64,000 nucleotides of DNA from Halopiger xanaduensis SH-6 (GTDB lineage Archaea; Halobacteriota; Halobacteria; Halobacteriales; Natrialbaceae), in assembly GCF_000217715.1 (NCBI RefSeq), contig NC_015666.1, positions 186,001-250,000 of the forward strand, given 5' to 3'. The notes under the pieces are model-generated. The model saw nothing but the letters and a program-made list of their open reading frames with translations. It did not search any database and was not told where the DNA came from. Shown here piece after piece: positions 1-64,000 of this stretch; position 1 is the stretch's first letter; each line of letters opens with the position of its first letter. Position numbers and translations under genes: made by a program.

Positions 1-25
1 GTCGCGCGAACGCGGCGACGAGCGG

Positions 26-280
26 TTACGTTCGCTCGATCCGCAGTTCCGGATCGTCGTCGAACGTGATCGTAATATCGTAGCCGGCGTACGGAAACTC
101 GACGCGACCCGACCGCGAGACGCCGGATTCGGTAGCCGAGAAGACGGTCAGCAGGGCGTCGGGATCGACCGCGTTGAACAGCGGCGGGAGCTCCGTCGGA
201 TCCGTACCGTCGATCGCCGCGACCTCGGTCACGATCCGTTCGTAGACCCGGTCCGGCTCCGTCTCGAGTGTCCGTGCCAT
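26..280 (-). CDS. HalOD1 output-domain protein
   Basis: This 84-residue acidic protein has the pattern of the haloarchaeal HalOD1 output domain. It runs from VYERIVTEVAAIDGTDPTELPPL through NAVDPDALLTVF to a C-terminal strand pair GRVEFPYAGYDITI. The domain is thought to act as a signalling output module in haloarchaeal regulatory proteins and also occurs alone, as here; no sensor or DNA-binding part is attached. I chose the ATG at 280, because a TATA-like element on the minus strand (304-313) lies about 29 nt upstream, the spacing of a leaderless haloarchaeal transcript. An in-frame ATG at 298 would add MWPYVA and would lie upstream of the expected transcript start. The family assignment is by pattern only. 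Confidence 0.75.
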   Translation of the reverse strand: MARTLETEPDRVYERIVTEVAAIDGTDPTELPPLFNAVDPDALLTVFSATESGVSRSGRVEFPYAGYDITITFDDDPELRIERT

Positions 281-303
281 TGCTACGTAGGGCCACATTC
301 GGC

Positions 304-313
304 CGTTAATAAC
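304..313 (-). promoter_or_regulatory. TATA box for HalOD1 gene
   Basis: The minus strand reads GTTATTAACG here. The centre is about 29 nt before the ATG at 280, which fits a leaderless transcript. Confidence 0.5.
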
Positions 314-452
314 TTTCGGAACGAACGCGGGTATTAGTAAGCCGAACGAGCGGTGAAAGACGGCGAACGTAGTTTTCTATGACGGAACGACAGGGAACAA
401 TAGACAGAATGATCGGCTGCAGGTTGAAGAAGACGTATGTCTAATTCCCTCC

Positions 453-480
453 CGATATATCGTTCTCAGATTGATCTGAG
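453..480 (+). promoter_or_regulatory. TATA box plus inverted-repeat operator
   Basis: CGATATATCG (453-462) is a self-complementary TATA-like element. It is followed at once by a perfect inverted repeat, CTCAGAT-TG-ATCTGAG (465-480). Transcription would start near 484, so the repeat lies between TATA and start, a usual place for an archaeal repressor site. The gene downstream begins at 540. Confidence 0.45.
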
Positions 481-539
481 TGGACGTCGGTCGGAGAAAG
501 TTTGAAGGTATCCGAACCCATTGAATGAGGTACGATAAC

Positions 540-749
540 ATGGGACAGAAAGTTACGATCGAACGGATCGAGGAGGTACCCGCGGAATCGCGGGTCTGCC
601 ACTACGACGAACTCGGCGAAGCGGCGAAGGCGACGCTTCCAGCGCTCACAAACGACGGTCCCGTAGCAGTGGACGGGTCGGTTGCAGCGGGCTTCCGTGA
701 TTGTGACCTCGTGAAGTACACCGATTACTACGAGATTTCCGTTCGGTAA
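540..749 (+). CDS. Small conserved haloarchaeal protein
   Basis: This is a 69-residue soluble protein with no signal or membrane segment. It resembles a group of small haloarchaeal proteins of unknown function that carry a HYDELGEAAK-type start, a central AVDGSVAAGFRDCD stretch and a DLVKYTDYYEI ending. I recognise the pattern but know of no function. I place the start at the ATG at 540, because GAGGT (528-532) gives it a ribosome binding site; the ATG at 525 would add five residues and has none. Transcription probably begins near 484 behind the TATA box and inverted repeat at 453-480, which suggests regulated expression. Confidence 0.65.
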   Translation: MGQKVTIERIEEVPAESRVCHYDELGEAAKATLPALTNDGPVAVDGSVAAGFRDCDLVKYTDYYEISVR

Positions 750-898
750 CCGTCGCCTCTAGCGGCGGGTCGCGACGGCCGTCAAACTGCTTGCTCAGTC
801 AGTAGACGAGCACCTGGAAGACTCGTGCTCGAACAGCTGCGACCGACTCGAGTCACCGGTACCCCAACCACTTTTCGCGTGTCGATCGTCCGTCGCCT

Positions 899-1738
899 AT
901 GGGAGTCGACGACGCCGACGCGATCGATCCGGAACTGTGTCCGACCGCTAGCGGCATTCCGATGCTCGGGCTCGGGACGTGGCAAAATACGGGCGACCAG
1001 TGTGCCGAGAGCGTCCGCACGGCGCTCGAAATGGGCTACCGCCACGTCGATACCGCACAGGGCTACGACAACGAAGCGGCCGTCGGCGAGGGGATCGCGC
1101 AGGCCGACGTCGACCGCGAGGAGATTTTCCTCGCGACCAAGGTTTCGACGTCGAACCTCGCGCACGACGACGTCCTCGAGACGACCCGCGCGAGCCTCGA
1201 CCGGCTCGGCGTCGACTACGTCGACCTGCTGTACGTCCACTGGCCGGCCAGAACCTACGATCCCGAGGGGACGCTGTCTGCGTTTTCGAAACTGTACGAC
1301 GACGGACTGATCGAGAACGTCGGCGTGAGCAACTTCCAGCCCGCACAACTCGAGGAGGCCGTCGACGTCTGCGACGCCCCGATCCTCGCGAATCAGATCG
1401 AGTGTCACCCCCTGCTACCGCAGGAGGAGGTCCGCGAGGCCTGCGAGCACTACGACATCGAGGTCGTCGCGTACAGTCCGCTCGCGCGCGGCGGCGTCTT
1501 CGACCAGCCCGAGATTCGGGAGATCGCGGACGAGCACGCCGTTACCGAGGTGCAGGTCAGCCTCGCCTGGCTGCGCGAGAAGGGGATTACGGCGATTCCG
1601 AAGGCTACTGGAGAGGCCCACATCCGGGATAACTTCGAGTCGCTGACCCTCGAGCTGGATCGGGAGGACATCGACGCGATCGACGCCATTCAGGAGACGA
1701 ACCGCACGATCGATCCCGGATTCGCCCCGTGGAACTGA
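899..1738 (+). CDS. Aldo/keto reductase
   Basis: This 279-residue cytoplasmic protein is an NAD(P)H-dependent aldo/keto reductase of the short diketogulonate/xylose reductase type. The catalytic tetrad is complete: D51 in YRHVDTAQGY, Y56, K81 in FLATKV and H114 in YVHWPA. The substrate-barrel strand GVSNFQPAQLEEA and the cofactor-binding AIPKATGEAHIRDN near the C-terminus are also present. Such enzymes reduce aldehydes and ketones; the substrate here cannot be read from sequence. The gene appears to stand alone. A weak T-rich element about 26 nt upstream of the ATG suggests a leaderless transcript. Confidence 0.93.
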   Translation: MGVDDADAIDPELCPTASGIPMLGLGTWQNTGDQCAESVRTALEMGYRHVDTAQGYDNEAAVGEGIAQADVDREEIFLATKVSTSNLAHDDVLETTRASLDRLGVDYVDLLYVHWPARTYDPEGTLSAFSKLYDDGLIENVGVSNFQPAQLEEAVDVCDAPILANQIECHPLLPQEEVREACEHYDIEVVAYSPLARGGVFDQPEIREIADEHAVTEVQVSLAWLREKGITAIPKATGEAHIRDNFESLTLELDREDIDAIDAIQETNRTIDPGFAPWN

Positions 1739-1874
1739 CCGGTTCGCATCGCCCCGAATCGCGACGGTCGGCCGCCCTCGCTCGAGGTCCGCCGCCGGCG
1801 ATTCCGATCGCTAACCTGTAACGTATCCTGAAAAAGAAGGAAAGCTTACGGTACGCCGGCAGTTTGGATCGGGT

Positions 1875-2645
1875 ATGTCCACCCGCACACGGAGTCGTGG
1901 CGGTGGTGGGATCGTCGGTGCGGTCAAGACCGACTTACAGCGGTTACACGGTGCCTGGATGGAGATCGTCTTCCCCAGGCAGCGCGGCCGCGGCCACTCC
2001 GTCATGGGCAAGTGGGAGCCCGAAACGCTCCCGCAGAAGATCGGCTATCACGGCTGGAGCGTGCTCGGAACGATCGGACTGCTCCTCCTTTACCCGCTCA
2101 CAGTCGTCGGTCTCGCGACCCGCTACTACGCGGCGAAACTCGACTCGACCCGGACGCGACTCGGCATCGTCGGCGTCACCGCCCTCGCGCTGGTCGGCTG
2201 GGGACTGCTGACGCTCGCCTGGGGCGCGATGTCGTACATGGAACAGGTCGACATCCCGCTCAACTCGGTGCTCGCCGTCGCCGCCGCCAGCGGCGTCGCG
2301 ACGGTCGCCACCGCACTCGCCGCGGCCTGCGCCAAGTTCGGCGGCCGCGTTACGACCGTCGTCCTCGCCTACCCCTTCGCGATGACGGCGCTGTTCCTGC
2401 CCCCGGTCGTCGCTGCCCTGGTGACGCCCGCACTCGAGCCGCACGTCCTCGAGCCGAGCTACGCGTTCGCCGCCTGGCTGCTCGAGAACCCGCTGTCGAT
2501 CGGCGGCATCAACGAGTACCTCTGGGCGAACTACAGCCTCGAGGGCGCCGCCTACGCGGGGATGTGGTTCGGGCTTTCGTTCCCGCTGGGCTGGTTCTTC
2601 GGGATCGTCGTCGCGCTGGCGAATCTGGTTCGGCCGTCGAACTAA
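1875..2645 (+). CDS. Multi-pass membrane protein, unknown
   Basis: This 256-residue membrane protein has about five or six hydrophobic segments, starting around residue 58 (VLGTIGLLLLYPLTVVGLA). It has a soluble, basic N-terminus of about 50 residues. A longer loop containing LLENPLSIGGINEYLWANYSLEG precedes the last helix pair. I do not recognise a family beyond a general haloarchaeal membrane protein. A TATA-like GCTTACGG about 27 nt before the ATG supports this start. The neighbours give no functional hint. Confidence 0.7.
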   Translation: MSTRTRSRGGGGIVGAVKTDLQRLHGAWMEIVFPRQRGRGHSVMGKWEPETLPQKIGYHGWSVLGTIGLLLLYPLTVVGLATRYYAAKLDSTRTRLGIVGVTALALVGWGLLTLAWGAMSYMEQVDIPLNSVLAVAAASGVATVATALAAACAKFGGRVTTVVLAYPFAMTALFLPPVVAALVTPALEPHVLEPSYAFAAWLLENPLSIGGINEYLWANYSLEGAAYAGMWFGLSFPLGWFFGIVVALANLVRPSN

Positions 2646-2789
2646 GCGCTGCGACGGACTGAGACCTGTTTTTGCGACGGTCGCGGAATTCTCGACTTGC
2701 GATCGAATCGGCGAACCGATTCCGATCGGTTCGACGAACTGATTTCCGGATTCCGTTACCATTAGGCGGTCGCTTCCCAACGATCACGT

Positions 2790-2981
2790 ATGGAATTCGA
2801 TCTTCCCACGACCGCGGCCGCGTTCATCGCAGTGATCGCGCTCGGCGTCGGCGGCCTCATCGCCGCGCCGATGATGACGACGGACACCGTCCTGATGATG
2901 GTCGCGCCGTCGATGATCGTCTTCGGACTGATTATGTTCGGGATCGGTCTGCTGCACGGCCAGTACCGGGCGAGTCCCTGA
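2790..2981 (+). CDS. Small two-helix membrane protein
   Basis: This 63-residue protein has two hydrophobic helices (about residues 8-30 and 33-55) and a short polar tail ending HGQYRASP. It matches the small haloarchaeal membrane proteins annotated as DUF7333; that number is from memory and should be checked. A CCATTAGGC box about 27 nt before the ATG fits a leaderless promoter. No function is known. Confidence 0.7.
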   Translation: MEFDLPTTAAAFIAVIALGVGGLIAAPMMTTDTVLMMVAPSMIVFGLIMFGIGLLHGQYRASP

Positions 2982-3082
2982 CTGCGGCTTGACGTCGTAT
3001 TTGGGCTGAGCCGTGCTCGAGTTCGATAGGCGACTGTTGCTCCTCCAGTCTGGACTAGTAACTACTCGAGCGCGAGTCGTCA

Positions 3083-3095
3083 CAAAAACGGAAAA
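3083..3095 (-). terminator. Oligo-T terminator of CysD-like gene
   Basis: On the minus strand the sequence after the stop at 3130 includes CTTTTCCGTTTTTG, two runs of T typical of archaeal termination. It lies between convergent genes. Confidence 0.4.
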
Positions 3096-3129
3096 GCGAA
3101 ATGCGAAGCGGTGAGCGAACCGACGCGAC

Positions 3130-4101
3130 TTACATGTAACCGAGGTCGCGCAGGCGCTCCATCAGGTCCTCCTTGTCCTGGGCGCGGCCCGCGCGCTCGG
3201 TCGTTCCCTCGAGGTCCTGCAGCCAGGCGGGATCCTCGTCGCTTTTCTCGGTCGAGACCTCGCTGCCGAGCGAGCGGAAGCCGGCGAAGTACTTCGGCGA
3301 GATCGGAACGTCCTCCTGCGTGACGCCCTCCGGCAGGTCGTCGTCGGCCTGCGGGACGTAGCCGTCCTCGGGGAACTCGTCGACGGTGTCCGGCACGACG
3401 AAGTTCCAGAAGGCGTCCCAGACCGCGGCCTCGTCGAACTGCAGGATGGGCTGGATGCGGTCGTGGGGCGGGTAGATGTCCGGATCGTGGCGCGGCGAGA
3501 AGAACGTCTCGTCGGCGCGGGCCTCCTGCTCGTCCCAGCGGACGCCGGAGATGACGCCGTCGATGTCGTGTTCCTCGAGCGCGTCGTTGAGCGCGACCGT
3601 CTTCAGCAGGTGGTTGCCGACGTAGGTGTCCAGCAGGAAGGGGAAGGTGTCCTCCTCGTACTCGAGGATCTCGCGGACGTGGTGCTGGTTGTGCTCCGAC
3701 AGTTCGGAAATCTCGATGTCGTCGCCGGGCTCTAAGCCGTGTTCGTCGACGTACTCGCCGACGTCCTCATTGCGCGCGTAGATGACCTCGAGGTCCCACT
3801 CGTCGGCCCAGTGGTCGACGAAGTCGTGGATCTCGTCGAAGTGCTGGTAGTGGTCGATGAAGACCGCGGGCGGTACCTCGAGGTCGAAGCGGTCGGCGAC
3901 CTCCTTGATGAAGTACAGCGTGAGCGTCGAGTCCTTACCGCCGGTCCACATCACGGCCGGGTTCTCGTACGCCTCGAGGCCCTCGCGGGTGACCTCGATG
4001 GCCTTCTCGATCTTGTCCTGGATGTGCTGATAGTCCTCGGGATCTTCGCCGTCGCCGTCGTCGTAGTCGACGTCGACGTAGTCGGGGAAGTTCTCGCTCA
4101 T
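3130..4101 (-). CDS. CysD-like PP-loop protein (PAPS reductase family)
   Basis: This 323-residue cytoplasmic protein belongs to the PP-loop ATP-pyrophosphatase superfamily. The nucleotide motif TGGKDST is at residues 53-59. The C-terminus (YFAGFRSLGSEVS ... TERAGRAQDKEDLMERLRDLGYM) resembles the end of CysD, the small subunit of ATP sulfurylase, more than a cysteine-bearing PAPS reductase. No CysN-like GTPase or reductase partner is adjacent. Haloarchaeal genomes name such proteins PAPS reductase family, and the true substrate is uncertain. A TTTAA-type box near 4129-4136 and a TAATTA repeat (4108-4123) lie between promoter and start. The transcript appears leaderless. Confidence 0.8.
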   Translation of the reverse strand: MSENFPDYVDVDYDDGDGEDPEDYQHIQDKIEKAIEVTREGLEAYENPAVMWTGGKDSTLTLYFIKEVADRFDLEVPPAVFIDHYQHFDEIHDFVDHWADEWDLEVIYARNEDVGEYVDEHGLEPGDDIEISELSEHNQHHVREILEYEEDTFPFLLDTYVGNHLLKTVALNDALEEHDIDGVISGVRWDEQEARADETFFSPRHDPDIYPPHDRIQPILQFDEAAVWDAFWNFVVPDTVDEFPEDGYVPQADDDLPEGVTQEDVPISPKYFAGFRSLGSEVSTEKSDEDPAWLQDLEGTTERAGRAQDKEDLMERLRDLGYM

Positions 4102-4107
4102 TTCGTG

Positions 4108-4136
4108 TAATTAGATATAATTAGCAGGGTTAAACG
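4108..4136 (-). promoter_or_regulatory. Promoter with TAATTA-N4-TAATTA element
   Basis: A TATA-like GTTTAAC (minus strand, 4129-4136) lies about 30 nt before the start at 4101. Between them are two copies of the palindromic hexamer TAATTA (4108-4113 and 4118-4123), separated by GATA. This is a possible operator. Confidence 0.4.
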
Positions 4137-4412
4137 CTTTTTGGGACCGGAAACGCCTGACGGAAGCTGCGAGTGCGGGCGGCGTACCCTCGATGGCGAT
4201 TTGCAGCGCAATCGCCGCTCGGACAGCCGGCTGGCTCCGTGTTCGGCGGCCCATCACCGACGCAATCGCGACGGCAATATTCGGCGGTGGCGAAACGTCA
4301 CCGCGCTCGATACCGGTCGTCGTCTCGCGAGTCATCGCCTCTGGGTCGCGCTCAGCCGAACGCTCGAGTCGCCGCGGCGTTTCGGATGACCGCACCGCAG
4401 CGACGACGGTCG
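4137..4412 (-). other. Intergenic, no gene recognised
   Basis: Between the wecB stop and the CysD-like promoter I see no credible gene. Open frames exist on both strands, but their translations are Ser/Arg-rich and look like shadows. Confidence 0.5.
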
Positions 4413-5519
4413 CTAGTCGAGCGGCGGCGCTTCGATTCTCCGGTCGGGAGTCGTCTCGAGTTCCTCCTGTAGCAGGCCGACGATCCGCCGGCTGGCGGAG
4501 CCGTCGCCGTAGGGCTGGGGGTTCGACTGGGGCTCCCAATCGGTCGTCAGCCCCTCGCGGATCAGGTCCGCGTTCGGCCCGACGAGTTGGTTCCAGCCGC
4601 AGTCGACGGTTTCGGTCCACTCGGTCTCCTCGCGCATGGTCACGCAGCGGGTGCCGAGGAAAAAGGCCTCCTTCTGGACGCCGCCGGAGTCGGTGGCGAC
4701 CCGTTCGGCCGTATCGAGCAGCCGGACGAAATCGAGGTAGCCCAGCGGCTCGATGATCTCGAGGTCGTCGGTCGCACGCTCCCAGAGGTCGTACTCCTGC
4801 AGCCGATTGACGGTCCGCGGGTGCGCCGGGAAGACGACCGGCAGCGGCGCGTCCGCGAGGCCGTCTAAGATCGCCTCGAGGTTCTCGCGTTCGTCGGTGT
4901 TGCTGGCGCGGTGGACCGTCGTCAGGACGAACTCGTCCGGTTCGAGGCCGAGGTCCTCGAGGATCGTCGAGTTCTCGCGGGCGCGGTCGCGGGCCGCGAG
5001 GACGGCGTCGTACATCACGTCGCCGGTCCAGTGGACGCCGTCGACGATTCCTTCGGCCGCGAGGTTGTCGACCGCGGCCTCGCTGGGGGCGAAGCACAGA
5101 TCCGAGGCGTGGTCCGTGAGGATGCGGTTTACCTCCTCGGGCATCTCGCGGTTGCCGCTGCGCAGGCCGGCCTCGACGTGGGCGACGGCCACGTCGCGCT
5201 TCGAGCCGACGATCGCGCCGGCCAGCGTCGAGTTCGTGTCCCCGTACAGCAGCACGACGTCGGGGTCTTCCTCTTCGACGACCGGCTCGAGTTCGGCGAT
5301 CATCCGGGCCGTTTGCCGGCCGTGCGTGTCGGACTTGACGCCGAGGTTGTACTCGGGTTCGGGGATGTCGAGTTCCTCGAAGAAGACGTCGGACATCTCC
5401 TCATCGTAGTGCTGACCGGTGTGGACCAGCACCTCCTCGCCGACGTCGCGGATCTTTCGGGAGACGACCGCGGCCTTGACGAACTGCGGGCGCGCGCCGA
5501 CGACGGACAGAACCCGCAT
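4413..5519 (-). CDS. wecB: UDP-GlcNAc 2-epimerase (non-hydrolysing)
   Basis: This 368-residue cytoplasmic enzyme interconverts UDP-GlcNAc and UDP-ManNAc, the entry step to mannosamine-type sugars of surface glycans. It has the family's N-terminal VVGARPQFVKAA, the substrate motif YGDTNSTLAGA, HVEAGLRSGNREMPEEVNR with the catalytic glutamate, the TVHRASNTD histidine motif and the C-terminal TDSGGVQKEA nucleotide motif. Length is normal for WecB/MnaA. It follows the DUF354 gene by three bases, so the two are surely co-transcribed. The pair suggests supply of nucleotide sugar for glycoprotein or glycolipid synthesis. Confidence 0.93.
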   Translation of the reverse strand: MRVLSVVGARPQFVKAAVVSRKIRDVGEEVLVHTGQHYDEEMSDVFFEELDIPEPEYNLGVKSDTHGRQTARMIAELEPVVEEEDPDVVLLYGDTNSTLAGAIVGSKRDVAVAHVEAGLRSGNREMPEEVNRILTDHASDLCFAPSEAAVDNLAAEGIVDGVHWTGDVMYDAVLAARDRARENSTILEDLGLEPDEFVLTTVHRASNTDERENLEAILDGLADAPLPVVFPAHPRTVNRLQEYDLWERATDDLEIIEPLGYLDFVRLLDTAERVATDSGGVQKEAFFLGTRCVTMREETEWTETVDCGWNQLVGPNADLIREGLTTDWEPQSNPQPYGDGSASRRIVGLLQEELETTPDRRIEAPPLD

Positions 5520-5522
5520 CGG

Positions 5523-6635
5523 TCAGTTCACCCCCTCGCCGCGGCCCGTTCCCGTACCCGTGCTTGGTCCAGTGACGTCGACCGGAACCGGGTCGGTACT
5601 CGTCTCGCTGTACGCCAGTGCGATGTTCGAGAGAACCTCCGTGAGATTGACCATGTCTTCGACGTAGTCGTCCCGCCGCCGCTCCCACCGTTCGGGTGCC
5701 GATTCGTCCGCGAGCAGTTCTTCCGCGCGCTCGAGAACCGCCTCAAACTCGCCGATGTTCTCGACGAGCCCCGCGTCCTCGAGTTCGAGGAAGTTGCCCA
5801 TGTCGTCCTCGCCGACGAAGGAGTTCGAGCGGATCGCCGGCGTGCCGAGCAGCGCGGCCTCGGTGACCATCGTCTGCGTGTCCGCGACCAGCAGGTCGGC
5901 CTCGGCGAGGGCGTCGTGGATCCGCGCCGGATGGAGATCGTACGGGCGCGCCTCGAGACTCGAGAAATCGAGCTCGCCGCCCTCGTCGGAGACGAAAATG
6001 GTGGCGTGCTCCGAGAGCGCCTCGAGCAGCCGCCGGCGCTGCTCGAGCGAGAAGCCCTCGCGGCCGACGTCGTGGTGGCCGTTGAAGGCGTTGAGCCGGA
6101 CGATCGCGTACGGTTCGTCGGGCCCGACGCCCAGATCCTCGCGGACGGATTCGTCCGGTTCGAAGACGTCGGGGTGGAGATAGGCCGATTCCTTGAATCC
6201 CTCGAACCGGTAGTGTTTCTCGCCGAGATCCTTCTGGAAGGCCTCGGGCGTCAGGAACGCCTGCACGAAGGGCCGGGAGACGACGTGATCCAGCGACGGC
6301 TCGGAGTCGAGGACGGCGATCGCCGGCGTTCCCGTGATCGTGCCGGTGTAGGCCGCGTAGGGGCCGATACCGAAGATAACGTCCGGATCGAACGCCCGCG
6401 CCTTGCGCCCCATTTCGTACAGGTGGGTCGGCAGCTCCCACAGCAACGAGTGTAGCGACTCGCCCCGATCGCCGTAGGTCTCGTAGGGCACGTCGTGGTA
6501 CGAGAGCAGCGATTCGGTGAACTCGTCGCCGCGCGCGAGGACGAGCACGTCGTGTCCGTCCGCCTCGAGTCGCTCGACAGTGTGTTTGTACAGATGAACG
6601 TGAGCCGGCGTATTGTTAAAGAAGAGACAGCGCAC
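5523..6635 (-). CDS. DUF354 family glycosyltransferase-like protein
   Basis: This 370-residue protein is a DUF354 member, a GT-B-like fold related to the epimerase/glycosyltransferase group. The opening RCLFFNNTPAHVHLYKH and the central GIGPYAAYTGTITGTPAIAVLDSEPS are typical, as is SFVGEDDMGNFLELEDAGL near the nucleotide site. The start is a GTG at 6635, supported by a perfect GAGGTGAT ribosome binding site at 6641-6648. It is the first gene of a two-gene operon with wecB. The role is probably surface sugar assembly; the donor and acceptor are unknown. A TATA-like ACGATATAGC lies near 6684-6693, framed by a short CGCGCT/AGCGCG repeat. Confidence 0.85.
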   Translation of the reverse strand: MRCLFFNNTPAHVHLYKHTVERLEADGHDVLVLARGDEFTESLLSYHDVPYETYGDRGESLHSLLWELPTHLYEMGRKARAFDPDVIFGIGPYAAYTGTITGTPAIAVLDSEPSLDHVVSRPFVQAFLTPEAFQKDLGEKHYRFEGFKESAYLHPDVFEPDESVREDLGVGPDEPYAIVRLNAFNGHHDVGREGFSLEQRRRLLEALSEHATIFVSDEGGELDFSSLEARPYDLHPARIHDALAEADLLVADTQTMVTEAALLGTPAIRSNSFVGEDDMGNFLELEDAGLVENIGEFEAVLERAEELLADESAPERWERRRDDYVEDMVNLTEVLSNIALAYSETSTDPVPVDVTGPSTGTGTGRGEGVN

Positions 6636-6640
6636 GTCGT

Positions 6641-6648
6641 ATCACCTC
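6641..6648 (-). promoter_or_regulatory. Perfect ribosome binding site before GTG start
   Basis: The minus strand reads GAGGTGAT, fully complementary to the 16S rRNA tail, five bases before the GTG of the DUF354 gene. It decides the start. Confidence 0.75.
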
Positions 6649-6677
6649 GTAGCTCATGACAACTGTCCCTTCCAAAA

Positions 6678-6700
6678 CGCGCTATATCGTTATCAGCGCG
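6678..6700 (-). promoter_or_regulatory. Promoter of DUF354-wecB operon
   Basis: A TATA-like element (6684-6694) is flanked by the inverted hexamers CGCGCT (6678-6683) and AGCGCG (6695-6700). This is a plausible promoter with a small palindrome around the box. Confidence 0.35.
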
Positions 6701-7028
6701 CTACTCCGAACGGCGGTCGAATCGCCCGCAAGTAGCGGGTGTGGCGGTGAATTTTGGACGTCGTAATGCGTCGTCAAGCGGCGCCGCTCGCGCTCGAGCG
6801 TCGGTGTTGGGTTCGGCTACGCGCGAAAATGAGTGACTACCCCGGTTCGACGGCGACGGCGCGGCGTGGCTAGGACGCAACTACGGATCGTTTCGCTCTC
6901 ACGGCCGCTCTCCCAGTAGCGACCAACCGGACGTCGTGGAGCCGCAGCAGCTCATTACACCGCCGATTCGGTCGGTTTAGAGGACCCGAGACGCGTTCGA
7001 TCACCGTGTCGTGACCGTCATAGGAAAA
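6701..7028. other. Intergenic, no gene recognised
   Basis: This stretch between divergent genes holds no convincing coding frame, RNA gene or long repeat. Confidence 0.5.
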
Positions 7029-7038
7029 AGTATTTTAC
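7029..7038 (+). promoter_or_regulatory. TATA box for Tat-exported protein gene
   Basis: AGTATTTTAC is centred about 31 nt before the ATG at 7065. It supports that ATG over the upstream in-frame GTG at 7011, which lies before the box. Confidence 0.6.
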
Positions 7039-7064
7039 GACACCATAGATCACCAACAGGTACG

Positions 7065-8438
7065 ATGGTCCCCGATCTACCCTCCCTCAGTCGGCGGCAA
7101 CTACTCGGCGGGCTCGCCGGTGGCGCCGCCGTCGGGAGCGGGTTCACCGCTGTCACTGCCGCCGTTCGACCGACGGCCCTCCCGGATATCCTGACCGACT
7201 GGGCGACGAACCACTATCCGACGCCGCCCGCGGCGAGTTCGCTCTGGCAACCGACGGTGACCGAGGCGCACGCCCGCGAGGCAGTCTCGCTGCTCGACGA
7301 AACCCAGACCGCCGCGGAAAATCGGCGGGACGAGTTCGACGCCGAAGACTCGAGCCGTCGCTTCCACGGTGCGGGCGGCTGGCTCGAGGACGCCGAGGCG
7401 TCGCTCGAGGCGGGCGACTACAACGACGCGCTGTTTGAGGCCAGGTACGGCCTGCAATTTGCCGGCCAAGAACTGGGCGAACTGCGTGCGGAACTCGACA
7501 AGGCCGACCTCGAGGCCCTCGCCGAGCGGACGCTCGACCTGCTCGATCGGCTCGACTCGCTCGCGGCCGCCCTCGAGCCGTACCCGGTCGTCGACCCCGA
7601 GCGCGATTTGGCGCGGTACTCCCGCGTCGAACTCGAGTTGCAGCGCGGCCGGCACCTCGCCGACTGGGGCGACCTCACCGAAGTCCGCGCCGATCCCGAG
7701 ACCGACGAGCCCGACCTGAATCCGGCGTCGTACGACGCCGACGATATCGGCGAGATTACGTCGAAGATCCGCCGAGCCGAGATCGCCGTCGAGAGCGCCG
7801 AACGATACGACGAGCACCTTCGGACGGATCTCGAGGACGCGGGTGCGGAGACCACAGACTACGGCCCGCATCTCGAGGAACTAATCGGCGAGTTCAAGGC
7901 CGAACTCGAGTCGATGCCGACGCGGGACGAGGTGGAGTCGCGGTACGTCGACGACGACGCCGAGTCGTACGGCCCCTACGAGTTCGCCCACTGGCGGCTC
8001 GCTCGTGCGTGTTTCCCGTCGCGGCTCTCGTCGCTCTGGCGGAGTCAGGTCGGGGGCGACCTGCGCGTGCTACAGGTGCTGGGAACCGCGAGGGGGCTGG
8101 CGGACTGGCGCGCGCACGAGGCGGCGGTGGACGACTTCGTCGTCGATCCGGACGACGAGGGGTTCGATTCCGGCCACGCGTTCGCGGCGAAGCGGCGCGC
8201 ACGGTCGGTCTTCCGGTCGGTCGTCGGCTCGGATCCGACGCCGTTCGTGGCGGTCCTCGCGGAGCCGGGCATCGCGGACGTCCGGATGGCGGAGATCGAT
8301 CGCGGCTCCTGGGCCGACGACGACAGTTCGTGGACCCCGTGGCGCGAACGCGTCCAGGCGTATCTCCACGCGCTCCGCGGCCGAACGAGGCTGCAGGCGT
8401 ACCCGGACGTGTACGAGCGGATCGTCAGCGCCGGGTGA
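7065..8438 (+). CDS. Tat-exported protein of unknown function
   Basis: This protein of about 457 residues begins with a twin-arginine signal (LSRRQLLGGLAGGAAVGSG), so it should be folded before export across the membrane. The rest is hydrophilic, acidic and mostly helical. Repeated alanine- and leucine-rich amphipathic stretches around residues 90-270 suggest a helical bundle. I see no catalytic motif or cysteine ligands. The TATA box at 7029-7038 fixes the ATG at 7065. The neighbours are unrelated, so no function can be suggested. Confidence 0.75.
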   Translation: MVPDLPSLSRRQLLGGLAGGAAVGSGFTAVTAAVRPTALPDILTDWATNHYPTPPAASSLWQPTVTEAHAREAVSLLDETQTAAENRRDEFDAEDSSRRFHGAGGWLEDAEASLEAGDYNDALFEARYGLQFAGQELGELRAELDKADLEALAERTLDLLDRLDSLAAALEPYPVVDPERDLARYSRVELELQRGRHLADWGDLTEVRADPETDEPDLNPASYDADDIGEITSKIRRAEIAVESAERYDEHLRTDLEDAGAETTDYGPHLEELIGEFKAELESMPTRDEVESRYVDDDAESYGPYEFAHWRLARACFPSRLSSLWRSQVGGDLRVLQVLGTARGLADWRAHEAAVDDFVVDPDDEGFDSGHAFAAKRRARSVFRSVVGSDPTPFVAVLAEPGIADVRMAEIDRGSWADDDSSWTPWRERVQAYLHALRGRTRLQAYPDVYERIVSAG

Positions 8439-8548
8439 GCGGGCCGATCGGTCGTCGACAGCAGTTACTCGAGACTCGAGTCGCGGACGAGTTGCGACGC
8501 TCAGAAGAGTAGCGGTGGCAACAGTAAATCGCGCAGAAACGCGGACCG

Positions 8549-9130
8549 TCAGTCGCTGATAAACTTGTTGTCGCGCCAGTTGACGCCCGTCTCGCCGGAG
8601 CCGTGATCGCGCGGCCCTTCGACGACTTCGATGTTGGCCGGGCGCGGCTCGCCGTCGACGATCCGGGTCGCCTGCAGTTCGCCGTCGCGCTCCGAGATGG
8701 CCGTCAGCGTGCCCTTCTCGGCGGCTTCGGCGATCTCGCAGAGAACGAGGAACATCTCGTACTGCAGCAGGGAGTTCTGCAGCACCGTCTCGCGGTCGCC
8801 CTTGAACGCCGCGAACTCGACGAGTTCGGACTCGATCTCCTCCTCTTCCTCCTCGTCCCAGCTAAAGGACTGGCGGCGCTCGTCGGGATCCTCCTCGTAG
8901 ACGCGGTTTTCGGTGACGCTGGCCTTGAGCTGGGCCGTCGGCGTGTACTTGCTGACCGATTGGTCCTCCGCGACGGCTTTGAGAATGAGCGTGTTGTTCC
9001 GCCGGGTGAGTTCCACGTCGTCGATGCCGTCCGGGTATTTCGCCTCCTCGAGGTGGTCTCGCAGGTCTTCGAGGGGCAGTTCGAGCGTCGAGTGCAACCG
9101 ATAAACGTGTCTGGATTCCTCTGTTGACAT
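8549..9130 (-). CDS. Conserved haloarchaeal protein, unknown
   Basis: This is a soluble, strongly acidic protein of 193 residues. An N-terminal alpha/beta part (VYRLHSTLELPLEDLRDHLEEAKYP) is followed by a run of six glutamates near residue 95. A helical segment (LQNSLLQYEMFLVLCEIAEAAEKG) and a polar tail ending NWRDNKFISD complete it. I know it as a widely conserved haloarchaeal hypothetical but cannot name a function. The start at MSTEESRHVY is the only ATG consistent with the conserved N-terminus. The transcript may have a leader of tens of bases, since the best TATA-like sequence on the minus strand (GCATTTAATAG) lies near 9201-9211. Confidence 0.75.
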   Translation of the reverse strand: MSTEESRHVYRLHSTLELPLEDLRDHLEEAKYPDGIDDVELTRRNNTLILKAVAEDQSVSKYTPTAQLKASVTENRVYEEDPDERRQSFSWDEEEEEEIESELVEFAAFKGDRETVLQNSLLQYEMFLVLCEIAEAAEKGTLTAISERDGELQATRIVDGEPRPANIEVVEGPRDHGSGETGVNWRDNKFISD

Positions 9131-9292
9131 AGTGGGACGTGTGGGTGTGGGGCGACGGTCGCTTGCTTCAGTGTACGGGTGCGTGACTTATATGATCTGC
9201 TATTAAATGCGTGTACCGCGTATCTGGATAAATTTAAGTCACAGGCACACCGGGTATTCCGAATAGAGCCGCCATATCGGACGTTTTGCCTC

Positions 9293-9321
9293 GTTTCGTC
9301 TCCGCAGGGCGGAAACGAAAC
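9293..9321 (-). terminator. Hairpin terminator after glutaredoxin gene
   Basis: Two 13-base arms (9293-9305 and 9309-9321) pair with one mismatch around a three-base loop AGG. The hairpin lies 31-59 nt beyond the glutaredoxin stop. There is no strong T-run, so it may act in RNA processing or stability instead. Confidence 0.5.
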
Positions 9322-9351
9322 CTGAACGGGCCGAAATACGATTCGACCGTG

Positions 9352-9696
9352 TTAGGCTGCGTTAAGCGTCTCTGCAAGCTCGCCGCGCTCCTCGAGTTCC
9401 TCGAGGATGTCCGAGCCGCCCACGAACTCGCCGTCGACGAACGTCTGCGGGATCGTCTCCCAGTCGCTGTGCTCCGAGAGCGCCTGCCGGTACTCGTCGA
9501 GCGACTCGAGGACGTCGACCGTCTCGTACTCGTCGCGGTGGTGATCGATCAGGCCGAGCGCCTTGCGGGAGTAGCCGCACTGAGGCATGAGCTCGGTCCC
9601 CTTCATGAAGAGGACGACCTCGTTTTCCTCGATGGTTTCCTCGACGCGCTCGGTTACCTCCTCCTGATCGAGTCCCTGGTTCGGTGGAAAGTCCAT
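9352..9696 (-). CDS. Monothiol glutaredoxin
   Basis: This 114-residue protein is a monothiol glutaredoxin of the CGFS type. It has VVLFMKGTELMPQCGYSRKAL with a single active-site cysteine (C40, motif CGYS), the cis-proline region ETIPQTFVDGEFVGGSDILEEL, and an acidic N-terminal helix of about 25 residues. Proteins of this class bind or transfer [2Fe-2S] clusters rather than reduce disulfides. In haloarchaea the low-molecular-weight thiol would be gamma-glutamylcysteine rather than glutathione (a gshA gene lies at 29157-30245). The gene stands alone, with a hairpin downstream at 9293-9321. Confidence 0.9.
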   Translation of the reverse strand: MDFPPNQGLDQEEVTERVEETIEENEVVLFMKGTELMPQCGYSRKALGLIDHHRDEYETVDVLESLDEYRQALSEHSDWETIPQTFVDGEFVGGSDILEELEERGELAETLNAA

Positions 9697-9790
9697 ATTC
9701 GTCGTATGGCGGCGCGGAGGGATAGACCTTGCGTCGGTCCACGGTACTGTCCGGAACCCGCTCGGCGGCTCGAGCGATCGAGCAGCCCGC

Positions 9791-10420
9791 TCAGTCCTCG
9801 AGTTGCGCGAGAAACACCGTCCACGAAGCCTCTTCGTCGGCGAGTTCGTCGCCGACCAGTCGCTCGTCGCGGACGGTAAATCCGGCGGCCCGGAGTTGCT
9901 CGCGCGTCGCGTCCGCGCCGGCGATGTACCACTGCATCTCGACGCCGGTCTCGAGCCAGTCCGAATTCGCGCCCTGCCAGTCGGCCGTCCCTTCGGTCAG
10001 CAAGGCCAGCCCGCCCGGACGCAGGACGCGCGCGAACTCGTCGACGACCGCCCGATGCTGCGTCTCGGGGACGTGAATCAGCGAGTGAAAGGCGGTCACG
10101 GCGTCGAACGCACTGTCGGCGACGGGGAGCGACGTGATATCGCCTTGCGCGAGGGCGACGTTCGGAGCGGCCTCGCTCGCGAACCGTAGCTGCTGGCGCG
10201 AGAAGTCGACGCCGGTCGCCTCGACCGCGGGATCGTCGTCCAGCCGGCGCAGTACCGGGTCGCCCTGGCCGCAGCCGGCATCGAGCACCTGCGCGCCTGA
10301 CGGCAACCGCTCTCGCAGTCGCTCGAGCATCCGCCACTCGCCGCCGTCGGGATCGCGCTGCGCGGCGTACGTTTCCGCCAGCCCGTCGTATCCCCGGCGG
10401 ACGGCGTCTTTGTCGACCAT
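9791..10420 (-). CDS. Class I SAM-dependent methyltransferase
   Basis: This 209-residue protein has the Rossmann methyltransferase core of the UbiE/Methyltransf_11 type. Motif I is VLDAGCGQGDPVLRRL (about residue 45), followed by an acidic loop ATGVDFS, motif II AQGDITSLPVADSAFDAVTAFHSLIHV and motif III VLRPGGLALLTEG. The substrate is unknown. The N-terminal YDGLAETYAAQRDPD is usual for this group. A TATA-like CCTAACAG about 30 nt upstream of the ATG supports the start. It sits next to a small membrane protein gene on the same strand but is not obviously in an operon. Confidence 0.88.
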   Translation of the reverse strand: MVDKDAVRRGYDGLAETYAAQRDPDGGEWRMLERLRERLPSGAQVLDAGCGQGDPVLRRLDDDPAVEATGVDFSRQQLRFASEAAPNVALAQGDITSLPVADSAFDAVTAFHSLIHVPETQHRAVVDEFARVLRPGGLALLTEGTADWQGANSDWLETGVEMQWYIAGADATREQLRAAGFTVRDERLVGDELADEEASWTVFLAQLED

Positions 10421-10491
10421 ACGACACGTATCGGGAACGTTTCTGTTAGGTATTCCTACAGCGTGTCATCCCATCGCATTGGAGGCGATGA

Positions 10492-10737
10492 CTACGAGCG
10501 GAGCCACCGGTACAGGCCGAGCAGACCGACGACGGCGAGGATAACCCACACCGCGACGATGACAGCTGTGAAAACCACCGCGCCGTACGCCCGACCCGGC
10601 ACGCTCGGATCGAGGCCCTCGAGGAGACCGAGCCGCTCGGCAGCGGTGAACGCGAGGACGACGACGCACAACCAGATCGCTCGATTGCGGACGTACGCCG
10701 CGCTGAACAGGTAGTCTCGGTAATCGTTGGAATCCAT
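10492..10737 (-). CDS. Small two-helix membrane protein
   Basis: This 81-residue protein starts MDSNDYRDYLFSAAYVRNR and has two transmembrane helices (about residues 20-38 and 50-75). The C-terminus is basic (GLYRWLRS). An in-frame ATG at 10776 would add 13 residues of low-complexity sequence, and I prefer 10737. No family is recognised. Confidence 0.65.
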   Translation of the reverse strand: MDSNDYRDYLFSAAYVRNRAIWLCVVVLAFTAAERLGLLEGLDPSVPGRAYGAVVFTAVIVAVWVILAVVGLLGLYRWLRS

Positions 10738-10809
10738 CGTCCTCGAGCCGGTTCGAGGATCGCGGGGTAGCGACAAAAATCGATCGTCGAACGCGGCGCT
10801 ATCGTCGGC

Positions 10810-11607
10810 TCAGTCGGCCGCCGGCGGCGCCGTCAGCACGTCCAGCTTTTCGGCGGCGTAGCCGAAGACGTCGCGGTAGCCGTTCGACGACATGAGCACC
10901 GGGTAGAACGACTCGTCGGCGACCTGCTCGTCGCCGTCGGCCGCCGCGAACGACTCCCCGGCCTCGACCTCGGCGAAGTTGTCGACGAACACCTCGTAGG
11001 TGTCGGCCTCCTGCTTGCGGATGACGTCGGTGAGTCGGTAGACGGGCAGGTCGTTGTACATCGTATCGCCGGGCAGCGCACCGACGGCGGTGAGGAACGC
11101 GCGGGTCAACCGGTCGGCGTTCTGCGCGGCCGTCTCCGACCCCTGCATGCCACACTCGACCTCGACGGTGTCGATCTCGGAGAAGAGCCGTCCCTCCGCG
11201 AAGTTGCTCGTCTCGACCATCGCCGTCACCGGCAGCTGGGGCACGATCTCCTCGGCCGTCTCGTTGACCCCGTTGACGATCGCGAACGGTTCGGCGTGGC
11301 TCTGGGTAGAGTGCATCGAGAAGGTGAGACAACCCTCGAGTTCCTCGACGAGCCGGTGTGCGAGCTGTCCTTCGTGGGTCTTCGCGTCCGGGTCGCCCGG
11401 GAACGCGCGGTTGAGATCCTCGTCGACGAACCGCACCTGCCGCTCCAACGCCTTCTCGTTGGCGACGATGAGCTTGACGGGCCGTTCGACGGTCGGGCGC
11501 TCGTCGAGCAGCCGTTCGACCGCGCGGACGCCGCAGGGTTCGTCCCCGTGGATGCCCGCGACGACTGCGACCTCCGGCGTTCCCGACCCGATCTGTGCAA
11601 CTTTCAT
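10810..11607 (-). CDS. Succinylglutamate desuccinylase/aspartoacylase family
   Basis: This 265-residue protein is an M14-like zinc-dependent deacylase of the AstE/AspA group. GIHGDEPCGVRAVERLL carries the first zinc histidine and glutamate, LNRAFPGD is the family's second block, and FSMHSTQSHAEPF supplies the third zinc ligand. VECGMQGSE is typical of the C-terminal part. These enzymes remove acyl groups from N-acyl amino acids or related amides; the natural substrate here is not evident. Length is normal for the archaeal form. The gene is monocistronic, and the start MKVAQIGSGTPEV is the natural N-terminal strand. Confidence 0.87.
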   Translation of the reverse strand: MKVAQIGSGTPEVAVVAGIHGDEPCGVRAVERLLDERPTVERPVKLIVANEKALERQVRFVDEDLNRAFPGDPDAKTHEGQLAHRLVEELEGCLTFSMHSTQSHAEPFAIVNGVNETAEEIVPQLPVTAMVETSNFAEGRLFSEIDTVEVECGMQGSETAAQNADRLTRAFLTAVGALPGDTMYNDLPVYRLTDVIRKQEADTYEVFVDNFAEVEAGESFAAADGDEQVADESFYPVLMSSNGYRDVFGYAAEKLDVLTAPPAAD

Positions 11608-11748
11608 TACCCGTTAGTTGGGCTACGCGGACAAAGGCCGTTCGGTCTCTCACAATACTGGTTGGTTGCGCGGCTGTCACGATCGGGTGCGACCGCGGTA
11701 CCCTCCCGCACACGACCCGGCCGCACGGCCGCCGCCCAGGAGAACCTG

Positions 11749-12240
11749 TCACTCCTCGAGAGCCTCGATGTACTCGTAGTCGATCGCCCGCGCGGTCGGG
11801 CGCTCGCCGTCGATCGGAATCCGCCAGCCGTCGAGAACGGCAGGGTCCTCGAGGGCGTTGGTCAGCGTCGTCCGGACCTCGAGGACGTCGACGCCGTAGT
11901 AGTCGGTCGGGACGCCCTGGAAGTACTGGAGGGCGGTTCCAAACAGCGAGCGCATGCCGTCGTCGTTCTCGAAGTCCACGTGCTTGTACGCGCCCGCGGC
12001 GACCTGGACCATGCCGTGGAGGAAGGCGCTCTCCTCGCTGCCGCGGCCGTAGTTGTACCACTCGAGTTCGAAGCAGTCGTGGCTCTCGTGGTAGGCGCCG
12101 TCGTTGAACAGGCGGACGCCGTGGACCGTCGCCTCCCGCAGGGTCGCGTGCTCCCAGCGGCCCGCGGACTCGAGCCAGCCGGTCGGCGCCGTGCCGTCGG
12201 GCGGCGCCGCGACGGTGGGATCGCTGGTGTGATCGCTCAT
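11749..12240 (-). CDS. DUF309 domain protein
   Basis: This 163-residue protein carries the DUF309 signature [39 protein letters not shown], with the conserved His and Glu residues of a helical bundle. The family is common in haloarchaea and cyanobacteria and has no established function; conserved acidic and His residues suggest metal binding (inference). A TATA-like AGTATACC about 32 nt upstream supports the ATG. The gene is divergent from the zinc-ribbon gene at 12378. Confidence 0.85.
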
Positions 12241-12347
12241 GGGGTACCGTTCGTGCGTGCGACGGGTATACTGTTCGGCGCGTCTGGGGGTCTCCGTCGG
12301 TGCGACTCTCGGCGTACGTAAAGCCTGTCCACGAGAAGGCCGACGTT

Positions 12348-12363
12348 TATTTCGATCGAAATA
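12348..12363 (+). promoter_or_regulatory. 16-bp perfect palindrome over TATA box
   Basis: TATTTCGATCGAAATA is perfectly self-complementary. It overlaps the TATA-like GTTTATTT (12345-12352) placed about 28 nt before the ATG at 12378. A dimeric repressor bound here would block TATA-binding protein. Confidence 0.6.
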
Positions 12364-12377
12364 GTAACCTCGAGTGA

Positions 12378-12560
12378 ATGAATCACCCCTACGGGCGGTG
12401 TCCGAACTGCGGGGAACGCCTCTACGAGCACATCGAGGGCGGCTACCGCTGTCCGAACTGCGAGACCCAGTACGGGGCCGACGACCTCGACTTCGATCTC
12501 GAGTCCGAGGTAGAGTCGGAGTCCGAACCGGACCTCGAGCCCGAAGAATCGACGGCCTGA
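12378..12560 (+). CDS. Small double-CxxC zinc ribbon protein
   Basis: This 60-residue protein has two CPNC knuckles, [12 protein letters not shown] and [12 protein letters not shown], 19 residues apart, which form a classical zinc ribbon. A highly acidic tail of alternating Asp/Glu/Ser follows. It is probably cytoplasmic and could bind nucleic acid or protein. The promoter has a perfect 16-bp palindrome over the TATA box and the transcript is leaderless, so a dedicated dimeric regulator is likely. It lies just upstream of tRNA-Leu. Small zinc-ribbon proteins are abundant in haloarchaea and mostly uncharacterised. Confidence 0.8.
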
Positions 12561-12653
12561 TCCGTCGGAGCGGCAGGCAGCGTTCGTGCGCTCGAGTCGC
12601 CGCACGAGAAATCGCAGACTATTCAAACGACACCGTCGTACGAACGACCGCGT

Positions 12654-12736
12654 GCGAGGGTAGCCAAGCGGTCAACGGCGGCGGACTCAAGATCCGCTCC
12701 CGTAGGGGTTCGTGGGTTCGATTCCCTCCCCTCGCA
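12654..12736 (+). tRNA. tRNA-Leu (CAA)
   Basis: The acceptor strands GCGAGGG (12654-12660) and CCCTCGC (12729-12735) pair, followed by discriminator A at 12736; CCA is not encoded, as usual in haloarchaea. The anticodon stem GCGGA/TCCGC encloses CTCAAGA, giving anticodon CAA. A long variable arm (TCCCGTAGGGG region) marks it as a leucine tRNA. The T loop is TTCGATT. The T stem (GTGGG/CCCTC) has one apparent U-U mismatch at its second pair. A T-rich, TTCAAA-like box lies about 29 nt upstream. Confidence 0.93.
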
Positions 12737-12769
12737 CTGCAACAGTGCGGCAAGACGGAGCGTCTTGCC
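12734..12769 (+). other. Two abutting hairpins after tRNA-Leu
   Basis: GCACTG-CAA-CAGTGC (12734-12748) is followed without a gap by GGCAAGACG-GAG-CGTCTTGCC (12749-12769). Both stems are perfect with three-base loops, and the first overlaps the tRNA's last bases. The tRNA's terminal octamer CCCTCGCA recurs at 12768-12775. They may terminate or guide 3' processing of the tRNA precursor. Confidence 0.5.
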
Positions 12770-12856
12770 CTCGCAAAGCTTCTCCGGGACGATGCGTCGG
12801 TAGCGACAGCGTCGGCCGTACCCGAGCGTGCACAACCGCCGCCCGTGACGACAAAA

Positions 12857-12909
12857 CACTTATACGATTGCTGAGAACTGAGGGACCGACTCGAGCCTCG
12901 AGCGGTCCC
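12857..12909 (+). promoter_or_regulatory. Promoter and long inverted repeat before HTTM gene
   Basis: A TATA-like ACTTATACG (12857-12865) is followed by an inverted repeat with outer arms GGGACCG (12882-12888) and CGGTCCC (12903-12909) and inner CTCGAG copies that pair with each other. The predicted transcript start (near 12888) lies inside it. It could be an operator or a 5' RNA hairpin. Confidence 0.45.
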
Positions 12910-12912
12910 CCG

Positions 12913-14481
12913 ATGACTCCCTCCCGATCCGACGCGTCGACGGCAGGCAGCCGAGCGGCGATAGTTGCACGGCTCCGATCCGCCGTCGCACCGCGGCTCG
13001 GGATCGATCCGCGTGCGCTCGCCGCCTTTCGGATTGCGCTGGGACTGATACTCCTCGGCGATCTCCTGTTCCTTCGGGTGCCGGGACTGCACGCGTTCTA
13101 CACCGACGCCGGGACGTTCCCGCGGTCGGCGCTGGCGGAACTCTACCCGACGTTCGAGGCGCTTTCGCTGCACGCGCTGTCGGGTTCGGCCTGGGCGCAG
13201 GGGCTATTATTCCTAATCGCCGGCGTCTTCGCCGGCCTGTTGCTCGTCGGCTACCGGACGACGCTGGCGACGCTCGCATCCGCGCTCCTGCTCGCGTCCA
13301 TGCAGGCCCGGAACCCCTACGTCCTCAACGGGGGCGACACGATCTTGCTGTCCCTGCTGGTCCTCGGACTCTTCCTGCCACTGGGCGCTCGGTGGTCGAT
13401 CGATGCGCGGCGGCGCGGACGCTGCGCCGATCGTGACACCGCTGCCGACACTCCAGCGACCGTCGACGACCGCGTCCTCTCGGTCGCAACCGCGACCATC
13501 CTCGTCCACTTCGTAACCATCTACGCCGTCAACGGCGTGCTCAAGACCCGCAGCGAGACGTGGATGAACGGCACCGCCGTCGCGCAGATCTTCCACCTCG
13601 AGCAGTTCATCGTGGGGCTCGGCCCCTACCTCGCGGAGCAGACGCCGCTGCTCGTCGCGGCCAACTGGTCGTGGTCGGCGCTGCTCACCGCGGCCCCGCT
13701 GCTACTCGTTTGCCGCGACCGCCTGCGGTTCGCGCTGGCGGGCGCGTTCGTCGGCGCGCAGTTGGGGCTGGCCGCGACGATGCGCCTCGGCGCCTTCCCG
13801 TTCGTCATGGTCGCCGCGCTGTTGCTCTTCTTCCCGCCGCGCGTCTGGGATCGCCTCGAGGCGGCGCTCGAGCGCACCGGACTCGAGCGGCGGCTCGAAT
13901 CGGCGACGGATCGAACCGTAGCTACTGACGGCGGGCGGCGGTTGCCGTCGCTTCCGTCGATTACGATTCCGCCGACCGTGCGTCGCGTCACGCGAGTCGC
14001 CGGGAACGTCGTCCTGATCTGCTTCCTCGTCGGACTGATCGCGTGGCAGGCCGCGGGGCTGGGGGTCGCCGAGATGCCCGAAGAGGTCGTCGAGGACGAC
14101 GTCGAAGACGTCAGCTGGGCGTTTTTCGCGCCGGAGCCGATCAGCGGCACCTGGTGGTACGCGTGGGAAGCCGACCTCGAGTCCGGCGAAACGATCGACA
14201 CGCTCCGGGACGAGTCGGGCGCGATCGATCGGCCGCCGGACGCCGCCGACAGGTACCCGTCGACGCTCTGGATGCGGTACGGGCTGGATCTGCGGAGCGC
14301 GGACGAGAGCGAGTACGAACCCCTGGCCGACTACCTCTGCGACCGCGTCGCCGCCGAGCACGAAACGGGACCGGATACCGACCTCGAGTCGGTGACCGTC
14401 TACACCGTCGAGCAGCCGGTCGGTCCCTCGGGTCCGGTCGGTGATCTCGAGGTTGACCGGCGGATCGAATACGGGTGTTGA
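12913..14481 (+). CDS. HTTM-domain membrane protein
   Basis: This 522-residue polytopic membrane protein carries the HTTM domain, related to the membrane part of vitamin-K-dependent gamma-carboxylase. RIALGLILLGDLLFLRVPGLHAFYTDAGTFPR near residue 40, followed by helices containing NPYVLNGGDTILLSLLVLGLFLPLGARWSID, is diagnostic. About nine or ten helices are visible. The extracytoplasmic C-terminal part of about 130 residues contains FFAPEPISGTWWYAWEADLESGE. Archaeal members have no proven reaction. The start follows TATA at 12857, giving a short leader; upstream in-frame codons read through the tRNA and cannot be coding. Confidence 0.85.
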   Translation: MTPSRSDASTAGSRAAIVARLRSAVAPRLGIDPRALAAFRIALGLILLGDLLFLRVPGLHAFYTDAGTFPRSALAELYPTFEALSLHALSGSAWAQGLLFLIAGVFAGLLLVGYRTTLATLASALLLASMQARNPYVLNGGDTILLSLLVLGLFLPLGARWSIDARRRGRCADRDTAADTPATVDDRVLSVATATILVHFVTIYAVNGVLKTRSETWMNGTAVAQIFHLEQFIVGLGPYLAEQTPLLVAANWSWSALLTAAPLLLVCRDRLRFALAGAFVGAQLGLAATMRLGAFPFVMVAALLLFFPPRVWDRLEAALERTGLERRLESATDRTVATDGGRRLPSLPSITIPPTVRRVTRVAGNVVLICFLVGLIAWQAAGLGVAEMPEEVVEDDVEDVSWAFFAPEPISGTWWYAWEADLESGETIDTLRDESGAIDRPPDAADRYPSTLWMRYGLDLRSADESEYEPLADYLCDRVAAEHETGPDTDLESVTVYTVEQPVGPSGPVGDLEVDRRIEYGC

Positions 14482-14560
14482 GTACCGGCCGCGGTGAGCG
14501 CCGCGGCACACACTGCCGAGAACCGCTACACCTTTTCGCGACGCGACACGACTGGGACCA

Positions 14561-15394
14561 ATGAGCGAACGCGATGACAACCGCGAGGTCGACGCCGAGT
14601 ACGAACCGGAGCGGCGGGCGAGCGTCGCGATCAGCGCCGCAGAAGCCGGCGCCGCGATCGCGGCCGACTCGTTCCGCGGCGATCTCGAGGTCGAACAGAA
14701 AGACGGGAAGACCGACGTCGTCACGCAGGTCGATCGGAACGCCCAGACGCGCGTCATCGAAGTCATCCGCGAGGCGTTTCCGGACGACCCGATCGTCGGC
14801 GAGGAGGAAGACGCGCTGAAGCAGGTTCCCGAGGCGGGACCGGCCTGGATCGTGGACCCGATCGACGGCACGAACAACTACGTCGACGGCATCCGCGCGT
14901 TCGGGACGGCCATCGCGGCGGTCGTCGACGGCGAGCCCGTCGCCGGGGCGACCGTCTGTCCCGCCCTCGAGGACACCTACCGCGTCGGTCCCAAGGGTGC
15001 CTTCCTGAACGGCGAGCCGCTGTCGGTCAGCGACTGTACCGACCCCGAACGGGCGCACGTCTGCCCGACGTTCTGGTGGGACTTCGACCAGCGCGACCAG
15101 TACGCCGCGGCGACGCGCGCGCTCGTCGACCGGTTCGGCGACGTGCGCCGCTTCGGCTGCGCCCAGCTCGAGCTCGGGATGGTCGCGTCGGGCGCGCTCG
15201 AGGGCGTCGTGACGAACCTGCGGGCCAATCCCTGGGACACCGTCGCCGGCGTCGCGCTGATCCGCGCGGCCGGCGGCACCGTCACCGACCTCGAGGGCGA
15301 GCGCTGGCGCCACGACAGCCGGGGCCTGGTCGCCTCGAACGGCGGCGTTCACGACGAGTTGCTCGAGGCGGCCCGCGAAATCGACGCCGCCTAG
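14561..15394 (+). CDS. Inositol monophosphatase family phosphatase
   Basis: This 277-residue cytoplasmic enzyme has the two-metal site of the inositol monophosphatase/fructose-1,6-bisphosphatase superfamily: GEEED (E81/E82), DPIDGTNNY (D99, D102) and NPWDTVAGVALIRAAGG near the C-terminus. In archaea such proteins act on inositol-1-phosphate, fructose-1,6-bisphosphate or related sugar phosphates; the sequence does not decide which. Spacing to a T-rich CCTTTTCGC box (about 27 nt) supports the ATG at 14561. DUF63 follows on the same strand after 81 nt with its own promoter. Confidence 0.9.
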   Translation: MSERDDNREVDAEYEPERRASVAISAAEAGAAIAADSFRGDLEVEQKDGKTDVVTQVDRNAQTRVIEVIREAFPDDPIVGEEEDALKQVPEAGPAWIVDPIDGTNNYVDGIRAFGTAIAAVVDGEPVAGATVCPALEDTYRVGPKGAFLNGEPLSVSDCTDPERAHVCPTFWWDFDQRDQYAAATRALVDRFGDVRRFGCAQLELGMVASGALEGVVTNLRANPWDTVAGVALIRAAGGTVTDLEGERWRHDSRGLVASNGGVHDELLEAAREIDAA

Positions 15395-15475
15395 ACCCTC
15401 GGAGAATCTTCCAGTACAGCGACCAGTGAATCGAGAACCGGAAACGGTAAGCGCCCGCCGTGTCGGATATCGGGT

Positions 15476-16603
15476 ATGTACGAGTCCATCGAGCGGTACG
15501 GGCCCGAGCGCGTCTGGGCCGCGGCCGTCGTCCTCTTGGTCGCGGGGATCGCGGCAGCGGCCACCGCGTTCCCCCGGCAGGTGTACGTCGAGTTCATCTG
15601 GCAGTACTACTGGGGTCCGGTGGTCGCCGACGCCCACAGCTGGAGCTGCGTCGCCTGGGCGGGCAGCGAGCAGATTCCGTGCTCGCAGGCCGGCCCGAAC
15701 GCCGGTCCGACGGCCTCGCCGGGCTACACCTTCGTCTCGTATGCGGGCTACATCCCGACGCTCATCCTCGGAGTCATCGGCGTCGTCTTCCTCATCAAAC
15801 GCCTCGAGATCGAGCGGTACCGTGCGGGCTTCTACGGGCTGTTCCCGTTCATGCTGTTCGGCGGCGCGCTGCGGGTCGTCGAGGACGCGAACGCGGCCGC
15901 CTACCGCGCCACGGGGACGCTCGCGATCGATCTCCCGTGGTCCGGCTTCATCATCAGCCCGCTCATCTACTTCACCGTCTTCGCCGTCACCGCCGTCGCG
16001 GTCGTCGTCTCGGTCTGGCTCGAGCGCAACGACTACGTGTCGGGCTACGAGTACCCGCTCTTTGCGGTCGGGACCGGGCTGCTCGCGCTGACGCTCGCCC
16101 ACCTCGGCTACACGGCGGCGACGGAGCCGTTCTCCCGGTTTTACCCGCTCCTGCTGGTGACGACGCTCGTCGGCGCGACCGCCGCGACGGCGCTTACGTG
16201 GGGCGCGATCCAGCGGTTCGCGCCCGGGATCAACCGCGGCACCGAGTACATGGGGATCGTGGTCATCTGGGCCCACGCGGTCGACGGCGTCGCGAACGTC
16301 ATCGGCCTCGACTGGGCGACCGCCTTCGGCCACTCGAGTAACCTCGTCCCCAAACACCCGATCAACGCGGCTATCGTCGACTGGACCGGATCGATCCTTC
16401 CGGCGAACGTCGTCGCCGTCACCGGCGAAGCGTGGCCGTTCCTGCTCGTGAAACTCGCGGCGGCGGTCGTCGTCGTCTGGATCTTCGACGAGACCGTCTT
16501 CGAGGACAGCCCGCGCTACGCGATCTTGCTGATGATCACCGTCGTCGCGGTCGGGCTCGGGCCCGGGACGCGAGACATGCTCCGGGCGACGTTCGGCGTC
16601 TAA
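15476..16603 (+). CDS. DUF63 family membrane protein
   Basis: This 375-residue archaeal membrane protein has about eight or nine helices. It fits DUF63 in the N-terminal [21 protein letters not shown], in [19 protein letters not shown] after the third helix, and in the histidine-bearing segments [21 protein letters not shown] and [22 protein letters not shown]. Its conserved polar residues within helices suggest an enzyme or transporter, but no role is established. The ATG is about 27 nt after the TATA-like ACGGTAAGC. Confidence 0.88.
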
Positions 16604-16833
16604 TCGTCGTCGCTGCGGCCCCGTTCTCCGACCAGTGACCGCGCCTCCGTCCGTCGACCCGCTGTAGCGTCGCAAAATTTGAAATGTTTGCGCGTTTCAC
16701 GAATACGGTCATTAGTCGTTAAACGAACGAATTAAGGGGTGCGTGGCGCTTCGATTTACTATGTTCATCAAAACTCGAGGAGTCGCGCCTATCGGTTTGG
16801 AACCGTCCCGTTTCGGCGTTCGAGTGTAAGCTA
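16604..16833. other. Intergenic and long leader of first permease-UspA gene
   Basis: No gene is visible. An AT-rich patch (16675-16745, including GAATTAAGG) may hold the promoter of the gene at 16935, leaving a long 5' leader. Confidence 0.4.
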
Positions 16834-16938
16834 ATGCCGACGGTCACCGTCGGGCGGGAGATGCGGAGACGCAAGACAGACATGGTGGGGATCACAACGT
16901 CGCGTTCGACCGCGGACGAATCGAGGAGGAAACGATGA
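16834..16938 (+). other. Possible upstream reading frame coupled to permease
   Basis: An ATG at 16834 opens a 34-codon frame (MPTVTVGREM ... ESRRKR) that ends TGA over the ATGA of the permease start at 16935. There is no clear ribosome binding site, so translation is uncertain. The second permease gene has a similar arrangement. Confidence 0.25.
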
Positions 16939-19304
16939 GCGGCAGCGACGACGAACTCGCGAAGGACCTCGGGCTCCTGTCGGCGATCACGATCGGGATC
17001 GGCACGATGATCGGCGCGGGTATCTTCGTCCTGCCGGGGACCGCCGTCGCGGACGTGGGACCACTCGCGGCCGCGACCTTCGTCATCGGCGGCGTCACCG
17101 CGATGTTCACGGCGCTGTCGGCGTCCGAACTCGGGACGGCGATGCCGAAATCCGGCGGCGCCTACTTCTACATCAACCGCGCGCTCGGCCCGCTGTTCGG
17201 CTCGATCAGCGGCTGGGCGAACTGGCTCGGATTGGCGTTCGCGTCGTCGTTTTACATGTACGGGTTCGGCGAGTACGTCAACCAACTCGTCGGCGCCCCG
17301 GCGCTTGCACTCGGTCCGCTTACGGTGACCGCCGCCCAGACGATCGGGCTCGTCGGGGCAGTGCTGTTCATCGCCGTCAACTACGTCGGCGCCAAAGAGA
17401 CCGGCGGCCTCCAGATCATCATCGTCGTCACGCTACTGGCGATCCTCGCCGCGTTCACCGTCGTCGGACTGCTGAACGCGGATATGGATTCCCTGCAGCC
17501 GATCGTTCAGGACGGTGCGATGGGCGAAGTCCTTCCTGTGACCGCGCTCGTCTTCGTCTCCTACCTCGGCTTCGTACAGATTACGTCGGTCGCCGAGGAG
17601 ATCAAGAACCCCGGGCGAAATCTTCCGCTGGCAGTCATCGGCAGCGTCGCGATCGTCACGGTCGTCTACGCGCTGTTCCTCCTCGTGTTGCTGGCGGCGG
17701 TCCCGACCGATCTCGTGTCCGGCAACGACACGGCCGTCGTCGAAGCGGCGCAGTTGCTGTTCGGGCAGTACGAAGTCTTCGGCTACAACCTCGGCCTCCT
17801 CGGCTGGGGGATGTTGCTGTTCGGCGGCCTCTTGGCGACGGCCTCGAGCGCGAACGCGTCGATTCTCTCCTCGTCTCGGATCAACTTCGCGATGGGCCGG
17901 GAGAAGATCATCTCGCCGTCGGTCAACGAGATTCACCCGCGGTTCGGGACGCCGTTCAAGTCGATTCTGATTACCGGGACGCTCATCGTCGTCTTCCTCC
18001 TGTTCGGGAACATCGAACTGCTGTCGACCGCCGGGTCCGTGCTCCACCTGATCGTCTACGGGCTGTTGAACATCGCGCTGATCGTGATGCGGGAGGCCGA
18101 GCCGGCCGATTACGATCCCGATTTCGAGGTGCCGCTCTATCCGTTCGTCCCGATCATCGGCGCGATATCGTCGTTCGCGCTGATCGCGTATATCGAACCG
18201 GTCGTCATCGGGCTCTCGGCCGCACTGGTCGTCTTCGCCGGCCTGTGGTACCTGCTGTACTCGCGAACGCGGGTCGAAAACACCGGCGTGTTCGCCAACT
18301 GGATCCTCGATCGGTCCGAGGAGATGCCCGACGCCGCGGTGACGGCAGCGAGCGCCGCGAGTCCAGCCAACGACGAGTACACGGTCGTCGTCCCCGTCTC
18401 GAATCCCCGGACCGAATCCGACCTGCTCGAGCTCGCGAGCGTGCTCGCGAAGGCCAACGACGGCGTCGTCCAGGCCGTCCACATTGTCGAAGTGCCGGAC
18501 CAGACGCCACTCCGGGAGGGGTCCGAACACATCCAGCGCATCGACGCGGAGTCCCAGGCGCTGATGGAGCAGGTTCGGGAAGACACGGAGACGCTCGACG
18601 TTCCGGTGGAGGTGCGGACGGTCGTCTCCCACCGCTCGTTCGAGGAAGTGTTCGACGTTGCGCGGCGCGAGGACGCTGATACGGTCGTTATGGGCTGGGG
18701 TCCGAGCCGTTCGTGGAGCGCGGGCCGCGCGGAACGGCCACTCGACGAACTTACGCACAACCTGCCCTGCGACTTCCTCGTGCTCAACGACCGCGGCCTC
18801 GAGCCCGACCGCGTGCTGGTGCCGACGGCCGGCGGTCCGGACTCGGATCTGAGCGCCGACGTCGCGCGCTACCTGCGCGATCAGGTCGGCTCCGAGATCA
18901 CGCTCTTGCACGTCGTCGACGACGAGTCCGATCGGGCCGACGGCGAGGCCTTCCTGACCGAGTGGGCCGCCGATCACGGACTCGAGGACGCGACGATCCA
19001 GCTCGACACTTCCGGCGATATCGAAGACGCGATCGCGACCGCGTCCGCCCGGCACTCGCTGGTCATTCTCGGAGCGACGGAACGCGGGCTGCTCTCGCGG
19101 CTGGTCCGGGGATCGCTCGCCTCCGACGTTCTCGAGGACGTGGACTGTTCGGTCATCCTCGCAGAGAAGAGCCACGACCGCAGCATTCGACAGCGCCTCT
19201 TCGGTTCCAGTAGCGATTCCGAACCGCTCGAGGCGGCCAGCAGCGCACCAGATTCGTCGACACCAACGGCGTCGGACGACTCCGACGACGGTCATAGCGA
19301 CTAG
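16935..19304 (+). CDS. APC amino acid permease fused to two UspA domains
   Basis: This 789-residue protein has an N-terminal APC-type transporter (residues about 10-435, 12 helices). GIGTMIGAGIFVLPG is its helix-1 substrate motif, with SELGTAMPKSGGAYFYINRALGPLFGSISGWANW and VAEEIKNPGRNLPLAVIGS further along. It is joined to two universal-stress domains (about 475-620 and 625-760). The second Usp copy has LVILGATERGLLSRLVRGSLASDV, related to the G-x9-G nucleotide motif. Cationic or neutral amino acid uptake is likely, with the cytoplasmic Usp pair sensing ATP or stress (family knowledge plus inference). GAGGAGG six bases before the ATG fixes the start. A paralogue follows at 19505. Confidence 0.9.
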   Translation: MSGSDDELAKDLGLLSAITIGIGTMIGAGIFVLPGTAVADVGPLAAATFVIGGVTAMFTALSASELGTAMPKSGGAYFYINRALGPLFGSISGWANWLGLAFASSFYMYGFGEYVNQLVGAPALALGPLTVTAAQTIGLVGAVLFIAVNYVGAKETGGLQIIIVVTLLAILAAFTVVGLLNADMDSLQPIVQDGAMGEVLPVTALVFVSYLGFVQITSVAEEIKNPGRNLPLAVIGSVAIVTVVYALFLLVLLAAVPTDLVSGNDTAVVEAAQLLFGQYEVFGYNLGLLGWGMLLFGGLLATASSANASILSSSRINFAMGREKIISPSVNEIHPRFGTPFKSILITGTLIVVFLLFGNIELLSTAGSVLHLIVYGLLNIALIVMREAEPADYDPDFEVPLYPFVPIIGAISSFALIAYIEPVVIGLSAALVVFAGLWYLLYSRTRVENTGVFANWILDRSEEMPDAAVTAASAASPANDEYTVVVPVSNPRTESDLLELASVLAKANDGVVQAVHIVEVPDQTPLREGSEHIQRIDAESQALMEQVREDTETLDVPVEVRTVVSHRSFEEVFDVARREDADTVVMGWGPSRSWSAGRAERPLDELTHNLPCDFLVLNDRGLEPDRVLVPTAGGPDSDLSADVARYLRDQVGSEITLLHVVDDESDRADGEAFLTEWAADHGLEDATIQLDTSGDIEDAIATASARHSLVILGATERGLLSRLVRGSLASDVLEDVDCSVILAEKSHDRSIRQRLFGSSSDSEPLEAASSAPDSSTPTASDDSDDGHSD

Positions 19305-19443
19305 GGTAATCAGGAACGCGTATTCTTCTCCGGAACATATTTTCGATCCGTTCGAATTCGGGCCCAGAATGTTCGGTAACCGAATGAGCTAAGACGGAGT
19401 CGGTCCTCGGCTGCCCGTACGGAGTCTTCGGAGGGATATCACC

Positions 19444-19512
19444 ATGATACCGTACATTCACACGCTGTCTATCGACGTTCGACTTCCGACTCGAGGTGGT
19501 GGGGATGGCTGA
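19444..19512 (+). other. Leader peptide frame before second permease
   Basis: An ATG at 19444, eight bases after a GGAGGG ribosome binding site (19430-19435), opens a 22-codon frame starting MIPYIHTLSIDV. Its TGA (19510-19512) overlaps the permease start at 19505 by eight bases. This looks like a translationally coupled leader. Confidence 0.4.
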
Positions 19513-21814
19513 GACCGACGAGGAGCTCGCGAAAGACCTCGGATTGGTTTCCGCCCTCGCGGTCGGTATCGGCACGATGATCGGTGCCGGCATCTTCGTC
19601 CTGCCCGGCGTGGCCGCACAGGAGGCGGGGCCGATCGTCGTCCTCTCGTTTATCGTGGGCGGGATGATCGCCATGGTGAACGCGTTCACGGTGAGCGAAC
19701 TCGGGACGGCGATGCCCAAAGCCGGCGGCGCGTACTACTACATCAACCGCTCGCTCGGGCCGCTGTTCGGCTCGATCTCGGGCATGGGCGACTGGATGGG
19801 GCTGGCCTTCGCCAGCGCGTTCTACTGTATCGGCTTCGGCGGCTACCTCGCGGACGTCCTCGAGGGAACCGTTCTGCCCGTTCCCGGCGTCGGCGAGATC
19901 GCGCTGCTCCCGACGGTCGCCCTCGGCCCGCTCGTTCTCTCGGACATCCAGATCGGCGCGCTGCTTGCCGGCGTCGCGTTCGTCGGCGTCAACTACATGG
20001 GCGCGAAGGAGACCGGCGGCGTGCAGACGGTCATCGTCACGCTCCTGCTGGGCATTCTCACCGTCTTCGCGCTCTTCGGGTTCTTCTCGTTCGACTGGGG
20101 GACCGTGATGACAGACGGAAGCGTCGCGCCGCTCGGCTACGGCCAGATCCTGCCGGGGACCGCCCTCGTGTTCGTCTCCTTCCTCGGCTACGCGAAGATC
20201 GCGACGATCGGCGAGGAACTGAAGAATCCGGGGCGAAACCTGCCGATCGCGATCATCGGCAGCGTCGCCATCGTCATGGTCATCTACGCGATCCTCGTGG
20301 GCCTGATGGTCGGGATCATCCCCTACGACTCCATCAGCGACGAAACGCCGATGTCCCACGCCGCGGGCATCGTCTTCGAGGGGAACCTCGGCGCCGTCGG
20401 CATCGCCTCGATCACGATCGCGGCGCTGCTGGCGACCGCCTCGAGCGCGAACGCCTCGATCCTCGCCTCCGCGCGCATTAACTTCGCCATGGGACGGGAC
20501 AAGATCGTTACCGACTGGCTCAACGAGATTCACCCCCGATTCGCGACGCCGTACCGGTCGATCGCCGTCACCGGCGGGATGATCCTGCTGTTCATCGCCG
20601 TTCTGGGTAACGATCTCGAGATTCTCTCGAAGGCCGCGAGCGTCCTCCACCTGATCGTCTACGCGCTCATCAACGTCGCGCTGGTCGTGTTCCGGGAGGC
20701 CGACGTGCCCGAGTACGATCCGGACTTTACCGTCCCCTTCTATCCGATCACGCCGATCCTCGGGTTCGTCCTCTCGCTGGGCCTGATCGCGTTCATGGAT
20801 CGGATCGAGGTCGCGCTGAGCCTGGCGTTCGTCGCCATCGCGGTGATCTGGTACGTCGTCTACGCCCGCCACGAAACCGACCGCGAGGGCGTGTTGAGCA
20901 ACTACATCCTCTCCCGATCCGAGGAGATGCCCGACGCCGCGGTGACGGCCGCGACCGCCGCGCGTCCCTCCGGCGGCAACGAGTACACGGTCGTCGTGCC
21001 GGTGGCGAATCCCCGGACGGAGTCCAACCTGCTCGAACTGGCGAGCGTACTCGCGAAGGCCAACGACGGCGTCGTCCAGGCCGTCCACATCGTCGAAGTG
21101 CCGGACCAGACGCCGCTGCAGGAAGGGTCCGAACACATTCAGCGAATCGACGAGGAATCCCAGCAGTTGATGACGCAGGTCCGCGAGGACACGGAAACCC
21201 TCGACGTTCCCGTCGACGTGCGAACGATCGTCTCCCACCGCTCGTTCGAGGAAGTCTTCGACGTCGCGCGGCGCGAACGGGCCGATACGGTCGTCATGGG
21301 CTGGGGTCCCGGCCGTCCCTGGTCCGCGGGCCGCGTGGAGGGGACGTTCGACGAACTTGCGCACGACCTCCCCTGCGACTTCCTCGTGCTCAACGACCGC
21401 GGCCTCGAGACCGACCGCGTGCTGGTACCGACCGCCGGCGGGCCCGACTCCGATCTGAGCGCCGAGGTCGCCCGCCACCTCCGGGATCAGGTCGGCGCCG
21501 AGATCACCCTGCTGCACGTCGTCGGAGACGAGTCCGATCGGGCCGACGGCGAGGCGTTCCTGACCGAGTGGGCCGACGACCACGGCCTCGCGGACGCCGC
21601 GATCCGCGTCGACGTATCGGGCGACATCGAGGATGCGATCGCCGCGGCGGCCGCCGATCACTCGCTGCTCGTCCTCGGGGCGACCGAGCGCGGCCTGCTC
21701 TCGCGACTGCTTCGCGGCTCGCTGGCCTACGACGTCGTGCACGACGTCGACTGTTCGGTCATCATGGCCGAGCGGCCGACCTCGCGGTCGCTGCGGGAGC
21801 GACTGTTCGGCTGA
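19505..21814 (+). CDS. APC permease-UspA fusion, tandem paralogue
   Basis: This 769-residue protein has the same layout as the preceding gene. It has a 12-helix APC transporter (GIGTMIGAGIFVLPGVAAQ, SELGTAMPKAGGAYYYINRSLGPLFGSISGMGDW, GEELKNPGRNLPIAIIGS) followed by two Usp domains. The membrane half differs in about one residue in three over the first 100 residues. The Usp half is almost unchanged (about eight differences in the first 98 residues of the tandem Usp region). The ATG at 19505 matches the paralogue's N-terminus (MAETDEELAKDLG against MSGSDDELAKDLG); a GTG at 19496 is in frame but less likely. A coupled leader frame precedes it. The two transporters probably differ in substrate but share Usp-based control. 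Confidence 0.9.
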   Translation: MAETDEELAKDLGLVSALAVGIGTMIGAGIFVLPGVAAQEAGPIVVLSFIVGGMIAMVNAFTVSELGTAMPKAGGAYYYINRSLGPLFGSISGMGDWMGLAFASAFYCIGFGGYLADVLEGTVLPVPGVGEIALLPTVALGPLVLSDIQIGALLAGVAFVGVNYMGAKETGGVQTVIVTLLLGILTVFALFGFFSFDWGTVMTDGSVAPLGYGQILPGTALVFVSFLGYAKIATIGEELKNPGRNLPIAIIGSVAIVMVIYAILVGLMVGIIPYDSISDETPMSHAAGIVFEGNLGAVGIASITIAALLATASSANASILASARINFAMGRDKIVTDWLNEIHPRFATPYRSIAVTGGMILLFIAVLGNDLEILSKAASVLHLIVYALINVALVVFREADVPEYDPDFTVPFYPITPILGFVLSLGLIAFMDRIEVALSLAFVAIAVIWYVVYARHETDREGVLSNYILSRSEEMPDAAVTAATAARPSGGNEYTVVVPVANPRTESNLLELASVLAKANDGVVQAVHIVEVPDQTPLQEGSEHIQRIDEESQQLMTQVREDTETLDVPVDVRTIVSHRSFEEVFDVARRERADTVVMGWGPGRPWSAGRVEGTFDELAHDLPCDFLVLNDRGLETDRVLVPTAGGPDSDLSAEVARHLRDQVGAEITLLHVVGDESDRADGEAFLTEWADDHGLADAAIRVDVSGDIEDAIAAAAADHSLLVLGATERGLLSRLLRGSLAYDVVHDVDCSVIMAERPTSRSLRERLFG

Positions 21815-21929
21815 CGCCGACAGCGGCCGACGACGAACCGCGCTGCCGCTGATTTTCACTGATCGACCCGATCGATTGCGATCAACCCGTCACAAAAGCT
21901 AATGGTTCGAGCGTGCGATAGCCCGGTCA

Positions 21930-23228
21930 GTGTCACCGAACACCGAACTCGAGGAACGGACGCGGCACGAGGTCGCCGACGTCTGGGCGGGCACGGCGGC
22001 AGCGTTCGACCTGTACACGCACGGCGAGCATCAGTTCGTCGCGTTCTACGACGCCGATCGAAATATTACGGTCGGCCAGCGTGAGCTCGGGACCGACGAT
22101 GCGGACGAGGCCGGCGAGTGGACCGTCGCACGACTACCCGAAGACCGCAAGATCGAGTGGGACGCCCACAACTCGCTGGCGCTCGCCGTCGACCGCGAGG
22201 ACTATCTCCATCTGAGCGGAAATATGCACGTCCACCCGCTGAAGTACTACCGGACGCGGGAGTCGCTCGACGTCACGACGTTCGAGCGGATCGACGAGAT
22301 GGTCGGCACCGAGGAATCGCAGGTCACCTACCCCCAGTTCTTCCGCGGCCCCGACGACGAGCTCGTGTTCAAGTACCGTGACGGCTACAGCGGCGGCGGG
22401 AACTGGCGCTACAACGTCTACGACGAGCGGAACCACAAGTGGAACCGCCTGCTCGAGGCGCCGCTGACCTACGGCGGGGACGCGATGAACGCCTACCCGC
22501 ACGGGCCGGTTGTCGGTCCCGGCGGGGACTACCACTGCTGCTGGGTCTGGCGCGACCACGGCGGCGCGCAGACGAACCACGACCTCTGCTACGCGCGGAG
22601 TCCGGATCTGCGCGAGTGGGAAACCAGCCAGGGCGCCCCGCTCGAGCTCCCCATCGACATCAATTCGGGCGACCTCGTCGACCCGGTGCCGCCCTACGGC
22701 GGGATGATCAACAACAACACCAAGATCGGCTTCGACACCGCGGGTCGCGTCGTCATCAGCTACCACAAGTTCGACCACGAGGGGAACACGCAGCTCTATA
22801 ACGCCCGCGCTGAGGCCGACGGCTGGGAGATCTACCGGACGAGCGACTGGGATTACCGCTGGGCCTTCGGCGGCGGCGGCACCATCCCCTTCGAGATCGA
22901 ATTCGGCCCGGTCGAACGCGAGGACGGCCGGCTGATCCAGACCTACGACCACGTCGAGTACGGCACCGGCAAGTGGGTGTTGGACGAGGAGATGCTGACG
23001 CCGACCGACTGGTACTCGCCGTGGCACACCTACCCCGACGCGCTGCGAGACGTTCGGTCGGACTATCCCGACATGCAGGTCAACTGGGTCGCGGATAGCA
23101 GCGACTCGCCCGGCGAGACGCAGTACGCACTCCGCTGGGAGTCCCTCGAGCCGAACCGGGACCGCGAGCGCGAGGAGGCGCCGCCGCCGACGCGGTTGAC
23201 CGTCCACGAGTTCGAACCGCAGGGATGA
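21930..23228 (+). CDS. BNR_4 repeat beta-propeller protein
   Basis: This 432-residue protein has no signal peptide and matches the BNR_4 family of seven-bladed propellers. Signs are WDAHNSLALAVDREDYLHLSGNMH, VTYPQFFRGPDDELVFKYRDGYSGGGNWRYNVYD, DAMNAYPHGPVVGPGG and GMINNNTKIGFDTAGRVVISYHKFDHEGNTQLYNA. Some polysaccharide lyases (PL24/PL25) belong to this fold group, and several His and Tyr residues in those motifs could be catalytic. A carbohydrate role is possible but unproven, and the lack of a signal argues for intracellular oligosaccharides. It starts with GTG; a weak AT-rich box about 29 nt upstream supports it. The gene follows the permease pair but has its own spacing. Confidence 0.78.
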   Translation: MSPNTELEERTRHEVADVWAGTAAAFDLYTHGEHQFVAFYDADRNITVGQRELGTDDADEAGEWTVARLPEDRKIEWDAHNSLALAVDREDYLHLSGNMHVHPLKYYRTRESLDVTTFERIDEMVGTEESQVTYPQFFRGPDDELVFKYRDGYSGGGNWRYNVYDERNHKWNRLLEAPLTYGGDAMNAYPHGPVVGPGGDYHCCWVWRDHGGAQTNHDLCYARSPDLREWETSQGAPLELPIDINSGDLVDPVPPYGGMINNNTKIGFDTAGRVVISYHKFDHEGNTQLYNARAEADGWEIYRTSDWDYRWAFGGGGTIPFEIEFGPVEREDGRLIQTYDHVEYGTGKWVLDEEMLTPTDWYSPWHTYPDALRDVRSDYPDMQVNWVADSSDSPGETQYALRWESLEPNRDREREEAPPPTRLTVHEFEPQG

Positions 23229-23305
23229 GTACCACCTTCGCGGCCGAACCGATAGCGACGGACGGCGATGGGCTGACGACACGACGCGACGATACGACGA
23301 TTCGA

Positions 23306-23461
23306 TCAGGGTTTGTCGATGACGACCCGAGCGCGCTCCTCGCACGAACAGTTGTTGTGCGAACTGATCGGGTAGGTGTCTCCGTCGGGCCGGATCCACA
23401 CGGCGTAGACCGTCCGGCACTGCTCGCACATCACGACGCCTTTCTGTCGCTTAGTCGTCAT
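23306..23461 (-). CDS. CxxC/CxC zinc microprotein coupled to UspA
   Basis: This 51-residue protein starts MTTKRQKGVVMCEQC. It has a CxxC pair (VMCEQCRTVYAVW) and, 18 residues later, a CxC pair (HNNCSCEERARVVI), which together could bind one zinc. It resembles the 60-residue protein at 48960-49142 in the C-x2-C-x2-VYA ... C-x-C pattern. Its ATG overlaps the stop of the UspA gene in an ATGA junction (23458-23461), so it is translationally coupled to it. I do not know a function. A role in stress signalling next to UspA, or as an adaptor, is inference. Confidence 0.7.
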   Translation of the reverse strand: MTTKRQKGVVMCEQCRTVYAVWIRPDGDTYPISSHNNCSCEERARVVIDKP

Positions 23462-24099
23462 CGTCGATCCCCCTCGATCTCGCGGTTCCCGGAGCCGCCG
23501 TCGCTTCCGCGCGATACGATCTCGCCCCCGACCGACGACGCGGGGATCACGGTGACCGGAACCGACGAGTGACGAACGACGGTCTCGGCGACGCTTCCCC
23601 GGAGGAGGCGAGCAATTCCGGTCCGGCAGAGACTCCCGATCACGACGTGGTCGACGGCTTCGCGCTCGACGTACTCGAGGATGCCCCGCGTCGCCGAGCC
23701 GATCCGTCCCGCCGTTTGGATGCGTTCGTCGCGACGCTCGGCGATTTCGGTCGCGCGCTCGAGTTCGCTCGGCAGTCCGCGGAGGAGTTCGCCCTCCGCG
23801 CTCGCGTTCGGATCGCTCGAGGGAGATCGAACGTAGCTGATCGTGGAATCGTCGACGATCGTCAGCGCGGTCACGGCGGCGTCGGGAAACAGTTTGAACG
23901 CGGCCTCGAGCGCGCCGCACGAGGGATCGGAGCCGTCGAACGGGACCAGCACTCGGGACGGACCGGTTGCCGGTCGGCGTCGGTCTCGCTGGGAAGGCCG
24001 GTTTTGCTCGCCGTTCCGGACCAGTTCCCGCGCGTGCTCCCGTGGGTCGTCGGCGGCGCGCAACGCGTCCGCCGCCGTTGGTTCGTCTTTCGATGCCAT
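23458..24099 (-). CDS. Universal stress protein (UspA family)
   Basis: This protein of 213 residues has a polar N-terminal extension of about 55 residues, then a complete Usp domain. SRVLVPFDGSDPSCGALEAAFKLFPDAAVTALTIVDD opens it; RDERIQTAGRIGSATRGILEYVEREAVDHVVIGSLCRTGIARLLRGSVAETVVRHSSVPVTVI has the nucleotide loop, here GSLCRTG rather than the usual G-x2-G-R/K-x-G. The extension is unusual for a single-domain Usp. The start MASKDEP (24099) is the likely one. A strong AATATAATG element lies only about 17 nt upstream (24112-24119), closer than expected for a leaderless start. It forms an operon with the zinc microprotein. Confidence 0.85.
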   Translation of the reverse strand: MASKDEPTAADALRAADDPREHARELVRNGEQNRPSQRDRRRPATGPSRVLVPFDGSDPSCGALEAAFKLFPDAAVTALTIVDDSTISYVRSPSSDPNASAEGELLRGLPSELERATEIAERRDERIQTAGRIGSATRGILEYVEREAVDHVVIGSLCRTGIARLLRGSVAETVVRHSSVPVTVIPASSVGGEIVSRGSDGGSGNREIEGDRR

Positions 24100-24339
24100 G
24101 TTACCACTTGGCATTATATTCGACAGGACCGGCGACAAGCGTTGCCTTCAGCGTCGAGCCGCCGAATATCGACGGATCGTTGCAGTGCCACAGTGCAGTC
24201 CGCGACATCCGGACGGATCGGCGGTTCGACCTCGAACCGGTGCGCCCGCTCCCCGAGCGTTTTGGTGTTCGACCTCGAAGACGATACCCGCCGACACGGA
24301 TCGTCCCAGTGCGGCGTCCCAGTCCACCACGACGAAACA

Positions 24340-24993
24340 ATGACCGTCATCGCCGATATCACCGTTCCCGCCGATGCGTTTCCGCTCGGCCGCGTGTTAG
24401 AGGACCTGCCGGCGGTCGAAATCGAACTCGAGCGCATCGTCCCCCTCCGAGAGGCCATCATTCCGCTGTTCTGGATCTCCGGCGCCGATCCGGCGGTGAT
24501 CGAGACTACGCTGCGCGATCACGCCGAGACGGAATCGGTCGAGCAACTCACGGCCGCCGAGGACCGGACGCTGTTCGAGGTCCGCTGGGGCCCCGATATC
24601 AACGGTGTAATCCAGGCGCTCATCGACACGCGCGCGAAAATCCTCGAGGCCACCGGGACCGCCGACACCTGGGACTTCCGCCTGCGCTTTTCGTCCCACG
24701 AGGACCTGTCCGCGTTCAACATGGCGCTCACTGAGAGCGACGTCCCCGTCACGCTGCGCCACATCTACAACCCCACGCTCCCGGACGAGGGGGACGCGCT
24801 GTCGCCCCGACAGCGGGACGCGCTGTTGACGGCGTACCGACAGGGCTACTTCGAGGTCCCCCGACGGACGACGCTCACCGAACTCGCCGACACCGTCGAG
24901 GTCAGCGACAGCGCCCTCTCCCAGCGGCTCCGACGGGCGACGAACGCGCTCGTCGAGGACACCATGCTGACGGACGAGGAGCCGCGTTCGTAG
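24340..24993 (+). CDS. Bat-type HTH transcriptional regulator
   Basis: This 217-residue protein has an N-terminal bacterio-opsin-activator type sensory domain (about residues 1-150) and a C-terminal HTH_10 domain. The latter has the hallmark LSPRQRDALLTAYRQGYFEVPRRTTLTELADTVEVSDSALSQRLRRATNALVED. Such proteins are abundant haloarchaeal activators of unknown targets. The N-terminus MTVIADITVPADAFPLGRVLEDLPAVEIELERIVP is typical. It is divergent from the UspA gene across 240 nt with no other gene. The ATG at 24340 begins at the conserved first strand; upstream in-frame codons are antisense to uspA. Confidence 0.92.
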   Translation: MTVIADITVPADAFPLGRVLEDLPAVEIELERIVPLREAIIPLFWISGADPAVIETTLRDHAETESVEQLTAAEDRTLFEVRWGPDINGVIQALIDTRAKILEATGTADTWDFRLRFSSHEDLSAFNMALTESDVPVTLRHIYNPTLPDEGDALSPRQRDALLTAYRQGYFEVPRRTTLTELADTVEVSDSALSQRLRRATNALVEDTMLTDEEPRS

Positions 24994-25164
24994 CGCCGAC
25001 CGCAAAACGAAATCTCACGACCGGACTCCTCGGTCCGTACTGGTAACGATTCGATCTCGAACTCGGGACTCGAACTCGAACCTCGAGCGGCGGCGGTCGA
25101 CGTCAACGGCGGCCGCGGAACCGTTCGGGAACGCATATACGAGCAGGGGGACAATCCTCGGGTA

Positions 25165-26067
25165 ATGAGCGACGGGACCGATCCGGAGACGGCGGGCTGG
25201 TTTGCGGACGTGGAGCCGGGCGATACCGGCGCGGCGGCCGAAGCGATACGGGACGGCCGCGCCGACGAGCCGGACGACTGGCCGACCCTCGCCGTTCGCA
25301 CCGGGGCCGCCGAGTCGGAAGAAGCGTACTACGACCGCCTGAAGGAGGCGACGACCGCCGCAACCCGCGACGCGGTCGCCGAGCGCGAGGGCGCGGACGA
25401 CCGCCAGCTCGTCCACGCGGTGCGAGCCATGGACGACTGCGAGCGGACGGCCAACGAACTCGCCGAGCGACTCGCCGAGTGGGCTGGAACCGTCGACCCC
25501 GACGCGGGAACCGGCGTCGCGTACGCCCGCGAACTGGCGAGTCGCGAGGATCCCGCGCCCGGCGAGGCGGCGCTCGTCTCGCTGGCCGAGCGCGTCGCCG
25601 GCCTCGCCGACGAGGCCGACGCCCTCCGGGAGTTCGTCGAGCAGCAGACGCCGACCGTCGCGCCGAACCTCGCGGCGCTGGCCGGCCCCGTCCTCGCGGC
25701 CCGGCTGATCTCGCTGGCCGGCGGCCTCGAGGAACTGGCGAAAAAACCCAGCGGCACGATTCAGGTGCTGGGTGCGGAGGACGCGCTCTTTGCCCATCTG
25801 CGGGGCCACGCACCCTCCCCCAAGCACGGGATCATCTACATCCACGATGCAGTCCGGGGAACTCACCCCGAGAACCGCGGTTCGGCGGCCCGCGCCGTTG
25901 CGGGCAAGCTCGCCATCGCCGCCCGCGTCGACCACTACTCCGGCGAGCGCAAACCGGAACTCGACGCGGAACTCGAGGAGCGTATCGAGACGATTCAAGC
26001 CCGCACCGACGGCAGCGGCGGCGGTGGCGATAACGGCGACGGCAACGGGGGTGACGGCGATGACTGA
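25165..26067 (+). CDS. nop5: Nop5/Nop56 C/D-box RNP core protein
   Basis: This 300-residue protein is archaeal Nop5, the scaffold of the C/D-box sRNP that guides 2'-O-methylation of rRNA and tRNA. The helical N-terminal and coiled-coil region contacts fibrillarin and a second Nop5. The Nop domain shows LAGPVLAARLISLAGGLEELAKKPSGTIQVLGAEDALFAHLRGHAPSPKHGIIYIH, which binds the RNA-L7Ae platform. The C-terminus is an acidic Gly/Asp tail. Its stop overlaps the flpA start by eight bases, so the two subunits are made together. A CATATAC box about 28 nt before the ATG gives a leaderless transcript. Confidence 0.95.
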   Translation: MSDGTDPETAGWFADVEPGDTGAAAEAIRDGRADEPDDWPTLAVRTGAAESEEAYYDRLKEATTAATRDAVAEREGADDRQLVHAVRAMDDCERTANELAERLAEWAGTVDPDAGTGVAYARELASREDPAPGEAALVSLAERVAGLADEADALREFVEQQTPTVAPNLAALAGPVLAARLISLAGGLEELAKKPSGTIQVLGAEDALFAHLRGHAPSPKHGIIYIHDAVRGTHPENRGSAARAVAGKLAIAARVDHYSGERKPELDAELEERIETIQARTDGSGGGGDNGDGNGGDGDD

Positions 26068-26701
26068 CGCGCTCCCCGACGGCGTCGAGCGCCGCGAGTT
26101 CGACGGCACTGAGCGCCTTGCGACCCGCGGCGAGCCCGTCTACGGCGAGCCAACCGAGGGCGAGTGGCGCGCCTGGAACCCCGACCGCTCCAAGCTCGGC
26201 GCGATGCTCGAGCTGAGCATGGACACCGGCCTCGAGGGCGGCGACGACGAGACGGTCCTCTACCTGGGCGCGGCCAGCGGGACGACGGTCAGCCACGTCG
26301 CCGACTTCGCCGGCCCGACTTACGCCGTCGAGTTCGCCGCGCGGCCGGTCCGGGACCTGCTCGAGGCCGTCGCGTCGCGACCGCGGCTGTTCCCGCTGCT
26401 CAAGGACGCCCGAAAACCGGAGACGTACGCCCACGTCGTCGAGTCCGACGTCGACGCCATCGTCCAGGACGTCGCGACGAGAGGGCAGGCGCGGGTGGCT
26501 CTCGAGAACCGGCGGTTTCTGGCAGACGACGGGCGGTTGCTGCTGGCCGTGAAGGCCCGAAGCGAGGACGTGACTCGAGAACCGGCGGCCGTCTTCGAGG
26601 ATGTTCGGACGGAACTCGAGGAGGGGTACGAGATTCTCGAGTCCGAACGGCTCGAAGCGTATCACGCCGACCATCTCGGGGTCGTTGCGCGGCCGCGATG
26701 A
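26060..26701 (+). CDS. flpA: Fibrillarin-like rRNA/tRNA 2'-O-methyltransferase
   Basis: This 213-residue enzyme is archaeal fibrillarin, the SAM-dependent methyltransferase of C/D-box sRNPs. WRAWNPDRSKLGAML, the SAM motif VLYLGAASGTTVSHVADF, YAVEFAARPVRDLL, DARKPETYAHVVESDVDAIVQDVA and LLAVKARSEDVTREP are all in family order. It overlaps nop5 (ATGACTGA, 26060-26067). The last 29 codons have a diverged copy about 1 kb downstream (27615-27701), a sign of past recombination at this 3' end. A strong hairpin at 26821-26868 follows. Confidence 0.95.
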   Translation: MTDALPDGVERREFDGTERLATRGEPVYGEPTEGEWRAWNPDRSKLGAMLELSMDTGLEGGDDETVLYLGAASGTTVSHVADFAGPTYAVEFAARPVRDLLEAVASRPRLFPLLKDARKPETYAHVVESDVDAIVQDVATRGQARVALENRRFLADDGRLLLAVKARSEDVTREPAAVFEDVRTELEEGYEILESERLEAYHADHLGVVARPR

Positions 26702-26820
26702 CTGTACAGCCGCGGACGGCGGCGCGCGGATCACGTAATCGACCGGTCGTGATCGGCGTCGGTCACGATTCGAAGCGACCGTCCGATCCCGGCTGAACAG
26801 CTATCGCATCCGCTCCTAGT

Positions 26821-26868
26821 AGCGAACGGGAACGAGGGGAGAGTTTCGATCCGCTCCTCTCGTTCGCT
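26821..26868. terminator. Convergent terminator hairpin
   Basis: Outer arms AGCGAACG (26821-26828) and CGTTCGCT (26861-26868) and an inner GAGGGGAG/CTCCTCTC pairing form a long stem, followed by TT on the plus strand. It lies between the convergent flpA and DUF7282 genes. Confidence 0.6.
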
Positions 26869-26882
26869 TTGATGGCCCTCGT

Positions 26883-27449
26883 TTACTCGGAGGTCTCGTT
26901 CATCTCCTCCTCGAGCGTGATCATCGCGTCGTCGATCACCGGCTCGTCGTCACTCGTGTAGGGGTCGTCGGCCTCGGGGAACTCGTACGTCTCGTTGTCG
27001 TTGGTGTCCTGGTGAGCCATCGCGATCAACACCTGGCTCTCCTCGAGGGATTCGTTGAGCTCGACGGACACGTTCTCGTGCTCGCCGGAGTCCAGGAAGG
27101 TGGAGTTACCCAGGACTGCTCCGGGCTCGTACTCCGCGGAGAGATTCGTGACGGTCTCGTTCTCGTTTCCGTCGGCGGGCGCGGCCGCGTGAATGACGGC
27201 GAAGCCGCCCTCGGGGAGCGTCGTGTTGTTGACCGCGACTGCCGTCCCGTTGGACGTCTGGTTCTCGAACGTCACCGTGGCCGTTTCGGTCTCCGTTTCG
27301 TTGTCGGCCGTCTCGTTGTCGGCCGTTTCGTTCTCCGTCTCGTTCTCTTGGATCGTGCCGGCGTCGGTCGCGGCGAACCCGAGCGTCGCCCCCGAGAGGA
27401 GGACGAGCGCCGCAACGACTGTGACGCCGATAGTTCTGGCACGTGGCAT
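26883..27449 (-). CDS. Secreted DUF7282-type protein
   Basis: This protein of about 188 residues has a Sec signal (RTIGVTVVAALVLLSGATLGFAATDAG). It has a spacer rich in Asn-Glu-Thr repeats (ENETENETADNETADNE), which would offer N-glycosylation sites. One extracellular domain follows: VTFENQTSNGTAVAVNNTTLPEGGFAVIHAA ... VLGNSTFLDSGEHENVSVELNESLEESQVLIAMAHQDTNDNETYEFPEADDPY. The domain is the haloarchaeal one called DUF7282, commonly found in secreted proteins, with no known function. ATG codons at 27458 and 27449 are both possible. It lies between flpA and a leftover flpA 3' end, so it was probably inserted there. Confidence 0.8.
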   Translation of the reverse strand: MPRARTIGVTVVAALVLLSGATLGFAATDAGTIQENETENETADNETADNETETETATVTFENQTSNGTAVAVNNTTLPEGGFAVIHAAAPADGNENETVTNLSAEYEPGAVLGNSTFLDSGEHENVSVELNESLEESQVLIAMAHQDTNDNETYEFPEADDPYTSDDEPVIDDAMITLEEEMNETSE

Positions 27450-27614
27450 CGGAATCATCAATGTCACAATTCCACAAAAACCGGATGTTCCGTTCGAGCG
27501 TTTCACGAGTAGAAACATCCGAATTCGCCGGACAGGACGCTCGAGGTAAGAGCGCTATTCCCACTGTTAGTCTCGCAATCAGCGGCGTAACAGTGGGTTC
27601 TGCTGCGGAGGCGT

Positions 27615-27701
27615 CTCGAGGAAGGATACGAGATTCTCGAGTCGAAGTGGCTCGAGCGGTACCACGCGGATCACTTAGGGATCGTCGCGCGGCCGCGGTG
27701 A
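27615..27701 (+). pseudogene. Remnant of a second flpA 3' end
   Basis: In one frame this stretch codes for 28 residues plus stop that match the end of FlpA at 24 of 28 positions; both end in Y-HADHLG-VARPR. By hand alignment 18 of 87 bases differ and about 12 of these are silent. It therefore descends from a functional but diverged flpA, not from a recent local copy. No start or upstream flpA sequence remains. Confidence 0.8.
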
Positions 27702-27763
27702 GGTATAGAGCGCAGTCTCAGTTGTCCTATTGAAATGCTCTGTCGATGATAGGTTACAGAAGC

Positions 27764-27794
27764 CGTGCTGAATACAGAGGATGAGTTCAGCACG
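27764..27794. repeat. Inverted repeat in AT-rich patch
   Basis: Perfect nine-base arms CGTGCTGAA (27764-27772) and TTCAGCACG (27786-27794) flank a 13-base loop. The hairpin lies between the flpA remnant and the lipoprotein gene and could be a terminator or a mobile-element trace. I cannot tell which. Confidence 0.45.
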
Positions 27795-27866
27795 ACGACT
27801 TTGTTTGTTTCACGATGAGATCAGCGAACCAGCCGTTGAGTAGATCTGCTTACTTAGCAACTGTAG

Positions 27867-28289
27867 TCAGCAACGGCCCCACGGAGGGTTATCATCTCTA
27901 AATACAATATCCGTCTCACTAGGACGACAGTGGATTTGTATGTCAATACAATCTCCATCTGCACCTCTCATATCTTCTGGAAGAGACAAGTTGGTGATTC
28001 GTCCTTCCCCATTCATAGAATACATAATAGTATATTCAACAGGTTCTGTTTCCCATGACTGCTCAATGAGTTCTCTTCCATTACTATCTACCTCGATAGC
28101 GTCCTCAAATACTGCACTCCCCGCTCGGTCAAGTCGGACTGTAATAGTGACTGATTCATCCCGCCAATTCTCAATACTAATATTTCCCACTTGAATACCA
28201 GATTCAGAACTGAATGCAGTACAGCCCGCAGTAGCTAAAAGAGCAATTGCTCCAAGCACTTGACGGCGCGGGGATGAAGTTGTTTTCAT
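27867..28289 (-). CDS. AT-rich Tat lipoprotein, unknown
   Basis: This 140-residue protein has a Tat signal with lipobox (SPRRQVLGAIALLATAGCTAF), so it should be a lipid-anchored exported protein. The mature part is a small beta-rich domain: IQVGNISIENWRDESVTITVRLDRAGSAVFEDAIEVD resembles haloarchaeal lipoproteins that mix conserved beta-sandwich strands with few motifs. It ends with two cysteine-bearing stretches (GDCIDIQIHC, PPWGRC). Codon use is strikingly AT-rich (TCT, AAT, ATA, TTA) compared with every neighbour. That is strong evidence for recent acquisition from a lower-GC source. Confidence 0.72.
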   Translation of the reverse strand: MKTTSSPRRQVLGAIALLATAGCTAFSSESGIQVGNISIENWRDESVTITVRLDRAGSAVFEDAIEVDSNGRELIEQSWETEPVEYTIMYSMNGEGRITNLSLPEDMRGADGDCIDIQIHCRPSETDIVFRDDNPPWGRC

Positions 28290-28455
28290 ATATACATGTA
28301 TGATAACTAATTTGCTATAGACTTTCTGTATATGGCCTGTACTGAGCGATCACCACCTTTGCAAAACCGAGTCGAATCTCGTACTACATTCGCGCGCTGG
28401 ATTCGGCACGCATCATCTGTCATCGGCTAAGGACTTCAACAGACCCGTTTCAGTC

Positions 28456-28950
28456 TCAGTAACCGCCGGGCAACGCGAAGACGAAGCTCAACAGCGCGAG
28501 CGGGATCGTAAAGAGCAGCGCGTACCAGGCGGCGCCGGCGACGAGCAGGCCCCACGTCCGCCAGCCGTAGCCGGTCGGATCCCAGTCGACGCCGAACCGC
28601 GGTAGCCCCACTGCGCAGAGGACCGGGAAGCCGACGACGTACAACACGCCCAACTGGAAACAGAGCTTGAGGAAGGCGTTGCTCCAGGCGACTCCGCTCG
28701 AGTCGACGAACGCGAGGACGGCCAGGAAGCCGGCGAGGTAGGGGACCGACGCGCCGATGCCGGCGAGCACGTAGGTCGGCACCGTGCTGCCGGCGGGCGG
28801 AAGCGACCGAAAGAGCGCTCGCAGTCGGTTCGACAGCAAGAACGGCGCCCACAGAACGGTTGCGACGAGGCCCGGAACCAGCAACAGCGCGCCGAACGCG
28901 AGCCAGCGACCGAGTGCAGCGACGAACGCAACGGGGAGGGGCGGAGTCAC
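28456..28950 (-). CDS. Four-helix membrane protein, unknown
   Basis: This 164-residue protein has four hydrophobic segments (about 8-35, 55-82, 92-115 and 130-160) and short loops ([31 protein letters not shown]). It is GC-rich like the core genome. It resembles haloarchaeal membrane proteins with no assigned function. It is divergent from gshA. Confidence 0.65.
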
Positions 28951-29123
28951 GGTTCGAACTCACTCGCAGGGTAATTCCGCTCGAGGAACATATTTCGATC
29001 GGTGGTCGTCACGCTCGAGACATCGGGCCGACGCGGCCGGCGCCCAAAACGGCCGTCGATCGCCCCGATTGCACGCTTGGGCGAGCGGAAAACCGAAGCC
29101 GGCGGTTCGATCCGACTCCAAAC

Positions 29124-29132
29124 CGTATTTAC
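29124..29132 (+). promoter_or_regulatory. TATA box for gshA
   Basis: CGTATTTAC is centred about 28 nt before the ATG at 29157. It implies a leaderless transcript and rules out longer upstream starts. Confidence 0.55.
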
Positions 29133-29156
29133 TCCCGGCGGCGAAAGGGTTCCACG

Positions 29157-30245
29157 ATGGAACGCGGGTCGCCGGAATCGTTCACGCGCATGGGCACGCT
29201 GGGGATCGAGGAGGAGTGTTTCGTCGTCGACGAGCGCGGTCGACCCACCAGCGGGACCGACGAACTCGTCTACGAGCACGACCCCCCGGAGATCCTCGCG
29301 GACCGCCTCGATCACGAACTCTTTAAATTCGTCATCGAAACTCAAACCCCGCTGATTGAGAACCCCGACGACGCCCGCGACGCCTTACTCGAGATCCGCC
29401 AGGCGCTGGTTGAACACGCCCAAGAACACGGCTACGAGATCGCCGCCGCCGGCCTCCACCCGCTGGCGAAGTGGCGCGAACTCGAGCACGCCGAGAAACC
29501 CCGCTACCGCTCGCAGTTGGACCGAATCCAGTACCCCCAGCACCGGAATACGACCGCAGGCGTCCACGTCCACGTCGGCGTCGACGACGCCGATAAGGCG
29601 GTCTGGATCGCCAACGAACTGCGGTGGTACGTGCCGATCATGCTCGCTCTCTCCGCGAACTCGCCGTACTGGAACGGGTTCGACACCGGGCTGCAGTCCG
29701 CTCGCGCGAAGATCTTCGAAGGGCTTCCGAACACCGGCATGCCGACCTACTTCGAGGACTTTGCGGCCTTCGACCGGTTCGAGCGCCGGATGCTCGAGAC
29801 CGGATCGATCAACGATCGGGGCGAACTCTGGTACGACGTGCGCCCGCACACGGCCCACGGGACGGTCGAACTCCGGACGCCGGACGGGCAGGCAAACCCC
29901 GACGTCGTGATGGCCTTCGTCGAGTACGCCCACGCGCTCGTCGAGGCGCTGGCCGAGGAGTACGAGGACGGCGCCGCCGGCTACGGTCACGACCACCGAC
30001 GGGAACTGCTCGACGAACACAAGTGGCGCGCGATCCGCTACGGGCACGACGCCAGCCTGCTCGACCGCGAGATGGAGGATACCGTCGATCTGGGCGAACT
30101 CGTCGACCGCGAGTGCGAGCGACTCGGCGTCGACGGCATCAAGCGCGTCTACGAACGCGAAAGCGGCGCGCAGAAACAGCGCCGACTGCTCGAGGAGGAG
30201 GGATCGGACGCGCTCTGCGAATCGTTACTGTTGCAGGTCGACTAA
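29157..30245 (+). CDS. gshA: Glutamate-cysteine ligase
   Basis: This 362-residue enzyme is the haloarchaeal GshA, of the YbdK/carboxylate-amine ligase type, which joins glutamate and cysteine to gamma-glutamylcysteine. This dipeptide is the main low-molecular-weight thiol of haloarchaea. Markers are [72 protein letters not shown] and [19 protein letters not shown]. No gshB is near, as expected. The gene links in function to the monothiol glutaredoxin at 9352. The start follows a TATA box at 29124-29132. Confidence 0.92.
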
Positions 30246-30306
30246 TCAGAGACCGAGACTCGAGTTCATACCGTGGTTTTCGGATCGCTCGAGGTTTCTC
30301 GAGACA

Positions 30307-30485
30307 TAATATGCAATGCGCTCACCAGCGGGTAGCAGGCGCTGTCGAATCGGTGGAAAGGACCGCGAAGAATCGATCGCGGTCGTGGCAGGACGGTGTG
30401 TGCGTGTATGGCGCAGTGATGATGTGGCAGTGATTGGGACTGTCCTGCCGTACTCTCTCGTATGCCTGCAGGGATGGTATCCCTG
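30307..30485 (+). ncRNA. Candidate structured small RNA
   Basis: The 294-nt gap between gshA and the SGNH-like gene has no credible reading frame. It holds an ATAATAT box (30307-30313), then hairpins with perfect stems: 30361-30384 (GACCGCG/CGCGGTC), a long-range pair 30387-30394 with 30442-30449 (GGCAGGAC/GTCCTGCC), and 30469-30485 (CAGGGAT-GGT-ATCCCTG). It could be a small RNA or a compound bidirectional terminator. Confidence 0.35.
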
Positions 30486-30539
30486 ACGCCAATGCATGTT
30501 GGTAGTCCGCGGACGGGATGACGTCAGGTAGCCGGTGTG

Positions 30540-31832
30540 CTACGATTCGACCACGTCGGCGAGGACCTTCGCTATCTCCCGATTCGTCTCCGGACTGTAG
30601 TGGCCGCCTTCGCCCCGTTCGACGTACAGCGACTCGACGTCGCCGTCGTCGGGCGAGAGGTGCTCGACCATGTCGACCGTCTCGAGGTCGTCGTACCGCT
30701 CGTCCAGCCGGTCCAGCAGGTCGCCGTAGATGGGGCCGTGTTCGGCCTCGTACTTCGCGTACCGGAGTTGCTGGACCATCGCGAACACGGGGGTAAACCC
30801 CTGCTCCTCCGCGTAGTCGACGAACTCCGCGATCAGCGCGTCGAAAAGGTACTCGTGGGTCTCGAACAACCGCTCGTGGTAGCGCACGCGCGCCTGCTCC
30901 ATCCGCAGCATCGACTGCGTCTGGGCCTGGTCGAAGTCGATCCCGGGAATCGGCCGCTCGAGTCGCTTCTCGATCTCGATACCGGCCTCGTAGAGCGCGT
31001 ACCGGACCTTCTCGGCGTCGTCGAGGAAGTCCGTCGTGTACGGACGAGTCGCGTAGTGGGGCTTGAACCAGTGGTCGTAGTGGAAGTCGTACTCCCGCAG
31101 GAAGTCGGCCTTCGACTCGAGGTCGAGCAGGTCCTCCTTCTCGTCGACCGGGCTGTCGATTCGCTCTAACTCGCCGTCCTCGAGGACGTACCGGGGTTTG
31201 ACGGCGAGGATGTTGCCGAACTCCTGGTAGTGTTTCCACACCGAGAGGATGCGGGCGATCGAGGAGGCGGTGACGACCACGAAGACGTAGTCGGTCGGCT
31301 CCTCGGGATACTGGCGCTTGAGCCGCATCAGCGCCTGATCGAGTCCGTAGTTGCCGCCGCCGTAGTTGGCGACGTGGGTGTCCAACTCCTGGGCCATGTA
31401 GTGTTGGAAGGTCTCGTCGTTGTTGACCTCGCGGCAGAAACAGTAGGAGTCGCCGTAGGTCGAGACCGTCACGTCGGCGTCTGTATCCCGGTCCTTCGCG
31501 GGGCAAACCCGGCTGCCGTACTCGTCCGTCGAGTAGGTGACGACCGTCCGGAGTTCTTCGCCGGGAAGGTGGTCGCCGGTGTCCTTCTGTTTCTCCTGAT
31601 CCGGCTGGGGAACCCAGCCGAGTTCGGGATCGAAACTGCTGAACTTGCCGAGCAACTCTCGGTCGATCTCGGGGAACTCCTCGGTGGCGACCGAGGGGAT
31701 CCGCTCGAGTGCCCTGTACGAGACCACCTCGAGAACGACGACGATACCGACGGTGACGACTGCGAGCGCGAGGAACGGAAACATTCGGATCCGGTGATAC
31801 AAGAACGGGCCCCAAGTGGATTTCCCCGGCAT
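30540..31832 (-). CDS. Membrane-anchored SGNH hydrolase-like protein
   Basis: This 430-residue protein has one N-terminal transmembrane helix (FPFLALAVVTVGIVVVLEVVSY) and an extracytoplasmic domain like SGNH/GDSL esterases. Block I is VSTYGDSYCFCREV, block II is ANYGGGNYGLDQALMRLK, and the C-terminal histidine is in GEGGHYSPETNREIAKVL. The block III Gly-x-Asn-Asp is not obvious (VVVTASSIARI), so activity is uncertain. Such proteins often modify surface polysaccharides. I chose MPGKSTW (31832); longer forms would overlap the divergent flavoprotein gene. Confidence 0.7.
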   Translation of the reverse strand: MPGKSTWGPFLYHRIRMFPFLALAVVTVGIVVVLEVVSYRALERIPSVATEEFPEIDRELLGKFSSFDPELGWVPQPDQEKQKDTGDHLPGEELRTVVTYSTDEYGSRVCPAKDRDTDADVTVSTYGDSYCFCREVNNDETFQHYMAQELDTHVANYGGGNYGLDQALMRLKRQYPEEPTDYVFVVVTASSIARILSVWKHYQEFGNILAVKPRYVLEDGELERIDSPVDEKEDLLDLESKADFLREYDFHYDHWFKPHYATRPYTTDFLDDAEKVRYALYEAGIEIEKRLERPIPGIDFDQAQTQSMLRMEQARVRYHERLFETHEYLFDALIAEFVDYAEEQGFTPVFAMVQQLRYAKYEAEHGPIYGDLLDRLDERYDDLETVDMVEHLSPDDGDVESLYVERGEGGHYSPETNREIAKVLADVVES

Positions 31833-31968
31833 ATGCTGCAGCGGGCCGTGTAGCGGTGGGATACGCCGAGAATGAGCGCGGTCTGACTGACCCGAGACCG
31901 ATCGGCTGCCGGTCTCCTTGCAGTCGTTAGGGCCACGCGTTACCCCATTCGCTCCCGGAGTAGGATCA

Positions 31969-33609
31969 ATGACAGACGTTGTCATCATCGGCGGCGGGAT
32001 CGGCGGCCTCACGGCAGCCCACGAACTCGCGGCGCGGGGCGTCGACGTGACCGTCCTCGAGGCGAACGACCGCTTCGGCGGCAAGGCGCGATCGATACTG
32101 ATCGACGACGGTCCGACTCCCCTGCACGGCGAGCACGGATTCCGCTTCTTCCCGGCGTTCTACCGCCACGTCGTCGACACTATGGCCCGCATCCCGGACG
32201 GGACGGGCACCGTCGCGGACAATCTTGTCGAAACCGAGGCAACGCTTATCGCGAGCGCCGAGGGCGCCGACCGGATCGCAGACACCGGCCGTCCCGACTC
32301 GCTGCGGGGCTGGCTCGAGGCGCTTCGCCCGGCCTTCGCCGACGACCTGCCGCCGTCGGACGTGCGCTTCCTGCTCGAGCGGCTGCTGTACTTCCTGACC
32401 GCCTGCGAGGAGCGCCGGGAGAACGAGTTCGACGACGTGTCGTGGTGGGAGTTCATCGACGCCGAAAACCGCTCCCCGGAGTTCCGCGATCGGCTCGCGT
32501 ACGCGACGCAGGCGCTGGTCGCGCTCCGGCCGCAAGTCGGCAGCGCCCGGACGATCGGGGCGATCTACCTGCAGTTGCTGTTCGGCCAGCTCGATCCGAG
32601 CCGGCCGACCGAGCGGATCCTGAACGCGCCGACCAGCGAGGCCTGGATCGACCCCTGGGTTCGCCACCTCGAGTCGGTCGGCGTCGATTGTCGATCGAAC
32701 GCGCCGGTCCGGGAACTCGCGGTCGACCGTCGCGGACGACGGATCGCCGGCGCGGTCCTGGCCGACGGCGAGACGGTGACGGCCGCGGAGTACGTCCTCG
32801 CCGTGCCGGTCGAGATCGCCACGGAGTTCGTCACGCCCGAACTCGCCCGCGCCGCGCCGAAACTGGGCCGGATCGAGCGACTCGATACCGCCTGGATGAA
32901 CGGGATCCAGTTCTACCTCTCGGAGAACGTGGCGCTGACCCGCGGCCACCAGGTCTACGCCGACGCGCCGTGGGCGCTGACGTCGATTTCGCAGCGCCAG
33001 TTCTGGCGGGAGTCCGAGTACGATCTCGCGGCGCGCGGTTCCGAGGACGTCGACGTCGAGGGCGTCCTCTCGGTGATCGCGTCCGACTGGGATACGCCGG
33101 GGACCGTCCACGGAAAGCCGGCCCGGGAGTGCACCCGCGAGGAGGTCGCGACCGAAATATGGGCCCAGCTGAAGGCGCATCTGAACGGCCCGGAGGAGCG
33201 GTTGCGCGACGAGATGGTAGTCGACTGGTTCCTCGATCCGGCCCTCGAGGAGACCGCGGACGGCCTCGAGAACCGGTCGCCGCTGTTGATCAACACCGTC
33301 GGCTCGCTGCGGAACCGGCCGTCGGCCGACCCCGCCGTCGCGAACCTCACGCTCGCGAGCGACTACGTGCGGACGAACTCGGATCTGGCCTCGATGGAAT
33401 CGGCCGACGAAGCGGGTCGCCGGGCGGCTGCCGCCGCGCTCGAGCGACTGGGCGTCCGCGGGCCGCGGCCGCAGGTGTGGGAGCTCGAGGAGCCGGCGGC
33501 GTTCGAACCGTTCAAACGGCAGGATCGGGTTCGGTACCGGCTCGGATTGCCCCACCCCGCCGACGTAACGCACTCGCTGCGGCGGTCGATTTCGACGCTC
33601 GTCGGGTGA
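31969..33609 (+). CDS. FAD-dependent amine oxidase/phytoene desaturase-like
   Basis: This 546-residue flavoprotein starts with a classical dinucleotide fold (VVIIGGGIGGLTAAHELAARGVDVTVLEANDRFGGKARS) and the family motif GEHGFRFFPAFYRHVVDTM. It continues with IYLQLLFGQLDPSRPTERILNAPTSEAWIDPWVRHLESVGV, and the C-terminal FAD block is TLASDYVRTNSDLASMESADEAGRRAA. It resembles hydroxysqualene dehydroxylase/phytoene desaturase-like enzymes, so an isoprenoid or carotenoid substrate is possible. No crt gene is adjacent. The start at 31969 is the first Met before the Rossmann strand. Confidence 0.85.
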   Translation: MTDVVIIGGGIGGLTAAHELAARGVDVTVLEANDRFGGKARSILIDDGPTPLHGEHGFRFFPAFYRHVVDTMARIPDGTGTVADNLVETEATLIASAEGADRIADTGRPDSLRGWLEALRPAFADDLPPSDVRFLLERLLYFLTACEERRENEFDDVSWWEFIDAENRSPEFRDRLAYATQALVALRPQVGSARTIGAIYLQLLFGQLDPSRPTERILNAPTSEAWIDPWVRHLESVGVDCRSNAPVRELAVDRRGRRIAGAVLADGETVTAAEYVLAVPVEIATEFVTPELARAAPKLGRIERLDTAWMNGIQFYLSENVALTRGHQVYADAPWALTSISQRQFWRESEYDLAARGSEDVDVEGVLSVIASDWDTPGTVHGKPARECTREEVATEIWAQLKAHLNGPEERLRDEMVVDWFLDPALEETADGLENRSPLLINTVGSLRNRPSADPAVANLTLASDYVRTNSDLASMESADEAGRRAAAAALERLGVRGPRPQVWELEEPAAFEPFKRQDRVRYRLGLPHPADVTHSLRRSISTLVG

Positions 33610-33624
33610 GCGATCGCGCTCGAG

Positions 33625-34047
33625 TCAGCGGACGACGGTCACCGGCACCGAAGAGTGACGGACGACGACCTCGGCGACGCTGCCGAGTAGAATCCGGGTG
33701 ACGCCCGAGCGGCCGCGACTTCCCATCACGACGTGGTCTACGTCGTTCGTATCGGCAAACTCGACGATCTCCTGGGCCGGCGAGCCGATCCGGGCGTGCG
33801 TCTCGATGCTGACACCGCGTTCGGCCGCGAGGTCCTCGGCTGCCGCTAGCTGGTCGGTCGCCTCGCCGAGCAGGTCCTCGAGTTGCTCGTCGGGTGCGTC
33901 GTCGGCCGCGTTCGGGATGAACGGCACTGCGGACGTGTCGGCGACGGTCAGGGCGACGAACTCCCCGTTCGGAAAGAGATCGAACGCGTACTCGAGCGCC
34001 TCGCGGGCGGGATCGGAGTCGTCGAACGGGACGAGAACGCGTGCCAT
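33625..34047 (-). CDS. Universal stress protein (UspA family)
   Basis: This 140-residue single-domain Usp is of usual length. ARVLVPFDDSDPAREALEYAFDLFPNGEFVALTVAD opens it, with HARIGSPAQEIVEFADTNDVDHVVMGSRGRSGVTRILLGSVAEVVVRHSSVPVTVVR near the end. The ATP-binding motif G-S-R-G-R-S-G is intact, so nucleotide binding is expected. The promoter is remarkable: an 11-bp perfect inverted repeat is centred on its TATA box (34063-34091). The transcript is leaderless (TATA about 28 nt upstream). Confidence 0.93.
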   Translation of the reverse strand: MARVLVPFDDSDPAREALEYAFDLFPNGEFVALTVADTSAVPFIPNAADDAPDEQLEDLLGEATDQLAAAEDLAAERGVSIETHARIGSPAQEIVEFADTNDVDHVVMGSRGRSGVTRILLGSVAEVVVRHSSVPVTVVR

Positions 34048-34062
34048 GTGGCCGGTAACGGG

Positions 34063-34091
34063 GAGCCGAGCCTTTAGTCTAGGCTCGGCTC
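34063..34091 (-). promoter_or_regulatory. 11-bp inverted repeat around uspA TATA box
   Basis: Arms GAGCCGAGCCT (34063-34073) and AGGCTCGGCTC (34081-34091) flank the TATA-like GACTAAAG (minus strand). It may be an operator, or a terminator hairpin for the gene upstream at 34125, or both. Further CTCG-rich heptads continue to about 34130. Confidence 0.55.
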
Positions 34092-34124
34092 TCGGGCCTC
34101 GATTCTCGACTCTCGGCTCTCGAC

Positions 34125-34904
34125 TCAGAGGGCGAGATAGGGCCCGACAGCCAGCAGGACGACTCCCAGCGAGACTTTCAGTTTCTCCGGATCGACGACG
34201 TGTGCGACCTTCCAGCCGACGACGACGCCGAGCAGGAGCGGCGTCCCGACGACGACCGCGAGCGGGACGTTGACGCTCCCCTGGAGGACGTAGCCCGTCG
34301 TCGCGAACGCCGCGATGAAGATCGACTGAACCTGCGCGACGGCGACCGCCAGCAGCATGGGAATGCCGACCAGCACCAGCGCCGGCACGGCCAGCACGGG
34401 ACCGCCGATTCCGAGCAGGCCGCTGCAGACCCCGAGCGCGAATCCGAGTCCGGCGAGGGTGAGTTGGCCCCGTCGCTGCAGGGGCTCCAGGTCGTAGACG
34501 GGACTGAAGCCGCGGCGCTCCCGGTAGAGGATAACCCCGCCGACGGTCGCCGCAACTCCGCCGAGTAGCAGGCCGAACACCGAACGCGGGACGAAGGCGT
34601 TGACGTACGCCCCGACGAGCGCGCCGACGACGCTCGAGCCGCTGAGGACGACCGCCAGCGCCCGTCCGTCGCCCGTTCGCATCTCGCCGGAGTGGAGGTA
34701 CGCTGCGCTGCCGACGAGGCCGGTGAAGACGAACGTCGCGTGGGCGGTGCCGGCGACCTCGCCGGAGGCCAGCCCCGTCAGCGAGTACAGCGCGATCGTG
34801 ACGAAAATCCCGCCGGGCCCGATCGTCGTGATGCCGATGCCGGAAAAGAAGGCGATCGACGCGAGCAACAGGAGCAGTGAGAGATCGAACGGGAGCCCGA
34901 GCAT
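34125..34904 (-). CDS. TauE/SafE (TSUP) family transporter
   Basis: This 259-residue membrane protein has eight helices in two repeats, the layout of the sulfite exporter TauE/SafE family. The N-terminal half has FFSGIGITTIGPGGIFVTIALYSLTG and the C-terminal half GLGFALGVCSGLLGIGGPVLAVPALVLVGIPMLLAVAVAQVQS, each with the conserved Gly-rich turn. The family moves sulfite, sulfolactate or related anions. I chose the ATG at 34904 (MLGLPFDLSLLLLLASIAF); upstream codons are Ser/Arg-rich shadow. It is upstream of uspA on the same strand. Confidence 0.87.
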   Translation of the reverse strand: MLGLPFDLSLLLLLASIAFFSGIGITTIGPGGIFVTIALYSLTGLASGEVAGTAHATFVFTGLVGSAAYLHSGEMRTGDGRALAVVLSGSSVVGALVGAYVNAFVPRSVFGLLLGGVAATVGGVILYRERRGFSPVYDLEPLQRRGQLTLAGLGFALGVCSGLLGIGGPVLAVPALVLVGIPMLLAVAVAQVQSIFIAAFATTGYVLQGSVNVPLAVVVGTPLLLGVVVGWKVAHVVDPEKLKVSLGVVLLAVGPYLAL

Positions 34905-35001
34905 CGACGTTATCGAGGCTTCGTGGCTGCTCCCGTGACTCTTCTGGTTTCGAGGGACAGCGACCGCGGACGGGTAGCGAGGCAGCCGGTACGGCGAACG
35001 G

Positions 35002-36135
35002 TTACTCGTCGGCGTCAGTATCGTCCGCGTCGGTCGGTTCTCGGGCGGCGCCCGACTCGGTCGCGTCGGTTTCGCCTGCCGATCCGTCGGGCGGCGCTCC
35101 GTCGGGCGGCGTCCCGGCGTGGCCGCGGGCGAAACAGTCGAGTGCGAGTTTCGACCCCCCGAGGACGACGGGGCCGATGAACAGCCCGACCGCACCGAAC
35201 GCGACGAGTCCGCCGAAGATGCCGACGACGACGGTCGCGGCGTTGAACGCTTCGGTCTGGCCGATCAACGCGGGCCGCAGGTACGTGTCGGAGAACGTGA
35301 CGAGTAGCCCGTACACGACGACGGCCGCGCCGGCGGTCGGCCGGCCGACCGCGACGAGGTACCCCGCGACCGGAAGCCAGACGCCGAACGCGCCGACCAG
35401 CGGCAGCAGCGTCAGGACGAACGTCGCGACCGTGAGGAAGACGACGGCGGGGACGCCGGCGACCGCCAACCCGACGCCGAGCATCACCGCCTGAACCGCC
35501 GCGACGGCGACGTTCCCCACGACCGAGGCCCACATGAGTTCGTCCAGTCCGCCGCGGAGGTCCGCCAGCACCTCGTCGTCGACCGGCAACACCCACTGCA
35601 CCCACGCGACGAGTCGCTCCCCGTCCCGCAGCAGGGCGAAGAGGATGAACAGCGTAACGGTGAGGCCGATAAAGAGGCCCGGGAGATTCCCGACGAACCC
35701 CATCACGCTCATCGTGACTTCCTGGACGGCCGTCGCGATCCGATCCTGATTCGCTTCGTACAGCGCGGCGAGATCGACGGCGACGCCGTTGGCCTCGAGA
35801 AGTGCTTCGATCTCCGCGACGTTGAGGTCGCCCCTTCTGAGGGACCGGGCGACGTCGAGCGACTGGCGAACGGCGATCGTGAGCACGTAGACGAGCGGCA
35901 ACAGGACGGCCAGCAGCGTTCCGACGACGACGGCGCCCGCGGCGATCGTCGGTCTGACGTACCGCTCGAGGCGTCGCTGGACGGGAAACAGGATGTACGC
36001 GAGGACGACGCCGAACAGGACGAACTGCAGGTACGGCACGAGCACGAACAGTGCGAGGAGGGCGCTCACCAGTCCGAGCGCGGTCAGTCCGGGCTTATCG
36101 ACGATCCAATTGGTCGGTCTGGCGGTGTCCGACAT
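35002..36135 (-). CDS. AI-2E family transporter
   Basis: This 377-residue membrane protein has eight helices typical of the AI-2E (TqsA/YdiK) family. An N-terminal helix pair ends LAYILFPVQRRLERYVRP, and a long amphipathic stretch (residues about 85-155) precedes FIGLTVTLFILFALLRDGERLVAWVQWVLP. LVTFSDTYLRPALIGQ and FGGLVAFGAVGLFIGPVVLGG are near the C-terminus. The tail is acidic and disordered. The family includes autoinducer exporters and Na+/H+ antiporters; archaeal roles are unknown. The start at 36135 (MSDTARP) begins just before the conserved region. Confidence 0.88.
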   Translation of the reverse strand: MSDTARPTNWIVDKPGLTALGLVSALLALFVLVPYLQFVLFGVVLAYILFPVQRRLERYVRPTIAAGAVVVGTLLAVLLPLVYVLTIAVRQSLDVARSLRRGDLNVAEIEALLEANGVAVDLAALYEANQDRIATAVQEVTMSVMGFVGNLPGLFIGLTVTLFILFALLRDGERLVAWVQWVLPVDDEVLADLRGGLDELMWASVVGNVAVAAVQAVMLGVGLAVAGVPAVVFLTVATFVLTLLPLVGAFGVWLPVAGYLVAVGRPTAGAAVVVYGLLVTFSDTYLRPALIGQTEAFNAATVVVGIFGGLVAFGAVGLFIGPVVLGGSKLALDCFARGHAGTPPDGAPPDGSAGETDATESGAAREPTDADDTDADE

Positions 36136-36226
36136 GTCTTCGCCTTCGTCCCGGCGACAGATTACCCCACTGATACGATCGGCACGGCAGAGCAACCGAT
36201 CCGAAAACGGGCCGCCCGAACGGGCG

Positions 36227-37465
36227 TTAGACGAGTTGCACGATCGACCGGACGAGCGATTCCGCGGTGAAGATCGAAGTGAGGAACATCAGGACGACGG
36301 CCGTCAGGAAGACCGCCTGCGCGGCTCGAGACGGGTCGTAGTACCGGTGCACCGCGCCGTACAGCGCCAGCGCCGTGATCGGGAGGCCGACGACACCGTT
36401 GACCGCGGGCATCATGAGCGCGAGGCTGACCGGCGTGAACCCGGTGTACGCGAGGATCGGGATCGCGAGCGCCACCGAGAGCGCGATCAGGAAGTGGACG
36501 GTGCGGCGGAAGTGCATGTCGCCGAACCGGGTCGTGATGCCGTACGACTGGGGCACCATGAACCCGGCGGCGAACAGCGTCCCGGTCGCGCTGCTGAACG
36601 AGGCCGCGCCGACCGCGAGCATGAACACGCCGAGCACCCACGGGCCGATCATGTCGGTCAGCGGTTCGGCGGGCGCCGTCAGCGTTAGGTCGCCGTCGGG
36701 AACGGCGATTGCGGCCGCGACGATCACCGTCGCGCTCAGAAGGACGACCGCCGCCAGCCCGACGGTGTGATCCCGGCGGTAGCGGGAGACGACGTCCCAA
36801 TCCTTCTCCTGATTCATGCTCGTCTGGATGAAGAAGTTCGGGTAGTAAACGGTCGTCCCCAGCAGGGCGATGATCATCGTGATGTACTCGAACTCGTTGA
36901 CGATGCCGGGAACGAACCCGCTCGCGACGGCCCCCATCGGCGGCTCGAGGTTGGCGACGATGACCAGATACGAGCCGAAAATCGCCAGCACGAGCGCTGC
37001 GATGACGCCCTCGACGCGGCTGTAGACGCGCAGTTCGACGAGCGCGATTCCTAATCCCGCAGCGATGATGATCCCCACGTACAGGTTCGACAGCGGCGTG
37101 AGGTAGACGAGCGCGGCGCCGGCGAGCGCGTAGTTAGCGACGCTCCAGAACTGCATGATGAAGGAGATACCCATCGCGAACGGTCTGGCCGCACGGTCAC
37201 CGATGACGTCCGCGATGTAATCCATCAACGGTTCGTTCTTCGCCGCCAGCCGCGCCGACATCTCGTGCATCGCGAGGCCGACGCCCAGGGCGAGGGGCAA
37301 CACCCACAGGAGGCCGAACCCGAACACCATCCCGGCTTCAGTCAGGATGTAGACGGACCCGGCCCCGAAAATGTTCGCCGCGAAGAGGAGGCCGAGCCCG
37401 TATTGATGAATGGTTTCTTTCGCGATACTGATGGGAACGTCGACCGCCGTACTGGTTTCTGACAT
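36227..37465 (-). CDS. Divergent Nramp-like transporter
   Basis: This 412-residue membrane protein has 11 helices and looks like a distant Nramp family member. Helix 1 is FAANIFGAGSVYILTEAG, and helix 6 is GTTVYYPNFFIQTSMNQEKDW. Canonical Nramp proteins have DPGN in helix 1 and a Met-Pro-His motif in helix 6; neither is present here. It is therefore unlikely to bind manganese or iron in the usual way and could carry another ion or solute. The start MSETSTAVDVPISIAKETIHQ (37465) is the first good ATG. No metal regulator is adjacent. Confidence 0.65.
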   Translation of the reverse strand: MSETSTAVDVPISIAKETIHQYGLGLLFAANIFGAGSVYILTEAGMVFGFGLLWVLPLALGVGLAMHEMSARLAAKNEPLMDYIADVIGDRAARPFAMGISFIMQFWSVANYALAGAALVYLTPLSNLYVGIIIAAGLGIALVELRVYSRVEGVIAALVLAIFGSYLVIVANLEPPMGAVASGFVPGIVNEFEYITMIIALLGTTVYYPNFFIQTSMNQEKDWDVVSRYRRDHTVGLAAVVLLSATVIVAAAIAVPDGDLTLTAPAEPLTDMIGPWVLGVFMLAVGAASFSSATGTLFAAGFMVPQSYGITTRFGDMHFRRTVHFLIALSVALAIPILAYTGFTPVSLALMMPAVNGVVGLPITALALYGAVHRYYDPSRAAQAVFLTAVVLMFLTSIFTAESLVRSIVQLV

Positions 37466-38058
37466 GCGTGGGGACTCACCCGAAAACCGTGTAACCCGTC
37501 CGACCGGACGCCATGCGAACTCGAGGCCGCCGCGCGGTCCGCGGCCCGATTCGTGGCCGCCCTCGAGCGCATCCGGCCGGAAGGTCTTAGCGTCCTGGTG
37601 GACTGTATTGTGCAATCGAGTACACGGGCTGAATCCGTTTGAGCAACGAGCTTGAAATGTCATATGTAGAAATAAATTTTCGAGTGCATCTGACAGTCGT
37701 ACTATTACGACTGATTACCTGTTCCGGATCGCGACGTCGCTGTAAGCGGTTCGTTACGGGCTCGAGACCGGACGGTGCAGCGCGAGCGCGACGGTACACC
37801 GGCCGAGACAGGGATCGCGTATCACCCGATTACCGGGGACGGGTTGCGATCAGGTCCGCACGCGGAGTTGTTCTTTGACCCGTCACCGACCGCGAGCAGT
37901 TGGCCGTCGTAGTCGAGGGAAAGAGCGGAAGCGAAGTCGGCGCGTGACGGGCGGATCGGGATGGAACGGACGGTCGATGAAACGGATTCGAAGAGCCTGC
38001 AAAATCCGGGGCAGCCATTATGCCGCTCTCGCGTTTCGCGCGCGAGCGCGTACGTGAG
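37466..38058. other. Long intergenic region upstream of gyrB
   Basis: I find no credible gene. It contains an AT-rich patch (37645-37690) that may be the promoter zone of the Nramp-like gene or a remnant. A weak 79-codon frame at 37639-37878 is Arg-rich and not convincing. Confidence 0.45.
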
Positions 38059-38083
38059 CTTTATTAGTGGGTAGCCACTACCC
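38059..38083 (+). promoter_or_regulatory. gyrB promoter with inverted repeat
   Basis: The TATA-like CTTTATTA (38059-38066) is followed by GGGTAG-CCA-CTACCC (38069-38083), a perfect six-base inverted repeat between TATA and the expected start near 38089. Confidence 0.5.
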
Positions 38084-38098
38084 GAAAGCAGGTTTCTC

Positions 38099-40039
38099 AT
38101 GTCCCAGGAAAGCGAGTACGGCGCCGGACAAATCCAGGTCTTAGAGGGCCTGGAAGCCGTGCGGAAACGGCCGGCGATGTACATCGGTTCTACAGACTCT
38201 CGAGGACTCCACCACCTCGTCTACGAAGTGGTGGACAACTCGATCGACGAGGCGCTGGCCGGCTACTGCGACGACATCACCGTCTCCATCCACGAGGACG
38301 GCTCGGTGAGCGTCGCGGACGACGGCCGCGGCATCCCCGTCGACACGCACGACGAGTACGATCGCCCCGCCCTCGAGGTCATCCTGACTGTCCTCCACGC
38401 GGGCGGCAAGTTCGACAACAAGTCCTACCAGGTCTCCGGCGGCCTCCACGGCGTCGGCGTCTCCGTGGTCAACGCCCTCTCGGAGCGCCTCGAGGCCGAG
38501 GTCAAGCGCGACGGCGGCGTCTTCCGCCACGCCTTCGAGCAGGGCGAACCGGTCGGCGACATGGAGCGCGTCCGCGACATGGAGCCGGACGAGGAGACCG
38601 GCACCGAGGTCCGCTTCTGGCCCGACACCGGCATCTTCGAGGCCGGCGAGTTCTCGTTCTCGACGCTCGCGAACCGGCTTCGCGAACTGGCCTTCCTCAA
38701 CTCCGGGGTCCGCATCACGCTGCGCGACGAGCGCGAGGACGCCGGCGACGCCGACGAGGAGGGTCCCGTCGAGGAAACGTACGAGTACGAGGGCGGCATC
38801 CGCGAATTCGTCGAGTATCTCAACGAGACGCGCTCGGCGATGCACGACGACGTCATCTACTTCGAGGACGAGGAGCAGAATATCCAGGTCGAGGTGGCGA
38901 TGCAAGCCACCGAGGAGCTGCAGGGCTCGATCCACGCCTTCGCGAACAACATCAACACCCGCGAGGGCGGCACCCACCTCACCGGGTTCAAGACCGCTCT
39001 GACCCGGACGGTCAACGACTACGCCAACGAGAACAGCATGCTCTCGGACCTCGACAACAACCTCAAGGGCGAGGACATCCGCGAGGGGCTGACCGCGGTT
39101 ATCTCGGTCAAACACCCCGACCCGCAGTTCGAGGGCCAGACGAAGACCAAGCTCGGCAACTCGGAAGTGCGGGGCATCGTCGAGAGCGCGATGCACGAGG
39201 GCCTCGGCACCTACTTCGAGGAGAACCCCGACACCGCCGAGGCAATCATCAACAAGGCGGTCGAGGCCGCGAAAGCACGGATGGCAGCCCAGAAGGCCGA
39301 GGAGCTCACGCGCCGGAAGTCGGCCCTCGAGTCGACGTCGCTGCCCGGCAAACTCGCGGACTGTCAGACCAAAGATCCCGACGAGGCCGAACTGTTCATC
39401 GCGGAGGGCGACTCCGCGGGCGGCAGCGCGAAGCAGGCCCGCAACCCCGAGTTCCAGGCCGTCCTCCCGATCCGCGGAAAGGTCCTGAACGTCGAGAAAC
39501 ACCGGCTCGACCGGGTGCTCGAGAACGACCAGATCCGCAACATCATCACGGCGATCGGCGCCGGCGTCGGCGACGAGTTCGACCTCGAGGACGTCCGCTA
39601 CAAGAAGGTCATCATGGCGACCGACGCCGACGTCGACGGCGCTCACATCCGGACGCTCCTGCTCACGTTCTTCTACCGACACATGCGACCGCTGCTGGAG
39701 GGCGGCTACGTCTACGCGACCCAGCCGCCGCTGTACCGCATCCGCTATCGCGGCGAGACCTACGACGCGATGACGGACCAGGAGCGCGACGAGATCATCG
39801 AGGAGAAGTGCGACGGCTCGCCGTCGCAGGTTCAGCGGTTCAAGGGCCTGGGCGAGATGAACCCCCAGCAGCTCTGGGATACGACGATGGATCCCAGCAA
39901 CCGCATCTTAAAGCAGATCACCGTCGAGGACGCGGCCGCGGCGGACAAGATGTTCTCGGTGCTGATGGGCGATGCCGTCGAACCGCGGAAACAGTTTATC
40001 AAGGAAAACGCACCGGAGGCAGAGTGGATCGACATATAG
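38099..40039 (+). CDS. gyrB: DNA gyrase subunit B
   Basis: This 646-residue protein is the ATPase subunit of DNA gyrase, which introduces negative supercoils. The GHKL ATPase has GLEAVRKRPAMYIGSTDSRGLHHLVYEVVDNSIDEALAG, DDGRGIPVD and GGLHGVGVSVVNALS. The transducer has the QTK loop (FEGQTKTKLGNSEVRG). The TOPRIM part has LFIAEGDSAGGSAKQAR and MATDADVDGAHIRTLLLTFFYR. Length is normal for the archaeal form acquired from bacteria. It is the first gene of a gyrBA operon with a short leader carrying an inverted repeat. Confidence 0.97.
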   Translation: MSQESEYGAGQIQVLEGLEAVRKRPAMYIGSTDSRGLHHLVYEVVDNSIDEALAGYCDDITVSIHEDGSVSVADDGRGIPVDTHDEYDRPALEVILTVLHAGGKFDNKSYQVSGGLHGVGVSVVNALSERLEAEVKRDGGVFRHAFEQGEPVGDMERVRDMEPDEETGTEVRFWPDTGIFEAGEFSFSTLANRLRELAFLNSGVRITLRDEREDAGDADEEGPVEETYEYEGGIREFVEYLNETRSAMHDDVIYFEDEEQNIQVEVAMQATEELQGSIHAFANNINTREGGTHLTGFKTALTRTVNDYANENSMLSDLDNNLKGEDIREGLTAVISVKHPDPQFEGQTKTKLGNSEVRGIVESAMHEGLGTYFEENPDTAEAIINKAVEAAKARMAAQKAEELTRRKSALESTSLPGKLADCQTKDPDEAELFIAEGDSAGGSAKQARNPEFQAVLPIRGKVLNVEKHRLDRVLENDQIRNIITAIGAGVGDEFDLEDVRYKKVIMATDADVDGAHIRTLLLTFFYRHMRPLLEGGYVYATQPPLYRIRYRGETYDAMTDQERDEIIEEKCDGSPSQVQRFKGLGEMNPQQLWDTTMDPSNRILKQITVEDAAAADKMFSVLMGDAVEPRKQFIKENAPEAEWIDI

Positions 40040-40050
40040 CCGCGGTAGCT

Positions 40051-40058
40051 GAGGTGAT
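40051..40058 (+). promoter_or_regulatory. Ribosome binding site of gyrA
   Basis: GAGGTGAT lies six bases before the ATG at 40065. It shows that this ATG, not the out-of-frame one at 40057, starts gyrA. Confidence 0.75.
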
Positions 40059-40064
40059 GTCCAC

Positions 40065-42548
40065 ATGAGTTCAGACGTACCCGATCCGACTGACGTAGAG
40101 GCACGGGCCGTAGAGAACGTCCGCATCGAGGACGAGATGGAGCAGAGCTACATCGACTACGCGATGTCCGTCATCGCGGGTCGTGCGCTCCCCCGGGTCG
40201 AGGACGGCCTCAAACCCGTCCACCGCCGCATCCTGTACGCGATGCACGAGATGGGCGTCTCGAGCGGCTCTTCCCACCGCAAGTCGTCCTCGATCGTCGG
40301 GGAGACGATGGGTGACTACCACCCCCACGGCGACAGCGCGATCTACGACACCCTGGTCCGGATGGCCCAGGACTTCTCGATGCGCTATCCGCTGGTGGAC
40401 GGTCAGGGGAACTTCGGCTCGATGGACGGCGACCCGGCCGCCGCGCAGCGGTACACGGAGGCCCGGATGTCGCCCATCTCCGAGGAACTCCTCGAGGACA
40501 TCGAGAAGGACACCGTCGACTTCTCGGCGAACTACGATGACCGCCTGCAGGAGCCCGACGTGCTCCCGGCGGCGTTCCCGAACCTCCTCGTGAACGGCTC
40601 CTCGGGGATCGCAGTCGGGATGTCGACGAACATCCCGCCGCACAACCTCGGGGAAGTGATCGACGCGACGATCGAACTGATCGACAACCCCGACGCGACC
40701 GTCGAGGACCTGATGGAGCACGTCAAGGGTCCTGACTTCCCGACGGGCGCGAACATCGTCGGCCGCGACGCCATCTATTCGGCCTACAAGACCGGCCGCG
40801 GGCGCCTCCGCGTGCGCGCCGAGTTCGAGGTCGAGGAGTGGAAGAACAACCGCGAGCGGATCGTCGTCACGGAACTGCCCTTCCAGTCCAACAAGGCCCG
40901 CCTCGTCGAGCGCATCGCCGAGGACGTCAACGAAGGCGAAATCGAGGGCATCTCCGACCTGCGCGACGAGTCCGACCGCGACGGCGTCCGCGTCGTCATC
41001 GAACTCAAGCGCGGCGCCAACAGCGAGGTCGTCAAGAACAAACTGCTCGAGAACCACTTAGAGAAGACCTTCGGCGTCATCAACCTCGCGCTGGTCGACG
41101 GTCAGCCCCAGGTCCTCTCGCTGAAGGAAACGCTCGAGGAGTACGTCGCCCACCGCCGCGAAGTGGTGCGCCGGCGCAGCGAGTACGACCTCGAGGAAGC
41201 CGAGGACCGCGCGCACATCCTCGAAGGCCGGCTGAAGGCCGTCGAGAACGCCGAGGACGTGGTCGAGCTGATCCGCGACAGCGAGACCCGCTCGGACGCG
41301 AAGGAGAACCTCCAGGACGCCTACGGCTTCTCGCAGGACCAAGCCGACCACATCGTCCGGATGCAACTCGGCAGCCTCACCTCCATGGAGGCCGCCGAGA
41401 TCGAGGACGAGTACGAGGAGGTCCAAGCCGAAATCGAGCGCCTGACCGCCATCCTCGAGAGCGAACAAAAACTGCTCGAGGTCATCAAGGACGAACTCCG
41501 CGAAGTGAAGGAGGAGTACGGCGACGACCGCCGGACCTCGATCATCGAGGACCAAGGGACGGTCACCCACGAGGATCTCATCCCCGAGGAGGAGGTCTTC
41601 GTCGTCATGACCGAGGACGACTACGTCAAGCGGATGCCCATCGAGGACTTCGACCCCCAGGGTCGAGGCGGCAAAGGCATCATCGGCGCGGACGTCAAGG
41701 AGGGCGACCGCGTCGCCACCGTCTTCCGGGCGAACACCCACGACTACCTGCTCTGCTTCACGAATCAGGGCAAAGTCTACCAGCTCAAGACCTACGAGAT
41801 CCCCGAGATGGGGCGGACGGCCCGCGGGAAATCGGCCGTCAACATCCTCGATCTCGACGACGGCGAGGACATCACCGCCATCGTCGACACCGACGCGCTG
41901 GCCGACGACGAGTGCGTGACGATGGTCACGCGCAACGGCTACGTCAAGCGGACCGACGGCGAGGAGTTCGACAACATCCGCTCGACCGGTATCATCGCCT
42001 CCGACCTAGAGGAGGGCGACGAACTCGTCGACGTCGAAGTGACGGACGGCACGAAGGACCTCGTGATCGCCACCGAGGGCGGCATGACGATCCGCTTCGA
42101 CGAGGACGAGGTGCGCGCGATGGGCCGCAACGCCCGCGGCGTCAACGGCATCAAACTGCAGGACGACGACGCGGTCGCCGGGTTGGTCGCGACCGACGAG
42201 GCCGACGACAAGGCCCTGCTGACCGTCACCCGAAACGGGTACGGGAAGCGGACGCGTCTCTCCGAGTACAGCCGCCAGTCCCGGTACGGCAAGGGGCTGA
42301 TCGACATCAAGACCGGCGACCGGAACGGTCCCGTGACGGCGGTCAAAGCCGTCGACGACGACGACCAGCTCGTGTTGATGAGCGAGGACGGCCAGATCGT
42401 CCGCACGCGCGTCGACGAAGTGTCGACCGTCGGCCGCAACACGATGGGCGTGATCGTGATGGAAGTCGAAGGCGACGACGCGGTCGCGAGCGTCGACGTT
42501 GTCCCCGTCGAGTCGATCGAATCCGACGTCGACGCGGCCGACGACTAA
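40065..42548 (+). CDS. gyrA: DNA gyrase subunit A
   Basis: This 827-residue protein is the cleavage-and-religation subunit of gyrase. The N-terminal domain has [36 protein letters not shown], the DNA-binding HTH with [55 protein letters not shown], and the catalytic tyrosine in [11 protein letters not shown]. The C-terminal half carries the beta-pinwheel repeats, with the GyrA-box-like QGRGGKGI near residue 535. It follows gyrB by 25 nt with a perfect ribosome binding site. The tail is acidic. Confidence 0.97.
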
Positions 42549-42840
42549 TCGGCCGTCGAGAGCTCGCGACACTACCTCGAGAGGGGTCGGCTCTAACGGC
42601 GAGCCACGAACTGTTGTGAATTGGGTTCTATTTCACCGCTCAGAATCGAACGAGTTGCTCGAGCGGTTGCGTCCCGTCCTTTTCTGTGCGCGACGAAATC
42701 GGGATGAGCGCTCGTCTGATTGAACGGTAACGAGATTGCAGACGTGGAGACGAGAAAGCTGGAGAGACGGATCTAGAGTCCGGCTGACCGGTTGCGGTCG
42801 GCGCCGGTATCGGCTGTCGGAGACCGAGGGCGGACGGGGA

Positions 42841-43374
42841 TCAGTGTGCCGGCTCCTCGCCCGGGGCGGTCATGTCCTCGATCCGGAGGATGAGGATGTT
42901 GTTCGTGTCGTCCTTGCCGTCGACGCGCCCGTCGATGACGAGCTTCGAGAGCGGCGTCGGGCCGACGGTGACGGCGTCGTCCTCCGAGATGCCGTCGATC
43001 GAGCCCTGCATGTGGATCTCCGCGCGGCAGAGTTCGGGGTGGTGGACGCTCGAGAGGTCGATCTCCTCGACGATGACGTCCTCGACCGGTTCGCCCTCGT
43101 GTTCGAGCGGGACGGAGGCCGGGTCGTCCATCTGCTGGATCTCGAGGGCCTCGTAGGCCGCGGCGGTCGGCTTGTAGCCACCTTTCGGACCAGGTACACC
43201 CTCGACCAGTTGAAGGGCCTTGAGGCTCTGCATCTGATTTCGGATGGTACCCGGGTTGCGGTCTACCTGCTCGGCGATGTCCTCCCCCTTGATCGCGTCC
43301 TCGGACTCCTTGTGGAGGTTCGTGAGCGCGCGGAGGATCTTCTTCTGACTCGGAGTTAGTTCAATTGATGACAT
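42841..43374 (-). CDS. Winged-helix transcriptional regulator (Rrf2-like)
   Basis: This 177-residue protein has an N-terminal winged helix (LTPSQKKILRALTNLHKESEDAIKGEDIAEQVDRNPGTIRNQMQSLKALQLVEGVPGPKGGYKPT). A C-terminal beta-rich domain contains CRAEIHMQGSIDGISEDDAVTVGPTPLSKLVIDGRVDGKDDTNNILILRIEDM. Haloarchaeal genomes label such proteins as Rrf2-family regulators. There are no Fe-S cysteines of the IscR type; a lone cysteine is in the C-terminal domain. The ligand and targets are unknown. A GTTTAAGG box about 29 nt upstream makes it leaderless. It is convergent with gyrA. Confidence 0.8.
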   Translation of the reverse strand: MSSIELTPSQKKILRALTNLHKESEDAIKGEDIAEQVDRNPGTIRNQMQSLKALQLVEGVPGPKGGYKPTAAAYEALEIQQMDDPASVPLEHEGEPVEDVIVEEIDLSSVHHPELCRAEIHMQGSIDGISEDDAVTVGPTPLSKLVIDGRVDGKDDTNNILILRIEDMTAPGEEPAH

Positions 43375-43546
43375 GGTGAATTGTTCGTAGTTGATTTCCT
43401 TAAACCCGACGGGTGACGTCGGTTGTGCTTCGGGATTTCGGTATCGGCAGCGGGGACAGTAAGGCGTTTCTCTTCGGTTCCGGGTACGGGAGGACCCGCG
43501 CGATCCCGCGTTCCCGGTCGTGCGCGCCGAACGACCGTACTACTTA

Positions 43547-44227
43547 CTACTGTTCGACTTTCGTCGGCGAGGAAACGCGGACGTGGCGTGCGACCGTCTC
43601 CGGCAGCGAGACCGGCTCGTCGTGGGCGCTCGAGCGGGCGGTCACCATCCCGAAGGGGGCGACTTCGACGATCTCGAGTTCGACGCCGGGTTCGACGCCG
43701 TGGTCGGCCAGATAGGAGAGCACTTCGGGATCGCGGTCGGCGACCTCCTCGACGACGACGGTTTCGCCCTCCGCAAACTCCGAGACGGTCTTCCCTTCGG
43801 GGCGTTCCGGCGGTTCGAGGTCGGCGCCGGGGATCGGCGAGCCGTGCGGGTCGACCTCCGGCTCGCCGAGCGCGTCGGCGACGCGGGCCTCGAAGTTCTC
43901 GCTGATGTGGTGTTCGAGCCGGTCGGCCTCGTCGTGGACCTCCGACCAGTCGTAGTCCAGATGTTCGGTGAGGTAGGCCTCGAGCAGCCGGTGGTGGCGG
44001 ACGACCTCGAGGGCGACGGTCTCGCCCTCGTCTGTGAGCGTGACCCCGCGGTACTTCTCCCGGTCGACCAGCCCGCGGTCCTCGAGTTTGTCGAGCATGC
44101 TGGTGACCGTCGGCGACGTGACGTCCAGCTCCGCGGCGATCTCGGAGGTCTTGATGCGGTCGTCGGTCGACCGCTGGAGCTGGTAGATGACCTTGAGGTA
44201 GTCTTCCATCACGTCGCTCAGCATCAT
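43547..44227 (-). CDS. DtxR-family metal-dependent repressor
   Basis: This 226-residue protein is a DtxR/MntR-type regulator. The winged helix is MLSDVMEDYLKVIYQLQRSTDDRIKTSEIAAELDVTSPTVTSMLDKLEDRGLVDREKYRGVTLT. The dimerisation and metal-binding domain follows (HHRLLEAYLTEHLDYDWSEVHDEADRLEHHISENFEARVADAL, with the His and Glu ligands). It ends with an SH3-like FeoA domain (about 145-215). In haloarchaea such proteins repress Fe or Mn uptake genes. A perfect inverted repeat over its own promoter (44234-44261) suggests autoregulation. It is divergent from a Mn-dependent arginase. The start may be 44227 or 44224. Confidence 0.92.
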   Translation of the reverse strand: MMLSDVMEDYLKVIYQLQRSTDDRIKTSEIAAELDVTSPTVTSMLDKLEDRGLVDREKYRGVTLTDEGETVALEVVRHHRLLEAYLTEHLDYDWSEVHDEADRLEHHISENFEARVADALGEPEVDPHGSPIPGADLEPPERPEGKTVSEFAEGETVVVEEVADRDPEVLSYLADHGVEPGVELEIVEVAPFGMVTARSSAHDEPVSLPETVARHVRVSSPTKVEQ

Positions 44228-44233
44228 GCTCGA

Positions 44234-44261
44234 GATTTAGCCCCGTCTACCCCTAAATCTA
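44234..44261 (-). promoter_or_regulatory. Operator-like repeat over DtxR promoter
   Basis: AGATTTAG (44234-44241) and CTAAATCT (44254-44261) form an eight-base perfect inverted repeat with a 12-base spacer. The right arm contains the TATA box (about 28-30 nt before the start). It is probably the regulator's own binding site and lies between the divergent regulator and arginase. Confidence 0.6.
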
Positions 44262-44358
44262 CCGCCAGCGAGATCGGTCGGGTGACGAGTCGACTGCTCG
44301 AAGGTCGGGAGCGCAGGGGATCGTCACGACCAAACCGATGCCCGGCGTACGCTCGCGC

Positions 44359-45318
44359 ATGAACACGAACGCGACCGTTCGGATCATCGGCGCGCCGATG
44401 GACTACGGGGCCAACCGCCGCGGCGTCGACATGGGACCCTCGGCGATCCGGTACGCCGGCCTCGCCGACGAACTCGAGCGCGCGAGCGTCGCCCCGGTCG
44501 ACGACGGGGACCTCTCGATGCCGCGAGCGGAGGAGATCGACCCCGATGCGGACGACGCAACCGGACTCGAATCGACCGGCGGGGAGAGCGCGGGCGTCGA
44601 GAACGCCAAGTTCCTCCCGGAGATCGAGAGCGTCAACGCCCGCCTCGCCGACCGCGTCGCGGAGACGCTGGCCGACGGCGAGTTCCCGCTCGTGCTCGGC
44701 GGCGACCACTCGGTCGCGATCGGGTCGCTCCACGGCTCCGCGCGCGACGCGGACGTCGGCGCGATCTGGTTCGACGCCCACGCCGACCTCAACACGCCCG
44801 AAACCTCGCCCAGCGGCAACGTCCACGGGATGCCGCTGGGCGCCGCGCTCGGTCGGGGCGTCTTCGGGGACATGGACTGGGCCCACAGCCCCCGCCTCCG
44901 GGAGGAGTCGGTCGCCTACGTCGGCCTCCGCAGCATCGACGAGCGCGAGCGGGAACTGGTCCGCGAGAGCGAGATGACCGCGTTCACGATGTCCGATATC
45001 GACCAGCGCGGCATGACGGCCGTCGTCGAGGACGCGCTCGCGGTCGCGACCGACGGGACCGACGGTATCCACGTCAGCCTCGACCTCGACATGATCGATC
45101 CCAAGGCCGCACCGGGCGTCGGGACGCCGGTCCGCGGCGGCGTCACCTACCGCGAGGCTCACGCCGCCCTCGAGGCAGTCTCGCGGCGCCACGATCGCGA
45201 CGGAATCCTCCGCTCGATGGACGTCGTCGAAGTCAACCCGATCCTCGACGAGGCCAACGAAACGGCGGCGCTCGCGGCCGAGCTCACGGCGAGCGCGTTC
45301 GGCAAGCGGATTCTCTGA
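44359..45318 (+). CDS. rocF: Arginase
   Basis: This 319-residue enzyme hydrolyses arginine to ornithine and urea with two manganese ions. The metal motifs are all present: LVLGGDHSVAIGS, IWFDAHADLNTPETSPSGNVHGMPLG, and SLDLDMIDPKAAPGVGTPVRGG. The N-terminal IIGAPMDYGANRRGVDMGPSAIRYAGL is typical of arginase rather than agmatinase. I chose MNTNATVRIIG (44359); an ATG at 44338 is in frame but adds a basic stretch. It is divergent from a metal-dependent repressor, which may tie it to manganese supply (inference). Confidence 0.93.
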   Translation: MNTNATVRIIGAPMDYGANRRGVDMGPSAIRYAGLADELERASVAPVDDGDLSMPRAEEIDPDADDATGLESTGGESAGVENAKFLPEIESVNARLADRVAETLADGEFPLVLGGDHSVAIGSLHGSARDADVGAIWFDAHADLNTPETSPSGNVHGMPLGAALGRGVFGDMDWAHSPRLREESVAYVGLRSIDERERELVRESEMTAFTMSDIDQRGMTAVVEDALAVATDGTDGIHVSLDLDMIDPKAAPGVGTPVRGGVTYREAHAALEAVSRRHDRDGILRSMDVVEVNPILDEANETAALAAELTASAFGKRIL

Positions 45319-45393
45319 TCGGCGTTCTCGATCGGCATAACCGAGGATCTGATCGTCTAATGGTAACGTGAACCACGGTATAACGGTTCCAAT

Positions 45394-45401
45394 ACCTTTG
45401 T
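45394..45401 (+). promoter_or_regulatory. TATA box for NDH-2 gene
   Basis: CTTTGTAT is centred about 30 nt before the ATG at 45427. A second AT-rich block (TTTTAAACTAGTTAG) follows immediately before the start. Confidence 0.45.
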
Positions 45402-45426
45402 ATCGTAGGGTTTTAAACTAGTTAGT

Positions 45427-46596
45427 ATGACTGAGAACGTCGTCGTACTCGGCGCCGGATACGCCGGTGCCGGTGCGGTCACCAAACTCCAGTCGGAGCT
45501 CGATGGCAACGCGCGATTAACGTGGATCGCCGACGTCGACTACCACCTCGTCCTGCACGAGGCCCACCGCGTGATCCGGGATCCGGACGTTCGCTCGGAC
45601 ATCACCTTCCCCGTGACCGAGATCGCGGACCCCTCGACACGGTTCATCCGGGACGAAGTCGTCGGCCTCGACGTCGACGAGCAGGTCGTCGAACTCGCCG
45701 ACAGCGAGGCCGTCGAGTACGACTACGTCCTCGTCGCGCTGGGCAGCCAGACCGCCTACTACGGCATCCCCGGCCTCGAGGACAACTCTCTGACGCTCAA
45801 GAGCTTGGACGACGCCCTCGAGATTCACGAGACCGTCCAGGAGGCCAGCCAGGAAGCGACTCGCGGCGATCCCGCACAGATCGTCATCGGCGGCGCCGGC
45901 CTCTCGGGCATCCAGACCGCCGGCGAGATCGCCGAGTTCCGCGACGAACACCGCGCGCCGATCGACATTCACCTCGTCGAGGCCTTGGAGGAAATCTTCC
46001 CCGGTAACGATCCCGAGATCCAGCAGGCCCTGCGCGACCTGCTCGAGGACGCCGGCGTCCGCATCCACACGGACGATCCGATCACCGAGGCCACCGAGGA
46101 GCAGATCGAGTTCGACGAGGGCGACCCCCTCGAGTACGACGTGTTCGTCTGGACCGGCGGCATCACGGGCCGCGACGCCTTAGACGACGCCGAACTCGAG
46201 AAGGAGCACAACCGCGTCAACGCCGAGCCGAACTTCCAGACTTCCGACGAGCGCGTCTTCGCCATCGGCGACTCCGCGATCGTCGACCAGGGCGACCAGC
46301 CCGCGCCGCCGACGGCCCAGGCCGCCTGGCAGGCCGCGGAGGTCGCCGGCGAGAATATCGCCCGCGCGATCGAGAACCGGCCGCTCAAGACCTGGGAGCA
46401 CGAGGACAAGGGGACCGTCGTCTCCGTCGGCGAGAAGGCCGTCGCCCACGAGGTCAAGCCGGGCTTCGGCATCTCCCTGCCCGTCGGCACTTTCGGCGGC
46501 GTCCCGGCACAGACCCTGAAGAAGCTGATCGCCGCGCGCTGGATCGCGAGCATCACGTCCTGGAACGAGGCGCGCAAGTCCTGGTCGTCGCTGTAA
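45427..46596 (+). CDS. Type II NADH dehydrogenase-like flavoprotein
   Basis: This 389-residue FAD protein has two Rossmann folds: VVVLGAGYAGAGAVTKLQSEL for FAD and IVIGGAGLSGIQTAGEIAEFRD for NAD(P)H. The FAD-binding end is RVFAIGDSAIVDQGDQPAPPTAQAAWQAAEVAGENIARAIENRPL. The C-terminus lacks a long hydrophobic helix but has the amphipathic tail TLKKLIAARWIASITSWNEARKSW, which could bind the membrane face. It probably passes electrons from NADH to quinone without proton pumping and may feed the oxidase encoded at 58-62 kb. Haloarchaea rely on such enzymes. Confidence 0.9.
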   Translation: MTENVVVLGAGYAGAGAVTKLQSELDGNARLTWIADVDYHLVLHEAHRVIRDPDVRSDITFPVTEIADPSTRFIRDEVVGLDVDEQVVELADSEAVEYDYVLVALGSQTAYYGIPGLEDNSLTLKSLDDALEIHETVQEASQEATRGDPAQIVIGGAGLSGIQTAGEIAEFRDEHRAPIDIHLVEALEEIFPGNDPEIQQALRDLLEDAGVRIHTDDPITEATEEQIEFDEGDPLEYDVFVWTGGITGRDALDDAELEKEHNRVNAEPNFQTSDERVFAIGDSAIVDQGDQPAPPTAQAAWQAAEVAGENIARAIENRPLKTWEHEDKGTVVSVGEKAVAHEVKPGFGISLPVGTFGGVPAQTLKKLIAARWIASITSWNEARKSWSSL

Positions 46597-46643
46597 TCCG
46601 ATCGGCCCGGAATCGAACGCGAGACCGCTATCGAATCGACGCG

Positions 46644-47267
46644 TTACCGCGTATCGTCTTCGTTTTCGTCGTTGCCGGCGTCAGCCGTCCCTGCGTCGCC
46701 ATCGTCCGTAGCCGTGTCGCGACCGTCCCCTCCCATCGGCCGGGCCGGTACGCCGGCGACCGTCGTCCCCGGTTCGACGTCCCGCGTTACGAGCGAGTTC
46801 GCCGCCACGCGCGCCTCGGCGCCGATTTCGACGCCCGGAAGGACGATCGCCCCCGCGCCGATCATCGCCCGTTCGCCGACGACGACCTCGCCGGTCCGGT
46901 ACTCGTCCTGTAAGAACTCGTGACAGAGTAAGGTCGCGTCGTAGCCGACGATCGCGTGATCCTCGAGCGTGATCAACTCGGGCCAGAAGACGTCCGGCGT
47001 CGCCTCGAGGCCCCACGAGACGTCGTCGCCGACGGTGACGCCGATGCGTCGCATGAGCCAGCGCTTGAGCCGCAGGCTCGGCGAGATTCGGACGAGCCAG
47101 ACGACGACGTAGTTGATCGCGATCCGGAGCGGGTGCTTCGCGTCGGTCCAGTAGGCGAGCGAGTTGCGCGGACCCGCCGTTCGGTGATGGGTGATGCGGT
47201 CGTGTCGGGAGCGGGATTCAGATTCGGATTCGGATCCGGAACCGGAACCGGAACTGTCGTCAGTCAC
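46644..47267 (-). CDS. Left-handed beta-helix acyltransferase
   Basis: This 207-residue protein has a Ser/Glu-rich N-terminus of about 25 residues, a basic hydrophobic stretch (LRIAINYVVVWLVRISPSLRLKRWLMRRIGV) and hexapeptide repeats of the maltose/galactoside O-acetyltransferase type. The repeats include VTVGDDVSWGLEATPDVFWPELITLEDHAIVGYDATLLCHEFLQDEYRTGEVVVGERAMIGAGAIVLPGVEIGAEARVAANSLVTRDVEPGTTVAGVPARP. The histidine in LLCHEF is the likely catalytic base. The substrate is probably a sugar or polar lipid; the amphipathic segment suggests membrane contact. The C-terminal tail is acidic. Confidence 0.87.
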   Translation of the reverse strand: MTDDSSGSGSGSESESESRSRHDRITHHRTAGPRNSLAYWTDAKHPLRIAINYVVVWLVRISPSLRLKRWLMRRIGVTVGDDVSWGLEATPDVFWPELITLEDHAIVGYDATLLCHEFLQDEYRTGEVVVGERAMIGAGAIVLPGVEIGAEARVAANSLVTRDVEPGTTVAGVPARPMGGDGRDTATDDGDAGTADAGNDENEDDTR

Positions 47268-47336
47268 TCGTCGGCGGTTCGACCCATCGATACAAGAAAC
47301 CGACTGATGTCTCGAGCAACGGGACCCTGTTCGCCG

Positions 47337-48173
47337 TCAGGACTGTAGTGCGTCGATCGTCGCGTCCGCGGCCGACCGATCACCCGGCCGCCCGACCAGT
47401 TCGCGGAACCGCTCGCCCGACAGGCCGCAGCGGTACGCCGGCTTGAACATCATGTTCGCGCCGCCTTCGGCGACGTTCCAGGCGGACTCGACCGCTTCGC
47501 GGAGGTAGTACTGCGGCCGCTCGTTGCCCGGCTTCACGACGTACTCGCTCAACCGGATCGGATACCGATCGAAGAGACCGCCGGGTTCGCGGCCGTCGAC
47601 GAGGACGATCGTCTTCTCGGCGAGGTACGGCCGCCCGTCTCGAGCGCGTTTCGTGTGGGCATTTTCCGGGTGGCCCTCAAAGATCGCTTCGCACTCCGGC
47701 GGCGGCGTCTCGGGCGTGATCACGTCGACGTGGTCGACGGTGAAGTAGCCGATCAGGTACCGGTGGGCGCGCTCGCCGCCCGGCCGCCGTAGGCCCGCGT
47801 AGAAGCCGACGACGTCACCCGGCTCGAGGGCTCGCAGTCGAGTGACGTAGCCGCTGGTGCGGTGTTCGCCGTAGGTGAGCGCCTCGAAGTTGGGATCGCG
47901 GTGGAACGGCCACGACTCGAGGGTCTCGCCGGTGACGGTCTCGACGCCGCCGCGGACGGGTTGGGGTTCGATACGGGTCGTGAGGTCCGCCGCGACGCGG
48001 TGCTCGGGATCGTCGCTCGCGCGGAGCGCCCACGAGCCCAGCGTCTCGGATTCGCTCGTCTCGCGAGTCTTCTCGGGGATCGGGATATACTCGAACCGGC
48101 CGTCGTCGTACAGCGGTCCGAGCGCGCCGAGGTTCGTGCTGTCGGCACCGATGCCTGCGAGGACGACCGTCAT
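47337..48173 (-). CDS. Nmad3-like putative nucleotide-modification protein
   Basis: This protein of about 278 residues has an N-terminus TVVLAGIGADSTNLGALGPLYDDGRFEYIPIPEKTRETSE and central FEALTYGEHRTSGYVTRLRALEPGDVVGFYAGLRRPG. They match my recollection of the Nmad3 domain (nucleotide modification-associated), linked by comparative genomics to modified DNA or RNA bases. Later it has YLIGYFTVDHV and PGGLFDRYPIRLSEYVV. The true enzymatic role is unknown. No phage or restriction genes are nearby, so a housekeeping nucleic-acid role is possible. I chose the ATG at 48173 before the first strand. Confidence 0.65.
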   Translation of the reverse strand: MTVVLAGIGADSTNLGALGPLYDDGRFEYIPIPEKTRETSESETLGSWALRASDDPEHRVAADLTTRIEPQPVRGGVETVTGETLESWPFHRDPNFEALTYGEHRTSGYVTRLRALEPGDVVGFYAGLRRPGGERAHRYLIGYFTVDHVDVITPETPPPECEAIFEGHPENAHTKRARDGRPYLAEKTIVLVDGREPGGLFDRYPIRLSEYVVKPGNERPQYYLREAVESAWNVAEGGANMMFKPAYRCGLSGERFRELVGRPGDRSAADATIDALQS

Positions 48174-48270
48174 CGGCGGAGTATCGTGAGTCGAGGGCGA
48201 TAAAGCGCTCGGTAGCACCGGGTCCGATAGTTGCAATCACGTCGCTTCCGAGCACTGGAATTGGACCCGA

Positions 48271-48531
48271 TCACCGGTCACTCGACTGCGAGACGTAAAA
48301 GAGCGGAATCAGGAGGACCAGAAAGAGCGTTCCCATGACGGCGATGGCGATCCAGATCGTCGACACCAACCGCTCCGGAATGACGTCGGCGAACTCGGCG
48401 AGCCAGAGGAGACTGTAACCCCCCGCGACGAGTAACGAGACGATGTACATCCGCAATCCGAGCCGAACGACGTGATACAGCGTCGTCCTGGTGACGGCCG
48501 GCGACAGGTAGTCGTCGAGTCTGCCGATCAT
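48271..48531 (-). CDS. Small two-helix membrane protein
   Basis: This 86-residue protein has two transmembrane helices (about 27-46 and 58-80) and a polar N-terminus MIGRLDDYLSPAVTRTTLYHVVR. I recognise no family. It is on the same strand as the Nmad3-like gene but 97 nt upstream with no clear coupling. Confidence 0.6.
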   Translation of the reverse strand: MIGRLDDYLSPAVTRTTLYHVVRLGLRMYIVSLLVAGGYSLLWLAEFADVIPERLVSTIWIAIAVMGTLFLVLLIPLFYVSQSSDR

Positions 48532-48959
48532 CCCCCGTGCCTCCGCGCACTGAGGGCTATCTCGAGTTGTCCGCCGGTGTCGATCGACTCTCGAGGGACA
48601 GGCGGCTGAACACGAGTCCGACGCCGCTCGCGCTCGTCCCGTCCACTCCGGCCGCGAGTATCCGTTCCAGGATCGAGCGCTCGGATGACCATCAGTTCTA
48701 CCGACTTGTACGCGACACTATCGGCTTGAATCTTTATACCAGTCCGTCGGTTTAGGGCGGTAGATCGGACGTTCGCCGACTCGAGCGAGCGTAGTCACGA
48801 ACTGCTCTACGCGTAGGCTCTGCTCGATTACTTGTTCGACCTGTCGCGTCGTCTCCGAACGGACGAACGCTCCCGAACAAACCGCCCGCAAGAAGTCGAT
48901 TCCGATTACCCTAGACCTATATGATTTGGTTCTCGTATTAAGTACTACGTGACCACTCG
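48532..48959. other. Intergenic; possible coding remnant on minus strand
   Basis: No intact gene is seen. On the minus strand a frame ending at 48718 reads naturally for about 60 residues (FVRSETTRQVEQVIEQSL, then RVEQFVTTLARVG and PTDWYKDSSR) but lacks a proper start. It may be a decayed gene. An AT-rich CGTATTAAG near 48933 is the likely promoter of the gene at 48960. Confidence 0.3.
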
Positions 48960-49142
48960 ATGACGGAGAGGGAGGACGATTTTCTCGCCGCCTGCGACGA
49001 GTGTGGGGCCGTGTACGCCGCGACCGAAACCGAGGCGGGACGAATCCTTCCACTCGGTTCTCGAGGCGGGTGCCAGTGCGGTAGTACGTCGTTTTCGCAA
49101 GTTGATAGTAGGGACCTCGACGAGTCGGATGACGACAGTTGA
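48960..49142 (+). CDS. CxxC/CxC zinc microprotein
   Basis: This 60-residue acidic protein has CDECGAVYAATETEAGR and, 19 residues after the first pair, CQCGSTSF, giving a C-x2-C ... C-x-C zinc site. It resembles the 51-residue protein at 23306-23461 in motif spacing and in the VYA after the first pair. Its function is unknown. The ATG lies about 25 nt after a CGTATTAAG box, consistent with a leaderless transcript. A T-rich stretch (CTTCTTTTTCG) follows about 100 nt downstream. Confidence 0.7.
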   Translation: MTEREDDFLAACDECGAVYAATETEAGRILPLGSRGGCQCGSTSFSQVDSRDLDESDDDS

Positions 49143-49370
49143 GTCTGTGGCTCGAGAGTCGGTCCTCAGGTACAACTCACGTTTGAAGCCACACGGTTGG
49201 TGAATACGCGATCAGATCAGTCTCTCGAGAGCAGTTTGAACTGTCTTCTTTTTCGATTAGATACGGCATCTGAAAATTAAATTTAGTGTTCTTGCATGAA
49301 CACCATCCGGATATTACTCGGCGATTTCAAGTACAAACCGCTAAGAGTTGAACACTGAGGGAATAAGAAG

Positions 49371-49441
49371 TGGGACCGCCGAGAATTGAACTCGGGTCCT
49401 ACGGACCCCATCCGCAGAGGATACCACTACCCCACGGTCCC
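49371..49441 (-). tRNA. tRNA-Pro (GGG)
   Basis: On the minus strand, acceptor GGGACCG (49441-49435) pairs with CGGTCCC, with discriminator A at 49371 and no encoded CCA. The anticodon stem TGCGG/CCGTA (one G-T pair) encloses ATGGGGT, giving anticodon GGG. The T arm is CCGAG-TTCAATT-CTCGG. It is 71 nt with no intron. A GCTTAAAC box (49467-49474) lies about 30 nt upstream. It sits downstream of cbf5 on the same strand, next to the DUF106-cmk-cbf5 cluster. Confidence 0.92.
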
Positions 49442-49466
49442 GCATCTTATCCGAAGTGCGTCTGTC

Positions 49467-49474
49467 GTTTAAGC
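49467..49474 (-). promoter_or_regulatory. TATA box for tRNA-Pro
   Basis: The minus strand reads GCTTAAAC, centred about 29-30 nt before the mature 5' end at 49441. Confidence 0.5.
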
Positions 49475-49558
49475 GTGTCGTTTCGCCGTCGCCTCGTGAC
49501 CGCGTTTCACTCGCCGCCCTCGGGGAACATCGAGTCAGAAATCCCCCGAGGAACCGAC

Positions 49559-50470
49559 TCACACGAGCACGCGCTCGAGATCAACCGCCACGTCCCGTCC
49601 CTCGTCGGCGACAAACTCGCCGAGACAGACTGCAGCCCCATTCGGCGTGTAGCAGGCGACGAGATCACCTTCACCGACATCACTGTCGACCTCGAGCACG
49701 CCCGGCTCGTAGACCGGTGCGCCGTTGGCTACCTCCCGAGCGGCGCTTTCGGGGATCACGACCCTCGGAATGTCTTCCAGAATGCGTTCGGCGGGATCGA
49801 CGATTTCGGACAGCGGTTCGGGATCGTCGTCCTCGAGCCAGAACGCCAGCGCGTCCAAAAACTCGTAGGCCGAGTACAGATCCCGATCGTCGAACGGCGT
49901 CGTCGCCGTCCGTCGCAGGTGGCCCATGTGTCCGCCCGTGCCGAGCGCCAGCCCGAGGTCGTGGCAAAGCTTCCGCACGTAGGTGCCGCTCTCGCAGCGG
50001 ATCCGGAGCAACAGCTGGCGATCGGCCTCGTTGCGCTCGAGCACCTCGAGGTCGTAAATCTCGCGCACGCGGAGGCGCCGCGCGACGGCGCTCTTGCGCG
50101 GCGGCTTCTGGTAGATCGGCCCCTCGAACTCCGCGACGACCGACTCGGCGTCGGCCGGGAGCGAACCGTGACACTCGAGGACGGCGACGTACTCCTTCGA
50201 CCCCTCGAGGAAGACCTGCGCGAGGCGGGTCGCATCGCCGAGCATGATCGGCAGGCACCCGGTGACTTTCGGATCGAGCGTCCCTGCGTGGGCGGCTTGA
50301 TCGATGGTCGCATCAATGCCCCGTTCGGCGAGGGTGTCGGCGACGGCGTCGCGGAGCCAGCCGCTCACCTGGTGGGAGGACGGCCCCGGCGGCTTGTCGA
50401 GGTTGACGACGCCGAACGTAAGCAGTTCGGCGGGCGAGCGTTCCTCGGGCGGGCCACGTAGCGCGGTCAT
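49559..50470 (-). CDS. truB: RNA pseudouridine synthase Cbf5
   Basis: This 303-residue protein is archaeal Cbf5/TruB, which makes pseudouridine in rRNA as the catalytic core of H/ACA RNPs and can also modify tRNA U55. [49 protein letters not shown] with the catalytic aspartate, [23 protein letters not shown] and [20 protein letters not shown] are present. A C-terminal PUA domain follows (about 225-303). Its start overlaps the cmk stop (ATGA, 50467-50470), so it is coupled to cmk. Confidence 0.95.
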
Positions 50471-51045
50471 TCGAACTCGTACTCGAGATCGATGTGGGCC
50501 TTCCCTTCGTCGCCCGCGGGATCGTACTCCCCGACGGCGGTCACGAGCATGTCGAGCACCGCGTCGGGCTCCCAGCGGGCCGTGTTCACCGAGAGGTCGT
50601 AGATCGTCAGATCCCGGATGTCGATGCCGTAGTACTCCTCGTAGCGCTGGGCCTCGCTTGCCTCGCGGGCCTTCGTCTCCTCGGCCGCACGCTCGGGATC
50701 CTTGCCCTCTCGCTCGGCGATTCGCTCGCCGCGAACGTGAACCGGCGCGTCCAGCCAGAATCGGAAGTCGGCCTGCTCGGCCGCCAGCCAGCCGGCGAGT
50801 CGGGACTCGAGCACGAGATCATCCTCTTCGCGTGCGATCTCCCGTAGTCGACGATCGAGGTCGCGGTCGATCTGGTCGTTCTCCTCGGCGAGTTTGTTGA
50901 ACTCCAGCGGCGTGTAGCCGCGTTCGTCGGCCAGTTCGCGGAAGATGTCGCCGCCGCTGACGTGGTCGAGATCGAAGGCGTCGGCGAGCAACTCCGCGGT
51001 CGTGCTCTTCCCGCTTCCCGGCGGGCCAGAGACGGTGAGCAACAT
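50467..51045 (-). CDS. cmk: Cytidylate kinase
   Basis: This 192-residue enzyme phosphorylates CMP and dCMP. The archaeal-type sequence has the P-loop [74 protein letters not shown] and the lid [31 protein letters not shown]. Length is normal. It has both a TATA-like ATTTTACC about 28 nt upstream and a GGAGGT ribosome binding site, and is translationally coupled to cbf5. The DUF106 gene lies 153 nt upstream. Confidence 0.95.
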
Positions 51046-51198
51046 ATTCGACCTCCGAGGTGCCGGGTAAAATGGGTTTTGAATCCCTCGAGCGGTGGAC
51101 TGACGCGGCGGGGATCAAATGCGACCCACGCTCTCGAGCGACCGGAGCCGGACGAGTTTGAATGAGGCCGAAGCAGTATTTCGACCGAGAGCGGCCGA

Positions 51199-52146
51199 TC
51201 AGGCCGTCGACGGCGTCATGTCGATGTTCAACGACTTGCGAAGCAGCTGGGTAAAGCCCATCGAGCAGAGGAAGTACCAGACGATCCACGACCACATCGG
51301 ACCGAGCAGCGACTCGTTGAACGACACCTCGCCGGCGATCGGCATGATCATCGTCATCTCGGCTTCGCTAACGTGGCCGTCGAGAATCTTCCAGTACATC
51401 CAGAGGAACAGCGGGATCGTCAGCAGCATGATCCAGACCATCGGCCGGAACTGCTCTTTGAACATCCCGAGGTTGTCCGACATCGCCTCCATCTGCTCCT
51501 CGCGGACCGACTCGAGTTCGTTCTCGAGGCGTTCGATCTCGGCGTCGCTGGCCCCGCGCTCTTCGGCCTCCTGCTTGCGGTCCTGAACGTCCTGCATCTT
51601 CTCCTGCATGGCCTTCATCCGCTTTTGGTACTTGGCCATCACTTCGGGGTTCATCAGGTTGGCCTGCAGCAGCGTGGAGTAAAGGCCGGTCAGCAGCGCG
51701 ACGGACATGATCACGGCGTAGAACGGCAACGCGGCGTCCAGCGGCGCGAGGACGAGGTCGATCGTACTGCCGACCGTGTTCCGAACGGGGTTGAACCAGT
51801 ACCCGAACATCAACAGCAGCGACGCGACGCCGGCCATTTTGTCCCACTGTGACCACTTGGACTGTTCGGCGTCGACATCGACGTCGGCGCCCGGCTCGGT
51901 TCCGTCACCGTCGAGGGCCTCGTCGTAGGCGTCTCGGTCGGCGATCTCGAATCCCTCGTCGCCGTCGACTAACACTCCTTTCTCGATCAGTCGGCCCCAC
52001 TGTCCGCTCGTCAACTCGTCGCTGACGTCGGCCCAGTGGACCTCGCCCCCGTTCTCGTCGGCCCGCTCGCGGATCGCCTCGAGGGCGTCCTCCATCGAGG
52101 CGTCCTCGCGGACGAGGTCGTTGATTTTTTCGGCGGTGCGCGTCAT
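51199..52146 (-). CDS. DUF106 (archaeal YidC/EMC3-like) membrane protein
   Basis: This 315-residue protein belongs to DUF106, archaeal relatives of YidC/Oxa1 and eukaryotic EMC3/TMCO1 that help insert membrane proteins. It has a soluble N-terminal part of about 100 residues resembling a small helical or winged-helix domain (INDLVREDASMEDALEAIRERADENGGEVHWADVSDEL). The first helix is KMAGVASLLLMFGYWF, and a long cytoplasmic coiled coil (AKYQKRMKAMQEKMQDVQDRKQEAEERGAS) joins it to two C-terminal helices. It is usually found with adk, cmk and cbf5 in archaea; here adk is separated by two inserted genes. TTGTATACC (52168-52176) is a TATA box about 27 nt upstream. Confidence 0.9.
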   Translation of the reverse strand: MTRTAEKINDLVREDASMEDALEAIRERADENGGEVHWADVSDELTSGQWGRLIEKGVLVDGDEGFEIADRDAYDEALDGDGTEPGADVDVDAEQSKWSQWDKMAGVASLLLMFGYWFNPVRNTVGSTIDLVLAPLDAALPFYAVIMSVALLTGLYSTLLQANLMNPEVMAKYQKRMKAMQEKMQDVQDRKQEAEERGASDAEIERLENELESVREEQMEAMSDNLGMFKEQFRPMVWIMLLTIPLFLWMYWKILDGHVSEAEMTMIMPIAGEVSFNESLLGPMWSWIVWYFLCSMGFTQLLRKSLNIDMTPSTA

Positions 52147-52308
52147 CTGGGTGTGCTAGGGTTCGTCCGGTATACAAGTGTTTTTCTTCGGTCTCCGAAC
52201 AACCCGTTTCAAATGGCACGATCTATCGCTTAGGCGGTACGCTCGACGAGTATACAGGTCTGGTATACGGTATATTGTGGAGCTATGACATGACACTGCA
52301 TCCAAATT

Positions 52309-52316
52309 TTTATAAG
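52309..52316 (+). promoter_or_regulatory. TATA box for VWA surface protein gene
   Basis: TTTATAAG is centred about 30 nt before the ATG at 52343, giving a leaderless transcript. Two GTATAC palindromes lie further upstream (52250-52255 and 52263-52268). Confidence 0.55.
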
Positions 52317-52342
52317 ATGAATACGAAGCGTGCAGGCAGCGA

Positions 52343-54790
52343 ATGAATAATTTCGGGAAGGGGCTATCGGACGACGAGCGAACGGATCGAGGGGTAAGTC
52401 CGCAAGTGGGAATCGTACTCCTATTCGGAATGGTCATCATCGGTGCGAGCCTCATCTTCGCCGTCGGATCGATTGCGCTGGGATCGGTTGAAACGCAGGC
52501 GATGGCGGAGCAGGGCGAACAAATGATGCTGCAGGTCGACAACGGCATCGAAACGGCGACCGGAGATAACGTCAGTAGTGGATCGGTCTATCTGGAAGAC
52601 GACGGCGAATACGAACTTACGAACGACAGTCAGATAACGATCACCGCCGTGAACAATTACGCGAGCGACCGCACGACAATACCGCTGGGATCGCTCCAAT
52701 ACGAGGACGAAAGCGGCAACACGTTCGCTCATCAAGCGGGCGGCGTCTGGCGAGGGGAGGGATCGGAGGCACGTCTCGTTTCGAGACCGAATTTGCGATA
52801 CTACGAAGCGGCGAATGGAACCGAAGGTCGAGTCGAACTCGATATCACGAATCTCGGCGGCGAGTTAGACGACGGTGAAAACCGCGTCACCAGTCGACCG
52901 GTCTCAGGAGAGGGAGATCTAAGTCGCGATATCGGCTTTGTGAACTACATAAACGTAACCGTCTCCGGATCCGCGTACCACCACGGATGGGCGACGTTCC
53001 TCGAGGACGAATTCGACGCTGCGAGCCGGAGCGATTGCGATGTCGCTGGTAGTCCCAGTGAGACGATTATCTGTCACGATGAAAGTACTGAAACCGTGAC
53101 GGTTATCGCTCCGATCGAGGGGGAGAACCCGTTTGCGAGTCACGTCGGTATTGATCCAACGATATACGGCGGCCTCTACGCGGACGATGATCTGACGATC
53201 GATGAATCGGTAACGGTCGACAGATACAACGGGACCGTCGGCTGGGTTAGCGGGAACGTCACGGAGGATCTCCTCGTCGCCAATGGCGAGCTCGAACTGG
53301 CATCAGACGCGAACATCACCGGGGTACCTGTGGTAGACGGTCACTTTAGCGGCAAAGATGGTGCTGAAACGTCTAACATTGCGTTCGCAACTGATCCTGC
53401 CGGAACGAGGATCGACGAGATAAACGGCACTGAAGTATACAACGTGACCGATTCGACGCCTCCGGAACTCTTCGGCGCGAAACTGTCGGAGTCGTTCGAC
53501 GGGATCGATGACATTGATCAACAAACGGAGCGGGCGATCAGGTTGATCGACGAGTACGAAGATTCGAATCCGATTGCTTCGGAAAAGCTCGAGAGCGAGT
53601 CGGACAAGAACGTGGACGGATTCTATTACGAAGATAGCGACATCGACGGTGACGACATCGACGAGTTCGATACGAGTAACGGAGATATCCACGTTGCCGT
53701 CGATGGTAATGTCGAACTCGACGGTGTCGATGTGACGGGCGACGGTCGCGCGTACCTCTACGTTTCCGGTGATATCGATACGGACGGTGTTACGGTCGAC
53801 GGCGACCAGGCGCAGAACTTCTGGATCTACGGATCGAGCGACGCCGATGTCACCGTTCGAAACGTGTTCCAGGGCGTGATGTACACGCCGGAGAGCAACT
53901 CGCTCACGGTCGCGAAAGACACGGCGGTCTACGGTTCGATTGTTGCCGGTGAAGGGATCGACATCGGCGAGAACGTGAGTATCCACTTCGACGAGACGCT
54001 CCGGACGGACGTACCGATTCCCGAAGAAAACAGGGACGTTACGATCGAAATCGGCGAACGGCGCTCGCCCCTGGACGTGACCTTTGTTCTCGACCGATCC
54101 GGCTCGATGAGGGATAACGATCCGAGCGAACAGCGCGTCGACGCGACGAAGAACTTCATCGGCCTCATGCAGGGCGAAGATAGCAGCGTACTGGAAGGCG
54201 ATCAGAGCGATCAAGCCGGCGTGTACGAATTCAACCAGAACGGGTACGAGAGACACCACCTCAGTAGCGACCTGTCGTCGGTCAACAGTAGCGTTGAGAC
54301 GAGCGCGAGTGGCGGTACGGGGATCTACTCGGGGATTGAAATCGCGCTCGACGAATACGAGCGAAACCGCAGCTCGAGCGCCGAACAGCACATGATATTA
54401 TTAAGCGACGGACAAAACGATCCCGCGACCGAATGGGTCTGTACGGACGGAGGATGGCTTGGATGTGACAACTGGGAATTCTACGACTACAATCAACAGA
54501 CGTTAGATCAGGCCGAACGCGCCGCGGACATGAACGTCACGATTCACACGATAGGGCTCAGTGACGACGCGGACAGCGACATGTTGGGAGACATCGCAAA
54601 CGAAACTGACGGGGACTACTACCCGGCCGAGGACGACGACGAACTTGAGGAGATCTTCGAGGGAATCGCGGACAAAGTGACGGCATCGTCCCCGACGACG
54701 TTCGAAGTTGCGTCCGTCGACGAGCCGACAGCTTCTCCGCACGATTACGCCGTCAACGTCAGGGAACACCCGGTGAATATTGGCGGGTAA
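52343..54790 (+). CDS. Pilin-like exported protein with VWA domain
   Basis: This 815-residue protein starts with a type IV pilin-like segment (residues about 16-48: RGVSPQVGIVLLFGMVIIGASLIFAVG). It should be processed by prepilin peptidase or act as a membrane anchor. A beta-rich region follows (QYEDESGNTFAHQAGGVWRGEG). A repetitive beta-helix-like region (about 260-560: DGVDVTGDGRAYLYVSGDIDTDGVTVDG, GVMYTPESNSLTVAKDTAVYGSIVAG) precedes a von Willebrand A domain (about 580-780). The VWA has an intact MIDAS: D584-x-S-x-S, T659 and D689. It likely makes metal-dependent contacts outside the cell. The C-terminal YAVNVREHPVNI matches the end of the neighbour at 55070. AT-richer codons suggest transfer. 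Confidence 0.8.
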   Translation: MNNFGKGLSDDERTDRGVSPQVGIVLLFGMVIIGASLIFAVGSIALGSVETQAMAEQGEQMMLQVDNGIETATGDNVSSGSVYLEDDGEYELTNDSQITITAVNNYASDRTTIPLGSLQYEDESGNTFAHQAGGVWRGEGSEARLVSRPNLRYYEAANGTEGRVELDITNLGGELDDGENRVTSRPVSGEGDLSRDIGFVNYINVTVSGSAYHHGWATFLEDEFDAASRSDCDVAGSPSETIICHDESTETVTVIAPIEGENPFASHVGIDPTIYGGLYADDDLTIDESVTVDRYNGTVGWVSGNVTEDLLVANGELELASDANITGVPVVDGHFSGKDGAETSNIAFATDPAGTRIDEINGTEVYNVTDSTPPELFGAKLSESFDGIDDIDQQTERAIRLIDEYEDSNPIASEKLESESDKNVDGFYYEDSDIDGDDIDEFDTSNGDIHVAVDGNVELDGVDVTGDGRAYLYVSGDIDTDGVTVDGDQAQNFWIYGSSDADVTVRNVFQGVMYTPESNSLTVAKDTAVYGSIVAGEGIDIGENVSIHFDETLRTDVPIPEENRDVTIEIGERRSPLDVTFVLDRSGSMRDNDPSEQRVDATKNFIGLMQGEDSSVLEGDQSDQAGVYEFNQNGYERHHLSSDLSSVNSSVETSASGGTGIYSGIEIALDEYERNRSSSAEQHMILLSDGQNDPATEWVCTDGGWLGCDNWEFYDYNQQTLDQAERAADMNVTIHTIGLSDDADSDMLGDIANETDGDYYPAEDDDELEEIFEGIADKVTASSPTTFEVASVDEPTASPHDYAVNVREHPVNIGG

Positions 54791-54889
54791 TGCGGGCGAT
54801 AGGTTAGTTACTCAACGCGACGATTCATCCTAGCGCTCGGCGATCGCCAGTTCGGACAGACCCGTTCGTCGACCACTCTTTCATCTCTT

Positions 54890-55069
54890 CTAACGATCGT
54901 CGAGAGACCGTTCAAACAGTTCACGCAGGAGATAGTACGATTCGGATCCCATATCGGATTGTTTCTCCCGTTCATCCGTGAATGCAGAGCCGTCGTGAAC
55001 GGTGGTAAACGATTCCGAAGCGTTTGATCGGACGAGGACATTATCCCACTCGTTTGCCTCGAGACGGCC
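54890..55069 (-). pseudogene. Truncated unknown gene between pilin-like genes
   Basis: On the minus strand a frame open for 59 residues and ending TAG at 54890 reads like natural protein (EWDNVLVRSNASESFTTVHDG, then SYYLLRELFERSLDDR) but has no start codon before the pilin-like gene at 55070. I take it as the 3' remnant of a gene cut by insertion. I do not recognise its family. Confidence 0.4.
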
Positions 55070-56590
55070 ATGAGTTGGCGTCGCGAGGAGAAATCCGATG
55101 CACCAGGTCGCGCCGAATCCACGCTACTTGGACTGATATTACTGATCGGAATGGTCGCGGTCGTCGGCAGCAGTATGGTTCTCGTCGCCGACGACAGTCT
55201 CACGAGCGTGCAACGACAAGCCGAACACGAGCGGATCGAAAGCGGATTCGTCGAACTGAGCCAACAGATGGCGACCGCGTCGTCTGCCGGCGACAACTCG
55301 AGAGCGCTAAATCTCGAGACGGATCAGGACGGGGCGGTCGTGATGACCGATACTGGCCACATCAACATTACGGGCGGTGACGTCAATAAGAGCGTCCCGA
55401 TCGGGGCGATCGAGTACCAAGACGATGACGGGACGACGATCGCCTACCAGGCGGGTAGCGTCTTCAGAGAAACCGGAAACCAGACGCGCATCGTCTCCGC
55501 GCCACCGATCGAGTACGACGTCGAATCCGAGACCTTGTCGTTCCCGATTACGGAGGTCCGCGACGAAACGCGGCTCGGGTCCGGGGACGTCGTCGTGGAT
55601 CACTACGAAACCGATCCGCTCGGCGGCAGCAGCCTCGTCGAAAACGATACGGTGACGATCGAAGTGACGAGTAAGTACTACCGCGGCTGGGAGCGCTTCT
55701 TCGAAGAGCAGGGCGGTGCGACGACCGTCAGAGACGTCGAAGTGCACGACGACCGGACGGGGACGGTGACCGCGGAGTTCGGCTATCAAGAGGTCTCGGA
55801 CGCGTTCAAAACCGGTGCGATCTACGCGACGGACCTCGAGGTGCAGGGCGGGGCGGAAATCGACGACAGCCTCACACAGAAGGTCGCGTATCCGCCGCTC
55901 ACCGACGAAGTAAATCGGCTGGTCAACGCGACGCGCGCACCGAAGGACACCTTCGAAGGAACCGATATTACGCGCCTCGACACGGTCGACGAACATAACG
56001 ATAGCCTCGAGGACGGTATCTACGTCACAGACGGGATCGAAGAGAGTGGCCACCTCGAGTTCGATCTCTCCGATGGCAACGCGACGCTCGTCGTCGACGG
56101 CGACATTAACGCGAACGACGAAACGATCACGGTCAGCGACCACGAGAACGACCACGAACTGAGCGTGTACCTTACCGGCGACTACGACGCTAAAAACGGC
56201 GGCAACACCTGCGTTACGGAGGCGGGCTGTTACACGAACGAAGACGCGACGGTGATCCAGTTGGTCGCGTCCGACGAGTCCGAGATCGACTTCGGTCCCG
56301 GCGGGAAGTCTCGCTTCGAAGGCGTCATCTACGCCGGCGGGACGAACGAGGACTGGACGGAACGAAACGGGTGTGATAAGCAGGTGTGCATCCACTCGAA
56401 TCCCAACTTCTTCGGCTCGATAATCGCCTCGTCGGTCGAAATACAGGGTGGAAAGGGGAGTATCGACTTCGAGTACGATACCCAACTCCAGGACGAGGGC
56501 GTCGGAATCTATCCGGATCCGAGCCTGCTGCCGCCTCAGCTGACGTATCTCAACATCGCCGAACACACGGTCGACGTCCGCGAGAAGTAG
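55070..56590 (+). CDS. Pilin-like exported protein, VWA-less relative
   Basis: This 506-residue protein has a pilin-like N-terminus (GRAESTLLGLILLIGMVAVVGSSMVLV, residues about 13-40). Its extracellular part resembles the preceding protein: AIEYQDDDGTTIAYQAGSVFRETGNQTRIVS against the neighbour's QYEDESGNTFAHQAGGVW, and SKYYRGWERFFEEQGG against YHHGWATFLEDEF. Then come the same type of repetitive beta region (DGNATLVVDGDINANDETITV) and the terminal LTYLNIAEHTVDVREK. It lacks VWA. Two Cys pairs in the beta region (TCVTEAGC, CDKQVC) could form disulfides. Together the two proteins probably build or decorate a surface structure. There is no ATPase or prepilin peptidase gene nearby. Confidence 0.75.
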   Translation: MSWRREEKSDAPGRAESTLLGLILLIGMVAVVGSSMVLVADDSLTSVQRQAEHERIESGFVELSQQMATASSAGDNSRALNLETDQDGAVVMTDTGHINITGGDVNKSVPIGAIEYQDDDGTTIAYQAGSVFRETGNQTRIVSAPPIEYDVESETLSFPITEVRDETRLGSGDVVVDHYETDPLGGSSLVENDTVTIEVTSKYYRGWERFFEEQGGATTVRDVEVHDDRTGTVTAEFGYQEVSDAFKTGAIYATDLEVQGGAEIDDSLTQKVAYPPLTDEVNRLVNATRAPKDTFEGTDITRLDTVDEHNDSLEDGIYVTDGIEESGHLEFDLSDGNATLVVDGDINANDETITVSDHENDHELSVYLTGDYDAKNGGNTCVTEAGCYTNEDATVIQLVASDESEIDFGPGGKSRFEGVIYAGGTNEDWTERNGCDKQVCIHSNPNFFGSIIASSVEIQGGKGSIDFEYDTQLQDEGVGIYPDPSLLPPQLTYLNIAEHTVDVREK

Positions 56591-56600
56591 AGTAACGGTT

Positions 56601-57236
56601 CTACGCTGCGTCTTCGATCGTCGCCTTCACGTCCTCCCAGACTTCGTCGGGGCTCTGCTCGCCGTCGACGCGCTCGAGCACCCCTTCCTCCTCGTAGTGC
56701 TCGATGACGGGTTCGGTGTTCTCCTGATAGACGCGCAGTCGTTCCTTGACCGTCTCCTCGGTGTCGTCCTCGCGCTGGACGAGTCGGTCTTCGACCTCGG
56801 GATCCTCCGGCGGGTTGTACTCAACGTGGTAGATCTCGTCCGTCTCGGGGTCGAGTCGGCGGCCGGTCAGTCGGTGGACGAGTTCCTCCTCGCCGACGTC
56901 GAGGTAAAGGACGAGGTCGAGATCGGTCATGCCCTCGAGTTCCTCGGCTTGCTCCATGTTTCGCGGGTAGCCGTCCAGCACGAAACCGTCGGCCTGCGAG
57001 AGCGCCTCGTCGACGATGGCGTTGACGACCTCGTCGGGGACGAGTTCGCCCTGGTCCATGTACTCGCCGGGCGTGTCGTACTCCGTGTCCATGTCGGAGA
57101 TGTCCATCTCCTTGTTCGACCGGAGCGCGTCGCCGGTGGTGATGTGATCGATGCCGAACTCCTCGGTGATCTTCGCACACTGGGTCCCCTTTCCTGCCCC
57201 GGGGGCACCCATAATCACGAGTTGTGGCTGTGCCAT
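56601..57236 (-). CDS. adk: Adenylate kinase
   Basis: This 211-residue enzyme interconverts ATP, ADP and AMP. It has the P-loop [48 protein letters not shown], and a lid [49 protein letters not shown] without zinc cysteines. Length is that of the long-lid form. In many archaea adk is followed directly by DUF106, cmk and cbf5. Here the next gene on its strand (DUF106) begins 4.4 kb away, with two opposite-strand genes in between. Confidence 0.96.
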
Positions 57237-57295
57237 ACGCCACCGTTCACGACCGCCACATAAAGGCTTAAAGAAACGGGCACATCCGTACTGGT

Positions 57296-57787
57296 ATGAC
57301 CCGATTCGACGCGGCCGATCCGGCCGAGCGCCGAAAGCTGTACGTCGACGCCATCACTGCCCACCGCGAGCGCGCCAGCGGCTTTCTCACGCTCGAGGTC
57401 GATCCGAGCGCCCTCGAGTCGACCGACGAGTCTGAGACTACCGACGGAAACGGAGACGGCGACGAACTCGGTACTGGCGCAGGGGTCACCCCCGACGACC
57501 GCGGGTCCGGTCTCGACCCGGAACTCGGCGTCCCCTGGCTTCAATTCGGCGACGGAACGATCAACCTCGATTGCACGGACGAGGAACTGGACGCCCTCAA
57601 GGACCTGCTGAGCGAGTTTCCGGCCTTCAAGGTCGACGAGCTAACGCGTCCGGAGAACGCCGAAGGGGTCAACGCTCGCGTGAGCGCGAAGGCGGACCAG
57701 AACCGGATCGCCCAGTTCATCGATGCAACGTTCCAGCGCGTCTACGGCCTGCCCGAGGGGTTCCGGGTGTGGGTCGTCGAAGTGTAA
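57296..57787 (+). CDS. Conserved haloarchaeal protein, unknown
   Basis: This 163-residue soluble protein has an N-terminal helix ([31 protein letters not shown]), a disordered Ser/Asp/Gly linker (about residues 43-75) and a compact C-terminal alpha/beta part. The latter contains [72 protein letters not shown]. It looks like a conserved haloarchaeal protein found near adk, but no function is known. It is divergent from adk. Confidence 0.72.
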
Positions 57788-57801
57788 CGGACCGCTGTGT
57801 A

Positions 57802-57848
57802 TCCCTGAGGTAGGGAATGAGTAAGGCGCGTGTTGGCGTGTGACGCGC
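57802..57848 (+). terminator. Two hairpins after the gene at 57296
   Basis: TCCCT-GAGGT-AGGGA (57802-57816) and GCGCGT...ACGCGC (57826-57848) lie just past the stop and may terminate or stabilise the transcript. Confidence 0.4.
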
Positions 57849-58141
57849 GCGAGATCAAACGACCGGTCTGGACCGGCAGAACGTGTGAGAATAGGTATAT
57901 TTCCTCCGAATCGAACCGAACCTGTTCGATTGCGCGTGTAACCGGGCCACGAACGTATTTCTATTCCGATATCTAATCGGCGAATAAGCGACAGAAAGAA
58001 GAGGACACACTCCAACGAATGGGAGAGGAGTGAACGACGGGGCACGGAAATCGTCGGTCAGATTCGCCGATAACGTACCGGTGAACCGCCGCGAGTCGGG
58101 CAGTTTCCAAATAGATAAGTGCCCCCAGCAACCATCGTCCG
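57849..58141. other. Long intergenic region before coxB
   Basis: I see no gene. Several AT-rich boxes occur (GGTATATTT near 57894, CGTATTTCT near 57952, ATAGATAAG near 58111), so promoter or regulator sites for the oxidase operon are likely here. Confidence 0.45.
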
Positions 58142-58150
58142 ACATATAAC
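58142..58150 (+). promoter_or_regulatory. TATA box for coxB operon
   Basis: ACATATAAC is centred near 58145, predicting a start near 58172. This favours the ATG at 58199 over the GTG at 58166 as the coxB start. Confidence 0.45.
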
Positions 58151-58165
58151 CGGTCTTCAATAGAG

Positions 58166-59290
58166 GTGAACACAATCTTCAGCGCAATACTCCCCCCGAT
58201 GCAGCTCATTCCGGAGCAGGGAACGCGCGTCGACGTGTTCGAGGGGATCTTTCTGGTCTTCCTCGGACTCGGGACGCTCGTCGGCATCGTCGTGGTCTCG
58301 TACATCTTGTACAACGCGTACAAGTACCGCGACACCGGCGAGGTCGGCGACGACGAGGACCTGCCGAGCGTCGGGGAACTACCGACAGGTGGAAAGGGCG
58401 GCAAGAAACTATTCCTCTCGTTCGGCCTGAGTGCCATCATCGTCATCTCGCTGGTCGTCTGGACCTACGGGATGTTGCTGTACGTCGAGGACGGGCCGGA
58501 ACAACCGGAGGACGCGATCGAGATCGAAGTCGAAGGCTACGCGTTCGGCTGGGACTTCTACTACGATAACGGCGTCGAGACGAGCGGCTACGGTGAAGGA
58601 CTCGTCGTCCCGGCCGATCAGGCGGTCTGGATCGAAACGACGTCACGCGACGTCTGGCACACGTTCGGCATCCCCGACTTACGGGTGAAGGCCGACGCCA
58701 TCCCCGGCGAGTACGACCAGACGTGGTTCAAGGCTGACGAGCCCGGCAACCACACTGCCAAGTGTTTCGAACTGTGTGGGCCACAGCACTCCGATATGCT
58801 CTCCGACGTGACCGTCCTCGAGCAATCGGCCTACGAGGAGTGGATGAACGAGCAGTTGACGGCGACCATCACGCTCGAGGACGGCAACGAGTCGCCGGTC
58901 ACCGAGGGCTTCGAGGTCACGCTCGAGCACCAGAACAACAGCGACTACGATCAGGACCTCAGCCACACGTTTACCCCCGACTCCGAGGAGTTCGATAACG
59001 GCACGATCACCGTTACCCTCGAACGGGGCGGTCCGTACGATCTGACGATCTCGCCGACCGATGGCCAGTTCGAGGAAGTCGAGGAGACCCTCGAGGTCAC
59101 CGGCCCGACCGACGAGACGTACACGCTCGAGGACCCGAACGCGAGCGAGGACGACGGTAGCGACGGTGGCGACGACGGCGGCAACGGGTCGGCCGACGAC
59201 GGTGACGGCGGATCGGGTAGCGACACCGACAACGCAACCGATGACGAGACAGGCAACAACGAAACGAGCGACGGAGGTGACGGCGAATGA
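58166..59290 (+). CDS. coxB: Cytochrome c oxidase subunit II with extra domain
   Basis: This protein of about 374 residues is subunit II of a haem-copper oxidase. Two helices (IFLVFLGLGTLVGIVVVSYILY and LFLSFGLSAIIVISLVVWTYGMLL) precede a cupredoxin domain with an intact CuA site: His in DVWHTFGIP and the Cys-Glu-x-Cys-His-Met set in AKCFELCGPQHSDM. After it comes an unusual second beta domain (TATITLEDGNESPVTEGFEVTLE ... LTISPTDGQFEEVEETLEVTG) and an acidic Gly/Asp tail of about 45 residues, all outside the cell. The start may be GTG 58166 or ATG 58199. It overlaps coxAC by ATGA. Confidence 0.9.
   Translation: MNTIFSAILPPMQLIPEQGTRVDVFEGIFLVFLGLGTLVGIVVVSYILYNAYKYRDTGEVGDDEDLPSVGELPTGGKGGKKLFLSFGLSAIIVISLVVWTYGMLLYVEDGPEQPEDAIEIEVEGYAFGWDFYYDNGVETSGYGEGLVVPADQAVWIETTSRDVWHTFGIPDLRVKADAIPGEYDQTWFKADEPGNHTAKCFELCGPQHSDMLSDVTVLEQSAYEEWMNEQLTATITLEDGNESPVTEGFEVTLEHQNNSDYDQDLSHTFTPDSEEFDNGTITVTLERGGPYDLTISPTDGQFEEVEETLEVTGPTDETYTLEDPNASEDDGSDGGDDGGNGSADDGDGGSGSDTDNATDDETGNNETSDGGDGE
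59273..59280 (+). promoter_or_regulatory. Ribosome binding site of coxAC
   Basis: GGAGGTGA lies six bases before the ATG at 59287. It is within the end of coxB. Confidence 0.7.
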
Positions 59291-61770
59291 GTGAGCTCCC
59301 ACCGAAAACCACGATCAAACGGTGGCTGGTCACGACGAACCACAAGGACGTCGGGATGATGTACATCGCGACGTCCCTGTTCTTCCTGCTGTTCGGCGGA
59401 GTCATGGCGCTGCTGTTCCGCACCCATCTCTGGGCGCCCGGCGGAATCGGGCTGCTCGACGGGATGCAGTTCAACCAGGCCGTGACGACCCACGGCTTCC
59501 TGATGGTGTTCTGGTTCCTCTCGCCGTTCGCGACCGGGTTCGCGAACTACTTCGTCCCGCTGCAGATCGGGGCGAAGGATCTGGCGTTCCCGCGGCTGAA
59601 CGCGATGAGTTACTGGTTCTACCTGTTCTCGGGGGTGCTCCTGAGCATGTCGTACTTCCTGGGCCAGGCGTTCGCCGGCGGGTGGACCCTGTACGCGCCG
59701 CTGAACGTGCCGACGTACACGACGGCGATGGAGGCTGCAACCGGCGGTAACGCGACCATCCTCGCGCTGGTGCTGTTCACGATTTCGATCACGATGGGTA
59801 CCGTCAACTTCCTCGTGACGATCCACCGTTCGCGCGCGGAGGGACTCGGCCTCTGGAACATGCCGATGTTCACCTGGTCGTGGCTGCTGACCGTCTGGAT
59901 GATGCTGTTCGCCTTCGCGGCGCTGCTGGCCGCACTCCTGCTGCTGGCCGTCGACCGAACCTTCCTGACGCAGTACTTTGCGACCAACGAGGGCTCGAGC
60001 CTGCTGTGGGCGCACCTGTTCTGGTTCTTCGGCCATCCGGAGGTGTACATCGTCTTCTTCCCCGCGCTGGGGATCATGTTCGAGGTCTTCCAGACGTTCA
60101 CGGGTCGGCGACTCGTCGGTCGTAAGTGGGTCATCATCGCGATGGTTCTGGTGGCGGTCCAGTCGTTCCTCGTCTGGATGCACCACATGTTCCTGTCGAC
60201 CATCAACCTCGAGATCAAGACCCTGATGATGGCGACGACCATCGGGATCTCGCTGCCGTTCGACCTGATGGTCTTCTCGCTGATCTACACGATGGTCAAG
60301 GGACGGGTCCGGTTCACGACCCCGTTCCTGTTTGCAATGGGCGCGCTCGTCCTGTTCATCCTCGGCGGGATCACCGGGGTCTTCCTCGGGGCGGTCGTGC
60401 TCGACTACGAGTTCCGCGGCACCTACTGGGTCGTCGCGCACTTCCACTACGTGATGGTCTCGGGCGTCACGGCGCTGGTCGGCGGGCTCTACTATTGGTG
60501 GCCCAAGATCACCGGGAAGATGTACTCCGAGGCGCTCGGGAAGCTCAACTTCGCGGTGTACTTCATCGGCTTCAACCTGCTGTACTTCCCGCTGTTCCTC
60601 GCCTGGGAGACGCCCCGCCGCGTCTTCGAGTATCCCGAAGGGTACCAGCTCTACCACCAGGTCGCGACGGTCGGCGCGTTCATCCTCGGCGCCTCCTTCC
60701 TGATCATGTTCTACACGCTCGGGAAGAGTTGGCTTTCGGGGCCGGACGCACCCGACAACCCCTGGAAGTACTCCCGCACGGCCGAGTGGGCGATTCCCTC
60801 CCCCCCGCCGGCGGAGAACTGGCCCGGCCGTCCGAGCTACGCCAGCGGGAGCCTCGAGTTCCTCGAGGATTCGGCCGCGGCGACCGACGGCGGCGTCGCT
60901 CACGAACAGAGCGCTGCCGGCCATGCGGCGGCCGGCCACGAAGAAGAGCACGTCGACCACGCCAGCATCTGGCCGTTCGGCATCGGGCTGGGGACGTTCA
61001 CGTTCTTCCTCGGCCTCTCCGGTCTCACGCCGTACGTCGTCCAGTTCGCGGAAGGGGTCGGCGAACACGCACCCGAGGGTCTTGCCGGAACGAGCGCCGA
61101 GCCGAACATCGTCTACCCAGCGGTGATGCTGCTGGGCGTGGCGATCATGGGCTACTCGCTGTTCAAGCTCGGCGTCGAGGACTTCAACCCGCCCACGATG
61201 GCCATCGCCGAACGCTGGCCGTTCGGCGGGGTCGACAACATGAAGATGGGGGTCTGGGTGTTCCTCGCGTCCGACGTCGTCGTCTTCGGCGGCGCGATCG
61301 GCGCGTTCATCTTCATGCGCCTGCACATGGGCTGGGGCAACTGGCACCTCGACTCGATCACCACGGCTGGGCTGGTCAACACCTACGTGCTGTTGACCTC
61401 GAGTTTCACCGTCATCCTGGCGCTGGCGTACGCCGAGCGCCGCGACAAGACGAAGATGCTCGGCTCGATGGTCGCAACGGTGCTGCTGGCGCTGGTGTTC
61501 ATGGGCGTCAAGGCCTACGAGTACGGCGCGAAGTTCGCTGACGGCCACTACTGGTGGTACAGCATCGAGTATTCGATCTACTTCGTGACCACCGGGCTGC
61601 ACGCACTCCACGTGATCCTCGGCGTCATCATCGCGCTGTTCATGATCTACCGGATCCTCAGCGTCGACGCCTACCTCGAGGATCACCGGCCGGTCGAGCA
61701 CTTCGGGCTCTACTGGCACTTCGTGGACATCGTGTGGGTGTTCCTGTTCCCGCTGTTCTACCTCTTCTAA
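59287..61770 (+). CDS. coxA: Fused cytochrome c oxidase subunits I and III
   Basis: This 827-residue membrane protein joins subunit I (about 1-540) to subunit III (about 610-827). The subunit I metal ligands are complete: His in VTTHGFLMVFW (haem a), HPEVY with the His-Tyr cross-link, WMHHMF (CuB) and VAHFHYVM (haem a3/a). The D-channel Asp is in IGAKDLAFPRLNAMSYW. The usual K-channel lysine near GIKVF of A-type oxidases is not seen (LPFDLMVFSLIY). Subunit III begins near FPPTM-like FNPPTMAIAERWPFGGVDNMKMGVWVFLASDVVVFGG. It reduces oxygen as the terminal oxidase and probably pumps protons. A hairpin terminator follows. Confidence 0.93.
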   Translation: MSELPPKTTIKRWLVTTNHKDVGMMYIATSLFFLLFGGVMALLFRTHLWAPGGIGLLDGMQFNQAVTTHGFLMVFWFLSPFATGFANYFVPLQIGAKDLAFPRLNAMSYWFYLFSGVLLSMSYFLGQAFAGGWTLYAPLNVPTYTTAMEAATGGNATILALVLFTISITMGTVNFLVTIHRSRAEGLGLWNMPMFTWSWLLTVWMMLFAFAALLAALLLLAVDRTFLTQYFATNEGSSLLWAHLFWFFGHPEVYIVFFPALGIMFEVFQTFTGRRLVGRKWVIIAMVLVAVQSFLVWMHHMFLSTINLEIKTLMMATTIGISLPFDLMVFSLIYTMVKGRVRFTTPFLFAMGALVLFILGGITGVFLGAVVLDYEFRGTYWVVAHFHYVMVSGVTALVGGLYYWWPKITGKMYSEALGKLNFAVYFIGFNLLYFPLFLAWETPRRVFEYPEGYQLYHQVATVGAFILGASFLIMFYTLGKSWLSGPDAPDNPWKYSRTAEWAIPSPPPAENWPGRPSYASGSLEFLEDSAAATDGGVAHEQSAAGHAAAGHEEEHVDHASIWPFGIGLGTFTFFLGLSGLTPYVVQFAEGVGEHAPEGLAGTSAEPNIVYPAVMLLGVAIMGYSLFKLGVEDFNPPTMAIAERWPFGGVDNMKMGVWVFLASDVVVFGGAIGAFIFMRLHMGWGNWHLDSITTAGLVNTYVLLTSSFTVILALAYAERRDKTKMLGSMVATVLLALVFMGVKAYEYGAKFADGHYWWYSIEYSIYFVTTGLHALHVILGVIIALFMIYRILSVDAYLEDHRPVEHFGLYWHFVDIVWVFLFPLFYLF

Positions 61771-61773
61771 GCG

Positions 61774-61796
61774 CGACCGCGCCTCGAGCGCGGTCG
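61774..61796 (+). terminator. Hairpin terminator of cox operon
   Basis: CGACCGCGC (61774-61782) and GCGCGGTCG (61788-61796) pair perfectly around CTCGA, four bases after the coxAC stop region, with a TTTTT run at 61823-61827. Confidence 0.65.
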
Positions 61797-61827
61797 ATTC
61801 GGGTTTCGGTTCGCGGCCTCGGTTTTT

Positions 61828-62124
61828 GCTGCGGCGACTGTTCAAGGGACGACTGCATCGGAGCCGTCGCTGTTCTATCGAGCACGCCGGAGACACAGTT
61901 CCTGTATTGTGCCGTCGACTCTGGTGGGCTAGCGGGCAACGCTCGAGACGAGCGGCGGTTGCCGTTCCAGTGATACTCTCTCACCCGGAACAGCAACCGC
62001 CCGCACTCGTCGGAAGATGCTGTCCACAGCGGCGAGGTGCCTGCAAACCAAACGAGTCAGAGACAGTGGGTCACCCGTCCGCTAACTGGCTCGTCGAATC
62101 GGGATACGAGCGACGGCTGCACGA
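61828..62124. other. Intergenic, no gene recognised
   Basis: Between the convergent cox operon and protease gene I see nothing coding. Short frames are compositionally random. Confidence 0.45.
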
Positions 62125-63828
62125 CTACCGCTCGAGTCGCTCGCGGCCGGAGCCGGACAGCGCCGTGACGACACAGAGGCCGAGAACGACCGCCAGTCCG
62201 ACCGTGGCAAGCTGTCCCGGCCAGCCGATGCCGGCTGCATCGCCATCGCCGGCCGTGCTACCGCCGTCAGCGGTACTCTCGTCGGACTGACTTCCGTTCG
62301 AACCACCGGCGGACTCCATCGACGACTCGACTTCGCTAGTGCGTTCGACGAGTTCGTCGGCGGCAGCGTCGGCGTCGATGATTCCGGTGCCGTACCGCGT
62401 TTCTACAGCCGACTTCTGGTCGCCAGCGGGACGCTGCGTCGTCTCGGTGAGCACGCTCGAGAGGTCCGCCGGCGTCGCCTCGGGTTCGATCGAGCGCAGG
62501 AGGCCAGCGGTGCCGGCGACGTGGGGCGCCGCCATCGACGTCCCGGGCATGCGCGCGTAGCCGCCGTCGGGCATGGTGCTCGCGATGTCGACCCCGGGGG
62601 CGACGACGTCGGGAACGGTATACGCATCCGGCCAGTCGGACGGGGTCGCCTCCCAGTCGGTCCGGTTGAGTCGCTCGCCGCCGGAGAAGGCTGCGACCGT
62701 CCCGTCGGCTGCCACGGCACCGACGGAAAGCGTCTCGTAGACGTTCCCCGGCGAGCCCGATGTTTCCGGTCCCTCGTTCCCGATCGCTCCGACGACGATC
62801 GCCCCGCTCAGGTTCGCGTTGCGTATCGGCTCGATAAACTGCGGGTACGTCCCCGTCGTGCCGAGGCTCATGTTGATGACGTCCGCATCCTCAGCGAGCG
62901 CCCACTCCATGCCGGCGAGGATCTGGGCGAACGTTCCGTTCGTCTCGTTCATAACGAGCCCGTGCAGGAGCTCGGCCTCGGGCGCGACGCCGATCGCCGT
63001 CCCGGTCGCGGCGCTGCCGGCGACCGTCCCGCTGACGTGCGTGCCGTGCACGCCGGTATCGTGGGGTCTCGAGTCTGTCACCCGCTGGCCGGCGTCGTCG
63101 AACTCCGCCCACCCGCCGGGATAGGTCGGATCCGACGGATCGTCGGTGTACAACTCGAGGTCGGGGTGAGACGGCTCGATACCGGTATCGAGCACGGCGA
63201 CGCGAACGCCCTCGCCGCGCGTCTCGTACTCGTCCCAGACCGACGGGACACCGATCGCGGCGATCGCAGGTGTCACCGCAACGTCGCTCGCGGCTCGAGC
63301 GGTACCGCCCGCGGAACTCGCCGCCGGCGTTCCGTTCACCGCGGTCGGCTCCGCAGGCCGGTCCGGAACGGGGACCTCGAAGTTCTCGTGGACCGCTTCG
63401 ACGGCCTCGAACCGCTCGAACGTCTCGAGGTCGACGCGCTCGAGGTTTACTTCCAGTAATACGGCGTTGGTCACCCAGAACTCCTCTGCGACGGTGATCC
63501 CTCGAGTGTCGGCCGCGTACTCGAGGATCGGATCCTGCGTTGCTTCGGCGTGTTCCTCGAGGCGATCGGTATCGACGTCGTTCCCGTCAGCAGCAACGGC
63601 CGTGTCAATTACCGGCGCGTCCTCGAGTCTGACGATCACCTCGACGCTGGTTCCGTTCGCCGGGAGGTCGTCGTCGATCCGAATTCCGTCGTCCGTCGGC
63701 GGACCGTCGGTGTGGTCCGCTGTCATCGCTGATACACCCGCTGCGATCGGCCCCGCAGAGAGGAGCAGCAGACAGACGACGATCGGAACGATCCCCGACC
63801 GTCCCACTCTCGCGCGACGCGAAGTCAT
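62125..63828 (-). CDS. Secreted subtilisin-like serine protease (S8)
   Basis: This 567-residue protein has a Sec-type signal (residues about 10-33), an inhibitor-like propeptide (SVEVIVRLEDAPVIDTAVAADG ... FEAVEAVHENFEVPVPD), and an S8 catalytic domain. The triad is intact: Asp in VRVAVLDTGIEPSHPD, His in GVHGTHVSGTVAG, Ser in GTSMAAPHVAGTAGLLRS, plus the oxyanion Asn in VGAIGNEGPE. A Ser/Gly/Asp-rich linker leads to a C-terminal helix (GQLATVGLAVVLGLCVVTAL) and a basic tail, so the protease is probably tethered to the cell surface rather than freely released like halolysin. I chose the ATG at 63828; 63843 is also in frame. Confidence 0.92.
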   Translation of the reverse strand: MTSRRARVGRSGIVPIVVCLLLLSAGPIAAGVSAMTADHTDGPPTDDGIRIDDDLPANGTSVEVIVRLEDAPVIDTAVAADGNDVDTDRLEEHAEATQDPILEYAADTRGITVAEEFWVTNAVLLEVNLERVDLETFERFEAVEAVHENFEVPVPDRPAEPTAVNGTPAASSAGGTARAASDVAVTPAIAAIGVPSVWDEYETRGEGVRVAVLDTGIEPSHPDLELYTDDPSDPTYPGGWAEFDDAGQRVTDSRPHDTGVHGTHVSGTVAGSAATGTAIGVAPEAELLHGLVMNETNGTFAQILAGMEWALAEDADVINMSLGTTGTYPQFIEPIRNANLSGAIVVGAIGNEGPETSGSPGNVYETLSVGAVAADGTVAAFSGGERLNRTDWEATPSDWPDAYTVPDVVAPGVDIASTMPDGGYARMPGTSMAAPHVAGTAGLLRSIEPEATPADLSSVLTETTQRPAGDQKSAVETRYGTGIIDADAAADELVERTSEVESSMESAGGSNGSQSDESTADGGSTAGDGDAAGIGWPGQLATVGLAVVLGLCVVTALSGSGRERLER

Positions 63829-64000
63829 AGTATGGACACACACAGACAGCCAGTCAATAAAGAAGTTCGCAGTATCGAACCGGTTCTGGATGGAGCAGGT
63901 AATCGTCGGTTGCTAGACGGGTAACGAACGCACCGAGGATTCCCTCGAGCCGCCCGAACGACGACATGAGGAAGGTATAAGTGGTCGTCAGCCACAATGC

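Follow-up and report, generated by a model that had tools for sequence, protein, structure and literature searches.

PilB of Streptococcus sanguinis is a demonstrated adhesin in which a pilin module bears a VWA with a complete metal-ion-dependent adhesion site (MIDAS); it has been modelled at the pilus tip and its MIDAS matters for function (PMC8179133). CpaL of Caulobacter crescentus couples a minor pilin-like module to a MIDAS-bearing VWA, and is likewise modelled at the pilus tip, where it is proposed to be a mechanosensory element (PMC12607857). ComZ of Thermus thermophilus (PDB 6qvi) is a pilin with a large ice-binding-protein-like beta-solenoid, also proposed at the tip, that binds DNA (PMC6561018). 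In archaea, the census by Makarova and co-workers classes arCOG02911 (250-550 aa, linked to type IV pili) as a minor pilin; these proteins are beta-rich, prone to duplication and, in the text consulted, described without solenoid or VWA modules (PMC4858521). Finally, the VARTIG hypervariable Ig proteins of Thermococcales are archaeal secreted proteins in which recombination between species drives the divergence of the terminal domain (PMC8416519).

Here we analyse an 815-aa haloarchaeal protein encoded at 52343-54790 (+) of the window, that is, of the whole 64,000-nucleotide stretch of DNA analysed. Pfam matches and an AlphaFold model divide it into a DUF7289 pilin-like module, a DUF7305 beta-solenoid, a VWA and a C-terminal strand. 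It resembles PilB and CpaL in joining a pilin-like module to a VWA, and ComZ in joining a pilin-like module to a predicted solenoid. PilB, however, is bacterial, with a small pilin module, a short loop to the VWA and no beta-solenoid; CpaL belongs to a bacterial Tad pilus, carries an insert in its VWA and has no solenoid described in the text consulted; and the bacterial ComZ has its solenoid inserted ahead of the final strand of the pilin, lacks a VWA and is DNA-binding. The arCOG02911 minor pilins are an archaeal parallel, whereas the VARTIG proteins, built of Ig repeats without pilin or VWA, consist of unrelated domains. The original prediction that no system of this make-up had been described is hence too broad, since pilin plus VWA and pilin plus beta-solenoid are both on record. 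The parts are known singly; to our knowledge, the novelty lies only in the three-part combination and in its occurrence in archaea, no description of an archaeal pilin/solenoid/VWA form having been retrieved by a search limited to open papers. The same search retrieved neither DUF7289 nor DUF7305 by name, which does not prove novelty.

Domain organization and structural model

The open reading frame at 52343-54790 was confirmed. Three Pfam domains score above cut-off: DUF7289 (residues 16-254, E 4e-15), DUF7305 (residues 399-555, E 3e-27) and VWA (residues 578-773, E 7e-16). An AlphaFold model obtained with 16 rows as input (mean pLDDT 75.9, pTM 0.51) lays the chain out as a helix at 21-73, a beta head up to about residue 257, a beta-solenoid at about 278-550, a VWA at 567-780 and a final strand at 804-814. 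Because residues 1-46 are of low confidence (<50) and because of the pTM value, the placement of the domains in this model is unreliable. The protein contains 14 N-glycosylation sequons, compared with 6.8 +/- 2.4 in shuffled sequences. As read from sequence and model, and with a weak pilin signal, the chain follows the plan of a modular pilin adhesin of the PilB kind, in which a pilin module and an extra functional module are carried by one polypeptide.

The N-terminus (52343-52561, +) combines a putative class III (prepilin-like) signal region at residues 1-17 with a long hydrophobic helix predicted at 21-73. The putative cleavage site lies between DRG and VSPQVGIVLLFG, and the preceding R16 is invariant in alignment A1. 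The Pilin_N match stays under the curated cut-off in this protein (E 0.026) and reaches 2e-4 in relatives. The motif suggests that prepilin peptidase cleaves after DRG. With the DUF7289 match and the predicted helix, these observations support the type IV pilin-like N-terminus of the original prediction.

The putative beta-solenoid stalk spans residues 258-555 (53114-54007, +), of which the last part is the Pfam DUF7305 match (PF23981); its strands are seen in the AlphaFold model and its fold class comes from the neighbouring gene. This gene (55070-56590, +) encodes a 506-aa VWA-less paralogue with DUF7289 (E 2e-22) and DUF7305 (E 3e-32). In its model (pLDDT 65), the fold of residues 241-477 resembles that of ice-binding proteins (Z 13.4, 6eio) and of ComZ (Z 9.2), so that the latter value measures a likeness of the neighbour and not of the 815-aa protein itself. 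The match to the bactofilin fold is weaker (Z 7.2). Foldseek returned no match to the neighbour's model at E<=0.001, and the best match in a profile search was an ice-binding protein, at E 0.2 only. Since DUF7305 is common to both proteins, we infer that the scaffold of the 815-aa protein is an ice-binding-protein/ComZ-like solenoid, a class carried over from the neighbour's model. The predicted beta-repeat scaffold was indeed present in both models. For its supposed resemblance to polymer-forming domains, the ice-binding-protein/ComZ-like reading is the better one. Bactofilin identity was rejected, as the profile match (E 0.032, 14.9 bits) falls short of the 27.9-bit cut-off.

DUF7289 belongs with type IV pili

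The DUF7289 minor-pilin module (PF23960) is encoded at 52388-53104 (+). The source genome has four DUF7289 matches, the best of which (G000:C3:1882988) closes a complete type IV pilus operon in the order PilB3-related ATPase (T2SSE), T2SSF, DUF7287, DUF7288, DUF7261-like (scoring just below cut-off), DUF7266 and DUF7289. All the small pilin-like genes of this operon (L057 6998-16217; G000:C3, about 1883-1892 kb) belong to uncharacterised families. The genome furthermore holds five T2SSE matches, three T2SSF genes (the reading frames of five T2SSF matches) and a single Peptidase_A24 (prepilin peptidase) gene.

We then considered nine genomes from six families (L218-L226), a non-random set picked for having a short DUF7289 gene adjoining a long one. 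In all nine, a VWA-less DUF7289-DUF7305 gene is convergent with the short DUF7289 gene and its pilin genes, and in eight the ATPase and T2SSF lie within the same stretch. This, together with the position of DUF7289 at the operon end in the source genome, leads us to consider DUF7289 a type IV minor-pilin family, and arCOG02911 is probably the same family. The linkage holds at the level of the family: the 52343-54790 gene itself is unlinked, with no type IV pilus machinery gene beside it.

A VWA domain with a complete MIDAS

The VWA occupies residues 576-780 (54068-54682, +; PF00092). Many VWA structures match its predicted fold with Z 22-24, among them Mfa5, a pilus-tip protein of P. gingivalis; in this search, run on the whole 815-aa model, VWA matches filled the list, which hence covers mainly the VWA part of the chain. 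MIDAS motif 1, DRSGSM, lies at residues 584-589 (54092-54109, +), followed by T659 (54317-54319, +) and D689 (54407-54409, +). D584, S586, S588, T659 and D689 are all present, and four of them are invariant over 29 rows, the exception being S586, which is kept as Ser in 28 rows and replaced by Thr in the remaining one. The DxSxS, Thr and Asp metal-ligand residues are therefore all found on a predicted VWA fold, which confirms that the MIDAS is complete, as had been proposed.

Divergence is concentrated on the MIDAS side

Directly after motif 1, between SGSM589 and D593, relatives of the protein carry a hypervariable insert of 0 to 102 residues, many of them of 70-100 aa, while the 815-aa protein has none. 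In CpaL a beta-rich VWA insert falls in the same interval, after MIDAS motif 1 and ahead of the MIDAS Thr. The insert of the relatives gave no confident match in Pfam. We compared 20 close pairs, defined by at least 80% identity over residues 60-560, of which 19 have an insert of at least 20 columns. The close pairs are 82-98% identical over residues 60-560, yet the insert is just 10-84% identical (for example in L025/L027, L015/L018 and L008/L028). The lowest-identity window of the whole protein falls in the insert in 19 out of 19 pairs, although these represent about five groups of related species and are hence not 19 independent tests. In the pair G061/G065 identity drops from 95-97% in the flanking DNA to 43% in the insert, the edges are sharp, and different codons are used at 17 of the 25 identical residues. 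Taken together, these features of the aligned sequences favour replacement of the insert over gradual drift. When six genomes were searched for silent copies that could have donated the insert, only the gene itself and weak matches at chance level came up.

Two pairs without the insert differ most in another place on the same side: both the 815-aa protein compared with its nearest relative (G055) and G016 compared with G014 diverge most around residues 700-717. In the first of these comparisons the variable loop after D689, residues 693-717 (54419-54493, +), has the lowest identity of the whole protein, with a sliding identity of 0.13 at residue 709. As the insert and the loop after D689 are the most divergent stretches, the MIDAS side of the relatives and of the 815-aa protein may constitute an exchangeable recognition surface. 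Tentatively, and with rather more doubt than belief, we propose that the MIDAS-side segment is swapped or rapidly replaced by recombination between species while pilin and solenoid are kept, which would serve a change of ligand, the distinction of self from non-self, or the evasion of viruses for which the pilus is the way in.

Proposed role and alternative readings

We consider it likely that the product of 52343-54790 is a modular type IV minor pilin, acting most probably as a pilus-tip adhesin. Prepilin peptidase would trim the N-terminus after ..DRG, and the alpha1 helix and the DUF7289 head would then enter (or cap) a type IV filament made by a PilB/PilC-type machine encoded in trans, elsewhere in the genome. 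The beta-solenoid would act as a stalk keeping the VWA away from the fibre, and the VWA would bind a ligand through a divalent metal in the MIDAS. The VWA-less neighbour would likewise be a minor pilin of this type, and both may lie together at the tip. In favour of this reading count the domains and the complete MIDAS, the VWA fold, the ComZ-like solenoid, the place of the DUF7289 family in type IV pilus operons, the PilB and CpaL precedents, the number of sequons and the peak of variation on the MIDAS side. Against it count the absence of pilus machinery genes next to the gene, the Pilin_N score below cut-off, the limited confidence of the AlphaFold model, and a solenoid match that was obtained with the neighbour's model. 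The adhesin or pilus-tip function of the original prediction is thus upheld as a reading, in which location at the tip, metal binding and ligand binding are what we infer.

Pilin-like helices can act as simple membrane anchors, and the gene lies apart from the type IV pilus operons. The protein could accordingly be a surface protein held by its helix outside any filament and involved in S-layer contact, aggregation or biofilm. We consider this unlikely, given that DUF7289 is a family of type IV pilus operons and that the VWA-less long form is linked to them in six families. A tip protein could also be a sensor, its VWA changing shape under tension and so regulating either the retraction of the pilus or signalling on surface contact, a role that has been proposed for CpaL and PilY1. 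The long stalk predicted by AlphaFold would suit such a role, as would the pilin-VWA plan common with CpaL (PMC12607857). On the other hand, the fast divergence of the MIDAS side points to changing ligands instead of a conserved sensor, and no signalling gene was found in the immediate neighbourhood, so that this reading too seems improbable to us.

The resemblance of the neighbour's solenoid to ice-binding proteins and to the DNA-binding ComZ (PMC6561018) raises the further idea of a receptor for DNA or polysaccharide on a competence-like pilus, with the VWA merely stabilising the tip. This would leave a complete and conserved MIDAS unexplained, and the protein is very acidic (D+E 20.6%, K+R 4.7%), although this is usual in haloarchaea. 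We give this reading very little credence.

A modular tip adhesin would suggest that archaea, like bacteria, make pili adhesive by grafting modules onto minor pilins, and would assign to two uncharacterised Pfam families, DUF7289 and DUF7305, a part in the type IV pilus of haloarchaea that can be put to the test. The domain combination is of moderate interest; the hypervariability of the MIDAS side is more surprising, and would make the choice of partners or surfaces by archaea directly testable across close species.

Origin of the VWA and genomic setting

DUF7305 is present in 189 of the 292 haloarchaeal genomes sampled, in 59 of 77 genera. Of 125 Natrialbaceae genomes, about a quarter, as counted by eye, encode close relatives of the 815-aa protein (E below 1e-98), the named ones being from Natrinema, Natrialba, Halovivax and Haloterrigena, and more distant VWA forms are found in one further family. 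A tree rooted with short DUF7289 pilins as outgroup divides the long forms into three groups, two VWA-less and one with VWA. In a tree of the region common to the long forms, 40 VWA proteins fall in one clade, along with two proteins without detectable VWA. The topology suggests that the VWA was probably gained once on a VWA-less scaffold, a single gain being the simplest reading. The opposite scenario, a VWA protein as ancestral core with the neighbour as its deletion product, was rejected because VWA-less forms are spread over many families and group in clades of their own, apart from that of the VWA proteins. The addition of the VWA to an older scaffold is supported by the same observations.

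The two exceptions in the VWA clade (L138 1403-4630, L133 811-4065) are proteins of about 1080 aa without a Pfam VWA, in which another C-terminal module may have replaced it. Other variants were encountered as well. In G052 the VWA gene is reduced to a 404-aa ORF (L043 6091-7305) without DUF7305 or VWA, which looks truncated or decayed, beside an intact VWA-less gene. A 1370-aa relative (L134 2335-6447) has a different C-terminal build, with DUF7289, VWA and CARDB repeats.

In most of the family, the VWA sits between DUF7305 and the final beta segment, which in the 815-aa protein is the strand predicted by AlphaFold at residues 804-814 (54752-54784, +). The position originally given for the VWA is therefore correct, although the likeness of this tail to that of VWA-less forms appears only modest at the sequence level. 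In a gapped test against VWA-less tails, 8 out of 27 VWA proteins have a tail that outscores over 98% of the other segments of the same protein, while 4.7% of the segments of the 815-aa protein score as high as its tail. With a profile of VWA-less tails, the median rank of the VWA tails lies within the top 1.7% of windows, and they come first in four of 40 only. The tail may close the pilin fold in the manner of ComZ, but the last strand of the short DUF7289 pilin fits, by eye, residues 251-257 as well. Regarding the proposal that the VWA was inserted into the scaffold, its addition to a pre-existing scaffold stands, and so modest a tail similarity does not separate insertion inside the scaffold from addition before the tail.

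Both pilin genes, on the + strand, are flanked by EMC3/TMCO1 and adk (51199-52146 and 56601-57236, both on the - strand). In several genera this pair encloses the VWA gene together with at least one VWA-less gene. At 12 of the 30 loci examined, including one Natrialbaceae genome, adk lies at most 160 bp from EMC3 on the same strand, for which reason the pilin genes seem to have been inserted into a gene pair of older standing. In many other haloarchaea a gap of about 100 bp separates EMC3/TMCO1 from adk. Further along the window, at 59287-61770, an 827-aa ORF resembles, on sequence alone, a fusion of cytochrome oxidase subunit I with a portion similar to subunit III.
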